From Paralvinella palmiformis (Eukaryota > Annelida > Polychaeta > Terebellida > Alvinellidae): 64,000 nucleotides of DNA. The notes under the pieces are model-generated. The model saw nothing but the letters and a program-made list of their open reading frames with translations, had not been told where the DNA came from and did not search any database. Shown one piece after another: positions 1-64,000 of this stretch; the first letter of the stretch is position 1, and every line of letters begins with the position of its first letter. Location of the stretch: positions 194,501 through 258,500 of the forward strand of contig JAODUP010000018.1 of the NCBI GenBank assembly GCA_025642065.1, read 5' to 3'. The translations under genes were made by a program, and so were the position numbers.

Positions 1-1882
1 GTTATACTCAGATAATTTATGGACATTTCTTAAACTTGTTGTCAATATATTTTTGAACAGAAATTATCAAACATCTTGTGATGTTATGGATGTTAGTGAA
101 AAAAGCGAAATGCAGAATTTAATTATGTTATCATCTTTTTCTGTACCAAGTATATGATGTTCTGTATCTAGTATTTTGCTGAGATACATTTATAATATAT
201 GTTATGAGATGTGATAAAATGTATGGATGTGTAATGGACTAATTTGATGCCTAGTGAATACTGTAATTTATTTAGTGTTCTATAATGAAAATGGAAACTC
301 TTCTTCAAAATGTGGTAATATTTGTTAGAATATTTAAATCAAAAGAAAAGATAATAGTAAGAGAAACTGGGAAAGACAGATTGAATGAAAAGAACATTGT
401 TTAAACAGAAGTCCCCTATTGAGAATATTCTCCACACACAGTATACAGGTTAAGGCGTGGCCACATGTATTATTACAGTAGCTTAGAATTCAAAATCGGT
501 ATAAAGATACACATGGAAACAAGGAGATCTATATTGAGGTTAGTGAACCCAGTGTTGATCAAAAGAAGGAGGGACTGTGCTTCCCATAGCATGAAGTTAG
601 TTCATACAACATGCATGTACATCTGCCAGTTTTTTTACGATCACCGGATCGCTCACTGCAAAGCTACTGTACTGGATTTATTCCGGGGAGTACCAAAAAG
701 GTCCAGATCCGTTTCGGTGACCTTGTTATACCGTATTATTTAGAATACTATAGTATTCAGCTAGTATCAGATGTCCCAACATCCTCTTCTTCTGGACTGC
801 AGCCATCTAACATCAACAGGGACGCTGTAGGTGTTATGTTATCATAGACCACCAGACACATGACTAGAGAGCACTAGCTATCATCTAGATGTTTTAACTC
901 AGCAGACATATTAATAATAAACCTCAGGATGTGGATATTTCTGTTTCCACTTTATTGATTGTTGATATTTCGGACGCGCTCCTCTGCTTCATATAAATAT
1001 AGATATGTCTCTGTTTTCTGGAGTAGATTATAAAACACGTGGTGAAGTTTTAACAAAGGCACTATTTCAGGATTAACTTTTTTGCACCCAGAGGGCACCA
1101 CAGTCTGTGCCATGCACCAGTAACTTGATATAATTTCATTTATACGGAATGAAAAAGGTATTCATCAGCAGTGGCTATAGTTAAAACATTTGAACATTTG
1201 CGGGATACATCCAATTGAAATGTAATTTAGTGTGTGTGTTTAACACAAACTAAGATTATATTGTCCTGTAATCCAATTCATAATTAAACCAGCCATAATA
1301 TTTCAAACTAATGTTTTACTTGGTTAGATTTGGTAAATGTCAAGTTACTCGGTCGAATGATATGTATGCAGAACGTGAGCGCTGTCTTGTGTGCCTCTGT
1401 TGAACTAATGGTGTGGCATTTCAGTCTTACGTGTTTCGGTTATAATAAGATTACTTCCATCAACAGCTGAATAATGGATCCATTTATGACCAATGTAAAA
1501 CCTTTGATACACGTGTATGATGGATTCAAATGATTCGAGTTAGATTGTATCTCTCCAGGCTGCTCAAATGCATATATCGCTTTGTTTTACAGTTTGCTTC
1601 AAGCATTGATGGGTTGTCGTTTTTCTTAGAAGGAATCAATGATTGTGCTCATGATCAGTTACACATTTTGGCGACCTTCAGGCTTCACTATATATTGTCA
1701 TAGTAATCTCTAGGTGGCAGCATATGCATTGCCTATCGCCATGTCACACAGCGTTTTTCTATGATACTTGTGGGACATATGGCTTGTGGGACTTCCACGG
1801 ACATTTTCTAATGGACAGATAACATCAACTGTGGTATGTATTAAGGTAACTACACACCAGTCAAGTACTTTATGTCTTTCAG
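1..1882. other. AT-rich DNA, nothing recognised
   Basis: No SINE, long microsatellite or exon is seen. Short open frames at 465-847 have no domain. Confidence 0.6.
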
Positions 1883-1925
1883 ATCTTAAGCATCCACCAC
1901 CAATGGCCACAAAAACCACCAGCAG
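1883..1925 (+). other. Candidate short exon with start codon
   Basis: An acceptor (ACTTTATGTCTTTCAG) and a donor (CAG|GTATGA at 1926) enclose 43 nt. An ATG at 1903 in a good context (CCACCAATGGCC) opens MATKTTS. The region is too short to judge, and no partner exon is known. Confidence 0.2.
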
Positions 1926-2485
1926 GTATGAAAGCTAGATGACTGTAACATATTTTCTTTACAAAGACCAATTAAGTGACCAGCCAAATACCTTGTGTCA
2001 GTGTAATGGCTTATTTTTTCCATTAGACGATCAGTTTAAATGGTGAAAGCCTTCCCAAGATCGGTGTTGCCAGACCAGACCCTTAAAGCTGCATTGAAAT
2101 CTTAATGTAAGTCTACTTTAGGTTCCAGACAAGATATGTTCTTTAATTAAAGCAGGCTGACTAGGTGCCAGGCAACACACACCTATGTCAGGTATGCAAA
2201 CATCAGTATATTTTCACAGTCGAGGACTCGGCCAAGGCTTAATAGTGACTTGGCCAAATCTGTCTCAGGATAGAATATTGTTTGCTTTTGTGATTTTGTA
2301 GTATTTTGATAGGTATGAAGCTTGTATATGTGTCAATACCTTGATACACGTATACTGATCATTTATTAGCTGGATATAGACAAATAAGTTTAACTTTAGT
2401 GCACACATCATTAAATATTGTTCCTCATAATGCAACAGTTCGTAGAAATGTATAGAAGAGTTTTAGTAGAGAGAGAGAGAGAGAC

Positions 2486-2517
<32 letters not shown>

Positions 2518-5500
2518 CGTGATAGTTCTCACTCCCACCTCAGATATCGGCAGAATTACATTGAAATTGACGCTGACTATGCTCTTTTTCCCAGCTGCTG
2601 TGTGGGCACAGGAAGCATTGACACATAATCTTCAAAATGACACTGACCCCACCAAATGAAACATGTTCTGTCCACACTGATTTAAACTAAAACAAACAGG
2701 CATTATCTCTCAGCATGTGGCCAGTGAATCCATGTCTGAAAGGCCATCTTCTAAAGAAGGTCAGATGTACAGGTTTAATTGTTCCTTCAGTTAAATCCAG
2801 GTACACTAGTGCTATTTTAGTGGGCTATTCAATCTGACTTAGATCCTCACTCATAGTCATAGGGTTAAATAATCTATATGCACCTTGTTGACGTACTAAC
2901 CAGCAGGTATCCAGAACTTTATTCATTCAGCAATGGACACTATTCACCTATTGTCAGAGTTGGCTGTCATAATATTACTTTATTAGCACACAAAAGCAAC
3001 TTTGTATCAGGCAGCAGCTAGTCATAGAAGAACATTAATATGGTAATCATAGATTGGACTAATTACTGGACAAATGACAACTTTATCTTAAAACTAACTT
3101 TTGTTTTCATTGCCTTATCTGGGTGAATTACGCCACTCCCTATCTCTCTCTCTCTCGCTTCCCCCCCCTCCGGTACCAGTGTTTTTATGTTAGCCCTGGC
3201 AACTGATCAGAAATACATATGAAGCTCATTGGGGAGAGCTATTGTCCAATATTATGATACTTCTAATTATTGGCGGGGGGGGGGGTTGATATACAGGTAG
3301 CGCAGCCGATGTGGCCTGCATAATGGTCCATCCTTTTGCTTGATTACAAGTATTTAGACTTGTTATTAAGCCACTATGGTGAGGACCATAGGGTAGTTGA
3401 TCTGTAGTTAGTTAGGCAATAATTCATTTCTGCTCTGTAATTTCTGATTATTATCTAACTTCCAGTCTGGTTATTAAGCCCTTCCCCCTGGTGCGGCCGT
3501 GCATATTGATCTCTCCTTACCAAGTTCTGCACTAGCTGATTGACTTCAAGCAAAAACCCTGCTAAATGTTGAAACCTTAAAACAACAACACTAGCAGGCC
3601 AACACCTGGAATGAATTCATTCTCATTAGGGAAGTCAGGGTGCGTCTGCAGGAAAAATGTAAAGGTGGAAATTTTGTTTCAAATTCCTTACTAGTTGTGA
3701 ACTTGAACTGGCAAACGACCTATGAAGTGTGTGAATTTAATCCCAGCTAAATGTTTGCCTAATTGCTCAGGTGTGGCCATCCCTTAACACCTGCTGGTCT
3801 TAATCTCTCATTGCTTCAGTCACTTTTGGTTCTGATGGTTTTGTTCAGCTTTATCTACTTATTTGGTTCAGAATTAAACTGGGGGCAGATGATAATGGGG
3901 CGTTTGTTGATCTCAGCAGCACTGAGTGAACATCTTCCTGCTTTGATTTCACTGCTTCATTTACTGTGTTAATTGTCTGTAGAAGTGTCACTGGCTGACC
4001 ATGAGAAACTGCAGTAGTTCACCACCATTGACTTCTAATTTAATTAGATGAAAGAAAAACATCTCCAATTTGCCTGGTCAAGTTATTTTTGTATGTCATC
4101 CTTAGCTAATCACATTATGCCAACTAATATTTATAGCCCTTTCAAGTAGTCTTAGGTAAAATATTCTATTGACAAACCATGTTTATGAAAGTGGAATGCA
4201 TTTAGTTGATTTGTTAAATAAGGAATATCCATCTTATAAATGCTAGCATTAGTCTATATATTTGTTTATATGTTGTTGTAACTCGTTTGCCAGTTGCAGT
4301 ATCTTATTGTGTTTTATTCAATAATAAAACATATAAACCTATTTAACTCTATATAGTAAAGACTATTTAGATTTAGCAGTTGTTTTCATCCTGTCCATCT
4401 AGAAATAAAATTCAAAGACCCCTATAACTTATCAGTATTACAGTTTGGGTCTAGGTGTTGTTAATACAATTTCTACTTGTTTGTTTTATCTTTGCATTTT
4501 GGTGGGTTTTTGTTCCTTCTGAATATGTTCATTGTGGCAGGTTTATTACATGTCTTCACATAAAGTACTATGCCATGAAGAGGGCCATAATAGTGCTTAA
4601 TGTCACTGTTGGTTCTTAGCAATAATATTTTACAGGAGAAGATATACAATAAATGTGCCAAGATATTTGAACACAAAATATTTTGGGTCAGTCTGAATGT
4701 AGTTAGCCATCACACTGAGAATCATTTATATGTCCCCTTGGCCTATCCCCCCCCCCTCCACATACACAGGCAGACAATGTATAGCGTTGTATTATCAGAA
4801 CTATTGTCCAGCTGATGGCAGTCAGGTGATAACATTGATGGCTTCAAACTGGTTCAGAGTCACACAGTAAAAAAAAGATAGTTCTACTTTCATGTCAGCC
4901 AGTTATTGTTATAGTTATATGTGATATTTAGCCTTTGATGACTTTTTGGGGCCAACTATTGTGTGTGAGTACACAAGCTGGAGTAAATATTATTTATCCT
5001 GCATCATATTGGATTTCAAATAATATGTCAAATAGACAACCTATTGAATAATTGACTGTCTTCTCTAAAAGCTGCTGTTAAAATGCCTCCAATTATTTAT
5101 CAACGGAGAGACATTTAGTAAACATTATGATGTAAACCAAGCTCATATTTTAACCAGAACTTGCCTTTGTGTATGTCAGCTTGCCGTGCGTTGTTACATG
5201 TTGCAGGTGAACTGTGGTTCATTGGTCCCTTGTATGTATACGGCTATTTTTTACACGTTACACTGCTGAATGGTGCCCTGGAATGTTTGGCATACCACAA
5301 CAACATAAGTTATCATTATAGATATTGGGCAGGTTAGCATAGCGAACGTGTGGTTGTGTATAGGCCTAGAACATACTGTTTTACTGAGCTGTCGCCATGT
5401 GTCTAAACATCCCATAACACAATCATCACAGCATGAGTAGAGTTCAAGTATCCAAGTAGTAGCATATTCCCATGATCCAGAGGTGTCATCTGGAAGGGTA

Positions 5501-6149
5501 CACCTAATTGGCTTATGTCAGTTATCTGGATAGGAGACTACGATACTTTTCAACAAATTGATAAAACAGTGAAATTTAGCTTAGATTTAGCTTAGCTTAG
5601 TTTTTAATATCTAACAGTGTGCAGAAACCATAGATATACTATGAAGGATGTGAGTAAATAAATTAACGGGAGAGAGAGAGAGAGGGGGGGGTCATCTATC
5701 CTTACTGGGTGTAAATATTGTTATGGCAATAATTTTAGATGACCATTATTTCAGTTTACCTAACATTCATATAAGTAATTATAACCACACAGTAGCCTAT
5801 AGTACACTTAAAACTAAAACAGTGATCAGGAAGGTAAACTTAGTACAATGCCACGCCTCATTACAAAGTGTGGAGGGGGGATCTCGCTACTATTGTCATC
5901 GTTGGTGCATGAATGGCGGCAAGAAGCTATTATATTATTATACATGACACTTCATCTATATTTAGCAGCATGAATCATTTCTGGGGCTCTGCCCAGTCGG
6001 ATTTTTAGGCGGAGAATTACCAGTGTGGGAAGAGCTAGAACCGGTGACGCTATGAGGAGGGGGTGTGCCGGGGGGGGGGTTGAGATAGATGCCTGACGGA
6101 GGCATGGTTACATTCATCTGGGATGTTGTACATTCATGAAGATCACATT
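1926..6149. other. AT-rich non-coding DNA
   Basis: Apart from the microsatellite at 2468 and short C or G homopolymers, nothing is recognised. Confidence 0.6.
2468..2520. repeat. (GA)n(GT)n microsatellite
   Basis: AG run followed by GT with a short GCGCGC interruption. Confidence 0.95.
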
Positions 6150-6162
6150 TAATGGAGTGTTG

Positions 6163-6305
6163 ATTGGCTGAAAGCTAGTTGGCCCGGTTACACCGCAGCG
6201 GCCGGTTGTTGAGCTCTGATTGGCCAACAGCCTGGTTCAATGAGACTCGCCGGTGTAGGAGGACCGGCAGTTATAAAACCAGCCTGATAACCTGGCATAG
6301 ACCGT
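6163..6305 (+). promoter_or_regulatory. CCAAT + TATA promoter-like cluster
   Basis: Inverted CCAAT boxes (ATTGG) lie at 6163-6167 and 6219-6223, and TATAAAA lies at 6272-6278. A start near 6302 would place TATA at about -30 and the nearer CCAAT at about -80, which is canonical spacing. CpG-dense DNA follows on both sides. No start site can be proven from sequence. Confidence 0.35.
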
Positions 6306-6765
6306 GGTCTGTGTTGGGATGGTGAAAGTGAGGGCCAATAATTTTTGCCTTTTGCCCGCACGCATAGATACACACGTGCGCATCCCGATGACTGGGCGAT
6401 CAACTGGCCAGCGAGACGCACGTGTAAAAATCGCGTTGTCGCAGGGTTTACGATCCCGATATCCGAACTTGCCGCTCCTGTTACCAAGGAGAACTTCGGG
6501 ACAAGCGATCTCTCGGCACAAGGACACAGTGTAAACCAGCGACGGCGGCGGCGGATACCACCAAAACATTCCATTCTTGGATGCATTGTTGTAATGTGTT
6601 GTTTATCTGTGTTGTGGATACAATGCATGAGGCCGATGCGCATGCCGAGCTCTGATATCACTCGCATGCTGTCGGCGAGCCACCGGTTGCTTAGCATCAT
6701 AGCCGATGCTCATCACAGTGGAGTGATCTAGTCACTAACTGACTTAATGTTACCCTGCATTTCAG

Positions 6766-6816
6766 GAAGACGCGGATCGATTTTGAAGTCTTTGGACAAC
6801 ACCAGGAAAGACACAG
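6766..6816 (+). other. Candidate 51-nt non-coding or 5' UTR exon
   Basis: The acceptor is good: a branch-like CACTAAC about 30 nt upstream, then TACCCTGCATTTCAG. The donor is ACAG|GTGATA at 6817. Two frames are open, but 51 nt is too short to call coding. It lies about 460 nt downstream of a CCAAT/TATA-like promoter and may be a second exon of a transcript starting there. Confidence 0.25.
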
Positions 6817-8802
6817 GTGATAACAGTATCATACTTATGTTAATTTGTTATGTAGGTGATCTATGTTATGTTTACTTGCTTTATGTGTTTGTCAGCTGGA
6901 CATTTACTTTTCCTGTCAAACACGTGGTGCTGATGACTTTGCCTACAAACGGACCCCGTCTGCTCACTGTAGATTGTACATTTAACATTGCCGATGTTAC
7001 TTATCACTTATGCCTTTCCGGTGTTCTGATTGATTATAAAAATGTATTGCCAGTTTGGAGGGCCTGTGAAAACATTGGAAACAGCCTCCTCAATAGCAGC
7101 ATCCTACCCACAATGTGCTACTACTGTTAGCAGGCACTATTGCCGGTATCGGTGTAATTTTAGCGCCCGGCTAAGCACACTACACTAGCGAGCGGTGCTG
7201 CCGCGGCTTGACTTGAATGCACTCGGTTGGCCGGAGGTTTTTTCCGAGATGATTCACAGGCGAACCACGTGGCATGTCAGACTCCCACACCCATATCGGT
7301 GTCTGTGGCCCAGGTTTCCTAAACCAGTTCACAAGCGGGCCATCATCATCCATGCTGTTGGTGCTGGGCCAGACCGGCAGAGCGCCGCCACTCGTCTGGC
7401 GGGCATGTGGCGTGCAAGGATGGCGACCGAACTCGGCCGGATGGTGCACCTGGCGGAACACCAACAACGATGTCAACGGCCTGTACTCAGGCTCGGGCAC
7501 TGTGTTACACACCTGTGTGCCAATTGGCTGACCAGTAAACTAACCGGTGAAGTGGACATCCAATCAATATTGTGAAAGTAAGTTGCGCGGCTCGTCACTG
7601 GGCCATCATGCTTCACGGCTATGCTGCTCTGACGTATACGGCGTGTATAAGCGTGTTTAGAAGACGGGAGGATCTTTGTTATCGCAGCCGTGTTGCTAGC
7701 TGATAACGCCATTGTATTCATTGTGCAGGCTAATGAGCTTACCGGCCATAAATGCTCGACTGATAACAAAAGCCTGTTTGCCTAAGGTGTCCACTTAGGC
7801 ATGCAACGCATACCACGGCCTACAGTATCACACCTGACGCCGGTCAACATCTGACAGCCAGCCACGCGTAAGTTACTTCAGTGGATCAAGTACCTTTGTA
7901 GGACTTAAGTGTCTCATTTACGACGCTCAGTCCGTTGAAAACACTAAAACCATTTGGCCGGAGACGTGCCTTGGCCATTGACATTCTAGTGATGGCTGGT
8001 CACAAACAGTTTAAATAAGCCTTCAGAATTGGGTGCTGCGATGTTTGATTTCCGCTAACATTACTCTTATGTCCTGAAGAACACCTGACTCAGGAGATCA
8101 GGAGATTCATTATAAATTAAAACTCTTTATGAAAACGACACACATGGTGGCAATTGTTAACGCAATAACGGTGATGCCACTTGGTGACTAGAAGGATCAG
8201 CTACGATTTAACCATTACGAACATCCTTCAGTTGCGGTGCGCAACGGCTATGACATTCCACTGACCTGTGTGTATGTGTGTAATACACGGACAAGAGAAG
8301 GTGACTGTATCTTACAGACAGAATCTCTTCCACAACTGACCCATGGTACAAGCTGGTAAGGGCTCTTTCAGTCTTTGTATAAGTTAGATGACATTTGTTC
8401 TAATGTGGACTAATCCCTTTCAGCTTAGCATAATGTTTGAGTGGTGCTTCTTTTCAGCTCTGTTGATCTAGGTAGATGGCCATTTGGTAATCCTAGATGT
8501 CCAGCTTTAATCCCGGGAGTTAATTTCTTTCCTTTCTAGGTTAGTTGGGTCAGCCAGTGCATGTTTGTCCAGACTAAACAAAATGGTTTGTCTGGATCAT
8601 GACCCTGGCTAAATGAATATACTTGGACTAGGACCTGAGTAATGACGCTTCTGTTTGGTCAGCTAATTTTAGCCTTATTTTTTTGCTTTGATGGGGGGGG
8701 CGGGTTGGATTTGAAGCAATTTCGATGTTTGTTTTTCTCAGTCCCCGCACAGGAACAGTAAATGGGGGGGGGGTCTTTGTATCTTACGTTTTCTTCTTTC
8801 AG

Positions 8803-8870
8803 AAATGAAACTGGCTTCTGACATTTTGGAAGATCCACGCTTCTGGATGGCTCATTTCCAGGACGTTTAG
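8803..8870 (+). CDS. Candidate terminal exon encoding MKLASDILEDPRFWMAHFQD then V-stop
   Basis: An excellent acceptor (TTTTCTTCTTTCAG, AG 8801-8802) is followed by two bases and then 21 sense codons to TAG at 8868-8870. The peptide has a plausible composition and codon use. No donor precedes the stop, so it would be a last coding exon or a short upstream frame. No clear AATAAA follows closely. No family is recognised. Confidence 0.25.
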
Positions 8871-11800
8871 TCTTTCTGACTGCAGTGTGTTGTATAAAAT
8901 GTATCGGTTATTTGTAGAGCTGGCATTTTTGTGATGTTCTTAAGTTGCTGCTCCAATCCTAAGCAGATCCCAGCCTCCGCAGACTCGATGTCAAGAGATT
9001 TAAATGTTTTAGAACAGAATGAACATTTATCAGGGCCAAGCCGAAAGAGGTTACCCATATTATGGCATATACAGTGTGGGTTACACGTAATACATCAGAG
9101 ATGTTATCTGGATTTTGGTGTTGTGCACAGTACCTTTGTGCAACTGCTGCTTTGCATATGAAAAGTGGAACGTGCGTGATTAAAATTTAAGATAATCACC
9201 GCCATTTACATTTCCTCGGGTCATGCACCATTCTTAACAGCCAAGCCATTCAGTCATTAAAATACCTCGGATGTTTGTGAAGAACACGCTATGTGTTTGT
9301 ATGTTTGGTTGTTTTGTAGGACGCCTTTTTTCTTGGCAGACTTTCTATATTTGTAGCCAGTTTCAGTGAAAGCTACAGTACACAATCATGCTATTATGTT
9401 TTGGCGAACGAGTCAATATATTTTCCACGGTGTTACCATTGTATGAGTCATAACCAGTGGAAATTACTATGTTCAGAACAAACAACCGGTACCTTTAAAA
9501 ATATGGGCGTTATCCAAATTATTCTCTCCTGATATTTCCTAATGTGTGTCTTTCTTCACTCGCTATGATTGACATATATTGCTAACAATGCCAGCTTGTT
9601 TTATTCGTTGGGACTATGTTTGCTGCAGTTCCAATTCAGTTGGTGTGTCGCTAGTATTAAGGGTAGAATTGTGGTGGTATTAGTACTAGGGTTATGTGTT
9701 AAAACTTTACCCCGTTTAGAAATGTGTCAATATGTGACCCGGGCCTGGACGTTCAGTTGAAAATGTATGTTAGCATGGTGGCGTTGTCCATTTAAAAGAT
9801 GCTGGTGCCGTCCAGTATGGACTGTTATCACATAATGAGTTTATCGCATGAGCTTCTCGTGATTCACGGCAATACTTCGCGGAGCTGGCCAGCAAAACGG
9901 AACTCAGATCGGTTCTGGATTGAATGAGTAAAGGTCACGTCTCGGCGGGAGACTGACATCTGGTATGACGGAACACGGCTGAGGCATTATCAGTCATAAG
10001 TTAGAATTGTAATCATGGTCTTTTGCCACCAGTCACTAAACAGTCGGGACCTTATGATTCCTGCAGTCTGGCTAAGCCACCGAATTGTTCCGCTGATCGA
10101 CTGATTTACTTGGCCGACCACGTAATGACCCATGCCCGGGCCGCTTTACTCCGCGTTTTGCGCTGCACGTTGCCCAACCTGTAGGATGGTAGGAGTGGAC
10201 TTATAGCCCCAGAGACTGTAGATCATTCTACATCAGAAGAGCACGTAGGTGCCCCAGCGCCTTCTACAATTTGTAGGCGAGAAGCTTGTGATCAACGCCA
10301 ATAGATCACCATCAAGTTGGAGATCATCAAAATAATAAGCCGTATTTATCCATGATGTGGCGAGCTGGTGGCCTGCGCCACGAAACTTACGCCAGGCCGC
10401 TGACGTTCAATGTGTTGTTGTGTCAGAGGTGGCGCAAGCCTATTTCTGGTTTCGTGTTGGCACATGAATCACCAGGTGGTGTCAGGTGGTGCCTTGTTAG
10501 GCTTCCGGCAATGAGTAGCCTATTTAGATGCAAGGTGTATTTCAATGAGCCAGTAGCCTTGAACACTAATACTCGTCATTATTATAAGAAATCGTATTCT
10601 TCCTTAAATACCTCGGTTGCGGGTGACATGATCTCATTTGATTACAGTGAAGTGGGCACCATTCAAATCTTAAACTGACACCTCTCGTATCTGGTGACCC
10701 ACAACAGAGACCTGTGTGAACAAGTCAGCTTTTCAAACAAACAAACTCCGGGTGCTTGTGCCTACCTTAAGGATCCCAAGTTATCAAGTTAGAACTGATA
10801 TAAAGAGTCGGGTAGTAGGGGAGTAGTGTCGGGGTACTGAAATTGCAGTCAACCGGTATGTTGAATTGTGTAAGCCAAATAGCATTGGTTAATAAAACAG
10901 AACAACCCGTAGAAAAGATTTTTTATAACAAGGGCATCTAGCCTGATCCAGATGATAGTGTACTGTGAATATGGAACTGATGCTGGTAAACGAAACCAAA
11001 ACTTGATTAGAATCAATTAAGTTTGAGTAAAGCCATTTGTAGTTAGCTAGCACCGGGAGAGCTGGATAACGTGGGAGCAGGCAGGTGAACGTTTCCTGTT
11101 TATTTCGCTGTATTTGGACTCCTGTACCTATCAGGACAGTGCACTTGGATGGCTGTGTTCAGTTTTTGAACTGGCCACGGTTAGGGCGTTTAACCGTTAA
11201 ATAAGAAATCTGTTCCAGCGTGCTGAGAACTATATTTAGGAACGTGGTCGTCTAGTGATAGTGAAACAAATATGTAGGTTAGGTACTTTTCAAAGATAAT
11301 GGCGAAACTAAGAGCATAAGGCAAATATACACCTGTCAGTATTAGTATAGTAGCAATTGAATATTAGATTAATGCCGCTTCTTAGGTCATTCGGTGTGGG
11401 GTTGGATAAGAAATGAAACATCTGTATCCTTGTGTGCGTGTGCGTGTCCACAATGTGCTGCCATCCATCTTTTCTATTATGTGCTATGAAACGTGTTCTG
11501 ATCAATACTCGCACTTTACAGATGCTCTGGGTTAAATTATGTTGCTGGACCGGTACCAGGTGTGACCCAGAGTGATTTGGATAGCACTGGGGTCGTTTAC
11601 CGTGAATGTGGATCTTCCGTTCTGAATAAACACTTTCATGTCTACGGATCAAATTACTTGCGCATAGTCACCCGCTAATTGTTGACTGGTTTTTGTAATA
11701 GTTGGAAGGAAGCCTTTATGCCAGACCCCATCCTGTAAACATACATATAGAACTAGCCGTGATACGTTCGTGCCATTAGTTTGTGTACACAGTATTGAAA

Positions 11801-12513
11801 TATCAGCTGCTTCACGGTTGAAGTACGGGTCGAACATTGGTAAATAAGAAGCCATAACATGCTACATAAATCATGTTGGTTATCGTGAGTTGTGGCAGCT
11901 TTTAATACGGCATCCAACTCAATCAGCAACAATGATGATATAAAACAAGCAGGCCAGGAACTGTTCCATTTTATTACATAAATGAATTCTGGTGTGATGT
12001 CATGGCGTGAATGAACGCCGACACCTGTATTTCTACCTGGCCCGATGTGTGTGTGATGAGCTGGTGTCTGTGATTAGTGTAATTTTTCGACGAGAGCCCA
12101 GTCACTCCAGTGGCCAATAATAGCCACCCCAAACGGTAGTCATCCATAGATGATAGACGCCTCCGAGCTGCCGCCATGGTGTTTTCCTTTCCAGCCAGTT
12201 ATAGGTAGAAGGTGTCTAAAGCCGCTACGTAGAAGATGAATGCTCCCTCCCCAGAGGTTGTCATAGTAATCAAATGATGGCTACTAGTACGTCCTGGTAC
12301 CAACTGCTGCCTCCCAGGACTCCTCTGGTCACTTATTATGTAACAGGGAAGGCCATAGCTGTGGCTTGAGGTGATTAATATACCGTAATTAATTACATTA
12401 TCGGCAATAACCTTCACACACGCACACACACACGTTTTATTTATAGATCATAATTTGGTATGTATGTATACCGAAATATCTTTCCACAGTTGCGTTTTTG
12501 TTAGCTTAAAATG

Positions 12514-12516
<3 letters not shown>

Positions 12517-12563
<47 letters not shown>

Positions 12564-12569
12564 TGTGTG
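12517..12569. repeat. (CT)n(GT)n microsatellite
   Basis: CT run about 30 nt, then GT. Confidence 0.97.
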
Positions 12570-13949
12570 GCATGCGTTACAGCATTATTGTCAGTAGATA
12601 ATTAACTATAATGATATTGTCTTCAGTGGGTTAACGACATCTTCTGGAACAAGAACCCACCAAATTGTCCCCAATGGCACAGATGTTCTGCCATCAACGA
12701 CTTTCTTGTTATATGTTTAACTCGGCATTATGTCCCGTCCCTGGCCAAAAAAAACCACACCGTTAAAGATATATAGATCTTTGTCGTTGTGTCCAAAGTG
12801 GTGGGATAGTGGCATTGATAGTGCTAAAGGTTTGACGATTTCCCATAAATATTCCGTGTGTTTGACTTCACCTTTACCCGGTCTCAATGTGCCACCCATT
12901 GGCATCCATATTTACTCTATCACTGGCACACACTGCCACTGGTTCTCTGGCTTGATGCTATTAGCGGATCAATATCGGAGTGAATTCAATTACAGCAGAT
13001 TGACTTAATTGGTTTGGAGAATAACAGTGATGCGGCGTTGTTTTCTTTCTATGAACACGTCCGTACTGAGATAAATAATTAATATTACCAGATGCCAGGT
13101 GCTGAGTAATTTGCCCCAACAAGAGCAACATAAACTGGCTATGCCATGGTATGGATATGTCACACCTTGCTGGAACATCACCGTTGATAGAGCATACTCA
13201 TCTCGTGCTATTTACGTTCGTTCTTCGTCGCCCTATGGTTTGCGTATTATCTTCATGGAGTGTTTTGCATATTATCACGGTAGCGTGGTATCCCTGACCG
13301 TTGGTCTACATACAACCGTATCATTCCAGGAATGTATGTGTGTGACACTGTGTATATGTAATAGTAATACACATTATGTATGCAGTGGCTGGCCAACCTT
13401 CAGCCCCCTACTGTCTGACAATGCACTACATAATCCAGTGTTCTCTGCCACTAAGTCCGGTCCCCAACCAAATCAACCAACTAATGTCATCCCCGAGGAT
13501 GGTATAATACGCATATAGAAAATTGATGCTTCAATGTCAGATTGTCCGTTTTGACAATATCCTTGTATTAGCCCCGTCCCGTCGGATTGGTTCGGCCGTA
13601 ATGCGTATGAAATGTGTCCAAACGCCAGGCGGGCAGGGCAGCCTCCCTGATATTTGCTCCATTCCATTATATGGGTTTTGGAAGACCCAGTCCTCGTCAA
13701 GATTGGGTAGGTCTTCACGAACTGGATAACGCCGAATCTGTAACCACCGACACTTGGCTGGTGTGGATGTACTTTCGGACAGATTTAAGGCCCCCCGTAG
13801 ACTCATTTCTTAGAAGTAAATGCCACCAGAAGTTGGCCTAATTTGACAGTATTGTAAACGTTGACACCAGTGGTAGGAGGCAAGATATCGGTGATACATG
13901 GCTTGCGTATAGAAACAGACCAAGTCTGATAGCTGAGAGATAATGTAGC

Positions 13950-13951
<2 letters not shown>

Positions 13952-13987
<36 letters not shown>
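13952..13987. repeat. (AT)n microsatellite
   Basis: Perfect AT run of about 36 nt. Confidence 0.97.
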
Positions 13988-13990
<3 letters not shown>

Positions 13991-14217
13991 CTACTGTTAT
14001 CGGGATGTCACATGCTAGGCTGACCACATCAGAACTAGCGTTCACAATAACCGTGGCCTGTAACTGGTCAGGGAAGAATCTAATAGTGGTAGCTTTATCA
14101 TTATTTTTAACTGCTGTCGCTATTTTGTTTTAAAAAGAATCCTTGTAATCTGAGTTTACACATATAATTGCAGGTTATGTGCTGAGAGTTTTACTTATAT
14201 GTTTGCATAAGTTTATG

Positions 14218-14243
14218 TATATATATATATATATATATATATA
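14218..14243. repeat. (AT)n microsatellite
   Basis: Perfect AT run. Confidence 0.95.
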
Positions 14244-15107
14244 CAGTACCCCTATGTCTGCATGGAGGTATGTATCGACGCCTTTGTCCGCGCTTGTGGT
14301 ATCTGTCTACACCTATGTGTATGTCTAAGGCTGTAATACAGACATAGAATATACATAAATGGGTGTGGATATGACTGATGTGGGAAGAAGGAAAAACCCA
14401 CTGATTTGTGGTCTATATATAGATCAGTGCCTCGTTATGCGTCTAGGTCAGTATCGCCAAGTCTTACCACTTAAGTGAGTAAGAAGCTAGCTGTATTACT
14501 CACTATTCTGTATTAGTTTTGTTGTACTATTATGTATGCTACCAGTTCACTATTTTATAACATCATTAGGACCAATTATGCCAGATATATAATCAGATTT
14601 TCTGCCCCTGGGTTTGGTCGAATTTGAAGGTTTCTTGGAAATGTCTCAACGCACTGCCCCGCGCGCAGCCAGCGTGTGGGTGTGCTTGTCTTCGTGGGTG
14701 TGTTCAGTAAAAGCGAGGGTTGAATCCTATGGCAGACCCGACTTTGATGATGGGGGCTGTGACGGGTTAGACGCTGTCTGGCACACATCTGCTCTGAAGC
14801 AAGCAGATCATTTTCCCAACAAAACAATGCCATGTCTGTTATGATCTGTGAAGATAATGTCATGTCGGTACAAAGTTTGTTGTCAGAAATCTTTGTCTGG
14901 GAGACAGCAGTCTAGGCTGACCTCCCGCCTGACCAACCTTTGACCCGTGCTCTTGCGTTAGGCTGTTCTTGGTGGGATCACTAGCACCACTTCAGAAGGG
15001 TGTGGGCGTTGAATGGGTCTAGGATGAAGTGTGTGTGTGTATATATATGTGTCCATTGAGATGATTCATGTTATATACATTCATACAGTATATAGGTATG
15101 GATCTAA

Positions 15108-15109
<2 letters not shown>

Positions 15110-15145
<36 letters not shown>
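15110..15145. repeat. (AT)n microsatellite flanked by an inverted repeat
   Basis: The AT run is bordered by ATGAATCAT (15143-15151); ATGATTCAT lies at about 15060-15068, upstream of the run. Confidence 0.95.
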
Positions 15146-15148
<3 letters not shown>

Positions 15149-16649
15149 TCATCCCAAATCTACAGAGTTTTACACCTAATTCAAACCATTTACACCCATC
15201 CCATTTCCATTTTTGTTTACTCATATAAACCTACCATTCGCTGGTAATGGATCTGCCGGTTCTCATGGCAAATAGGTTATTCATATCAGCAGCGCGAAAA
15301 ACAGAGGAAATATGGTAATCCTACAACTAGCATTTTCCAGTTTCTGTAATTCAACTAGTAGATACAGAGTTATTGACTTTCAAAGTGGCTGTCAAATAGA
15401 CATTGGAAGGTGTTCTGTCCGACTAGTTTGTGGGTGTCAAAATCACTTTGGCTGAAAGTGAATATTTTTGGGCAAATGGCTTATGAGGGCCCGGTCTGTG
15501 CGTGCGTGTGCGTGCGTGCCTTGTTTTTGTACTCCTAAATATTTTAACTGATGAGTGTACAGGATAAGACCTCCAATCAGTATATCTTGCCATTAAGATA
15601 AACGATAAATAAAAAAATGAATTGACGAGTAAAGACAAAAGGCAAAACTATTTTTATGGAAATAAATTGTGAGTTATGATGAATGTGGCTTTGGCTCGTA
15701 ACATGTTGCTGAAATGGCTCATTGTTGCACCATATGTTGCCTTGGTGACAGCAGAATTGTGTTTATCTTGTTTGGTTAACACAAACAGGATGTATTTGTA
15801 TCTCTGCAACATGATCGTATAAAACATCACCATATGGCAAGACTGAATGAATATTTAAAAAATCCATCATATATCTGTAGAATTTATATTTTTGCCAAAA
15901 TGTTCAAATTGAATCAGCGTGCTAACTTCACTACTGGATGCTTGTAATGGCCTTAAAATGTTCATATTTCATTCCAACTAAGTTAATGATCGCTGCACTG
16001 TAGCTTATATAAGCATTGTTTGGTGGTTTGTAATGTAGATTGGAATGCAGCTGTGTAATACAATCATCAGATTTTACTTGCGATATGATCATTATAAACA
16101 ACCTTGTGCATAAAGTACTGCTTTGTATATGTGGGTATAATTCACGCAAATTCAAAACTCTGGGCTTACCAACTAGAAACACCGTGTAGAGTTGGTATCT
16201 TCTTTTTTTGGGGGCTGTTTTGTTGTTGTTAAGTAATTCGTATGAACGCTGTTCTGTATATTGTGAACGTATAATCTCCCCTTTAGACACTGCCAGTTAT
16301 TTATATATTAATGATTTAGTTGATGATCATCGGTGGACATTCTGATCTTTTGTCATTACGTGGAGCCATACTGTAACACTAACAGTTCTCTTAGTTGTTC
16401 ATACTTACTGAGTACCATAACTTATCATCTGGTCATATTAATATGATGTTCTGCTACCTACTTCACTGTTAGATACATTAGCCAGGCTGAATTAATGCAG
16501 CAAACTGATTAACCACCATTACTGTGATCAGTGTCGACACCCATTACTGATAATTGATGCAGTGTGAAGGCCCCCTCCTCGTACATTTACTTGTACAAAT
16601 AAATATACGACCTACATATTATGAAGTCCTTTTTAGCTGACTGGCTATC

Positions 16650-16651
<2 letters not shown>

Positions 16652-16694
<43 letters not shown>

Positions 16695-16776
16695 ATATAT
16701 GTGTGTGTTTGCGTGCGTGTGTGTCCCTGGGGTCAGCATTTGTGGGGACCTTGCAGAAGCTAACTCTAGCCAACTA

Positions 16777-16839
<63 letters not shown>
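16652..16839. repeat. Two (AT)n tracts and (GA)n
   Basis: (AT)n 16652-16702, a unique segment, (AT)n 16778-16815 and (GA)n to 16839. Confidence 0.95.
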
Positions 16840-19800
16840 TTATAAGGTATGCTATATTAATATTTAAGCATTTTGTGGGGGGGTTGTCAGTAAGTTACAC
16901 CCATTTGTTAGTTATCAGCTCTTTCCGTGCTATGCTATTAATTATATGATGACTGACAGCAGTGACAACTTCTTACTCAGATCTCAGAAAGGTGTACTGT
17001 ACAGTCACTCCACTTTTGGATTTTCCATTCACCATCAATATCCGCCCCCACAGCTTGGAAACTTCCACGTTCTAACTAGTTTGGTATTTGATGAGGTTTG
17101 CCTACGCCTCCAGAAAAAAAAGAGTACAAACTATTTCCTGTGTGTAGTTGGAGCTTGGCGGAGGACCCTCCTCACTGTACACGGAAATGTTACAAGTGAC
17201 CTCTCAGCGTGTGGACATGGGCGGCTACATCATACAGTCCTTGTACCTGGCCAGGTGACCGCTTGTTCGGCTCGTGATAGTATAGCCTTAATGATCGGAC
17301 TTCGGGCGTTCTAGCAACGCGAAGTCTAATCGTGTCACATGCACATATAGGAAATGAAGCTTAATCCTGGTATTGAATAAATCCCCTCGCTATCGTGTAT
17401 CTCAGTTGAAGAGAGCCCAATGTGAAACCAGAAAGGTAGAGTGTTTATGTTACACTCACCTATCGGTAATCAAACAGCTGTTCGTAGATAAGCTATGCTC
17501 GGGCTAAACCGGCATAAGAGTTGTTAAGTGTTCTAATGGCAATATTAGACGATGAAAACCAGGTTTATTGTGCCGAGTTATCGGACGACTCTTAATATTG
17601 GGACTAGGTGCACATTTCGATTGGGATCCGCAGAACAAAGAGAACAGAACTCTAGCCGACAAATAGAGATGGCACACACCAACCCAGAACACGGCGTCCT
17701 GAACAAACACGTCGATCCGATAACCCAAGTACACGCGACTAGGTAAACATCATATTTAGGCATTACAAACACGACCAAATGGATGAACTTGGTGAACGTA
17801 CAGAGTAAGGAAACCCGTGTGTCCGTGTTATTATAGCCGAGCACGATATGATCTCGCACGTCCAGCATGGAGGCTGGCCAGTGGCCTTGCCAAGAATCTT
17901 CTTCTATGTTTGCCAACATCACACATTGTCTAGGCAGTGCCGTCAACATGTCGTGGAAGTGGTTGTTGGCTTGCGGCTAAAATGAGGAGATGGGGGGATA
18001 CCTTTGAGAGCGACGAGTTTGAAATTGTTTGATGTTAGCTTTGCTCGCTCGCGCGCGCACACCCAGATATACTGAAACAATGGTAGCGAATGACCTACTC
18101 TGTCATGATGTAGTTGTTGTATGTGTTACATTATGATGGCATTGGCCATCTAGCGATAGCCATTCCGGCACATTACGCCGGACCTCTGGTACTTGGAGTC
18201 GTTTATTGATAGTAAGATTGTTATCCAGTCGTTGTACGGTGTAGAACGTATAAAGGAGTCCTGTTTAATATCGGTCAACAACCGATCAATGGCTACCGTA
18301 ATACCTCCATTACTAGCGGACCAATTATTTACATGATGAATTGGCCCAAGGTAACTACTACTACAGCCGCTGTACAGGGACGCTAACAATTCTGGCTTCA
18401 TATGTGTCGTTCGGGAAGCTTTCTGTGCATAATGGTAGTGATAAAGTGTTTGTGAAGATGGGGATATGATCGTTTAGATATGTCATTTATTCTGTGGAAC
18501 ATCCACTGTCTTAAACTGGACCAACCTCATTTGATGTTCCTTGGCAGACCACTATTGGAATACTCTTCAGATAATAGATTGGATGAGACTAAAATGAAGA
18601 TATTTGGTGTGAGTTTACCTTATTATTATTATTGGCAGACTTATGTTTAGATGTATTTGTTACTAGGTGGTGTCCTGTTAGTTTGAGTATTTGTTTTCTG
18701 TTGGCAATTGTCACAAGTGTCATCATATACTTCAGCACATTGCAAGTGTTTATTCATGTTTCATTGTGGTTCAACCTGTCTTGATTGTTACGATGATCAC
18801 ATTTTGTGTGTGATTGATTAATTGATTTACCTATCAATATCTGAAAGAGCTCAGCCAGACTTAGTCTATTCTTCACGTGGCTCAATGCATCTGATTAAAT
18901 TGCATTAGTTTCTGGGATTACCATGTCCTGCTGTCACAGGTACACACACATACCTGCGAGCGCGCACCCACGCACGCACACTCCGTGTGACACAATCATC
19001 CCATTACGCACGTGATAGAATTGCTGGAAAATTACCTGTATTGGTCAGAATACAAACTCACACCAAGTGATCTGGTCACTTAGCTCGGTAAGATTGTCCA
19101 CAAACTGGTGTTTACCCTGGTCTTTGCCTTTTGTCCGCTGTGAGCGCTGACCAATCACAGCCGTAGTTGTATCTTATACAAACATTCTAATGGCTAACTA
19201 ACTTCAGTGGCTCAGCCGTTGAAAGAACATCCCCCTCCCTCACTGTTTAAGACAACAAAGAATACAATCACACACATTGACCATTCACTGCTGGTCACTG
19301 TACAGTAAATATTGTTCTATATAAAGGAATATCTGATGCACTAAGTGGTAGACCGCTGGTTTGTTTGTGCCCTAAAAGATGTTTTTGTTGCCGGTTTTTT
19401 TTGTCATAAAATATGGTGGTTTATCCACACCAAGTTTACAAAGCAGTTAATTTAGTCATTGTTAGCGTATTGCAGGTAACAAGATTCCGGTGCCAATCTA
19501 TTATAAATACGGTTATTCTTTACTATTGTTAACTATACCGTGGACACTCGCTATTAATCATTATCTGATATTGAGGTACTCATGCATTGTGCATCTTTCA
19601 TAGCTATTAGTGGCTGCTCCGTGTGCTGAGTTATTGATAAAGCAGGCGTAGAAAACCGGTGAAAATTCATTTTATGCTAACATAATGCTGTTACTAAAAT
19701 AATTATGCTATGGCTTATCCCCTGACTGAAGACGTATGGTAACTTAGAAATTAATCCATGAATATTGTATAGGCATTGGTTGATGCCATCATTGTGGACA

Positions 19801-20424
19801 TCTGGTTCTGGTTTTCGGTTATTAATTAATGGCCACTCCATGTCTGATGGCACCTGCAGGGCTAATCCTCCCCTGGCGATTCCTCACTAATTACTTCACA
19901 GAATTAGTTTTCATTCTGTTTACAGGATTAGTTTTCAAGGATGTGGATATTAATTGACTCCGCCACTGATGATACTTGAGCACTCTATTGATGTCTGTAT
20001 GAGCGTAACCATATGTGTGTGTGTGTGTATGTGTGTACGCGTTTTCTTTTCTTTTGTCGCTTATTGTAATTTCATAGCAGCGTTATTAACCGTTCTCAAC
20101 CCGTTTCATTACAGATATATTCTTTCCAGATTTGAAAAAGGTAACTTGTATAGCAGTTGTTATGCGGCCGTAGTTAGAGGCTTCTTAGTTAGTTAGTAGC
20201 TTGGTATAACAAAATACCAGTATTCCATTCTGTTAACCGTCCCTATTGTTTTCCTGTGAAAATTGTTCGGTTTCGTGTCTCCACTTGACATTTATCATAT
20301 ATGGCCGTGCTGTGCTATTCTCTACATTTAACTCTTCTGGAAACCCACTAAATGGACATTTGTAATAGTCTGGTTAATGCATGCCATCACCTACAATCCT
20401 CCCACCAGTATGTATGCATGCATA

Positions 20425-20425
<1 letters not shown>

Positions 20426-20460
<35 letters not shown>
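20426..20460. repeat. (AT)n microsatellite
   Basis: Perfect AT run. Confidence 0.96.
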
Positions 20461-20463
<3 letters not shown>

Positions 20464-20699
20464 CAAAAGCTGCTGGTCTAATAAGTAGAGTCAAGTGTAT
20501 TGACCGGGTTAGGTACTTACTCAAAGATTAATAATATATGGTCTATCTACTTAATCCACGTGGTAGTGGTGGTGGAGGTGATGGTTGTTCACAATATGCA
20601 ATGAAGGATGATTTATGTCTGTACATTGTAGTGTTAAAAAGACAGTATGGAATTTAGAGGGTTTTATTACTATTTGGTGTTCGGTACAGGTAGCTCTTG

Positions 20700-21170
20700 T
20701 TGTTGATTAAATAGCAGTGGACGACGTCGGGCGGTATGGTATGATCGTCCTAAGTTATAAGTACGGCCTTACGCTGTGTTGGTGTTACAAAGGAAGGTAG
20801 ATTATGGTTCGGTGGACTATTTTTACCTGAGTGACATCGCTGGTGGCGAGGTGCGTCCCCGCTCTGGTCCAATGATCACAAATCACAAGCAGGTAGCCAG
20901 AATGTGCTGTGGGAAGTAGCGGCGGAAAGATGGCGCCCTCTATTGCACGCCGCTGCTTGCCGTCATCCAGCGACGCACGCACGCCATCCATCCACCCACC
21001 ACCGCATACCTCGGCGGCAGCGTGGGATGTTAAGAGCTGTCCCAGTCCATTGGGTGTGACCGTCACACTTCGCTGTGCAGCGAGACAGCCAGCCGTTCGT
21101 GTTATCGCGCCTGCTCTCTTTCAAGCTCATAAAATGGAGAGAGGGTCACGAAGAATACTAGGCTGCTGCT
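20700..21170 (+). promoter_or_regulatory. CpG-dense candidate promoter upstream of mir-8
   Basis: The stretch is unusually rich in CpG for this window and free of long microsatellites. At 20911-20937 it has GGGAAGTAGCGGCGGAAAGA followed directly by TGGCGCC: ETS-like GGAA cores and a YY1-like AAGATGGCG (20927-20935). In animals such motifs commonly sit near CpG-type transcription starts. It lies about 1.5-2 kb upstream of the mir-8 hairpin on the same strand, so a start for the primary mir-8 transcript is plausible. The 87-residue open frame across it (20909-21172) has no recognisable domain and is probably a by-product of base composition. No TATA box is evident. Confidence 0.35.
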
Positions 21171-21704
21171 AGGATGTTGGCTGGCTGGCAAATGCCCGTC
21201 TCTCTAGTAAGGAATATGTTCGGATGTGACTGTACGGGGCGTGTTTCACCAATATCTTCAGGCAGGCAGGCCAGACTCTTTCAAGATCACCAGGAATGTG
21301 TAATTAGCCTCTAAGGCAAGTCATCCTTTCGGTGTTGTGTCTGATTTGATGTGCCTTTTTTTGGTGAACTTCTCTACCAATGACCAGTTAGTAAGCTTAG
21401 ATGTCGGTATAACTATGATTGGGTACCTGCCTTGTTGTATAGGACGTCTCCCGTGAGACCAATTGGTGGCAGTCACCGGTTGTTTTTTGTGTGTGTCTGT
21501 TGCATAGAGCAATGAAAGTGATATCGGCGTCTAGCTTGTGAGGGGTGTAGTTTTAACATACGTTAGATAAAAAGCAGGCCTATTGCATGCAGGCTGCATG
21601 TGACTCTTGTCCAGCCATGTGTGTCCACGTATGCATATAGTTTTGTAGCTTTGAATTTCAGATACCGTTGTACTGTTCGCAGAGGTAAGCCATCACGCCA
21701 AAGG

Positions 21705-21741
<37 letters not shown>
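21705..21741. repeat. (AT)n(GT)n microsatellite
   Basis: About 18 nt of AT then 20 nt of GT. Confidence 0.95.
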
Positions 21742-22317
21742 ATAAAATTGATTTAATACATCTGTTTTAATGTTGTAATTTTGTGAATCCATGTATAAAT
21801 GATAATGTGCTAAAACTGGGAAAAAATTCACCAGCACCTCAGTGACATCGGCACGAAAAGGAACAGCTGCTGTGAATTTCTTCTCTTATTGGTTGTATAC
21901 ATCAACAGATGTTGTTACTGACAGGATGTGTTCAGAATGTATCTGTACTAAACACTGCTTGTACTGGACTCGATGCCTCGGACCACAAGCGCACAAGCAT
22001 CCACACACACACATTGCTTGATGTCCTGCACATCACCAAAGATTGGATGACATGGTGTGCCCGTACACCATGCTCTCTTTGCATCTCTATCTGTGTATAT
22101 GGATCGTAGTTGGCTTGAAGTATCAGGAGATCACTGTCTGAGGGATGCATGACGATAGGTGGCCACAAGCTACACTGTCCTCTCACGGCACGTGAATCAT
22201 CTCTGTGTATAGATGTTGGTAACAATTGTCATCAAGATGGAAAACTCACAACAACTACAACAGAAGGTACATGTGCAATCCAGTAACAGATTGACATGTG
22301 TCAGCAATGCCTGTTGT

Positions 22318-22400
22318 CACTACTGCTACCATTACTACCACTGCTACTACTGCTGCTGCTACTACTACCACCACCACCATCGCTACTGTATTACCACCAC
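22318..22400. repeat. Trinucleotide-rich CTA/CTG/CCA tract
   Basis: Imperfect runs of CTACTG, CTGCTG and CCACCA; about 260 nt upstream of mir-8. Confidence 0.85.
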
Positions 22401-22664
22401 TACGTTGCTCTATCACCTGTTTAGAGCCCAGAGAAGGATAACTCCTGGTCCGATGTTACTGTAACTGCTTGTGTGCGTGTGTGCGCATGTGCATCCAATG
22501 CCACACACTGATGGGTTGCTGCCCTTGCTGGGGTGGTTTGGCCACCCGGGGGGCAGCCGGAGCACAAAGTACCGTTACAATAGCTGAACGGGAAACAAAA
22601 ACCAGCCCGTATCCGGCCACTCTAGCTAGCTAGGGGAAAAAGACTTTTTGGGGGGTTCTGGCGT

Positions 22665-22686
22665 CATCTTACCGGACAGCATTAGA
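22665..22686 (+). ncRNA. mir-8: mature miR-8-5p (star arm)
   Basis: This is the 5' arm of the hairpin. It is complementary to the 3p arm with one bulge and a few wobble or mismatched positions. Ends are placed by comparison with known miR-8-5p and may shift by a base. Confidence 0.88.
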
Positions 22687-22705
22687 CTTCTGTGTTGGCA
22701 ACTTC

Positions 22706-22728
22706 TAATACTGTCAGGTAAAGATGTC
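22706..22728 (+). ncRNA. mir-8: mature miR-8-3p (guide arm)
   Basis: The seed is AAUACUG (22707-22713), shared by miR-8, miR-200b, miR-200c and miR-429. The continuation UCAGGUAAAGAUGUC is the protostome form; vertebrate members diverge after the seed. This is the guide strand in other animals. Confidence 0.96.
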
Positions 22729-22740
22729 TCCAGGGTCCCG

Positions 22741-22748
22741 TGACGTCA
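22741..22748. promoter_or_regulatory. CRE-like palindrome beside mir-8
   Basis: TGACGTCA is the perfect CREB/ATF palindrome, 13 nt past the miR-8-3p end. It overlaps the CNNC processing motif, so it may have no transcriptional role. It could also arise by chance. Confidence 0.3.
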
Positions 22749-23848
22749 TGGAGATAGCCCCGTCACATGACAGCCCACCACTCACTCCGTTAGATCCATC
22801 TCTGAGCTGGGACGACCGTACGTACACCGGTTAACATCGACACGGCCAGCCTGTGCCTCTTTCTGAACTGATCAACGTTTCTCTACAAGTCTTGTGTCTT
22901 CTTCAGTGTCACAACATTTAGTCTGTTTCTGTAGCACCTATCTCTGACAAACACACTATCTCTCTGTCCGTCAGTAATCGGCTCATGCTGAATAGCGGGG
23001 TGATTGCTCCGAGTATTCAACGTGGGGTGGTTTTCGTTAATAGGCTGACATGTATAAAGGGCCCCCCGGTAAGCCCGACTCGTGCATAGTGCTATGTTTC
23101 TGGTATCTAGGTGTATATGTAAAACCAGTGAAACTCTTACCGGTAATGTAAAGGAACGCCGATTCTCTACCTGGATTGCGTTCATCATGTCATTCTATTC
23201 GTAAGCGGTGCCGGTAATTTGTACAGAATCGTTTCTCTAGTTTATGTAAACTTTCCGGATGTTCTGCCATTAATATGTCAAACTACAAAAACTTTACTCG
23301 AAATATAAGCCGATTCCCTTGCTCATGTAATCGAACCAGAATGGCAGAACTCTGGGAATTATTTTTTAGTTTTTGTTACATGTGTATACTTCTGTGTGTA
23401 TGGAATAAGCTAGTCAGTGCACTCATAAGTCACCTAAACGTCATGATTAATCAGACTGACGATTAGAAAATGTGAATGTGAAACTGGTAAATGTTTTCTG
23501 AATGTTTGTGACACGGAGATATGGGTGCTTGCTTACACACCACGATATTTTTGTGCTGCTGCTGCTGCTTCTAAAGTAGATATATGCCATTTACGGCCAT
23601 CTGTTAAACTAAAGTAACAATTCACTCGATTGCTAGTGGGTTTATTAATATTTATGACCAGCCAGTGGGAGGCTATGATTATACGTGTAAAAATTGTGTA
23701 GCAACAGTACATTAGTTATTTTAAACGCAGAAATCACACCACTACCAACCAACCCCCCATCCCGCCCCCAAACCGTCTCCCTCTCACTGCCGACCCGAAA
23801 TTAGCACATATTCTAAGAAAGTCTCTTCCGACCTGCCTGTACGTACAG

Positions 23849-23921
23849 ACAAAATTTTACCTTTCAAGTCCGACTCGATTTCGTTACACGCGCCCCAAAC
23901 TAGTCTAGACCCAGAAACCAG
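23849..23921 (+). CDS. Candidate exon with consensus CAG|GTGAGT donor
   Basis: An acceptor-like tract (CTTCCGACCTGCCTGTACGT then ACAG, AG at 23847-23848) and a perfect donor (CCAG|GTGAGT at 23922) enclose 73 nt. One frame is open, reading KILPFKSDSISLHAPQTSLD then PET, and leaves phase 2. That frame is also open upstream to about 23729 through a Pro-rich, C-rich run. About 1.1 kb downstream of mir-8, it could instead be a non-coding exon of the mir-8 host transcript. Confidence 0.25.
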
Positions 23922-25613
23922 GTGAGTGAAATTCTAATGCAGTTACTCACCGCTAGACTTCATGGGATGTTTACATTCTTTCGGTTTGAGGTATATAGTC
24001 CCGGTTTTTCATCCTGTGGCGTTTTTTTATAGTTGATTGCCACTTTACATAAGGTAGGCTAGCCTCTATCTTGCTGCGTCAGCTTAGATTTGGGTTGATG
24101 TGGCACAGATAACCAGACCACAGAATTTGGGCTTCTAGTTATTTTCTTCCTTCATCGAAAGAGTTCCTTTTAGCGGTAGAAATAGCCAGTTATATCCAAA
24201 GAAAGCCCCCCCCCCCCATCCCCCCCCCCATCCATTCGGTCACCGATGGGGTGTTGCTTCTGTTTTGGGCAAACCCCAGATCTTGTGCTGGCTAATTGAA
24301 TTATTCAACTTATGATGAGATCTGGCTGAACTTCCACTCAGACAGGGGATCCACACATGGCTAATTACTAAAACCGAAAATCCATATCTGGCAGACTTTC
24401 CAGTTGGATCAGGAATCCAGCTGGATAAATTTAGGATCCCCCCCCCGACCAGCAGACCACATCTGGTTAGGTTCCAAACCAGCAGCTACCAGCTTAGCAT
24501 CGAATCCAGATATGTGTATCCACATTGATCTGGAATATAGATCTTGTATTTTTATCTTTGTGTTGGCTATTAATATCAATGTACTGGTTATTCTCTGCGG
24601 TGCATAGATCTCATTATTCAAACTGGGGCCATTATTGATTTTTGTTATTATTCACCCTAATTATTTACAGTCAAGGTAGTTCAGCATCGTTTAATCACTG
24701 ACGTCCAATCAGCTCAGTCTTCCGTGATATGTTGAAGCGAAGTGGCAAGGATGTCGAAAATGGGCCGGTCAGTCCTCGATTACCGTAGACACATTTGTCA
24801 GGTTGGTAACACCTACACTTTGTGACCCGGCCACTGGAACAGCTGAGCTTTAGGGGGATCAGAGATCAATAAATAAATACTGGCTGACTGTTAGATATCG
24901 ATCTCATTTGTCTGTGTGTAGCAATTTAATATTAGTCGATTGGTTCGGCTATTTGTTGGCCTGATGGTAATACCTTGGTAGATAGAGAGATGTGCTGAAT
25001 GTTCTCTAACTGAAAGTCAATGATGTGATGATGTTCATGGGGTTGACTTGCCGCTGAACTGGATTATGAGGTACAGGGTGTGTATGTACGCGCGCGCGTA
25101 TGTGTGTGGCCTTGGTTTAAATCATGTTTACATTCTTGGACTAAAACCCCCAAAAAACATGACCATTAGATTATGGTGGCAGTTGTCTCAAATAGCCAAA
25201 TCGGATCATTGTTAGTCAGCGATTATCAACTTCTGCCCATTTTAGGATGGTCTTGGTTCAGTTTTGCTGAAGATAATTTCTAGGCCTACCAAATTGCAGC
25301 CACTGATAGAAGCCGCTTATCTTTTACCGAGATGGAAAAAATATAGCCCCATTGTTTTTACACCGAATGGAAGATTTCGTGTTGTTCATTTATAAATATG
25401 TGGATTGGATGGGTGTGTGTGCCTGTTTGGTGGGTGTCGTAGGTATTCGGTGTTTATGACTAACTAGGGTGCACCTGGTTGACTGTTGAACAATGATAAA
25501 AACAAATATCAGGTGTTTTGTGGCATATTGATTCACGATGATATCTAGGCGTTTTATACAATAGATCGCTGATGTGTCTTTTGTGTGTATTTCATTCTAT
25601 CTCATTACCCCAG

Positions 25614-25764
25614 TTCCACATCTGACGAGGACAAGGATGTTTTAAGCAGAAGCTCTCTTTCTATCTCCGTTTATATATGGCCTCCACTTAACAAACAGTA
25701 TCCTTCTTGTTTAAACTCAACCTGCGCGACTCGCCGCGTTGTAGTGGGCATTTTCAGAACGACA
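25614..25764 (+). CDS. Candidate internal coding exon, unrecognised
   Basis: A strong acceptor with a long pyrimidine tract (TTCATTCTATCTCATTACCC then CAG, AG at 25612-25613) is followed by an open frame of one base plus 50 codons. A donor ACA|GTGAGT follows at 25765. The peptide starts STSDEDKDVLSRSSLSISVY, an acidic, Ser-rich stretch, and ends TRRVVVGIFRTT. The incoming phase fits the candidate exon 23849-23921, and the outgoing phase 0 fits the exon at 58584. No domain is recognised. It could be chance splice-like sequence. Confidence 0.3.
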
Positions 25765-27009
25765 GTGAGTGCTATGTTACGTTACACAGGATCCTTCTTT
25801 TGAATGAACTGTTCAGAACGGTCTGACAGTGTGCTTCTACTGTTTATTTTTAATTATGACTTTCATCGTGGCTGTATATTATCTATAGCCACGTCACACT
25901 TGGCAAATGGGAGATTGAAGCACCGAGTATATCAGTTGGTGAAGGTGGATGTTGGCTTGGCAGTTATCTCAGTTAGTGTCTACGGTTAGAGTATTATCTA
26001 AGTTCAGAAGCATTCTGAAACGCCGATTTAATTGTATTGAGGAAAAGCATTTTAACTGTGAGGCGATCTGTGCTCTGTCTGACCAGAAGAACATCTCTAA
26101 ATTTGTTGAGGGCTCTACATTTAACATTACTTTTATAGAATGGATACCTCTATTAAATATTGAATAGCTAATATTGTATAGTTGTTAAAGGAATGATGAA
26201 GGGAACACCGCCACGTTTGGCAGTTTGGTTCATATTAATTCCTGTTACTGAAATATATGCCAGGGGTGTGTGTGTAGATCATACACCCCCATCATCTTGT
26301 TGACTCATTACGTGTTTCAACTATGTGTCTCCTAGATATGGCATGTCTGACCTGTTTTTCTGCACTTGATAACTCGTGATAAGTTGCTCAGAAATTCATA
26401 GTCTACTCGCATAATACACAGGTCAGAGAGTGAGTGAGAGAGAGAGAGAGGTGCCCCTTCAAACGGGTCCTTTTCTCTCTGAACGTCTGAACGTGAGTTC
26501 AAGTCTCTTCTCTCTCCTGACATATCTCTTTCATTATCACTTCCTTTCAAGTCTACATGTCATTCCTAGGTGAAAACTGAACAAGTCTTCTGATGTAGCT
26601 GGCTGTTAAGGTGAATCATTATCAAGCTAGCTGATAAGGGAAGGTGATAAGTAAATAAACAATAAAACACACACCAGAATAATATCACCATGCGTGTGAT
26701 CCTACAAAATATTATCAATAACAAGCGGGTGTTCTTAGGGACTATACTGTCATTCGGGATGTGATAGTTGTGTACGGAGAACTCGGTGACTGGTATATTG
26801 ATTAGATGCCTGCTTAGTGCCAGGTGTTCACACTGGAGCCAGTATGTGTGTATGTGTGCGTGTCTTTATGTGCCCGGGTCATTCAAACAAATATTGACTC
26901 TTGGCCCCTTTTGGTATGTTGGTGATAGCCACTCGAAATATAATACGCGGAAAAAACAATATTCTGAGAACTACCCTAATTCTGGTGAAAGCATCTTAGC
27001 CGGGTGATG

Positions 27010-27520
27010 TCCGGACCAGGATTAGTGCGTACCCTCCAGGCTGACTGACGTAGTGCGGGATTTCGTGGTCGATATTTTAGCCCAGTTTAGATTAGGCATT
27101 CGTTGTTTTACGTATTTCTATAAGTCATTTATTGCCCAAAATGCGACCTCTTCACCGACGTCCTTTACCTCCTGTGTTGAGCCAATATTGTCCTAGCTCA
27201 CCGGTTAATACGCCGCCGATTACATTAGGTAGCCAGAGCTTTGACAAGGTCACTTCGGTGAAATCATTGCTTGTGTTAGAGCTCAGCGTTATTGGGTTAA
27301 GTAACCGTCCGTCCGTCTGAGTGTGCGTGTGCGTGTGTGTGGCTGAGACTCGGAGGAGATTGTCCACATTACGATGAGGTGTTACTTGTTTGGTGTGGTG
27401 CCACATGTTTGCCATACATCATATGTGACTTGGTTACTAGGCACGGTTCGGTGTAGATGTGTACGTATTACTTGGAAGGAATTCTAGTCCGTCAGACACA
27501 GCGCTATTCACATGGTTGGA
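27010..27520 (+). promoter_or_regulatory. CpG-enriched stretch before the first coding exon
   Basis: CpG frequency rises here (CCGACGTCC, CACCGG, CGCCGCCG, CGTCCGTCCGTC) and falls after 27520, immediately before the ATG at 27563. This suits a TATA-less promoter or 5' UTR. A 60-codon open frame from ATG 27141 (MRPLHRRPLPPVLSQY...) crosses it and ends at 27320. It is unrecognised and may be an upstream open frame or chance. Confidence 0.35.
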
Positions 27521-27562
27521 ATATTTCTGGCCAGTTCTCCTTATTTGGAATTTACTAACACT

Positions 27563-27652
27563 ATGAAGGGAAATGTTAAAAGGAAAACGCAGTCTGCCCC
27601 CAGTCGTACTCGCCCACGAAAGCCTTCAGCAATATCTGATAACAAGAAATCT
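27563..27652 (+). CDS. Probable first coding exon of a basic-tailed protein (partial gene)
   Basis: From ATG 27563 (A at -3) the frame encodes 30 residues, starting MKGNVKRKTQSAPSRTRPRK and ending in SAISDNKKS. It then meets a strong donor, TCT|GTAAGT, at 27653; reading on gives a stop three codons later, as expected of an intron. The frame is open back to 27488, with another in-frame ATG at 27512 in poorer context. The peptide is Lys/Arg/Ser/Pro-rich and looks disordered. It ends in phase 0, matching the phase-0 start of the exon at 58584, whose first residues (RELKKVKRKRKDV) continue the basic character. The join is inferred and would span an intron of about 30.9 kb. Alternatively, this could be an internal exon starting at 27569, but the branch site TACTAAC would then be only about 10 nt from the AG, which is too close. 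Confidence 0.5.
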
Positions 27653-27775
27653 GTAAGTACCTAGGTCAATACGAGTAGTCTACCATGTCACAGTATATAT
27701 TATTTATCAACTGTATTAATTGGGTCATGTTTGTGTTTTCATCTGTGTTAAAGCTGGGGAGATACACTGCATATG

Positions 27776-27787
27776 TGTGTGTGCGTG

Positions 27788-27831
<44 letters not shown>
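27776..27831. repeat. (GT)n(AT)n microsatellite
   Basis: Short GT then about 40 nt of AT, soon after the donor at 27653. Confidence 0.95.
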
Positions 27832-27833
<2 letters not shown>

Positions 27834-28765
27834 CAGTCACTGAGTTCAGGATGAAGTGTTATCGATTTGTGCCAGGCAGCACTTTCATCATCAAAACATA
27901 CCATAACATCTATTTTTCTATTTCCCTGAGACAGATCTGTAGTGTCCCTTTATATAAACGACTTGTGTGGTGGTTTCGATGTGTCTCTAAGCTGACATCA
28001 CCGTAATACATCTTTTACAATACAGTCTGATTACCTTAAACATCTCAGTAGGCCCATATCAAGTTTATAGGACAGACCCCAGCGTGGACATTATTATTGT
28101 TGTTTAGGCCGGCCCATAACTATCACTGATCTGATCGTCCCATCTGTTGTCCAGTTAAACATTTTAGCACCTAGACTTTCTGAGATAGACATTCTGCCAT
28201 AAAAAGACTAGATTGCCCCAAATTACGGCAATAATGGCGTTTTATGTGTGTGTCAGACCACAATCACTGTCCCACAATCTGTTTGATGTGCCCTGATACC
28301 CTGATTATAATTACAGACACTCCATTTCTAGAATCTGCTTGTAAATGGACACGGGGGTTGGTCTAATCGCGGTGTGACAGCCTTGTCCCGCCGTAGTATT
28401 AACACCAGACTGTACTGTTGTTACACGTTTTGAAGTTTTTGTTCAGATTATGTATTAATGTTCTTATAATGCTCTTATAAACGATGTGTATTTGGTGGTC
28501 TTTTTAACAAGCTGGTCTAAGCTCCAATCAGAATCAATAATGTATCAAGTCATTACCTAGTACCATACTGCATAATATCCCACTTAGGCGTATATACAGA
28601 GTTGGTGATCGACTCATGCTAGGACATAAATTATGCTAATAAGTTCGGCATGCAGTTCTCCCCAACCGCACTATGACAGCAGAGTTATGGGATGCAGTGT
28701 GTCAGCATGTGTGATATGTAAAAACTGACTTGTATATTTAGTTTTATTTCTCTTACTCTCTAGAG

Positions 28766-28783
28766 CTCTCTCTCTCTCTCTCT

Positions 28784-28849
<66 letters not shown>
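28766..28849. repeat. (CT)n(CA)n microsatellite
   Basis: CT about 18 nt then CA about 65 nt, perfect. Confidence 0.97.
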
Positions 28850-28851
<2 letters not shown>

Positions 28852-30913
28852 TATTTTAGCCCAACAAACAGTGCTGATGATTCATAAAGAAAAAAATCAT
28901 ATTCAAATGCAGCATTGAATGCATTACTGAATTGTGTAATGTTAACGTTATCTCGATTGGCTTTAACATGGCCAGTGTAATGTTCTTAACAAGCAGCCAA
29001 ATGTTGTGCTAATCTTATCTGATGTAACAGTGAACAGTTCCAGGAACTGTTCATCAGTTTTGTGTAATTCTATGCCGAACAATCAGCAGATGTCCAATGA
29101 ACACTTTCCCTCCATTATATTCGTCCCGCCATTTTATAACGATGCATACCAATATTTCTGCATACCAACCTATAATATGCCGCATACACCACCACGTGAT
29201 CTCTGACAACTCGGTTATAATTTAAATGTCAACAATTTCTAGTACAACTATTGATTTAAATGTCCGCTATAGTTTCATTTTTAATTTGCCATCATGGACG
29301 ACAAAATTCCATCAAAATATGAATGTTTGGGTTGTGGACCTCATTCACTGCTCTGGGTTGTTATCGATTTCTGATACGTTTCGTTCTAATTTCTGTTCGC
29401 GATCCAACTTGGCCACAAGCTGTTTGGCCTATTCACAAATAAAATGTTAATTCTACTGTAAGTGCTTTCAGGGAAATGTCGCTGTATTGTTAATTTCATT
29501 TCAGTCTTTTTTCTATTTTTTTTTTTTTGTAAGCTAATAAGGGACTGAACCTTTGCAATGCCCTTCAGCAAATACTACAAGATGGATGACACAGAGACAA
29601 TTGAAGTATTGACTTCATTTGTCAAAACTTGTTAACTCACGGCAAAACAACTGCTACTATTTAATCATGGTAATGATGCCATTGTGATTATGTCAGAAGA
29701 AAAAAAATGAAATCTTGTATCGTTTGTAACACTTACTCTGGTAGAATTCTGAAATGAGTAATGAATTTGTCAGTGTTGGGAAACGATGAATTTCATCTTG
29801 TGTCGGTGTTTGCTGATATCTGTAGTGCGGAATTCATGATTTTAACGCATTTCCTTCACGATACATGTATTGTGCGTGCTCTTTTGAAGTAAATTTAATA
29901 TCTGAATCGGGCATCCGCATTGTAATGTTTTATCAAACTGAGACACTTAACTTTGGCATTTTAAAATTGATATGGTTATATCCGTGAAATATTTTTTCGG
30001 TGAAGGTCAACTCATTTTTATATTAATCTTGTAAAGTATGGTCATATTGTCAGAAGCATGTTTGACGTGCATAATAGGGTGTTGTGAAGAAACTTTGTTA
30101 ATATGGCGACTCCCCCTTGCGGCAAGCAGCTGTTTTCTGAGCGTAATCTTGTTGTTAGGTGGTGGAATTTTAGCTCTGATATAATGGCTTAATTAATTTC
30201 AGCTTTGTGTATTAAGCTTGGTATGTATAAATAATCTTATTCTATCATAATGTGTTATCATTTATTGACTTCACATTATTGTCAATATTTGCTTTGTTTG
30301 TGTGTGGGGGGGGGGGGATATGGTGTACTTGGAAGACACTCAAGGCAATAAATAATGTACTTAGTCTGTATTTCAGAAGTTTATTGTTATTGAACAAAAG
30401 TAGGACAATGCATTTTTTTGGTAAATATTTGTGTATAAACCAGGGAATCTCAGAAGATATTGAGTATGAGGTAATATATACTCCATAAGCAAATAATCAA
30501 CTACAGTACTGTTAAGCATATTTATGCATACATATCTTTATTTATGTATAAACCCTTTAACGGGATCTCGTAAAATATTGATCAGCTGGTTGTACTTATT
30601 TCCAGCACAAATGGATTTAAATATTGATTTAATCAAGGACAGTTCCTTAATTTATGTATAGCCTATGATATGGAAGGCATAAGCTGGTCATTACAGGATA
30701 ATATGTAGTACTATACAAGTGGAATAATGTTGATTTTTGGACGTATGTTCTGCTTTCTTCGGTAAGGCAGTAATGATATAGACCGATTGTTTACACAGAA
30801 TAGCTGTTGTATTATATGCACAATAAAGTGTATGGATTTTAGTCACTAATGATGCGTTCGGTTGTTTTGTTGTTACTTGATCATTTATGTGTATGTGAAA
30901 AGCATGTTTTCTC

Positions 30914-30938
30914 CACACACACACACACACACACACAC

Positions 30939-30969
<31 letters not shown>
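30914..30969. repeat. (CA)n(GA)n microsatellite
   Basis: CA about 25 nt then GA about 30 nt. Confidence 0.96.
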
Positions 30970-32736
30970 ATTTCCTGTCACTTCAATTAGTGCGATGACA
31001 AATGCACATTTCTTCTCTGTTGCCTAATGCCAATTGAATTGCAATAATGACCAACTATATTTGATGACAGGCAGATTGCCAGTTTGTTCAGTTCAAGCAA
31101 CGCTTCAGTGTGGCAAACAAATATTTTCGTCTGACAGCAAGCTGTTGGTAAAAACTAATGCTTTCCCATGTAAAAGCGAATAAAAACATTTCATTATTTT
31201 ACTATTGATATAGTCTATTTATATTAACACCACAAAATATTGGTTTCTGTTTAAATCAAAAGATTCCCCTGAACTAAGAACACAGTCAACATATTAACAC
31301 AGTAAATATCCAGTGCACAAAATTTAAAATTGCCCTGATTGTTCTAGCCAACAATGCTCTGTCTGGCCTGGGTTTTTTTTCCTGCAGAAGAGAAAAGTAC
31401 CTCTCGCTAATTTTAGACCATTGGATATTTGCAGTTGGAGAATAAATATAGTTTTAAGAAGAAGTATTTAACATTAACGTAGTTCCATTGCACCAAACTG
31501 TTTGCACACACACACACAACAAAAAATCAAAGCAAATACATTATTGCCTTTTTCATGAGTAATTTGAGTTACATTTAAGGCATTCCTTGTATTTCTGTGG
31601 GGAAAACATAGGTAGCATTAAAGAATATTTCTTAAATATTTTTTCTCCGTGAACTGTAATTTAATCCTGTCTAGTACAACTCGGTTATTGCAATATGCTT
31701 AGTTCTCAGTGAGCAACACGCATTATCAATGCTTATTATAGAATTGCGTTAGTCTGAATTTAAAATATAAAATTATTAGGACATTATTTTTGTGGACCAG
31801 ACTATTTATTGGATGTTCGACTGGGTGGTTCGTATTTTCTAATCCTGGATATAAACCATCGTGATGACTGGTGTCGTAGAAAATTCCTGTTTGAACATAA
31901 ATAACCACGATAGCTCCGAACGTGTCGTTGTAAATAAGCGCCATTGATTTATGCTGCGAGTTAATTAAACATTCAAAAGTTCGCATGTACCCAAATGAGA
32001 TGTTCTTCTGGTAATCTGCGTACAGGAAGCGCTGCGAATAGGGGGTAGCGCAAATAATAACTCCACTAGCTGGCGGCGAAGCTAAATTGCTTCTAGTTTT
32101 GGCCAACAATAGCCTAGCGCCATTATTCTAATATGTGCCCACAATTACGTTTCATAATCCCGACTTGTTTACAGGTTCGGTGATGTCGGATTGCTGAGCC
32201 GTGCATACGTATTCCTCCTATCAACTAGCTGCCCATATTAACAACGCGAAGTTCGCGAGGCTCGGGCGTTTCGCCTGTTATGTCGGCAGGCCATTGCGCC
32301 GACAGCGTACGACATGTATAAGCGGGACCACCGCACGAGGAAATTCCTTTCTTTTTATGCCACCGGGGAAAAAATTGTCATAAATTTCCGAACAAAAGCG
32401 CATAGATTTGCTGCCGATTGTCACGTTACGCGCCGAAACTGTACCAGGTGTATGGTTATTCGGTTGTTGTCCTCGGCCGGCAGCGCGCCCCACTCCGGGG
32501 CCAGAACGGTAATTGTGTCGCTGTGACAGCCACCAACTCATAGATCAAACTGAGGCAGATTTCAAAAACCAGATAGTAGTAACCAGCATGTTCGACGTTA
32601 ACTTGGCCGGAGACTCTCGCTGGCTGGCTGGTGGCGGACGGGGCGGGGTGGATGGATGGTTGGGTGAATGAACTTGTCGTCGTCGTTGACTTGCTAGGAG
32701 CATCGGCCTCGGAATAGCGGCTACCTATTTGATATG

Positions 32737-32781
32737 CTCTCTCTCTATCTCTCTCTGTGTGTGTGTGTGTGTGTGTGTGTG
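32737..32781. repeat. (CT)n(GT)n microsatellite
   Basis: CT with one A interruption, then GT. Confidence 0.96.
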
Positions 32782-35598
32782 ACAAATGATGGCCCGTGGC
32801 GGTGACCATTGGTCATACTTCACGTCACGAATTTAACAAGCGGCATTGACGGTGTCCCAGTTAACTTCACATTGTCGCATTAACCTTAGGGGGGGGTGAG
32901 TTGTTATGAGTAGCATTTAAATCAGCGGAATCGGAGTAAAAAAGCTTTCGTCCCCAAAACGAGGATAAGAAAGTGGCTCCCATACCGTGGTATCTCTCAC
33001 TCTACCAAAACTGTCTGGCCATGACCACATTACACATAATAAGTCAGAGCAGTTGTAAGTAGATGATGTAGTGCCAGTTTTATTATTATTAATTAGCTTG
33101 GCGTGACGCCCCACTATCGACTTTGCTAGGTGCTGGATGCTGCTACTTACCGAGTACACACCCACCCGCCCACCACCACCACCACACACACACACACACA
33201 CACACACAGACAGACACGCTGACGTAAGTAATTTATTATTGGTGGCTGCCTGCCTTACAATGAAAGGTTCACCCGGTACTCAAGATAGGGGATTTGACCC
33301 AAACCAGTTATAACTCTCTCTCCGACATCGCGTCATGGCGTCTGTCTTATTTCCACAATAGATAAACTGATCGAGATTTGTTTGTTGTCATTTACTGTGG
33401 ACTTCCGGTTTACCGGCGTCTACTCTTTCAAAAGCATCTACCTTTAAAAGATCACCTACATTTCACACACGCACGCACCCGTGTTCGTGTGTGTGTGTGT
33501 GTGTGTGACTCATATGTTGTGTTTGCTTGCAGTTTTGATATGCTGGTTTTTGGCCGCCAAATGGGTAAAGCTTCCATAAATATTGTTTTGACAAGCAAAC
33601 TGTATTCAGTTGTTTAGTTTTTGGTAAGCTCGCTTGTTTGCCAATCAACACATCCACGCCCGAATCATAGACGAGTGGGTGATGTATACCAAAACTATGA
33701 CATTCTTAAAGTAAAGAAATGATCATTTGAAACTAGATAATACGGCGAATTATTATCGAAAATTAAGTGTTCTTCAGCATATGTGTATGTGGTACTTATG
33801 GACTATAAATGCTTGTTTCCTAATATAAAATCGTTAGCACGTCTGTGGAATGTGCGTGCACCCATGAATGTTCATACACGGGTATGCATACAGCCATTCC
33901 CACCACATACGCTAATGAGACGATACTAATATATAAACTTGAAAAGTCTAACCCTGCGATGACTTGCCAAAATGATGTTACCATCATTTTAAATTATATC
34001 TTGCTATACACACTGTAAATACACATGCCCACCGAACAACAACTGTTGATGACAGCACATGTGAAGAGTCCTGGCTAAATAAATAGTCGTGCTCATTGAT
34101 TTCTGAAACTTATGTCTTTATGAGGTAGAATCGGATAGATTTATAGAAACGTAGGTGCTTGTTTATAGCTGTTATATAACGCCAGAGGTGTTATGAGTAA
34201 TGAAATAGTTCATCAACATCTGGCGTTCTGGTGTGATCAAGAAAATGACTGACGTATATAACTAATAATAATAATTGTTGTACAGTCATGCAGTATTAAA
34301 TTATTTCAGAATAAAATTACATACCTAAGTACAGCTAAAAACAATTTACAAAATATAAACGTCCTTAATATACACTGTGTGTGGGTGGGTGTTTGGGGGG
34401 GGGACTGAACTCCAACATTACACAAATCCAGTATGAACATATTTCAAGTTCTATATTAAGACTAGCTTAAAAGTCGTGGAGGGCTACTTAGGCATTTGGT
34501 TCACAACATAACTATGGGATTAGAATTCACACACACAAAAAAACGAATTTTAATGATATTCCCAATCATAGTCCCAACCAATGTCATATTCACCGCCGTT
34601 TCAGACTCATTTGTCAGATTTATTTGCGAACACACACACACAAACAAACAAACACGCATGCACACACACACACACACAGACAAACAAACACACCTTCGCT
34701 TTTATTTATATAAAAGACTAAAACTACCATTCCATATGGGTATAGCACAAGCGGTTTGCGATTTGTGTGCTTCCATATAAATAAATAAATACATTCTTTC
34801 TTATTGACAATTTTTACCTAAAAATATGGTGTACTAATCGAATTTGAAGATTACCTGCTTACAAATGGGACAACAAAATCAACTTGTCATCGCAATGGCA
34901 TATACATTTCATTTCAACGAGTATTTCGTGCTGACCAGAGAACAGTTTGCTCACATGCTGTCCTATGTGAAGGATGATCTGGCGAAGAACTGTACGTCCA
35001 GAGAGGTCCTTGGCCCAAGACGGAGTAGCACATCAAACCTTTCCGATCTACATTCCTTAGAAAACCCCTGCCTATGACGTAAAATTCGGAATTCTGCCAT
35101 CCCATTTTGTGTTCGCATTCCCACTGATCACTACACGCAGCGATCCATTGTATCGCATACGCAAATCGCACACGCAGCCGCACATATGGGATCATGCTCG
35201 TGCGTTTACATGTTTTCCATTTTTGTTGCATTCGCACATACCGCGTATATGGAATCTTAGCTTTAATCAACTGTCCTTATGAACCATGTTCTCTGCTAAC
35301 TTTCTTGTTGTTCACCTGACCGTAATGGTTTGTTAAGCAAAGTCAGATACCTTATTGCTCGTTATGTGATAACAACTGTTGATAGCCACTTGGAATGTTC
35401 ATGCCCTGTAAGTTAATCGACATGTTGAGAGTATGTATTTCTCCATTGTGTGGAGACTGTGTCAGTGAGTAATTTGTAGAGTTCGGTGCCGATCAGCCTA
35501 CTAGGGAAAATGATCAGACTGTACTCTTTTACTGGTGGATAAACGATACACAGTCGCCAACATCAGGAATTGATTCCAAGAAGTAGAGGTCTCCATTG

Positions 35599-35630
<32 letters not shown>

Positions 35631-35650
35631 GTGTGTGTGTATGTGTGTGT
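35599..35650. repeat. (CT)n(GT)n microsatellite
   Basis: Abuts the minus-strand family I SINE at 35653. Confidence 0.95.
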
Positions 35651-35652
35651 AT

Positions 35653-35757
35653 TTTACGACCACTTTTGTGCACATGATGGTTGGCTAAATGGGCCGAGCG
35701 ACCTCCAAAGGTAATGAAGCGAAGTCAAAGATGAAACAACTTTCAGATATGCGGAGG
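35653..35757 (-). mobile_element. SINE family I, headless copy on minus strand
   Basis: Read on the minus strand it gives ATCTGAAAGTTGTTTCATCT, TTTGGAGGTCGCTCGGCCCA and GTGCACAAAAGTGGTCGTAA. The tRNA-like head is missing. (GT)n lies on both sides. Confidence 0.8.
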
Positions 35758-35910
35758 AGCTCGTGTGTGTGTGTGTGTTACTCTAAAAACCTGAAACATT
35801 CACAGTATCCTAGAATTGCCAACCAACCCACAGCTATTTATCTATTAATACCCAGACCATTCTTATACCGGAGTTGGTAGCAGAATCCAGGCCTAGTATT
35901 CCTATTGTCT

Positions 35911-36013
35911 GTGGGATGTTTCATCTATCAATAAAATGCATCAGTCTGATCATCTCATTTCCCGGGCGATGAAAGTTACTGGGCTGTACTCTTTGATGTC
36001 CGCCTGAACACTC
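35911..36013 (+). mobile_element. Possible decayed relative of the 48472 element
   Basis: TGTCTGTGGGATGTTTCATC then TATCAATAAAATGCATCAGT aligns, with many mismatches, to the 48475-48535 stretch, and the segment ends near ACACTCAC. The similarity is weak at the 3' end. Confidence 0.3.
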
Positions 36014-36119
36014 ACAGCAATTATATTGGCTATGTGTTACACAGTATTGGTTTGATAGAATTTTAAATTAATTGTGTATGAAATGCAGATAAAACAATCA
36101 TTTCAGTGTCGGGGCTGTA

Positions 36120-37220
36120 AATTTTTGGGAGACCGGATATTTGAATGTTTATTGTGCCGCCGGTTCTCTACCTGTATTGTTACAAAAGGGGGAGGTTGGC
36201 GTATATCGATTCTTACTGTTAAGTGAAATCACGGTGATACACGTCGAAGGTCCTTTCTTTTGCTCGTTGTTAGCTTGTCGTGTGTTCATTCTGAGAAATC
36301 GATACTTTTAGAGATGTGGTTTGATGAAAAAAAAAACAAGAAGTCGATTCACTGGGAAAATGGATACGCCGACTCCACTGGCTGATTTTTCCCATACGTC
36401 TGTACCTTACACTTCCTCCCCCCCAGTTAACTTTCGGTCCTGTTTATCCCATATGAAAAGCAACCGATTTGATTTTCCCATCAGCCGAAACGTGTGGCTG
36501 CTTCGGCCAACCGGCGTTTGCGATGATAGTCGTTGGGTCTACCTGAGACCGACACGCATCGCTGAACGGCCCCCAATAATGCCGTCAAGTGAAGAGAGTT
36601 AATGGCCGACGGAAAGCCGGTGACAATACGCAGATGTCGCAGCGGGGAATCGGCCTCCGCTTGGATACGACTCGCATCCCATTTAATCCAATGGGGATGG
36701 GGCCATTGTTGGGAAAGGCCGGTTTTTGTCGCGGGAATAAAGCGCAAAACGTTCAGCCGCTTCAACCAGGCTGGGCGATAATAGGGTAACTGAAGCTTAC
36801 TAATGACTAAAATATATATATCGGGTGCGTTTCCGTTGAAGTGGGGGGGGGGGGGATTTTTACCTGTACTGCGTCGTGCACGTTCCTGTCACGGATGTGC
36901 CCGACAAGTTGGGACACGTTGGCCTAATCGGCGTAGAATGAAGAAGTGTCGATGTTTACCGTGTGTAAGAATGACACCTGTGCTTGTTGTGTTGAAGATG
37001 CATGCCGTCCGTTGAGGGGAAGTGGACGTTGCTAAGATGCAGGCTACATTTGCATATCGGACGACCTCACACTTCGCTACTCTCCTCCACCTGTTGGACT
37101 CAAATGAGGCGTGAGGTAAACGAACGGGGCCCCGCTGTTCATTATTCAGACTCGGGCGTGGGTCGCGCGGGGTAGAAGTGTTTCGGCCAAATAAAGATCG
37201 CTTTCCAGACAGACGGGTCG
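36120..37220. promoter_or_regulatory. CpG-dense unique block within the putative intron
   Basis: CpG content is high and there is no long microsatellite. Overlapping short open frames on both strands (36321-36602, 36481-36765, 36589-36789, 36803-37015) have no domain or exon structure. It may be a regulatory element. No specific motif cluster stands out. Confidence 0.25.
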
Positions 37221-37968
37221 TGATTTTTAGATAGGCTTCAATTCAAGTCTTTTATCACCGTCGTATCGGATCATCAGACTTCCGTGTTTATGCAACCATG
37301 TCATAGTTGGAGACGGACAGATAGACAGATAGTCGAACAGGCACACATACACACACTCACTCACGCAGACACACATCGACTGATGAAACAGTATACATAT
37401 CGGTTTGAAGCGATCTCGTGAATGGTCCAGATTCTGTTTTCGCAATTCGTGATTCTCCGTGCCAGTACATTTTTGTGCGCTGCTAAAACGCTCACTGTTT
37501 TGCAGACACACACACACACACACACACACTGCATCATTCATAAACCCAGCTGGATGTTAAACCTAATACATTTTTTGGGGACTCATTAATGCAGAGTTTA
37601 TCAATATCCGAGCCTGTATGTCACCCGAAGGTTCTACTTTGTCTTTTCAAGTGCGTGTTTCTAGGTGAAGGCCTCTTGATCAATAAATAGTTGAAAGCTT
37701 CCAAGTTGTTTAGAGTAGCGCCATAAATCATATTACCGCATGACATAGTTTTGCTATAGTATCCAATTGGCTGCGCTGCCACGGAGTCTGGCCGCCTTTA
37801 CTGCATCACAACTGGCTCCGAAGTGTATATTTAGAACGTTAAATGCTGACATTTATATTTCAACAGTTGGTCTCTTCCAGTTGGCGTTTAATGTTGGATT
37901 TTTTTTTCTTTAAAAAAATACAATAAACAAATCTCCCCCCATTAGAATGATAACTTAGTGATCATTCA

Positions 37969-38009
<41 letters not shown>

Positions 38010-38014
38010 TGTGT
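37969..38014. repeat. (CT)n(GT)n microsatellite
   Basis: CT about 24 nt, GT about 22 nt. Confidence 0.96.
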
Positions 38015-38617
38015 TTGAAGTAGTTCTCTATATGTGCAGTTGTTCATGTCTGTTACACTCTTCTTAAATAAATACAGCTATATCCTATTTTGAGTTGGTA
38101 CAGTCTGTTAGAGCTGATATCTAGGTTGCTGGGTGCAAGCCTAATTCTCTGATTGATATGGTTGCTAACTACAGCGCGCCGGTTACCAGGATATATTGAC
38201 TTGATCCGGTTACCAAACAACCACACAACCATTGATAATATTATCCCCGTTCTGTATGTATATTATAACATATCAGGTGTCCAGCTGGAAAGACTTGTAC
38301 AATAAAGGCATATTATATACATATATATTATGATGCCAAAGGACATCCCCCCAAAAGCATTGCAATCCACTTTTTTAAATTACTAATCATTTATTTTGTA
38401 GAGAATTCGTTGTGGTTTTTAAATTACTAATAGTAAATGTATTTTTTGTTATATAATATACAGGGAGGGGGCTGTTATAGTTTATTGATAACCTAAGGCT
38501 CAAGTTATAGAACCCTGTTCAAGCTCAGCGTACTAACTAAGCTGTGCAACATTCATGAACTTCATGAAACATTCATTCATTTAAAAAAAGCAAGTGAATG
38601 AGCAATAGAAAGGGGAG

Positions 38618-38620
<3 letters not shown>

Positions 38621-38653
<33 letters not shown>

Positions 38654-38778
38654 AGAGACTAGGTCAAGTAAAATATGGATCCACATGGGGAGACAGACAG
38701 TGAAATAATTGCCGTCAAAAATATTGCAGAACTGGACCATGAATTTTTGTTAATTAAAATTTTATTATCAAAGGACAT

Positions 38779-38815
<37 letters not shown>
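38621..38815. repeat. (GA)n and (CA)n pair
   Basis: GA 38621-38649 and CA 38780-38815, with unique AT-rich DNA between. Confidence 0.93.
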
Positions 38816-38818
<3 letters not shown>

Positions 38819-38983
38819 TGCAGTGCTTACTTGGGTTATGTAAACTCCATCTATAAAACTGTACCTCTAATAATTATTAATAATTGGCTATATGACGTGC
38901 ATAGGTTCATACAGATGGCGAATATTGCTCTATCAGTTTTTGTACGAGCTGCATTTACCTCACCGAGGAACAAAGGGGGCGGG

Positions 38984-39166
38984 GGGGTCCTTGGTCTAAT
39001 GATAGCTTGTTGGATCACAGCCCACTACCACCCGTGTTCGAATCTCGGCGTGGGCATATCTGAAGGGTGTTTCATCTTTAACATCGATTCATTACCGTTG
39101 GAGGTCGTTCAGCCCATTTAGCCTACCATGTACACAAAAGTGGCCGTAAAACATCGATCATCTTCA
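38984..39166 (+). mobile_element. SINE family I, near full-length copy
   Basis: The A box TGGTCTAATGA (38992-39002) has one mismatch and the B box GTTCGAATC (39036-39044) is intact. The body ends GTACACAAAAGTGGCCGTAA followed by AACATCGATCATC. It shares the head-body structure of the 49802 copy with scattered substitutions. The open frame that ends at 39121 lies partly in it and is not a gene. Confidence 0.85.
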
Positions 39167-41052
39167 CCGAAGAACAGTGCAAGTGACATCTTTCGCATGC
39201 CGGTCTTCTCGTGAATTTATTTTAAATAGCTGGCATCGGCTGTGCGTGCACGGATCACTGCAAATAGCACAACAAGTTGAACGAACGGAAGGAAATAATT
39301 CTTCCGGAATATGTCAGCAGCCACAGCAGCTCGGCTAAGTAAATTTTACTAACTTAGATCCGCCCTGCTTCCTCCCCCCCCCCCCCATACCACCTCCGAC
39401 CCGCCCGAACCGCGTAGACTCCTCCGCGTGAACCGATCGTTTGCGTTTAGAACTCTGACTGTTAGGTTCCTCCCACAAAACAAACACTGACTCACGGAGG
39501 AATTTCTCCATTGTTTGGTCTATCGGTCGGTAACTTCTTCCTTGACGAGCATTGTCTTTATTTCGACTTAAGCCTTGACCAAATAGAGCGAAGTTCCCGG
39601 TGTTAGTTTTAGCGTTAATGCCGTACGCTGTCAATTTGACCATTACACTACGCGCTGCCGCATGCTCCAGTACTTTGCCGTAGATCGACATCATTCTCAT
39701 CGTATATAGATAGAGGCAGCCTCAAAAACTAAACTAAATCTTGATGAATTTTCCATTACTTTTTACATCTACCGGTGGTGACTCATCAACACATCAGAAA
39801 TTTAGCTATGCAAAAATGGACAAATCTTATCACCTCCCCCCCCCACACACACACACTCCAAACCACGGTTGTGTGTATTAAGATAACAGATTAGCTAGTT
39901 TGGACATTATTGATGTAGATTACGTGTGCCGGACGTACTGCTTTTGGAAGTCAGATGCAATGGCTTTTTCAAGTTGTCCTCAGTTAAAATGATTAATTAA
40001 AATTCACGTCAGCCGGCAGCGTTCGTACACCGCCGACCAGAGGAATCAGTCTGTTAGGGACCGCATCAGTCTTATTTACCCGACAAATACCACGACTCGA
40101 TCGGAATATGACATGGCCTTTCTGAAAGGCATGAACAAGTGATTACAGACGGATTAGCCTTACTTCCCATGTAAATAAATCATGTATGCGACATGTTGAT
40201 GGAAGATGTATTCATTGCTGGAAAGCCGAGTGACATTTTCCCGCAGTTTTCTCACGTGGATCGTTTTCGTTTTGGTCGAGTTTCAGCGATTTCAGAATGG
40301 CCGTTTGAAACTGCGTGGAGTTGAATTATATTTTTGATAATTAGTTAGCACAACGCCGATAGATTCACGTAGTAACTACAGCCAAATTTCTGCAGCAGGT
40401 CTTGGCCTGTTTGCAGATATTAACATGACAATGCGGTGCAAGCATGAAAATAATTATTGGTCTTTGTGGCACTGACGTCAAGCATACAGGTGACAATTGT
40501 CTGTATGAGTGATGAATGAAGCCGTCGTCTTTGTTTCATATTCTCTCTTTTTTCACGTTGAGGTGCAAAACTGATCAGAGCCGCGACGAACGACCACTGA
40601 AGGCAACTCCTCGGCGCTGTCTGCCTCCCTTTATGCATGAGCTGTTGCGACAGATGAACACTTTATTAGCTGAATATCCGCGGTGCGCTTTTGGCCAGTC
40701 AGTGTCCTTAGTCGACTTGATTCCATTCCAGGCACAATTGGTGCACAGCATCCGTATTGCCATTTCCAATTAACATCCTTGCCCTCGTCGTCATCTTTTG
40801 TGCACAACGATGATCTGTCATCAGGTTACCACCACCACACTGCAGCCATTCACCGGTGGATGATATTATTAATGCGAATTCGACATCCATCACCTACGAC
40901 CTGAGCCATTTTGGTGTGCTTCGTATTCACTTCGATAATGTTACTGTCAGCAGATCTGATCATCTTCATTAGATCTGCTCAGGCTGCCATGCATGCCATC
41001 ATATTGTGTCTCTCCATTAGCAACAACAAATAAATAAAATCCATTATTTCCA

Positions 41053-41056
<4 letters not shown>

Positions 41057-41089
<33 letters not shown>

Positions 41090-41104
41090 GTGTGTGTGTG
41101 TGTC
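41057..41104. repeat. (CT)n(GT)n microsatellite
   Basis: CT 30 nt, GT 16 nt. Confidence 0.96.
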
Positions 41105-41655
41105 TGTGTGACCGCCTTAACACGATATAGCTGGGTGGTCTGTGGTGATATGTGGCAGAGACTATAAGTGCAGACGAAGCTGGGCTTATTGTAAATGGCA
41201 GAATAATGTACGTGTCAGGAGAGTTCGATTTTTTCCCTCATTTTGGTTGATAATTAACGCCAAATGTTTCAGACTGTGAACGCTATAGCTGTGCAAGTTC
41301 TATTTAATGAACTAACCGCTAACTTGGCCTTGCGTCTTAATTCCAAATAAGCCGACATCACGCCGACGCAAAGGAATTCCTACCTTATATTGGTTAGATC
41401 TGGACGCCACTTAAAGCTGTTCTATTCTCTGGCGTGGAAACAATTAGAACGCCTGGGTTTGATATAATGCACCAATTCGAATTCTAGTAATTTTTTCTAA
41501 TTTAGTCAGTCCGTCCAGGTGTGTCTTTCTCGAGCCTTAAAATGTCTCGCGCTGGTTCAATGATAAATAGTTCGGGGAATTAGCGAAGCCTCAGTCAATT
41601 AATGCAGTAATTGGTGGAGCTTAGCCACGCGATGCGTTGTCCCGAAACAAAAGAA

Positions 41656-41847
41656 TGGCGACAGCAAATGATGAATTTCATTTTCTGGATGACTTCATTG
41701 AGTATTTCGCTCGAGTATCGCATTATCGATCAATACTCATTGTTGACCGATCGGAGATGTTTCCTTCCGACACAGATCGCTGGTTTCACAGTTCTCTTTG
41801 TTTTCGAGAGTTGACCGACTACAGTAAAACAGTGCTGCTGTTTTGAT
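41656..41847 (+). other. Small open frame with protein-like composition, unconfirmed
   Basis: From ATG at 41656 the frame reads MATANDEFHFLDDFIEYFAR and continues to a TGA near 41846. It is acidic and hydrophobic with varied codons, unlike the repeat-driven frames elsewhere. No domain is recognised and there is no clear promoter or splice context. It could be chance. Confidence 0.15.
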
Positions 41848-42062
41848 TAAGTTAATTAAATTTACATTAAAGCAGCACTTAATTGCACTGGTATAAGTTA
41901 GCTGTTTCAACTTGACCTTGACACATTTATATATATATATATAAAGTTCATTCAGTTATGCGTAACATTTACTCATGCGTGGTTGACCATATCGTATAAC
42001 CTGTCTGTGGATGCTAAGGCGCCCCAACGTGTGCATGTATGTATGCACGCATACACAAGGCA

Positions 42063-42231
42063 TCTCGATGGACTAACTTATAGCGTGCTTGGAAATAGAC
42101 TTCTAGTAGCCGGGTCCACACCCCGGCCTGGCTTAATATCTGAAGGTTATGTCATCTTCCGCTTTGCGTCATTATCCGTGGTGGTCGCTAGGCTCATTTA
42201 GCGTGGCCGTTTGCACGAAAGTGGCCACACA
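42063..42231 (+). mobile_element. SINE family I, decayed copy
   Basis: The head and B box are eroded (GGTCCACACC), but the body is recognisable: ATATCTGAAGGTTATGTCAT, then GTGGTCGCTAGGCTCATTTA and a GTTTGCACGAAAGTGGCC-like end. This is the oldest-looking copy in the window. Confidence 0.6.
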
Positions 42232-42562
42232 CCAGCAACATATTACAGTTTACATTTCATGTACACACACACACACACGCATACACACACACAACATTCA
42301 TGACAACTCGGTGTACTCCATTAACACTACATCATGTCTACTTTTGTATCTTTTATTGGTATTTTTTAATGAGCAAGGATATTTTTGGAAAGTAAGTTCT
42401 ACTAAATGTCACAGTGTATCCCCCTAACACACACGCACACACATTGTTATGATATATAATAATTCGTTCGAAGTAATCACTGGCCAGTGTGTACCAGTCA
42501 GATAACAGAAATATGGATCATTTCAATCAGTTGGTGTCAGTGTTTGTATGATGTAAATCGTG

Positions 42563-42566
<4 letters not shown>

Positions 42567-42630
<64 letters not shown>

Positions 42631-42735
42631 AGTTCAATATTTATACAGTAATTGTATGTACCTATGGATACAAATATACATAGGTGTATGTGTGTGTGCG
42701 TGAATACAAATATCTGTGTCTGTGTGTGTGTTGTT

Positions 42736-42791
<56 letters not shown>

Positions 42792-42813
42792 AAAACAAAT
42801 ATATTGTGTGTGT

Positions 42814-42864
<51 letters not shown>

Positions 42865-42866
42865 AA
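42567..42866. repeat. Compound (AT)n/(GT)n cluster
   Basis: Three (AT)n blocks each pass into (GT)n, and two of the (GT)n runs are followed by GAAAACAAA, so a unit of about 75-80 bp has been copied. The Cys/Val/Tyr-Ile frames here are artefacts. Confidence 0.95.
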
Positions 42867-43155
42867 AACAAAGAAAACATTGTTGATATCGCGGGGGTGG
42901 ATTGTTCAAGTCCTTGTTTAATCACTAATGACTAATTATCAATATCTGTTTGTTGATCATCATCTTCTCAGCGTACTCAAACAATAAAGAATCCTAATTA
43001 TTGTACATTGTGACCATGTAGATCCCTTATTTACCTCTATCATCCAGAATATAGCTCTCTTTAATGACAGGTATAAGGCGATATGAGAACATCTAGGATG
43101 TTATTAAAGGAGGTAAGCTTTAGGTGATTTAACAGAGTCCAAGACTATGGATCAC

Positions 43156-43160
<5 letters not shown>

Positions 43161-43189
<29 letters not shown>
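43161..43189. repeat. (AT)n microsatellite
   Basis: Perfect AT run. Confidence 0.95.
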
Positions 43190-43192
<3 letters not shown>

Positions 43193-44389
43193 TTCATCTA
43201 ACATCCAGCTGCTATTTATATAAACTTAATCAACTTTTGTGCTAAGGTGATTCACACTAACTCTAAGTGGATTAAAACATGTTCTGGCTCATATAGCACA
43301 AAACATTTCACCATACATTATTCGCGGAGACTAATTTATCATTAATGTGAATCAGCAAGTCAGTATATCAGTATATATATATTGTATCTAGGCCTTTCCT
43401 TGATCATTATTTATATCAAAGTACTCCAGTGTTGTCTACGTCTATGCAGCACTTATTGTATTGTTTTCTACCCAATCAGATTATATCCTAAGCTATAACA
43501 ATTAGAGCAATACAACTCTACAAGAATAAATGGCAATTAATCTCGATTAAAATAACTAACTAGTCTTTGGTTTTGCTTCTTCTTTTTAGTGACTACACTA
43601 TGTCTAATTGTGATCTGATATATTGTAGAAAGATGACAGAAACTGTAATAACTCACATGACAAATGTCCTTCTTTGAATAAATCACACCACGATACTAAA
43701 GGAGGAATTTGGCATATTTTGATTTAGTGTTAGACTAAGTGCAGGTCTACGCATGACTATTGGGGGGGGGGGGGTGATGTGTTTTTGGTGATTTAAAGCA
43801 GAGAATGAAGAAATAAATGATTCATCATAAGATAAAAATTCGCCATTAAGACAAAAATACATTTTGTGTTTTGTTTAATCAGCTGTCAGCCCTTAATTTG
43901 TATATTTCGTCAACAGAGCTATAGTTTCGACCTTAACCAAATATGTCAATTTTCATGTGTTTGTGTCTCACGCCATGGGCATATTATACCAGCTTAGAAT
44001 GAATCGCCGCTACTTGGCAGAACAAGGGAATTTAGTGTTTAATCAGCAACAAATAAAGTTATAATAAAGTTGCTGTTACTGCACCAAGATCATCTCTAGA
44101 CTATACTTTGAGATATCTAAAACAATGTTCTCGCTTATAATGTTTTGTTTGAATTCGAAACAAAAGAAGGGACATATGGAAGCGGTGAATCTTGAGTCTG
44201 TTTATATTGATTTGTGCTCCTAGACCCACTATTATAAATACATAACTCTAAACGACAGTAACTCTGGGAGTTGGCATTCACTCGTTTCCACCGAGGGAGA
44301 CGCAATAATGGAATACGAATTTCTTTTGTGTTCCCGTTTAATAATTATCAGTGATCATATCAAGTTTATCACAGCCTATATCTAGGTCA

Positions 44390-45780
44390 TTAACCTACCA
44401 CGACGCTTTTTTCGGTTGGTTTGTTTACGTCTCACAACTATGACAGTTATCGATCAGTGGGATACGTGTAATAGGTTGCTGGTAAATAACTCTTAACTTG
44501 TAGCACGTGCTGCTGTATGTGTGTGTATCGCAGAATGGTGTACATACCATTTTTGGCCTGAAGCATAGATTTTAAAAATATATTTGGTTTTATAGCTGAC
44601 GACGCAGTGTCATCAAAGGATTTCCACGAGCCGTGTAATTCCATCATCGGGTTTCTGCTTTCGTTGGTAATCCCGGGTCTGTCCTGTCGGCGTGTTTTTC
44701 TAAACAATCATGGTTGTTTGTTTTGGTGATAATCGCCTGACAACAGCTTGGCCGCGGCCGAATACGGACAGAGAGAGAGAGAGAGAGCGAGCGAGCGCGC
44801 AGGTCAATCCGTTTGAACGGTTCGTAGCCGATCTAAATATTTATATTGATCAATCAGCCTTCGGGTGAAAGTCTTAAAGGGGACAGCGCGAAGCGTATAT
44901 GATAATTAATTGGTTAATTTGTCCATTTAGAGTAAACACACTGTCTAACCTTGCCTGATAATTTCAGCGGTTTGTGTTCCTTTGTCCATTTAGAGTAAAC
45001 ACACTGTCCCACATTGGGTGATAATTTCAGCGGTTTGTGTTCTTTTCGTTGGTCCGTGCTCGTTTCGGATGGAAATAGCTATCGAGTGACTTTTCTTTCT
45101 GAAGATGACTTTTGTCGACTTGAGTGATGTTTATTTTAAAACCGGGTATTTAACTGCGAAATTAATCGGAGGCAATGAATTGAAATTCCTCCGTCGTAGC
45201 ACAACATATCTATATACTTGATCCTTGAAGTTTGGAAATAATGTAGGACACACAAATACATACACACCACACACACACACACACACACACGCATACTCTC
45301 ATAGACTTATCTGCTATAGATGACTATAGAATTACACAAAGGCAAGCCACCCCCCTTCCCTAAAGGTTTCGACTATTCACGTCATTCTCAATGGTACTAT
45401 TCGGCGTTGTAACTGTGAAACAGATATACCGCGACGGAGTGTACTGCTGATAACGGCGAGGAAGTATCAAGTATACATCACAGCTTAGAGCAAGTTGGTA
45501 CTGAGAACGAAACAGAACAAAGCAAACATGCAAACCGCTACTCTATGATAGGGACAGCAGCACGGTCAGGAAGAAAAAAAAAGCGGGTCATGTTTTTTCG
45601 GGTGTGAAGTCAATTCGGAATTTACTTGAAGCTGGGGTTTTTTAAACGCGAATCTCCACGAGGCGACTCGCTGCGAAAGTTTCCTCTGGGATTTTTCAAC
45701 GGTGGAGCTCATTTATGTGAAATGACGTGAGAAACGAATTGAGGCGAGCCACGAGAAAACGGCGCCGTTCACTTGGATGG
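44390..45780. promoter_or_regulatory. CpG-rich patch with AT-core sites and a 63-bp duplication
   Basis: It holds GCGAGCGAGCGCGC after a GA run, GATAATTAATTGGTTAATTT (homeobox-like AT cores, 44901-44920) directly before the tandem duplication, and further CpG at 45420-45780. No exon is recognised. Confidence 0.25.
44918..45043. repeat. 63-bp tandem duplication, two units
   Basis: Units 44918-44980 and 44981-45043 both contain GTCCATTTAGAGTAAACACA and ATAATTTCAGCGGTTTGTGT. They differ mainly in the middle (CTAACCTTGCC versus CCACATTGGG). It lies in a CpG-rich, homeobox-site-like patch. Confidence 0.9.
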
Positions 45781-46187
45781 AAATTGTCAGCTCCTTGCTT
45801 TAGGTTATGTTTAATTGGGTTGTTTAATGTCGCATAATTTATCATCATCATCATCATCATCTTCTTCTTCATCACCATGATCACATCAGGTATAGGAGCT
45901 TCAGTGTGTCATTACTGTTTACATTCCTCCCAGAGGAAATCAACCATCTGACAATTGTATTTTCTTTAGCATATTTCCCATTAAATGAGTGGTTATAAAA
46001 TGTCACCTCTGTCAGACAACAGGCCAGTATCTAACACCAACAACGCAAGAGTCACATCACTGATAGGAACACTCTAGCATAACAAACTGGCCTAGTTTTT
46101 GGTAACACTCGTGTAGCACTATCACACACTTTAGGTGTTTTAGAGAGAGAGCCAGTGTGTGTGTGTGTGTGCTCTTCTCCCTTTTCG

Positions 46188-46227
<40 letters not shown>

Positions 46228-46287
46228 TGTGTGTGTGTGTGTGTTTTGTATTTTAAAATATTTTATATATATATATATATATATAAA
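46188..46287. repeat. Compound (CT)n(AT)n(GT)n(AT)n
   Basis: Four dinucleotide tracts in 100 nt. The open frames here (Cys/Val and Tyr/Ile runs) come from them. Confidence 0.95.
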
Positions 46288-46289
46288 GA

Positions 46290-48414
46290 GAAGGGGGAAT
46301 ATGAGAGAGGAGCCTGGTCTTGCGTGTGTGGGATCACAGCATGTTCTAAGTGTGATGCCAATAAATTGGCCTTATTTTTATGACTATGAATTATTTCTAC
46401 CGCGTTTCGTTAATTATCTGTCAACAAACCTCAGCATTCTCATTATGTTATGACTTATTATATCATACAATACATATGTTATACACACTTGTTATAAGTG
46501 ACAACAAACCTTAAACAGTAACTCCGCGAAAAATATGTTTTCGATCCAACCCATGATATTGGCGTGTATTCGGTGGATTAACCACGTTGGTGATAACATA
46601 ATATCGTAGTTCTTCAACCCGATATTTAGTTATATAATTATCATATCTCAGTGTAACTCATAACTGACGAGGGAGTTAATTTTGACATTGGGAAAGTTCC
46701 TAAAATAGTACACCCCTCCAGGTTTGTGGTATATAGTTGTCCCATTGTACCGTCCAATATGTCGTAAGGGTTCATTTCTCTCACAAATATTTGAAATATG
46801 GGTCAATAAAACGAGTAAACTTTATCTTTAATCTAGAATACCGGTGAGCGCAAACGTACATCCATCAGCCGGACGCATTATATTTAACAACATCCTAACA
46901 TATAAGACGCACAGTGTATCAAAGATACGAACAATATATGAGAATAAATCATGTTAGTAATGAGCTCGTAAATCTTTCCACAACAAGGATGATCAGATTG
47001 GAATAAACTTTAGCTTCCTGTAGTCATTTGCTATTTATAGAATCATTCTCCGGAAATATGTGTAAAATGGTTCAATCTGGGATTATTGTAAGCATTATTG
47101 ATTGATTGATTTATTGATTAAATTTGGAATCTGCAACTTTATTAAATCATGAAGATTATGATGGATCAGATAGTTTCATTCGGCCTTTTGACAAACGTCT
47201 TTTTTCTGGTGGATATGCCATTTTGGCCAGGACAATGTCCGGCTGGAAGTTGAACAGTCTCCATTAGACTGTTGTTGTCAAAATCTCTCTCTCTGCAGAA
47301 TAGTGGATAATCTCATATTAACTTGGGAGATCACTCGGTGGTATGGTCTATGCAATAATAATAATAATAATAATAATACAACTATGCTCCCTTTGTTACA
47401 AATCATAATTCTCAGTATTTTTGGTGTGATGAATATATATCACAACAGTTTAATGATATTAAATGCATTATTAATGAGGGGGGGGGGGAGTATGCAAGTT
47501 TGACTGTTATGACTGTCGGCTGAATGGTCCTTCGTATTTCGGGTTAACATCGAATGAATACTAAATGTACATGCAGTGCTAAAATATTCCTATACATTAT
47601 TCACTACTAATAACAGTGTATGGAAACATTGTTAATCTCGCAACAACAGTCCAATGTGCTATGGTCAACAAACAACGGGAAGGAATTTACCGCCACCCAA
47701 GAGTTTTTCCTCATTCCCAAATTGTTCAGCTATTTTTGCGCAATACGTGTCACAGAATTCGATTCATATCCTTGAAACACTATGATTTTAGTATTTGCTG
47801 AGAATAACCCAAGTTCAAGGAATTCTGCTGTCAGTTAGTAAAAAAAGGGTACTATATTTTAGTGGATAATATGAAAATAATCCCGTGCTCTGTCTCTAGT
47901 TAATATAAAGTAAACACGTGCTACACTCAGTTGAAGCGTCCAGAATATAAAGCTAGGGTATGTTCTGCCATTTCCAAGAATTCACCAGCATTATATTTCA
48001 ATAGCCGAACTCTGATTGGTCCACAGGCTAAATAATGCGCCCTGATAAAACATGTTTAAAATTTTTTCCCAGAAACTTGTTTTTCTCTCTCTCGAAAACC
48101 AGTTGTTTAAATATCCCTCATTCAGAGTTCCCTTTCCGACGTATTGCTTCCTCTGAAAATGTAATTTATTGGATGGAAACGTCTGTCAGAAAGAAAGAAA
48201 AAACAACATCTAGGTCATTAGCAAGATATCAAAATATAATAAAACCAACAATAGCTACTGAATTGAATTGAATTGCTTTAGTAACGTAATTTGATTTGAT
48301 TTAATGAACAACTTTTAGTATATTTATCACAGACAATAGTCTCTCATTCTATGCAAAGATTAACACCTAGATATGTAATCTTTAAGTTAGTACTGTAAAC
48401 CTTTGTATCGAATC
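46290..48414. other. AT-rich DNA, nothing recognised
   Basis: An ATA trinucleotide run (47355-47378) and a short G homopolymer are the only structured sequence seen. Confidence 0.55.
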
Positions 48415-48515
48415 GTGTTACTTGTTTTGGGGATGTTCTTTGGATCACATTTCAGTGTGTTACCCGTGTTACCTGTCTTGGGGATGTTTCATTGATCGAT
48501 AAAAAGTCTTCATCC
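48415..48515. repeat. 51-bp imperfect tandem duplication
   Basis: GTGTTACTTGTTTTGGGGAT and GTGTTACCTGTCTTGGGGAT start 51 bp apart, each followed by GTT and a diverged GATC-containing segment. The second unit leads into the family II SINE end. Confidence 0.75.
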
Positions 48516-48627
48516 TGATAATAAGGTCTCCCTGGGGGAGTAACCCTCTTGCCATATGTACTACGTGTGACTAGCGCCAAAGCTAAACAAAACACTCACT
48601 CACTCACATACTCACTCACTCACTCAC
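48472..48627 (+). mobile_element. SINE family II 3' part with (ACTC)n tail
   Basis: GGGGGAGTAACCCTCTTGCC, ATATGTACTACGTGTGACTA and GCTAAACAAAACACTCACTC match the 3' end of the minus-strand element at 56076, followed by an (ACTC)n tail. The tRNA-like head is not visible. Confidence 0.6.
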
Positions 48628-48850
48628 TGTGTCTATGTGCTTAAGTTATAAAAAACCTCCAGGTTAAGCATCTTTTTTAGAACACCCATGAGAGGAGTTA
48701 TCGTTGTCATTATTAGAAGTCATAAAGACGTCGCAGTTTCAAGTAAAGTGATGAATACTCTCAATTGTGTAGTGTCTATAAATATGCATTTGAATAGGTA
48801 GTGCTAGAATGCCATACAGGCATTGATGCGCATACATGCACAAACAGACG

Positions 48851-48855
<5 letters not shown>

Positions 48856-48889
<34 letters not shown>
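48856..48889. repeat. (AT)n microsatellite
   Basis: Perfect AT run after a short CA. Confidence 0.95.
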
Positions 48890-48892
<3 letters not shown>

Positions 48893-49801
48893 AGTGATAC
48901 TTTAGATGATGAACCATTTATATATTTCCATTATGATTTCTAATTCTCGTGCCGGTGCCTTCTCGCCCAATGTTAAAACACACAAGTGTGCAGGCTTCTC
49001 GTTGCTTTATTGCATACGCAATAATTAAAATAACTCCCATTTCCGTAGATTGCAAATTCCGTGATCCCGTATAGCCGGGTCCAGGTCTGGCAAGTTCGGT
49101 ATTCCATTGTGTATCCGCCGTGCGCCGAGCAAAGCACTTTGTGATTAATGGTGTTTCAAAAACATAATCATTTATTTGTTGGAGTCTGCCGGCTCGGTAT
49201 GTTGGCGGTGTGTTGTTTTGACTGGATACACAGGATTGTTTGTTGTTCCTGATTGATATTGGATACAGATCTCGTTGCCATGGTGACAGGGATACTGGCT
49301 TAGAACGCCGCCCTCCATCTGCCACGGGAGGGCGTGGGGATATTTTTCCATTTCATCCGTCCCGCAATACAGCCATTCGTTCGGGACAGACGCCGTCCCG
49401 GCTGTGTTAATATGTACAAAGCTGGGATGGGTTGGCGATTATGTAGAAACAATAAGTGAATTGGGTCTGGCGTATGTATATGGCCCGTACTCCCGGGAAT
49501 CGCTGGCCCCGGGGTTGCGAAGTCCCACCCAGTTCGTGGATCCGAACACCAGCGCTCACCACAACAGCTTCGGATGGTTGTTCCACTTCCGGTTTCAGAA
49601 CGGCAGTCATTAACCCGTCGTCGAGTGGTAGATCTTAATAAGTGACCTTCAGGTGGAGCGAGCCCTTTGAATGAGTGTCAACCGTTGTCGATGACCATCA
49701 ATCAACTTGTCAGAATTGGCTGGGAAAATAACGACCACTAGGTGGTATGAATAACGGTCTGGTGCATGAAAACACATCTCTTTTTTCATCCAGTATTTGA
49801 G

Positions 49802-49988
49802 GGCGCCTCCGTGGTCTAGCGGTAGCTTGCTGGACTACAGATCACTACCACCCGTGTTCGAATCCCGGCGTGGGCATATCTGAAGGTTGTTTCGTCTTTC
49901 ACTTCGTCTCATTACCTTTGGAAGTCGCTCGGCCCATTTAGCCTACATTGTGCACAAAAGTGGCCGTAAAACATCAATCATCATCATC
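49802..49988 (+). mobile_element. SINE family I, full-length copy
   Basis: The tRNA-like head has a perfect A box TGGTCTAGCGG (49812-49822) and B box GTTCGAATC (49856-49864). The first and last seven bases of the head (GCCTCCG / CGTGGGC) pair at six of seven positions. The tRNA-unrelated body runs ATCTGAAGGTTGTTTCGTCT through TTTGGAAGTCGCTCGGCCCA to GTGCACAAAAGTGGCCGTAA, followed by an (ATC)n-like tail. RNA polymerase III transcription and LINE-driven mobility are known for such elements. This copy serves as the reference for the others here. Confidence 0.88.
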
Positions 49989-50145
49989 TTATTTAACTCA
50001 GCAATTCCTGTAGTCGATTTTATAATGCGTTCATTGTTTTAAATGCAATTTATTTTAAGATTGTTATTAAAGAAATACTATTATTGTAATTATTATTATT
50101 ATTGTTGGTGATGGTGGTCTTCATCGTTATCGTAGTAGTGGTGTA

Positions 50146-50220
50146 AGTAGTAGTAGTAGTAGTAGTAGTAGAAGTAGCAGCAGCAGCGTAAGCAACAGCA
50201 GCAACAACGGCAGCAGTAGT
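50146..50220. repeat. AGT/AGC trinucleotide tract
   Basis: AGT units grading into AGC and AAC units. Confidence 0.88.
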
Positions 50221-51052
50221 TGGTAGTTTGGTTTAATCCAGTTGCGTGTTATGTTAAGTTCCTGGAAAGTAATCATTTGCATAAAGTCAGATATTTCAAA
50301 ATCAGTTTCGCCGAATCATAGAATTTCCTATTCTTGCTACATCTGCGCGGTGTTTCATCCTTCAGTAAAAGGCGTTGGCATGTCGATCACGTATCCCCAA
50401 GGAGTTTGCTCACTAAGCCACATGTCCCAGGTGTGGGTCGCTCTTTTTATATGGACTGATGCCATAGTATGCAGAAAGAACTGCCTGTGGTGATTTATTC
50501 GTTTTTGATACAAACAGATATAAACAGTAATTGTTTTGATATTTATTAGCATTATCATCATCATCATCATCATCATTATTATTATAATGATTGAAATATA
50601 ACTAAAAGGGTGTGGCTCATTTGGTTTGATTAGCAACGCCATCCAATTCTGGGTATCACCGGCCGATGTTGTGTTACCCCGCACGGGAGAGATGTCTGAA
50701 GCGTCACGGGCGCCGGTTACCTTGTTGCCATGCCAACCAGCAAACACCCCCCGTTTCCCGGCTGCGGAGCACGCGGCCAGAACACATCAAAACGGCGCGT
50801 GGGACAACAGTTGCGTTTCGGAGGCGGCCCCGGTTGTTTTCCGCGGTGTTCAGCTGTTCGTGATACCGTCATTGATGAATTATGCTGATAGAACTGTACC
50901 GAACGCCGAGTTATTCGTATGCACTTTACTGTTTAATTGATGTGTGGATTACTGGCTCCGAGATAATAGGACTATATAGACGGTTAACGTCTCAACAATG
51001 GCTTGTTATTGCGGAACATATTGCCGAGAAACAATGTTATTATACTGATGTA

Positions 51053-51090
51053 GATGACGATGACGATGATGATGATGATGATGGTGGTGG
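51053..51090. repeat. (GAT)n trinucleotide tract
   Basis: GAT/GAC units giving a poly-Asp frame that is not a gene. Confidence 0.9.
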
Positions 51091-52684
51091 TCGTGTTGGT
51101 GGAAATAAAATAACAATGTCTGGCTATTAAAAAAGTAGCTCGTGGGAAATATTAGTTGCATTTTAATGCATTCATTTTGCTTGTGCATTGTTAATAATTT
51201 GTTTCTGTAATTCGTAGATTAGATTAAAATCTGGCTTTTTATTTCGGGGGGGGGAGGTATATTGTATTGCAAGATTAGATTAATAGCGCCTGTTTTTTAA
51301 ATATAGAATTATGTGGGCACATAAATATATGTGATATGACGGTGATGGAGGCATGGACATATAAGCGGATGGGCATGGCTCCTTATTCAATTGATGCTGT
51401 TACTTTTATTATAGTGTATTAAGCTAGGTTAATAATATTCCGACACCTAAGGAATACAGCTTCCCGGTGCAGTTCATCGTGGAATATAATATTATAAGGT
51501 GATGATAATGGTATCAAAATAAACCTCATTCGGCAGCAGACTCTGAATCTCGATGTCCTCGCCTTTATGGCGGTATCTATGGACTCCTGTCAGATGATGC
51601 ATATAACGATACGACTTAGACGGCATTTGTATCGCAACATATTGTTATGCGGCGCCTTTGTGCGGTCAACATCAAAGCAATAAGATATTGATCCGCCTTA
51701 AATAACCGATACCTCTTGAAGACTTCATTCCTCTGAATGCGCCACTGTCTGTCAGTTAGGTACAACCACAAAGACCATAAACCTATCCCGAGCCATCATA
51801 AAATGCCATAAAGGCATGATGTATTCGAACGGCCGGCATTCGCCCATTGTGAGTGCCATGTGTGTGTGTGTGTGTGTGTGTGTGCTGCTATGTTGATGAT
51901 TGTAATGCTGTTGCTATGCTGCCGGGCTTCGTCCTCATCATCACACCTTGTTGGCAAGGCGATGACAACATCGCGCCGCTTTATCACCAGCCAGCCATAG
52001 TAGGAAACGAAATGTCTACTTGGATATGCCTGGAAACTTCTAATTTGACAAGATGGCGTTCTGGGTTAATTGTTTGGCTGGATAAATTACAGAGATAGGA
52101 CAGTTGTTTGTCCTGTAAAGGGACATCTATTAACAAACGTTGTTTTTGTTCTTGTTGTGAATTCATTTTAGCCCCCAGACCAGGTGTTAAGACGGGAACG
52201 GTTCTGGACATGTTTGGCCATCAGCAACACAAAACAACATTGTTTGATATATCTGTGTGTGTATGTGTATGTGTGTGTGTGTCACAACACGGTTGGGTCA
52301 GCATGTTCAGATCGGCAGAATACTATACATCGATCTGCTTCCATCTACAAAAGTTGAGCCAAAACCATATAAAATGTTATCTCCTAATCTGATTGCCCAC
52401 AAATAATAACGCGTTGTCAACCGTAAATTAACAGCATTTGATTATGCACTTTAAAGTTGGCCTTCGTGTTATAGTACACAAATGTATAGTTTGTATATTT
52501 GATTATATGTAGAATCAGATAAGCCTCGAGACGTACAGCGCTCATAAAAACCATAAAGGAAGCAATGATTTCGTGTTCTTTTGTGTACGGCGTTCTTTGT
52601 CCCTTTAGTTACATACAAAAAGAACCCACAACAAAACGCGAAATGAACTACAAATGACACTGATTGCTTTCGTCCGAAGTGTTA

Positions 52685-52775
52685 GAACCAGCGAGTCGGT
52701 CTATGAGTCGGTTTCGAACCCGGCACCTCGTGCTTGCCAACATCATGCTCTAATCAATGCACCGTCGGAGCGTCC
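52685..52775 (-). mobile_element. tRNA-like SINE head, unassigned
   Basis: On the minus strand there is a B box GTTCGAAAC (52711-52719) and a near-match A box (GGTGCATTGATTAGAG). T-stem pairing is poor, so it is not a functional tRNA gene. No body from family I or II follows. Confidence 0.5.
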
Positions 52776-53132
52776 TTAGAGATATGGCACAGTGATGGCC
52801 TCGTAATACTGTACTATATGCTGACAACGGAATGAACATCATTTTAGAACTGACTGGTGTAGTAGCTCGGTGAAGAGTACGGTTCACAGTGCCACAGGTA
52901 ACGCCATGGACAAAACTGAACAGGACAAAACTGGCTACTGAGGATGATTTTATACGTTTTAGTTTTTCATTATCAGTTAGCTGCGTCTGCCAAACCGATT
53001 TGAAAACATTTAACACAACTATAGAAATAAAACTGTCCTTTATGGAATAGACATATAGAGCATTATGGTGTTGCATGGTACTAAGTCAACAGAACGTGCA
53101 CACACACACACACACACTCTCTTTATCTCTCT

Positions 53133-53187
53133 GGGCCCATTTAGCCTACCGTGTGCACAAAAGTGGCCGTAAAACACCAATCATCAC
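53133..53187 (+). mobile_element. SINE family I, 3' fragment
   Basis: Only the last 55 nt remain (GGGCCCATTTAGCCTACCGT to GTGGCCGTAAAACACCAATC), between two (CA)n tracts. The head is missing, typical of 5' truncation during insertion. Confidence 0.75.
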
Positions 53188-53189
53188 AC

Positions 53190-53786
53190 ACACACACACA
53201 CTCACACACACGCGAAAGCTAGTTTCATTTATTGTTGTAATGTAATTAGCACGTGTAAATAATAATTTTTGTCATATTAATTATAATGGGTCATAATTGA
53301 GCCAGTGCGGGTAGGTGTAAATTCCATATTAAATTCATCTATAGCAGACATCTTGTGCCTTATGGTTCTCAAATAAGGCCGATAACAATTTAATAAAATA
53401 GACTTCAATAACCATCCTTTATTTTTATATATCCATAATTAAATACTTTGTCTGTTAATACTTACAAAACAGTGAAATGTTTCATTTTATATCTGACTAC
53501 ATAAAGGGAACAGCTCCTTCATTCGACATTCTTGAACAGTAAATAAGCCCCTGATTTTGTACATTTTCTCATCTGAGTGGATTGGGTCTGGTAGGGTTTT
53601 CATTCAGGAGGGACGTTGTCACAGTGATTTGTTTTGTCAATAGATATTTTGTGCTGTCAACACGTCTTGTGTTCATATAAGACTGTTAATATTCAGAGTC
53701 AAGACAACTCAAAATATTAAATATTATAGATTTTCATTCATTTTCCCCCCAGATATTTATTGTTAGATTTTTTGCAAATTTCTACC

Positions 53787-53829
<43 letters not shown>

Positions 53830-55000
53830 GACACGGTGACTCCATTCTTTAAAGATTATGCCATCATATATATTACTTCATTCATTCATGAAGTAAGCAC
53901 GTATAACAAAAGACACTTGTCAGAAATTCAAATGATTTATCAAAACATTTATCATCCGGATACCTTTGTAGTTTTTAAATTTTATATTCTTTGATGTTTT
54001 CTAATGGAGCATACTACATCTGTGAATTACCTATAATTATTTATTTACATTTATTCTGTATTATAATTGTGTGTTGTTTAGGGTGATAAGGAACCATTTG
54101 TGATGGTGACATGATGACCTTTCTCAAACAGGTAGCCCATTCTGAGAAAATACATTTCTCTAAGTATACAGCATGATAAAGCAATCAAAGGTGATAGCCT
54201 CAAGTGTTGTTGCAAGGATGCAGTATAAAAAGGTCACACACAAAAACAAAATGGCATCATATAAAGAACTGTATTGTCTCATAGATAGATATCGGCCTAA
54301 AATAATGAAACAGTGTTTTACAATGTTAATATTTCATATATAGTATAATGAAATGAACTGTGAGATGGTTCCATACAATTCTGTAACAAGCGACCTTTGA
54401 TGCTAGGGTGATACAAACTGGCTATAGATGTGATTACGGTAATCAGGTTTGCTAAATAATCAGCACATTTATAGATGTCCGGTTTGAAGTAATAAGCTCA
54501 CTATAGTGTACAATAGCTGAATCATGACAAACGCAGACAACAACTGATAACGTTCTCCTATAAAAGGATTTATGCCGATGTTACTGCAAGACATTATGGT
54601 TCTTGTAGCAGATGGTTGGAGTGTGCATGAAATTATCACAGGTATCTGCTTGCTTTTAAGAAAATGGCAGTCTGTTAGAATCCGGTGTCTATGGTGACCT
54701 TAATGTATTAATATTTTCATATTAGAAATCTTCAAATGGATTCACCAAATGATGAACATCACGTCGTCGGAGTGATGCAGCTGCTGGTGAGCCAGTACCA
54801 AGGCCCGTATCTGTTGATGGCTGAGACACTCCCAATTTGCATCATTATACTCATCCGCTAGGTGGAGGATTAGGATTGGCTGACGGAGTGTCACACTTCA
54901 CTGAACCCAATCCATATTTTATGGTCGGGCGGGGCAGAGGATGAATTGGTTGCTTGGCAACAACTACAACACACAGACACAAATAAACACGCACACACAC
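53190..55000. other. AT-rich DNA, nothing recognised beyond one (AT)n tract
   Basis: No SINE, exon or CpG patch is seen. Confidence 0.55.
53791..53825. repeat. (AT)n microsatellite
   Basis: Perfect AT run. Confidence 0.95.
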
Positions 55001-56075
55001 ACACACAGCACACACACATACACACGCAGCGCACACACACACACGCAGGGAGAGAGAGAGAGTTCCCAGACTTAGCATGGCCTACATTGTTGTCCTGTGC
55101 CCAAGCATCACATCATAATGACCAGAAGTACACGATGGAAATGCATTATGGGAGGAAACGTGGTCAGTGCTAAAAGCCTGATGCCACTTAATCAATGAAA
55201 CAATACTGATATTGAAGAGACATCCAATGCATATTGATCACGCCGGGATCCCCTACAGGTGCAATACTTCTCCGTTCTTGAACAGTCTCGGTAGCCCATT
55301 GTTTTCTTTTTCCAGTTCATTGCCACCGTACAAAACGTCGCCAACATAAAGCCGATTTGCACTTCTCTCCGACCAGACCTATGACCATGCATGAGCAGGT
55401 AAATACAAATATTTGTAGAAGTTGCTGATGTCTGGGCAGAAGATTTTCTTATCCAGGATAACTGGCATTAGTTCGGGAGGCGATTGACTCCCGGTTTGCC
55501 GGTGGTGTCGCCTCCGTTTTCATGGATTATTCGTGGCCATGTTTTATAAATGAGCAAACCCTGAAATAGGTTTTTGTCCCTGCACACCATGGCGTCGTCC
55601 GACGGCGAATGGCTTGTGGCCGAGCGCAGATGTCTGGTTTATGATTAATTTTTCATCACCGCACAAACGGACGGAATGACCGATTCACTGACTAACGAAA
55701 AGCACGCGCGCACACACGCACACATATCTCTGATTGATGAAAGCACGCACACACGCGCGCACACACATACAGAAAGAGAGTGTTGTTCAAGCAATGCAAA
55801 ATAATTGACAATATATCTGCGTTCAGTTCCTCAAAACATAGACTGGTGCCTTATAATATGTTATTTACGTTACATTATATCAATATGGCAGCTTGCGTCT
55901 GATGATCACAAAAACATCATCAACAGCTTGTGTAAGCAAGATAGCATCACAACATAGCATACTAATACACAGCTGTTGTACAACTTGTAATAATGCTGAC
56001 GATTCTACTTTGCTTGATTAACGCATTAGATCATTTTACCTGCATGAGTGCGTGCGCGCGTGTACACACACACAC

Positions 56076-56240
56076 ACACGAGTATTTTGTTTAGCCAGGA
56101 CACTGTACGCCTAGGACATATGACCAAGAGGCGACTCCCTAGTAAGCAAGCCCCACAAAAACAGGTGTGAGTGTGATTCGAACGCACAACATGGAAATCT
56201 GCTACACAATACTCTAACCATTGCGCTAACAGAGGATCCG
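56076..56240 (-). mobile_element. SINE family II (Met-like tRNA head)
   Basis: On the minus strand the A box TAGCGCAATGG (56218-56228) and B box GTTCGAATC (56175-56183) are both perfect. The head resembles a tRNA-Met-type 5' half (TTAGCGCAATGGTTAGAG). The 3' part reads GGGAGTCGCCTCTTGGTCAT to GGCTAAACAAAATACTC, unlike family I. It abuts an (AT)n tract at its head. Confidence 0.75.
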
Positions 56241-56479
56241 CGCGCTATATATATATATATATATATTATCAAGCACCTATCTAGTTCGTGTTTGCACTCT
56301 ATGTTTTATAACCAGTCTATACTGAATGAGAACTTTTCATTGCCTCGGGTTAAAAAAAGCCCACACATCGTTCGCCGTTGAGGCTCTCCACATTCTAACA
56401 TTTTCACGTTTCCTTATCACATAACCAGGTTACTGAATAAATATTCATCATATTACTTGACCCGGCCAAGGTTATAAAT

Positions 56480-57230
56480 GTCTTGTTGACATTGCTCCGT
56501 CACAGTCTACTCCGAACTTGACATCCTACGACTAGGATTACCATCCGGGCCTTTGACTTTGGCGGCTATTTTAGGCTATAAATATTTTATATGGGATAAT
56601 GGCTAATTATGTTTGGGGCCTCGTACTCGAGGGAGTTCGGCACATATTTACCGATGAAAATCTACCCGACGCAGTTTTGTCGTCCGCCATCGGCCAACAA
56701 TCGTGGATTGATCTGCCAATGATCAACTATTCGTAACATTTCCGGAGCCGACCATATTGTATTTACCGGGCGAGTAAGATGGCGTCCCGGGTCAGGTTTT
56801 ACTATTTGGTGAAACCTTTCGCGCGGCGGCGCCCAATGCGCTAAGTCATGCCCCAAAACCGGACCCTTGCTCTTATTCGGGAATGGGGCTCCTTCGTGGT
56901 CTAACGGTATAACGTGTCGATTACAGATCTCTATCACCCGTGTTCGAATCTCGGGGTGGGCAATGATGTTAAATATCGGAATGGCTGTGTGGTTTTCGGA
57001 CTGTTTTATTATACCGCTGACCCCAAAATTACCGCGGTGTTATCATTTATTGGTGTACCATCGTACCACCAGCCATTTTGACAGTATAACATACACAATC
57101 ATACGGGAATTTAATCAGTAAAGTGTTCCAAGGTGCCGCCATATTTTATTCATTGGCTTCAGTTTGAAGAGCTCCAGTTCGATGGCAGGTTTCTTCATCC
57201 GCCGTATCTACGGCCTTTTGCCAGCAAAAT
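56480..57230 (+). promoter_or_regulatory. CpG-dense block with YY1 motifs before the 58584 exon
   Basis: It contains AAGATGGCG (56776-56784) and, in the opposite orientation, GCCGCCATATT (57135-57145), both YY1-like, with ATTGG (inverted CCAAT) just after the second. GC-rich GCGCGGCGGCGCC lies between. It is 1.4 kb upstream of the coding exon at 58584, so it may be an alternative promoter or an intronic enhancer. A family I SINE head (56886) sits inside it. Confidence 0.35.
56886..56962 (+). mobile_element. SINE family I, tRNA-like head only
   Basis: A box TGGTCTAACGG (56897-56907) is perfect, B box GTTCGAATC is intact, and the sequence ends TCGGGGTGGGCA with no body. The acceptor-stem halves do not pair, so a functional tRNA gene is unlikely. 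It lies inside the CpG-dense block before exon 58584. Confidence 0.7.
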
Positions 57231-57545
57231 TAACTTGTTCTAATCTAAGTAATCTGATCAATTACAAGTAGAAGACATTATCTGATTGGTGGCATAGTCA
57301 AGCTGGCCATGTTATGAATCGACCAATACCTGCCATTCTCCGGCATCGTATCAAATTAGTCATATATACTGAAAGCAGCGTAGGCGTGTGCGTGCGTGCG
57401 TGCGTGTGGTTTTAATCATTGACGCTTAGACTATATGTAGAAATATTACTGAAATAATAACAGGGTTTGTGGTGTGGTACTTCGCTGATGTAATGAACAC
57501 AAATAGCGCATGATCAGGAAAAAAACTAAAAATAAACACACACAC

Positions 57546-57547
<2 letters not shown>

Positions 57548-57588
<41 letters not shown>
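57548..57588. repeat. (AT)n microsatellite
   Basis: AT run after a short CA. Confidence 0.96.
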
Positions 57589-57590
<2 letters not shown>

Positions 57591-58144
57591 TACAGAAATA
57601 GAATGACATTAACAGATCAATCATGTAGAACTAAGGAATAAATACTGCTTCTTCTCAAGTTGAAAGCTGTCCAGCATAAAAACAAAACACTCAAATCTCC
57701 TTTGTTGGATGGGAACAGAATACTAGACATCAGCATACATGTATAGCTGAACCACCTCGCCAGCTAAACACCGTCTATCTATCTATCTACAGGTGTGCGG
57801 TATTCAACAAATATTGATATACACTGTGAGAATGTTATTTTTTCTCCCGCGGTTTAAATACAATACCCTAGTTGATCACGGTTCATTGATGGTCATATAT
57901 CACGTTGGATGACTTTAATAAGATGCTCGAGTGCTGTTATGTAATGTAAACACGGGTTTTGCCGATATCCAGATATCTGGCGTGTTATCAGGGCTGTATT
58001 GAACAATTACAGAGGTGGTCGTGTGTGAAGAATGCGGAATTTCTCATCCCGATGGCCAGCCATTTCTAATTAATTAAGACGAACGATCTGTTCGGAAGTC
58101 TGACCAAAGATGGCCAAGAACTTCGAGTAAAGACACCGATAAAC

Positions 58145-58163
58145 GTGTGTGTGTGTGTGTGTG

Positions 58164-58194
<31 letters not shown>

Positions 58195-58280
58195 GTGAGT
58201 GAGTGAGTGAGTGAGTGAGTGAGTGAGTGAGTGAGTGAGTGAGTGAGTGAGTGAGTGAGTGAGTGAGTGAGTGAGTGAGT
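58145..58280. repeat. (GT)n-(GATT)n-(GAGT)n array
   Basis: About 20 nt of GT, seven GATT units, then about 88 nt of nearly perfect GAGT. All three minus-strand frames stay open as THSL repeats, which explains the apparent open frames here. It ends about 300 bp before the coding exon at 58584. Confidence 0.97.
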
Positions 58281-58583
58281 GCATCCATACATGCCCATTC
58301 GTAGTTTTCTTGCGAAATTCGAATATCAACATATCCACCGTTTATGTTAATGCATTTCTATGCAATTTTCTCATATAAATGTTAACATTAAGCAGACCAG
58401 TTTGAAGCTTTGATCATTTGTCGTACATTATTCAGATTAACTGATGAAAAAGTACAAAACAAAGAATGTTCATCCGCTTCCGAAAAGAAACAGCCAATTA
58501 GTTCATTTGTCCAAATTGAACTAAATTATTCACTCTGGTTTTGCATGATATAGTCATTTCATTATTGCTATCAAATATTTCAG

Positions 58584-58749
58584 AGAGAACTGAAAAAGGT
58601 TAAAAGGAAGAGAAAAGATGTGCCCAATGAAGCAAGACTGCGAGCTATGGCTGATCCTGATCGTATGTGGCAGCTGAGAATGAAGTTCCTTGAGCAGGCG
58701 AAGAAATACTTCGGAGTGCCTTATGCCAAAAAGTATTGGAAACCCGAAG
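58584..58749 (+). CDS. Internal coding exon; possible start of an NlpC/P60-like domain
   Basis: The exon is bounded by an acceptor (CAAATATTTCAG, AG at 58582-58583) and a donor (GAAG|GTAGGT at 58750). It encodes 55 residues in one open frame, phase 0 at the start and phase 1 at the end. It begins with a basic run (RELKKVKRKRKDV), then DPDRMWQLRMKFLEQAKK and YFGVPYAKKYWKPE. An amphipathic helix followed by AKxxxGVPY resembles the N-terminal edge of NlpC/P60 peptidase-like domains, where a helix precedes a GxPY motif and the catalytic Cys follows later. That family call is from memory and tentative; no catalytic residue is in this exon. Codon use and both splice sites make this the most convincing protein-coding sequence in the window. 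No following exon with a DCxG-type Cys motif was found before 64000, so the gene probably continues outside. Confidence 0.8.
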
Positions 58750-58945
58750 GTAGGTGCCAGCTTGTCTCTCTAGGCCAGCCCGCCTGCCCGTCTGCCTGTC
58801 TGCCTGACCGCCTCCCTGCCTGCCTGTCTATGTTTGTAATATAATGATAATATGTGTAAAGTATGTTTATATCCTGGTTATATATGTCACTCAATTTATA
58901 ATGATTCATTATCCTTGCCACCAAATATGTTTTTTTCCACCCCTC

Positions 58946-58977
58946 GCACACGCACGCACGCGCACACTCACACACGC

Positions 58978-59033
<56 letters not shown>
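58946..59033. repeat. (CA)n microsatellite
   Basis: Interrupted GCAC units grading into a perfect CA run, about 200 nt after the donor at 58750. Confidence 0.96.
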
Positions 59034-59035
<2 letters not shown>

Positions 59036-59280
59036 TGTAAGCATACATTAAACTGTAAGTCCATAAAACTTAACATATTTATTGTATCTGGCCTGTACAT
59101 TAGTTGGTACAACTCCGACAAGGAAGCTTGTTGTACTTGATGAATATATAAATATATCTAGCAGGAAGTCTGATAACAGGCCAAATAGTTCTGGCAACAA
59201 ACAAGCATGAATCCTAACACATGCATTATTATTATTATTATTATTACCATCATCATCTGACATCATCATCATCATTACTC

Positions 59281-59440
59281 AACCACCTGAGTTCAAATCT
59301 CGGTGCGGGCATCTCTAAACGGTGTTTCATCTTTTACTTTGTCTCATTACGTTTGGAGGTGGTTTGACTCATTTAGCCTACGTTGTGGACAAAAGTGGTC
59401 TTGAAAACTTTATAATGATGATGATGATGATGATGATGAT
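59281..59440 (+). mobile_element. SINE family I, 5'-truncated copy with (ATG)n tail
   Basis: It starts just before the B box (GTTCAAATC, 59291-59299) and contains the body (GGTGTTTCATCTTTTACTTT, ATTTAGCCTACGTTGTGGAC). It ends in a run of ATG triplets. The A box half is lost. Confidence 0.8.
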
Positions 59441-59627
59441 TATAAAGTCTTGTAGCAAGCACTTTTTACAGTAAACGACATACTATTATTTATCAGTATT
59501 TTTTTACACGTTATATCTATCTGACCACAGAGTGGATAAACATTGTTTAAATCTATTTCTAGCAGGATAAATTTCCATGAAAATATCCCGATTTTCTTAT
59601 TTCAAATGAGAAAGTGTTTAACAAATC

Positions 59628-59630
<3 letters not shown>

Positions 59631-59704
<74 letters not shown>

Positions 59705-59780
59705 CATCTATCTGTTACTTCTTTTATTATTTTTAGTGTTGTTTGTTTGTTTGTTTGTTTGTTTGATTGTTTGTTTGTTT
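59631..59780. repeat. (GT)n(GA)n and (TTTG)n
   Basis: GT 59631-59669, GA to 59701, then TTTG units 59740-59780. Confidence 0.95.
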
Positions 59781-60571
59781 TAGAGTAGGCTATATATAAA
59801 AAATCTAATATCTCACACACGCACACGCACGCACACAAACCCACAGAAACACACACACAAGCACACACACGAAGACGCAAATTATTTATAATATGACTAC
59901 AATTACGAGAGGTGATATTCATTATTATGTTAGGTATCTGCCATTGAGTTATTGCCCAACAATAGAACCATACGTTTAATGACAGTTGCAATGTTGCTGT
60001 TGCCACGAGGTGAAATGAGTACATTAATGGAATATTACATTGTTTAGTAGCCTTCTGACAAAGGCCATTATTCCAGTAGACAAAAGGCCCGGTGCTGATT
60101 TGTTTGCCGGATGGGAAAAGTTCATTCATAATATTTCACCCACCCATTGTTTGGGCTATCGGCTATCTGGGAATAATGCTAATGTGCTGCCACCTGGTCG
60201 GACAATGCGAAGTCAATCGCGTAACAATCCAGCCAATTTGAAAGACAACTGATGGCAAATAGTTTAAATGTTTACAGTTCCCGGTCTGCAGTCAGAGCGT
60301 CTTTTGGTAGGCATTAATTTCATCTTGACGTTTACGATGAAGGTACTGATAAGTTTCGGAGCAGATGTGAATTGTTTGGTTTCTCTAGATTCTTCTGGAT
60401 CTGTTGTTATTGCAGTTCACTTGCTTCTGTTTGTCGATGATAGTTTTAGTATTCTGACCAGTAATACGTCTAAATTTAACAATTCTCACTGGTATCAACT
60501 TGACATAGTTATCTGTTGGTATAAGAATGTGAGAGTATTGAGGAGCCACATTGAAAAATCAGATAAAACCC

Positions 60572-60603
<32 letters not shown>

Positions 60604-60645
60604 TGTGCGTGTGTGTGTGAGTGTGTGTGCGCGGGCGCGCGTGTT
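60572..60645. repeat. Imperfect (GT)n with GCGCG end
   Basis: A GT tract that ends the 136-codon frame from 60268; that frame is therefore not trusted. Confidence 0.9.
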
Positions 60646-60779
60646 AATCTTTGTTGTATAACATGTTGTAAACAGTAATTGACACAGGTGTTATCTTAAC
60701 ATAACTCGCGATGTCGTTTCATTGTTTTGGCATTTCATTACCATTCTCAAGCCTGCAAAGTGCATGTCGGTGTTTTTCT

Positions 60780-62300
60780 CCGCGCTGATGTAATTACTGG
60801 AATGTGCGTTTTGTTGTTGTGAGGGCGGCGGGAGGGGGGGGGGGTTCTGGCAGAGAGTTGAGGGCTGCTGCGAATGAATTGTGAATTCGTGCTTTTAAAC
60901 GTGGCTGGCTGTGACAAAAAAAACGCTTCGTTTACCTGTATGCATTGTCAGGGCCGCCTTCAACGTATAACACAGCGCTCTATTGTTTAAAAAAGACAGA
61001 TGGATGTTTGTCACTGTTGTCATGTACACAAGTAACAGGAAAATCGAGGTCCACCCTCCTCAGCTTCGGACCGAACAACTAGCCCACCTACCTCAGTAGC
61101 CGAGACATTCAATTATATTTCAATGGGATGCTCCCAATCCCACACCCACGGGGAAGGGGGTGGTTGCGTGGGGGAGGATTTACGTATCGGATATAGATCA
61201 CCCCCCCCCGCGTAACCGATAATTAATGCAATCATCCTGGTTTTATAATTGTCAGAAGACCATACCCCCGGTAGCCGGTGCCACACTCGAGCGCCCACAC
61301 GAGGCCTTTCCGCTATAATCCAGTCGGTTTTTATTGTCATTAGTAAATGGTAAATCACAGAAGGAGCCGACAGCGTGTAGGGTGGTTGAAGGGGTCGGCC
61401 GGCTTAGACCGAGCCGCGGACAAAGTGGATTTAGCCTGGGCGCGCTAGTTCATTAAGGCATTGTTATGTAAGAGTAATGGTCATCGAATGGCCGGCTCCC
61501 GTCTCTGGCACAACATTTATTTAGCTATTGTTGACGCCAGCGGGAGAGTATTGACCCGGAGTGGACCGTTCGAATGGACGCCGAAGCCCCCCCCCCTCCT
61601 CTCCGGTCGTCGGCTGATCGATGGCGCCACCTGGTGATGCGTTCCGCCAGGGTCTGTATTGAGTATAGGCCGATTGATGGCGTTCACCGGAGATGACCAC
61701 CGGCCCATTGTTAGAGACCGCGACATCACGTGATAATGGCGCCGCGAGAATGGCGTCCTTGTCGCTCCGGATGACCAGACGCGTGCGCGGCTGCGCGGTG
61801 ATGGCCATGATTTCACACGTTAGCGGTATTCCTGGAGCGCTGAGAGCTCGTGTTCTTGGCCGTTCGAAGACCAGCGGATGCCGCTTTTAATAATTCACGT
61901 CAATTGGCCGATGTGTCCGCGGGCTGAAGACTGGAGCTCAGTGTTGCATGACACTGGTTCTGGGGTGGAAATCTCCGATAAATTATTGAACATACCCTCT
62001 CCCCCCGATGCTATTTTGCTCGGCGATCTGACCCGTATAGACTTGGCCCGTATTAAATGGCTATATCAGTCGTTTGTTAGGTGGACGAATTAAATTGGAG
62101 CCGGATTGTCGGTCGGTCGGTCGGTCAGTCGGTCGGATCCGTGTGCTGCCTGCTGTCTTCCAGCAAAAATACTCCGCGAGATTAATCGTTCGCCAACTTA
62201 TTCCGGATCAGGCTCCGGGCTAATTACGGCAGCTCACCTCCCCCCCCCCCCCATCTGAAACGAGAGCCGTCCGGGCAAAATAGAATTATTGTTTTTTGTC
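60780..62300. promoter_or_regulatory. Large CpG-dense unique block
   Basis: This is among the most CpG-rich stretches of the window, with ATGGCGCC/ATGGCGTCC repeats near 61736-61755, CACGTG (61728-61733), AATTAAT homeobox-like sites near 61220, C/G homopolymers and a TCGG microsatellite. Open frames on both strands (61517-61816 minus, 61693-61890 and 61878-62093 plus) overlap and show no domain. It is downstream of the last recognised exon; an enhancer or the promoter of another transcript is possible. Confidence 0.3.
62108..62136. repeat. (TCGG)n tetranucleotide
   Basis: About seven units with one A substitution; a CpG-bearing microsatellite inside the CpG-dense block. Confidence 0.9.
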
Positions 62301-62339
62301 CCGTTAGATGTTGGTTAGAATGGGCAGCCTAATAGTGCC

Positions 62340-62420
62340 TTGGGTTGTGCGCCGTTCTGTGGGACTTCAAGTTGTACGATCGAATCCCAGCGTTAGCTGT
62401 GTCTGTTAATTGTTTCATCT
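62340..62420 (+). mobile_element. tRNA-like SINE fragment (family I?)
   Basis: A B box GATCGAATC (62380-62388) is followed by CCAGCG and, after a short gap, AATTGTTTCATCTTA, echoing the family I head-body order. The A box is not clear. Confidence 0.4.
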
Positions 62421-62560
62421 TATCATCTGATATCTTTAGAAACTGTCCCATGTCTGTATTACACCCATCTGGAACCAGCCCAGGTGCACCGATCTTCAGA
62501 AATGTGGAATGTTGTTTTACAGCCACTTTCGCGTACGTGGTATGCTGCAACGGGACAGAT

Positions 62561-62606
62561 GACCTACAAAGGTAGTGAAGCGAAGTGAAAGATGAAACAC
62601 CCCTCA
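62561..62606 (-). mobile_element. SINE family I body fragment
   Basis: The minus-strand sequence GGTGTTTCATCTTTCACTTC followed by GCTTCACTACCTTTGTAGGT matches the central body only. It sits about 20 nt past the end of the 62627-62785 copy in the same orientation. Confidence 0.65.
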
Positions 62607-62626
62607 TACACCCCTCAGGCCTGTGT

Positions 62627-62785
62627 TGCTGTTTTATGTGCACACTGTAAGCTAAGTGCTTGTGCCGAGCGACCTCCAAAGAAGTGAAAGTTGAAACACT
62701 CTTTTGGCGTAATCAGTTCAGGATTTGAACCCGGGTGCTAGACTTTGCGGCCAACCTCGCTACTAATTAACCCATGTAGAGCCCC
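62627..62785 (-). mobile_element. SINE family I body with a different tRNA-like head
   Basis: The minus-strand body (AACTTTCACTTCTTTGGAGG, TCGCTCGGCACAAG, GTGCACATAAAACAGCAAC) is family I. Its head has a B box GTTCAAATC (minus, 62722-62730) but a poor A box, unlike the family head. It is either heavily mutated or has acquired another tRNA-like head. Confidence 0.6.
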
Positions 62786-63864
62786 ACCACCGCCAACACC
62801 GACACGTTCTTCGCAAGTTTTCCCGCTACTGTGTGATAGACATGATATATTTTGTTTGATTTGGTAGTTTGATCAGTGTAACCTAAATATAGCTTCTGTA
62901 AAAATGGCTGATTGTGACAGGCCGTTTGACACTCGTGTCCAGTGTCAGGAGGCAAGCGAGAACGCAAGCGTAACTCCTCCACGTCCGGTTTTAATTTGTT
63001 CTCTCCCAATTACAGTTCGTGTTGACGAGCTCATTAACCGAATATGGCCAATTCATCAGTCGGTGAAATGAACTACGAAAACCGTTTTTATCAGCCAACA
63101 AACTCAGTGTTCAGTCAATGGTTCAGTCGGTTGATTGCTGAGGCAGAGATATCTTAGGCGAGTACGCGTTGTCAGAATCGGCCTTCACGCGGACGCCATC
63201 AGCCACGACATTTTTGAGGTGCAGCCAAATGACCAAAGATTGTTTTGGGATAAATCATACGGGGAAGCAGATACAACCCCCCCAAGAATTTGTTTTATTC
63301 CCTTATAAATTAGGATGGTAAAAAGGGAAAACAGCCGACGTTAGCAGTCAGTTACATATTATGTTTATATATGTTATATATGTTTATATGTTCTCGTAGA
63401 AGTGATGTCATCCATTGTTGGTTGACCATTTGTTTATATGTTGATGGCCAAGCTGTGTGAGTGCTCCATATATTAGTAGATAATCACTGTGAATATATAA
63501 TGTTGATAGGGAGCTTGGGCTATGTAGTGTCTGCCAATCAGCATAATATTGTTTTCTGCTTCTGTCATCCTTATTATTATTATTACTATTATTATTATTA
63601 TTATTATCATCATATTCCTCTATCGGAAACATGACAGACTTCAATATAGAGATAATAACAATGCATTACAGTTTCCAATAATATTTTTGCTTGATAAGAT
63701 GTTGTCCAGGGGATTTCCTGCTAGGAATGTTATTAACAATGTGATTAATTGTTATCATCATCATCATCATCACCATCATCATCATTATAAAACAAGCATT
63801 TCTTGTTATCTCCGGCTTTGCATCTACTCATTTAAATGTGTTAATGCCAGGTCACCGCCAGCGA

Positions 63865-63865
<1 letters not shown>

Positions 63866-63939
<74 letters not shown>

Positions 63940-63951
63940 ATATATATATAT

Positions 63952-63993
<42 letters not shown>
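63866..63993. repeat. (CA)n(AT)n(GA)n at window end
   Basis: CA about 70 nt, AT about 15 nt, GA about 38 nt. ATT and ATC triplet runs lie just upstream (63573-63610, 63752-63787). Confidence 0.97.
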
Positions 63994-63994
<1 letters not shown>

Positions 63995-64000
63995 AAAATT

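What the first reader, a model, noticed from the sequence alone, without database searches (positions are those of the whole stretch)
22653..22738. Intact, strongly conserved mir-8 locus in otherwise gene-poor DNA
Both arms, the hairpin, the apical UGUG and a CNNC motif at exactly +16 are visible. The 3p arm has the protostome sequence. This is the one element here with near-certain identity and deep conservation, and an open-reading-frame scan would miss it.
Basis: partly seen in the sequence, partly recalled or inferred. Interest (0 to 1): 0.9.

Follow-up and report, generated by a model that had tools for sequence, protein, structure and literature searches.

The report
Ordinary animal mir-8 microRNA gene
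This stretch carries a hairpin of the long-known animal microRNA family mir-8 (miR-200 in vertebrates), with a 3' arm identical to that printed for insects and molluscs; it is predicted to be processed and to silence target messenger RNAs as elsewhere, so it is real but ordinary.

Summary
Window 22660-22731 (+) matches Rfam RF00241 (mir-8) over the whole model: 67.1 bits, gathering score 47, E 7.7e-13. The 86-nt stretch folds to -36.1 kcal/mol, z -5.3. The putative 3p arm, 22706-22728, is letter for letter the miR-8-3p printed for insects and molluscs. With arm ends taken from homology, the predicted fold gives 2-nt 3' overhangs at both ends. CNNC lies at +16 and UGUG in the loop, but each is common by chance, and no UG sits at -14. 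Best reading: an intact orthologue of a deeply conserved microRNA gene in a protostome, possibly a mollusc; the taxon is not shown. None of the 30 longest open frames scanned reached a Pfam cut-off, so "gene-poor" is compatible but unproven. One small curiosity: the minus strand also passes the mir-8 gathering score (48.5 bits), largely expected from a near-palindromic hairpin; antisense processing is not excluded. No expression evidence was available, and the search of the window's own genome did not complete. Already known; low interest.

The parts
22660..22731 (+). mir-8 precursor hairpin (RF00241 model 1-72 of 72)
   Evidence: 67.1 bits, gathering 47, E 7.7e-13; fold of 22653-22738 -36.1 kcal/mol, z -5.3
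22665..22686 (+). putative miR-8-5p (star) arm
   Evidence: 21 of 22 identical to the form I took as the insect one (name recalled; string), 17 of 22 to the snail 5p printed in PMC7328434 and PMC7838618 (alignment). Ends inferred by homology
22687..22705 (+). terminal loop region with TGTG
   Evidence: TGTG within 19 nt in about 11% of places in this window
22706..22728 (+). putative mature miR-8-3p, seed AATACTG
   Evidence: identical over 23 nt to printed miR-8-3p; its 21-nt core is unique in the window within 3 mismatches. Ends inferred by homology
22744..22747 (+). CNNC motif (CGTC) at +16 of the 23-nt 3p end, inside a TGACGTCA palindrome (22741-22748)
   Evidence: weak: chance about 0.12 for three positions
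22660..22731 (-). antisense hairpin that also passes the mir-8 gathering score; function not shown
   Evidence: 48.5 bits, gathering 47; z -5.76; no CNNC at +16 to +18 of its 3p-like arm

Best explanation
The stretch is an intact mir-8 family hairpin on the + strand, likely transcribed as part of a longer primary RNA and predicted to be cut by Drosha and Dicer into a duplex from which the 3' arm (UAAUACUGUCAGGUAAAGAUGUC) would be loaded into Argonaute and repress mRNAs that match its seed AAUACUG. Shown here: the hairpin, the family match and the exact 3p identity. Read from the predicted fold: 22665 pairs with 22726 and 22684 with 22706, which with the homologous arm ends gives 2-nt 3' overhangs at both ends. 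Inferred from relatives: arm dominance (bgl-miR-8-3p 245,404 and 47,380 against 528 and 181 for 5p in two count columns of PMC7328434, whose headings I did not see and take as reads in two libraries), processing and targeting. Not tested: expression, host transcript and targets.
For: Full-length RF00241 match well above the curated cut-off. z -5.3 fold. 23-nt identity to printed miR-8-3p of silkworm, Biomphalaria, Bradybaena and an oyster miR-8 primer; 31 papers hold at least one of the five arm strings searched, 25 on insects, 5 on molluscs and 1 on a crayfish by title. The 5p arm differs from the form taken as the insect one at 1 of 22 letters. No second copy of the 3p core in the window.
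Against: No expression data. UG is at -16 and -6, not at the recalled -14. CNNC and TGTG are each about one in eight or nine by chance. The whole 22-nt 5p string of this window is printed in no paper of the library in either spelling, so the 5p arm matches no printed relative exactly there. The first 15 letters of the 5p arm also occur in papers on mammals and zebrafish (listing), so the 5p arm alone does not say protostome. The minus strand folds nearly as well and passes the same threshold, so the strand rests on the 18.6-bit difference and the 3p identity.
Confidence: 0.96

Rival explanations
1. The locus is likely transcribed and processed on both strands, giving miR-8 and an antisense miR-8 with a shifted seed (AAUGCUG).
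For: The minus strand passes the RF00241 gathering score, 48.5 against 47 bits, and folds with z -5.76. Antisense miRNA loci (miR-263, miR-306, miR-iab-4AS) are reported in silkworm (PMC2824724, passages).
Against: A long hairpin is nearly its own reverse complement, so an antisense match is expected; [quoted passage not shown] No CNNC at +16 to +18 on that strand. The passages seen of PMC2824724 name two antisense loci and miR-iab-4AS, not mir-8.
Confidence: 0.05
2. The locus is a silent duplicate of mir-8, with the active gene elsewhere in the genome.
For: Copy number in the genome could not be checked.
Against: No decay is visible: full-length model match, intact fold and a perfect 3p arm.
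Confidence: 0.03
3. The hairpin is a chance inverted repeat that resembles mir-8.
For: Stable hairpins are not rare here: 33 of 12,784 tiled folds outside the locus reach -34 kcal/mol or lower.
Against: E 7.7e-13 to the family model; exact 23-nt identity to printed miR-8-3p; 0 matches in 100 shuffles.
Confidence: 0.001

Closest known systems
mir-8 / mir-141 / mir-200 family (Rfam RF00241), protostome miR-8
   Same: Full model match and identical 23-nt 3p arm; 5p arm 21 of 22 to the form taken as the insect one
   Different: 5p differs by 1 letter from that form and by 5 from the two snails compared; loop and flanks were not compared with relatives
bgl-miR-8 of the snail Biomphalaria glabrata (PMC7328434, PMC12261956; passages seen)
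   Same: Same 3p sequence; 3p has the far larger counts there
   Different: 5p arm 17 of 22 identical; that locus is listed as 'PCG - Intronic', whereas here no host gene was found

Membership tests
mir-8 microRNA family (RF00241) | Sequence-structure match above the curated gathering score | tested here: met
   67.1 against 47 bits, model 1-72 of 72
mir-8 microRNA family (RF00241) | 3p seed AAUACUG with the conserved 3p arm | tested here: met
   22706-22728 identical to printed miR-8-3p
canonical animal microRNA | Stable imperfect hairpin | tested here: met
   -36.1 kcal/mol, z -5.3, 0 of 200 shuffles as stable
canonical animal microRNA | 2-nt 3' overhangs of the arm duplex | tested here: inconclusive
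   The predicted fold with homologous arm ends gives 2 nt at both ends; the real ends need reads
canonical animal microRNA | Microprocessor motifs: CNNC, apical UGUG, basal UG (names in PMC6298569 passages; positions recalled) | tested here: inconclusive
   CNNC at +16 and UGUG present, UG not at -14; chance about 0.12 and 0.11 for the first two
canonical animal microRNA | Small-RNA reads with consistent 5' ends from both arms | not testable with these tools
   No reads available

The most novel reading that the evidence does not exclude
This mir-8 locus is a two-strand microRNA gene: the antisense hairpin is also processed and yields a miR-8 sister with seed AAUGCUG, giving one locus two target sets.
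Probability: 0.05. Interest if true: 0.35.

Novelty: already known. Interest (0 to 1): 0.08.

Why it matters
It is a clean annotation: an ORF-based scan would miss it, and the family and the exact 3p form point to a protostome animal as the source of the window. It adds no new biology beyond one more orthologue, with a 5p arm that differs from the two snails compared. If antisense processing were real it would add mir-8 to the known two-strand microRNA loci.

Tried and rejected
Chance hairpin: rejected by the family score and the exact 3p match.

Other microRNAs in a cluster: the relaxed Rfam scan gave 35 rows at E up to 1. Two are the mir-8 rows; one is a weak mir-200 match to the same hairpin; 22 are mir-297, mir-1277 or mir-3149 rows, which by their coordinates largely lie in microsatellites; 7 are SCARNA7; the last three are single rows of SNORD112, mir-9201 and PhrS. 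All 33 besides mir-8 lie below their gathering scores. No tRNA by ARAGORN, run with the bacterial code.

Relatives in collections: none in viral contigs for the exact 3p, none in genome contigs for an arm-loop-arm pattern, none in phages for 20000-25000. These are collections of viruses, bacteria and archaea, so the misses say nothing about the family in animals.

Protein genes: of 434 stop-to-stop frames of at least 50 residues that passed an entropy filter, I listed the 34 longest that passed a stricter one and scanned 30 of those with Pfam. None reached a cut-off. Three had weak rows: YxzE 18.9 bits against 40, CYYR1 17.3 against 31, Strep_his_triad 15.3 against 27; I dismissed them on these scores and did not follow them up. 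The other frames, and anything shorter or spliced, were not scanned.

CRE-like palindrome TGACGTCA around the CNNC: two in the window; I did not build on it.

Papers that gave nothing for the argument: PMC8728216, PMC6468455 and PMC6627748 (passages only); the listings.

Full report
Observation. The sequence at 22653-22738 is as described. Rfam's mir-8 model matches 22660-22731 on the + strand over its whole length with 67.1 bits (gathering 47, E 7.7e-13); the same stretch on the minus strand has 48.5 bits, E 1.3e-07. The + strand folds to -36.1 kcal/mol (z -5.31, 0 of 200 shuffles as stable); the minus strand to -34.0 (z -5.76). In 181 nt of context the hairpin is kept on both strands, with total energies of -61.3 and -62.8 kcal/mol. 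In the fold, 22665 pairs with 22726 and 22684 with 22706, so the homologous arm ends (22665-22686 and 22706-22728) would have 2-nt 3' overhangs at both ends. The stem goes on below the arms and some letters of those overhangs are paired in the whole hairpin, as expected before cutting.

Motifs. TGTG lies in the 19-nt loop; CNNC offsets after 22728, within 40 nt, are +16, +30 and +33; UG offsets in the 30 nt upstream are -16 and -6. The review PMC6298569 (passages only) names basal UG, apical UGUG and CNNC as Microprocessor features; the exact positions (-14, +16 to +18) are recalled. In this window CNNC in any of three neighbouring positions has a frequency of 0.12 and TGTG in 19 nt 0.11, so these motifs agree with the identification but hardly add to it. 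Stability alone is likewise weak: 34 of 12,784 tiled folds reach -34 kcal/mol, 33 of them outside the locus.

Relatives. A text search for five arm strings found 31 papers (search listing); by title 25 are on insects, 5 on molluscs and 1 on a crayfish. Passages seen: Biomphalaria glabrata bgl-miR-8-3p is identical, with counts of 245,404 and 47,380 against 528 and 181 for 5p (PMC7328434; column headings not seen); Bradybaena similaris has the identical 3p (PMC7838618); a blood clam candidate, Tgr-nmiR-28, is one letter longer at its 3' end (PMC3972184); the real-time primer for oyster cgi-miR-8 is the same string (PMC3916443); so is silkworm miR-8 (PMC2824724). The 5p arm of the window is 21 of 22 identical to the form I took as the insect one (the name is recalled; in the listing, which shows 30 of 41 papers, that string occurs in six papers, five on insects and one on pig cells) and 17 of 22 to the two snails. 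Its first 15 letters also occur in papers on dog, mouse, human and zebrafish RNA (listing). The full 22-nt 5p occurs in no paper of the library in either spelling. The taxon is therefore not fixed: a protostome by its 3p arm, possibly a mollusc or another spiralian; this is an inference.

Surroundings. There is no second copy of the 3p core within 3 mismatches, no tRNA, and no other RNA family at its gathering score. Microsatellites are abundant. The 30 open frames scanned gave no Pfam match at the curated cut-off, which fits intergenic or long-intron DNA; short exons were not excluded. In B. glabrata mir-8 is listed as 'PCG - Intronic' (PMC12261956 passage), so an intron is a live option here. 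The window's own genome could not be searched, so copy number is unknown.

Mechanism. Commitment: a canonical microRNA gene whose 3p arm represses mRNAs with matches to AAUACUG. The hairpin and identity are shown; transcription, processing, loading and targets are inferred from the family. In Drosophila miR-8 is a target of PRC2 silencing, linked with Notch, in intestinal stem cells (abstract of PMC10907375), and PMC2824724 cites it as a negative regulator of Wnt signalling (passage). None of these roles was tested for this animal.

Antisense. The minus-strand score above gathering is a small curiosity. It is expected from a nearly self-complementary hairpin; [quoted passage not shown] The minus-strand 3p-like arm starts at 22684 with seed AATGCTG and has CNNC at +8 to +10 and +27, not at +16 to +18. 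I saw no report of antisense mir-8 in the titles and abstract starts (12 of 25 papers shown; 10 of 87 shown) or in the passages, which is a narrow search.

Verdict.

Noticed in passing
38981-39166, 49801-49986, 59236-59421, 56885-56962, 53128-53186, 42136-42226; minus-strand copies near 35626-35752 and 62485-62606: Dispersed repeat family (BLAST pieces 74-92% alike). Three copies have a GTTCGAATC stretch like a tRNA B box (motif recalled; a fourth has GTTCAAATC), and four have a shared CATTTAGCCTAC...ACAAAAGTGG part; it looks like a tRNA-derived SINE.
   Followed up: partly
22660-22731, minus strand: The antisense strand of the mir-8 hairpin also exceeds the Rfam gathering score (48.5 against 47 bits).
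   Followed up: partly
6180-7575: GC-richer stretch (2-kb bin 6001-8000 at 50% GC) with overlapping open frames on both strands; six of them scanned, no Pfam match; stable folds there too.
   Followed up: partly
22471-22600: Strong fold (-41 kcal/mol for the 86 nt from 22471, + strand) just upstream of the mir-8 hairpin; might be part of the primary transcript or promoter.
   Followed up: no
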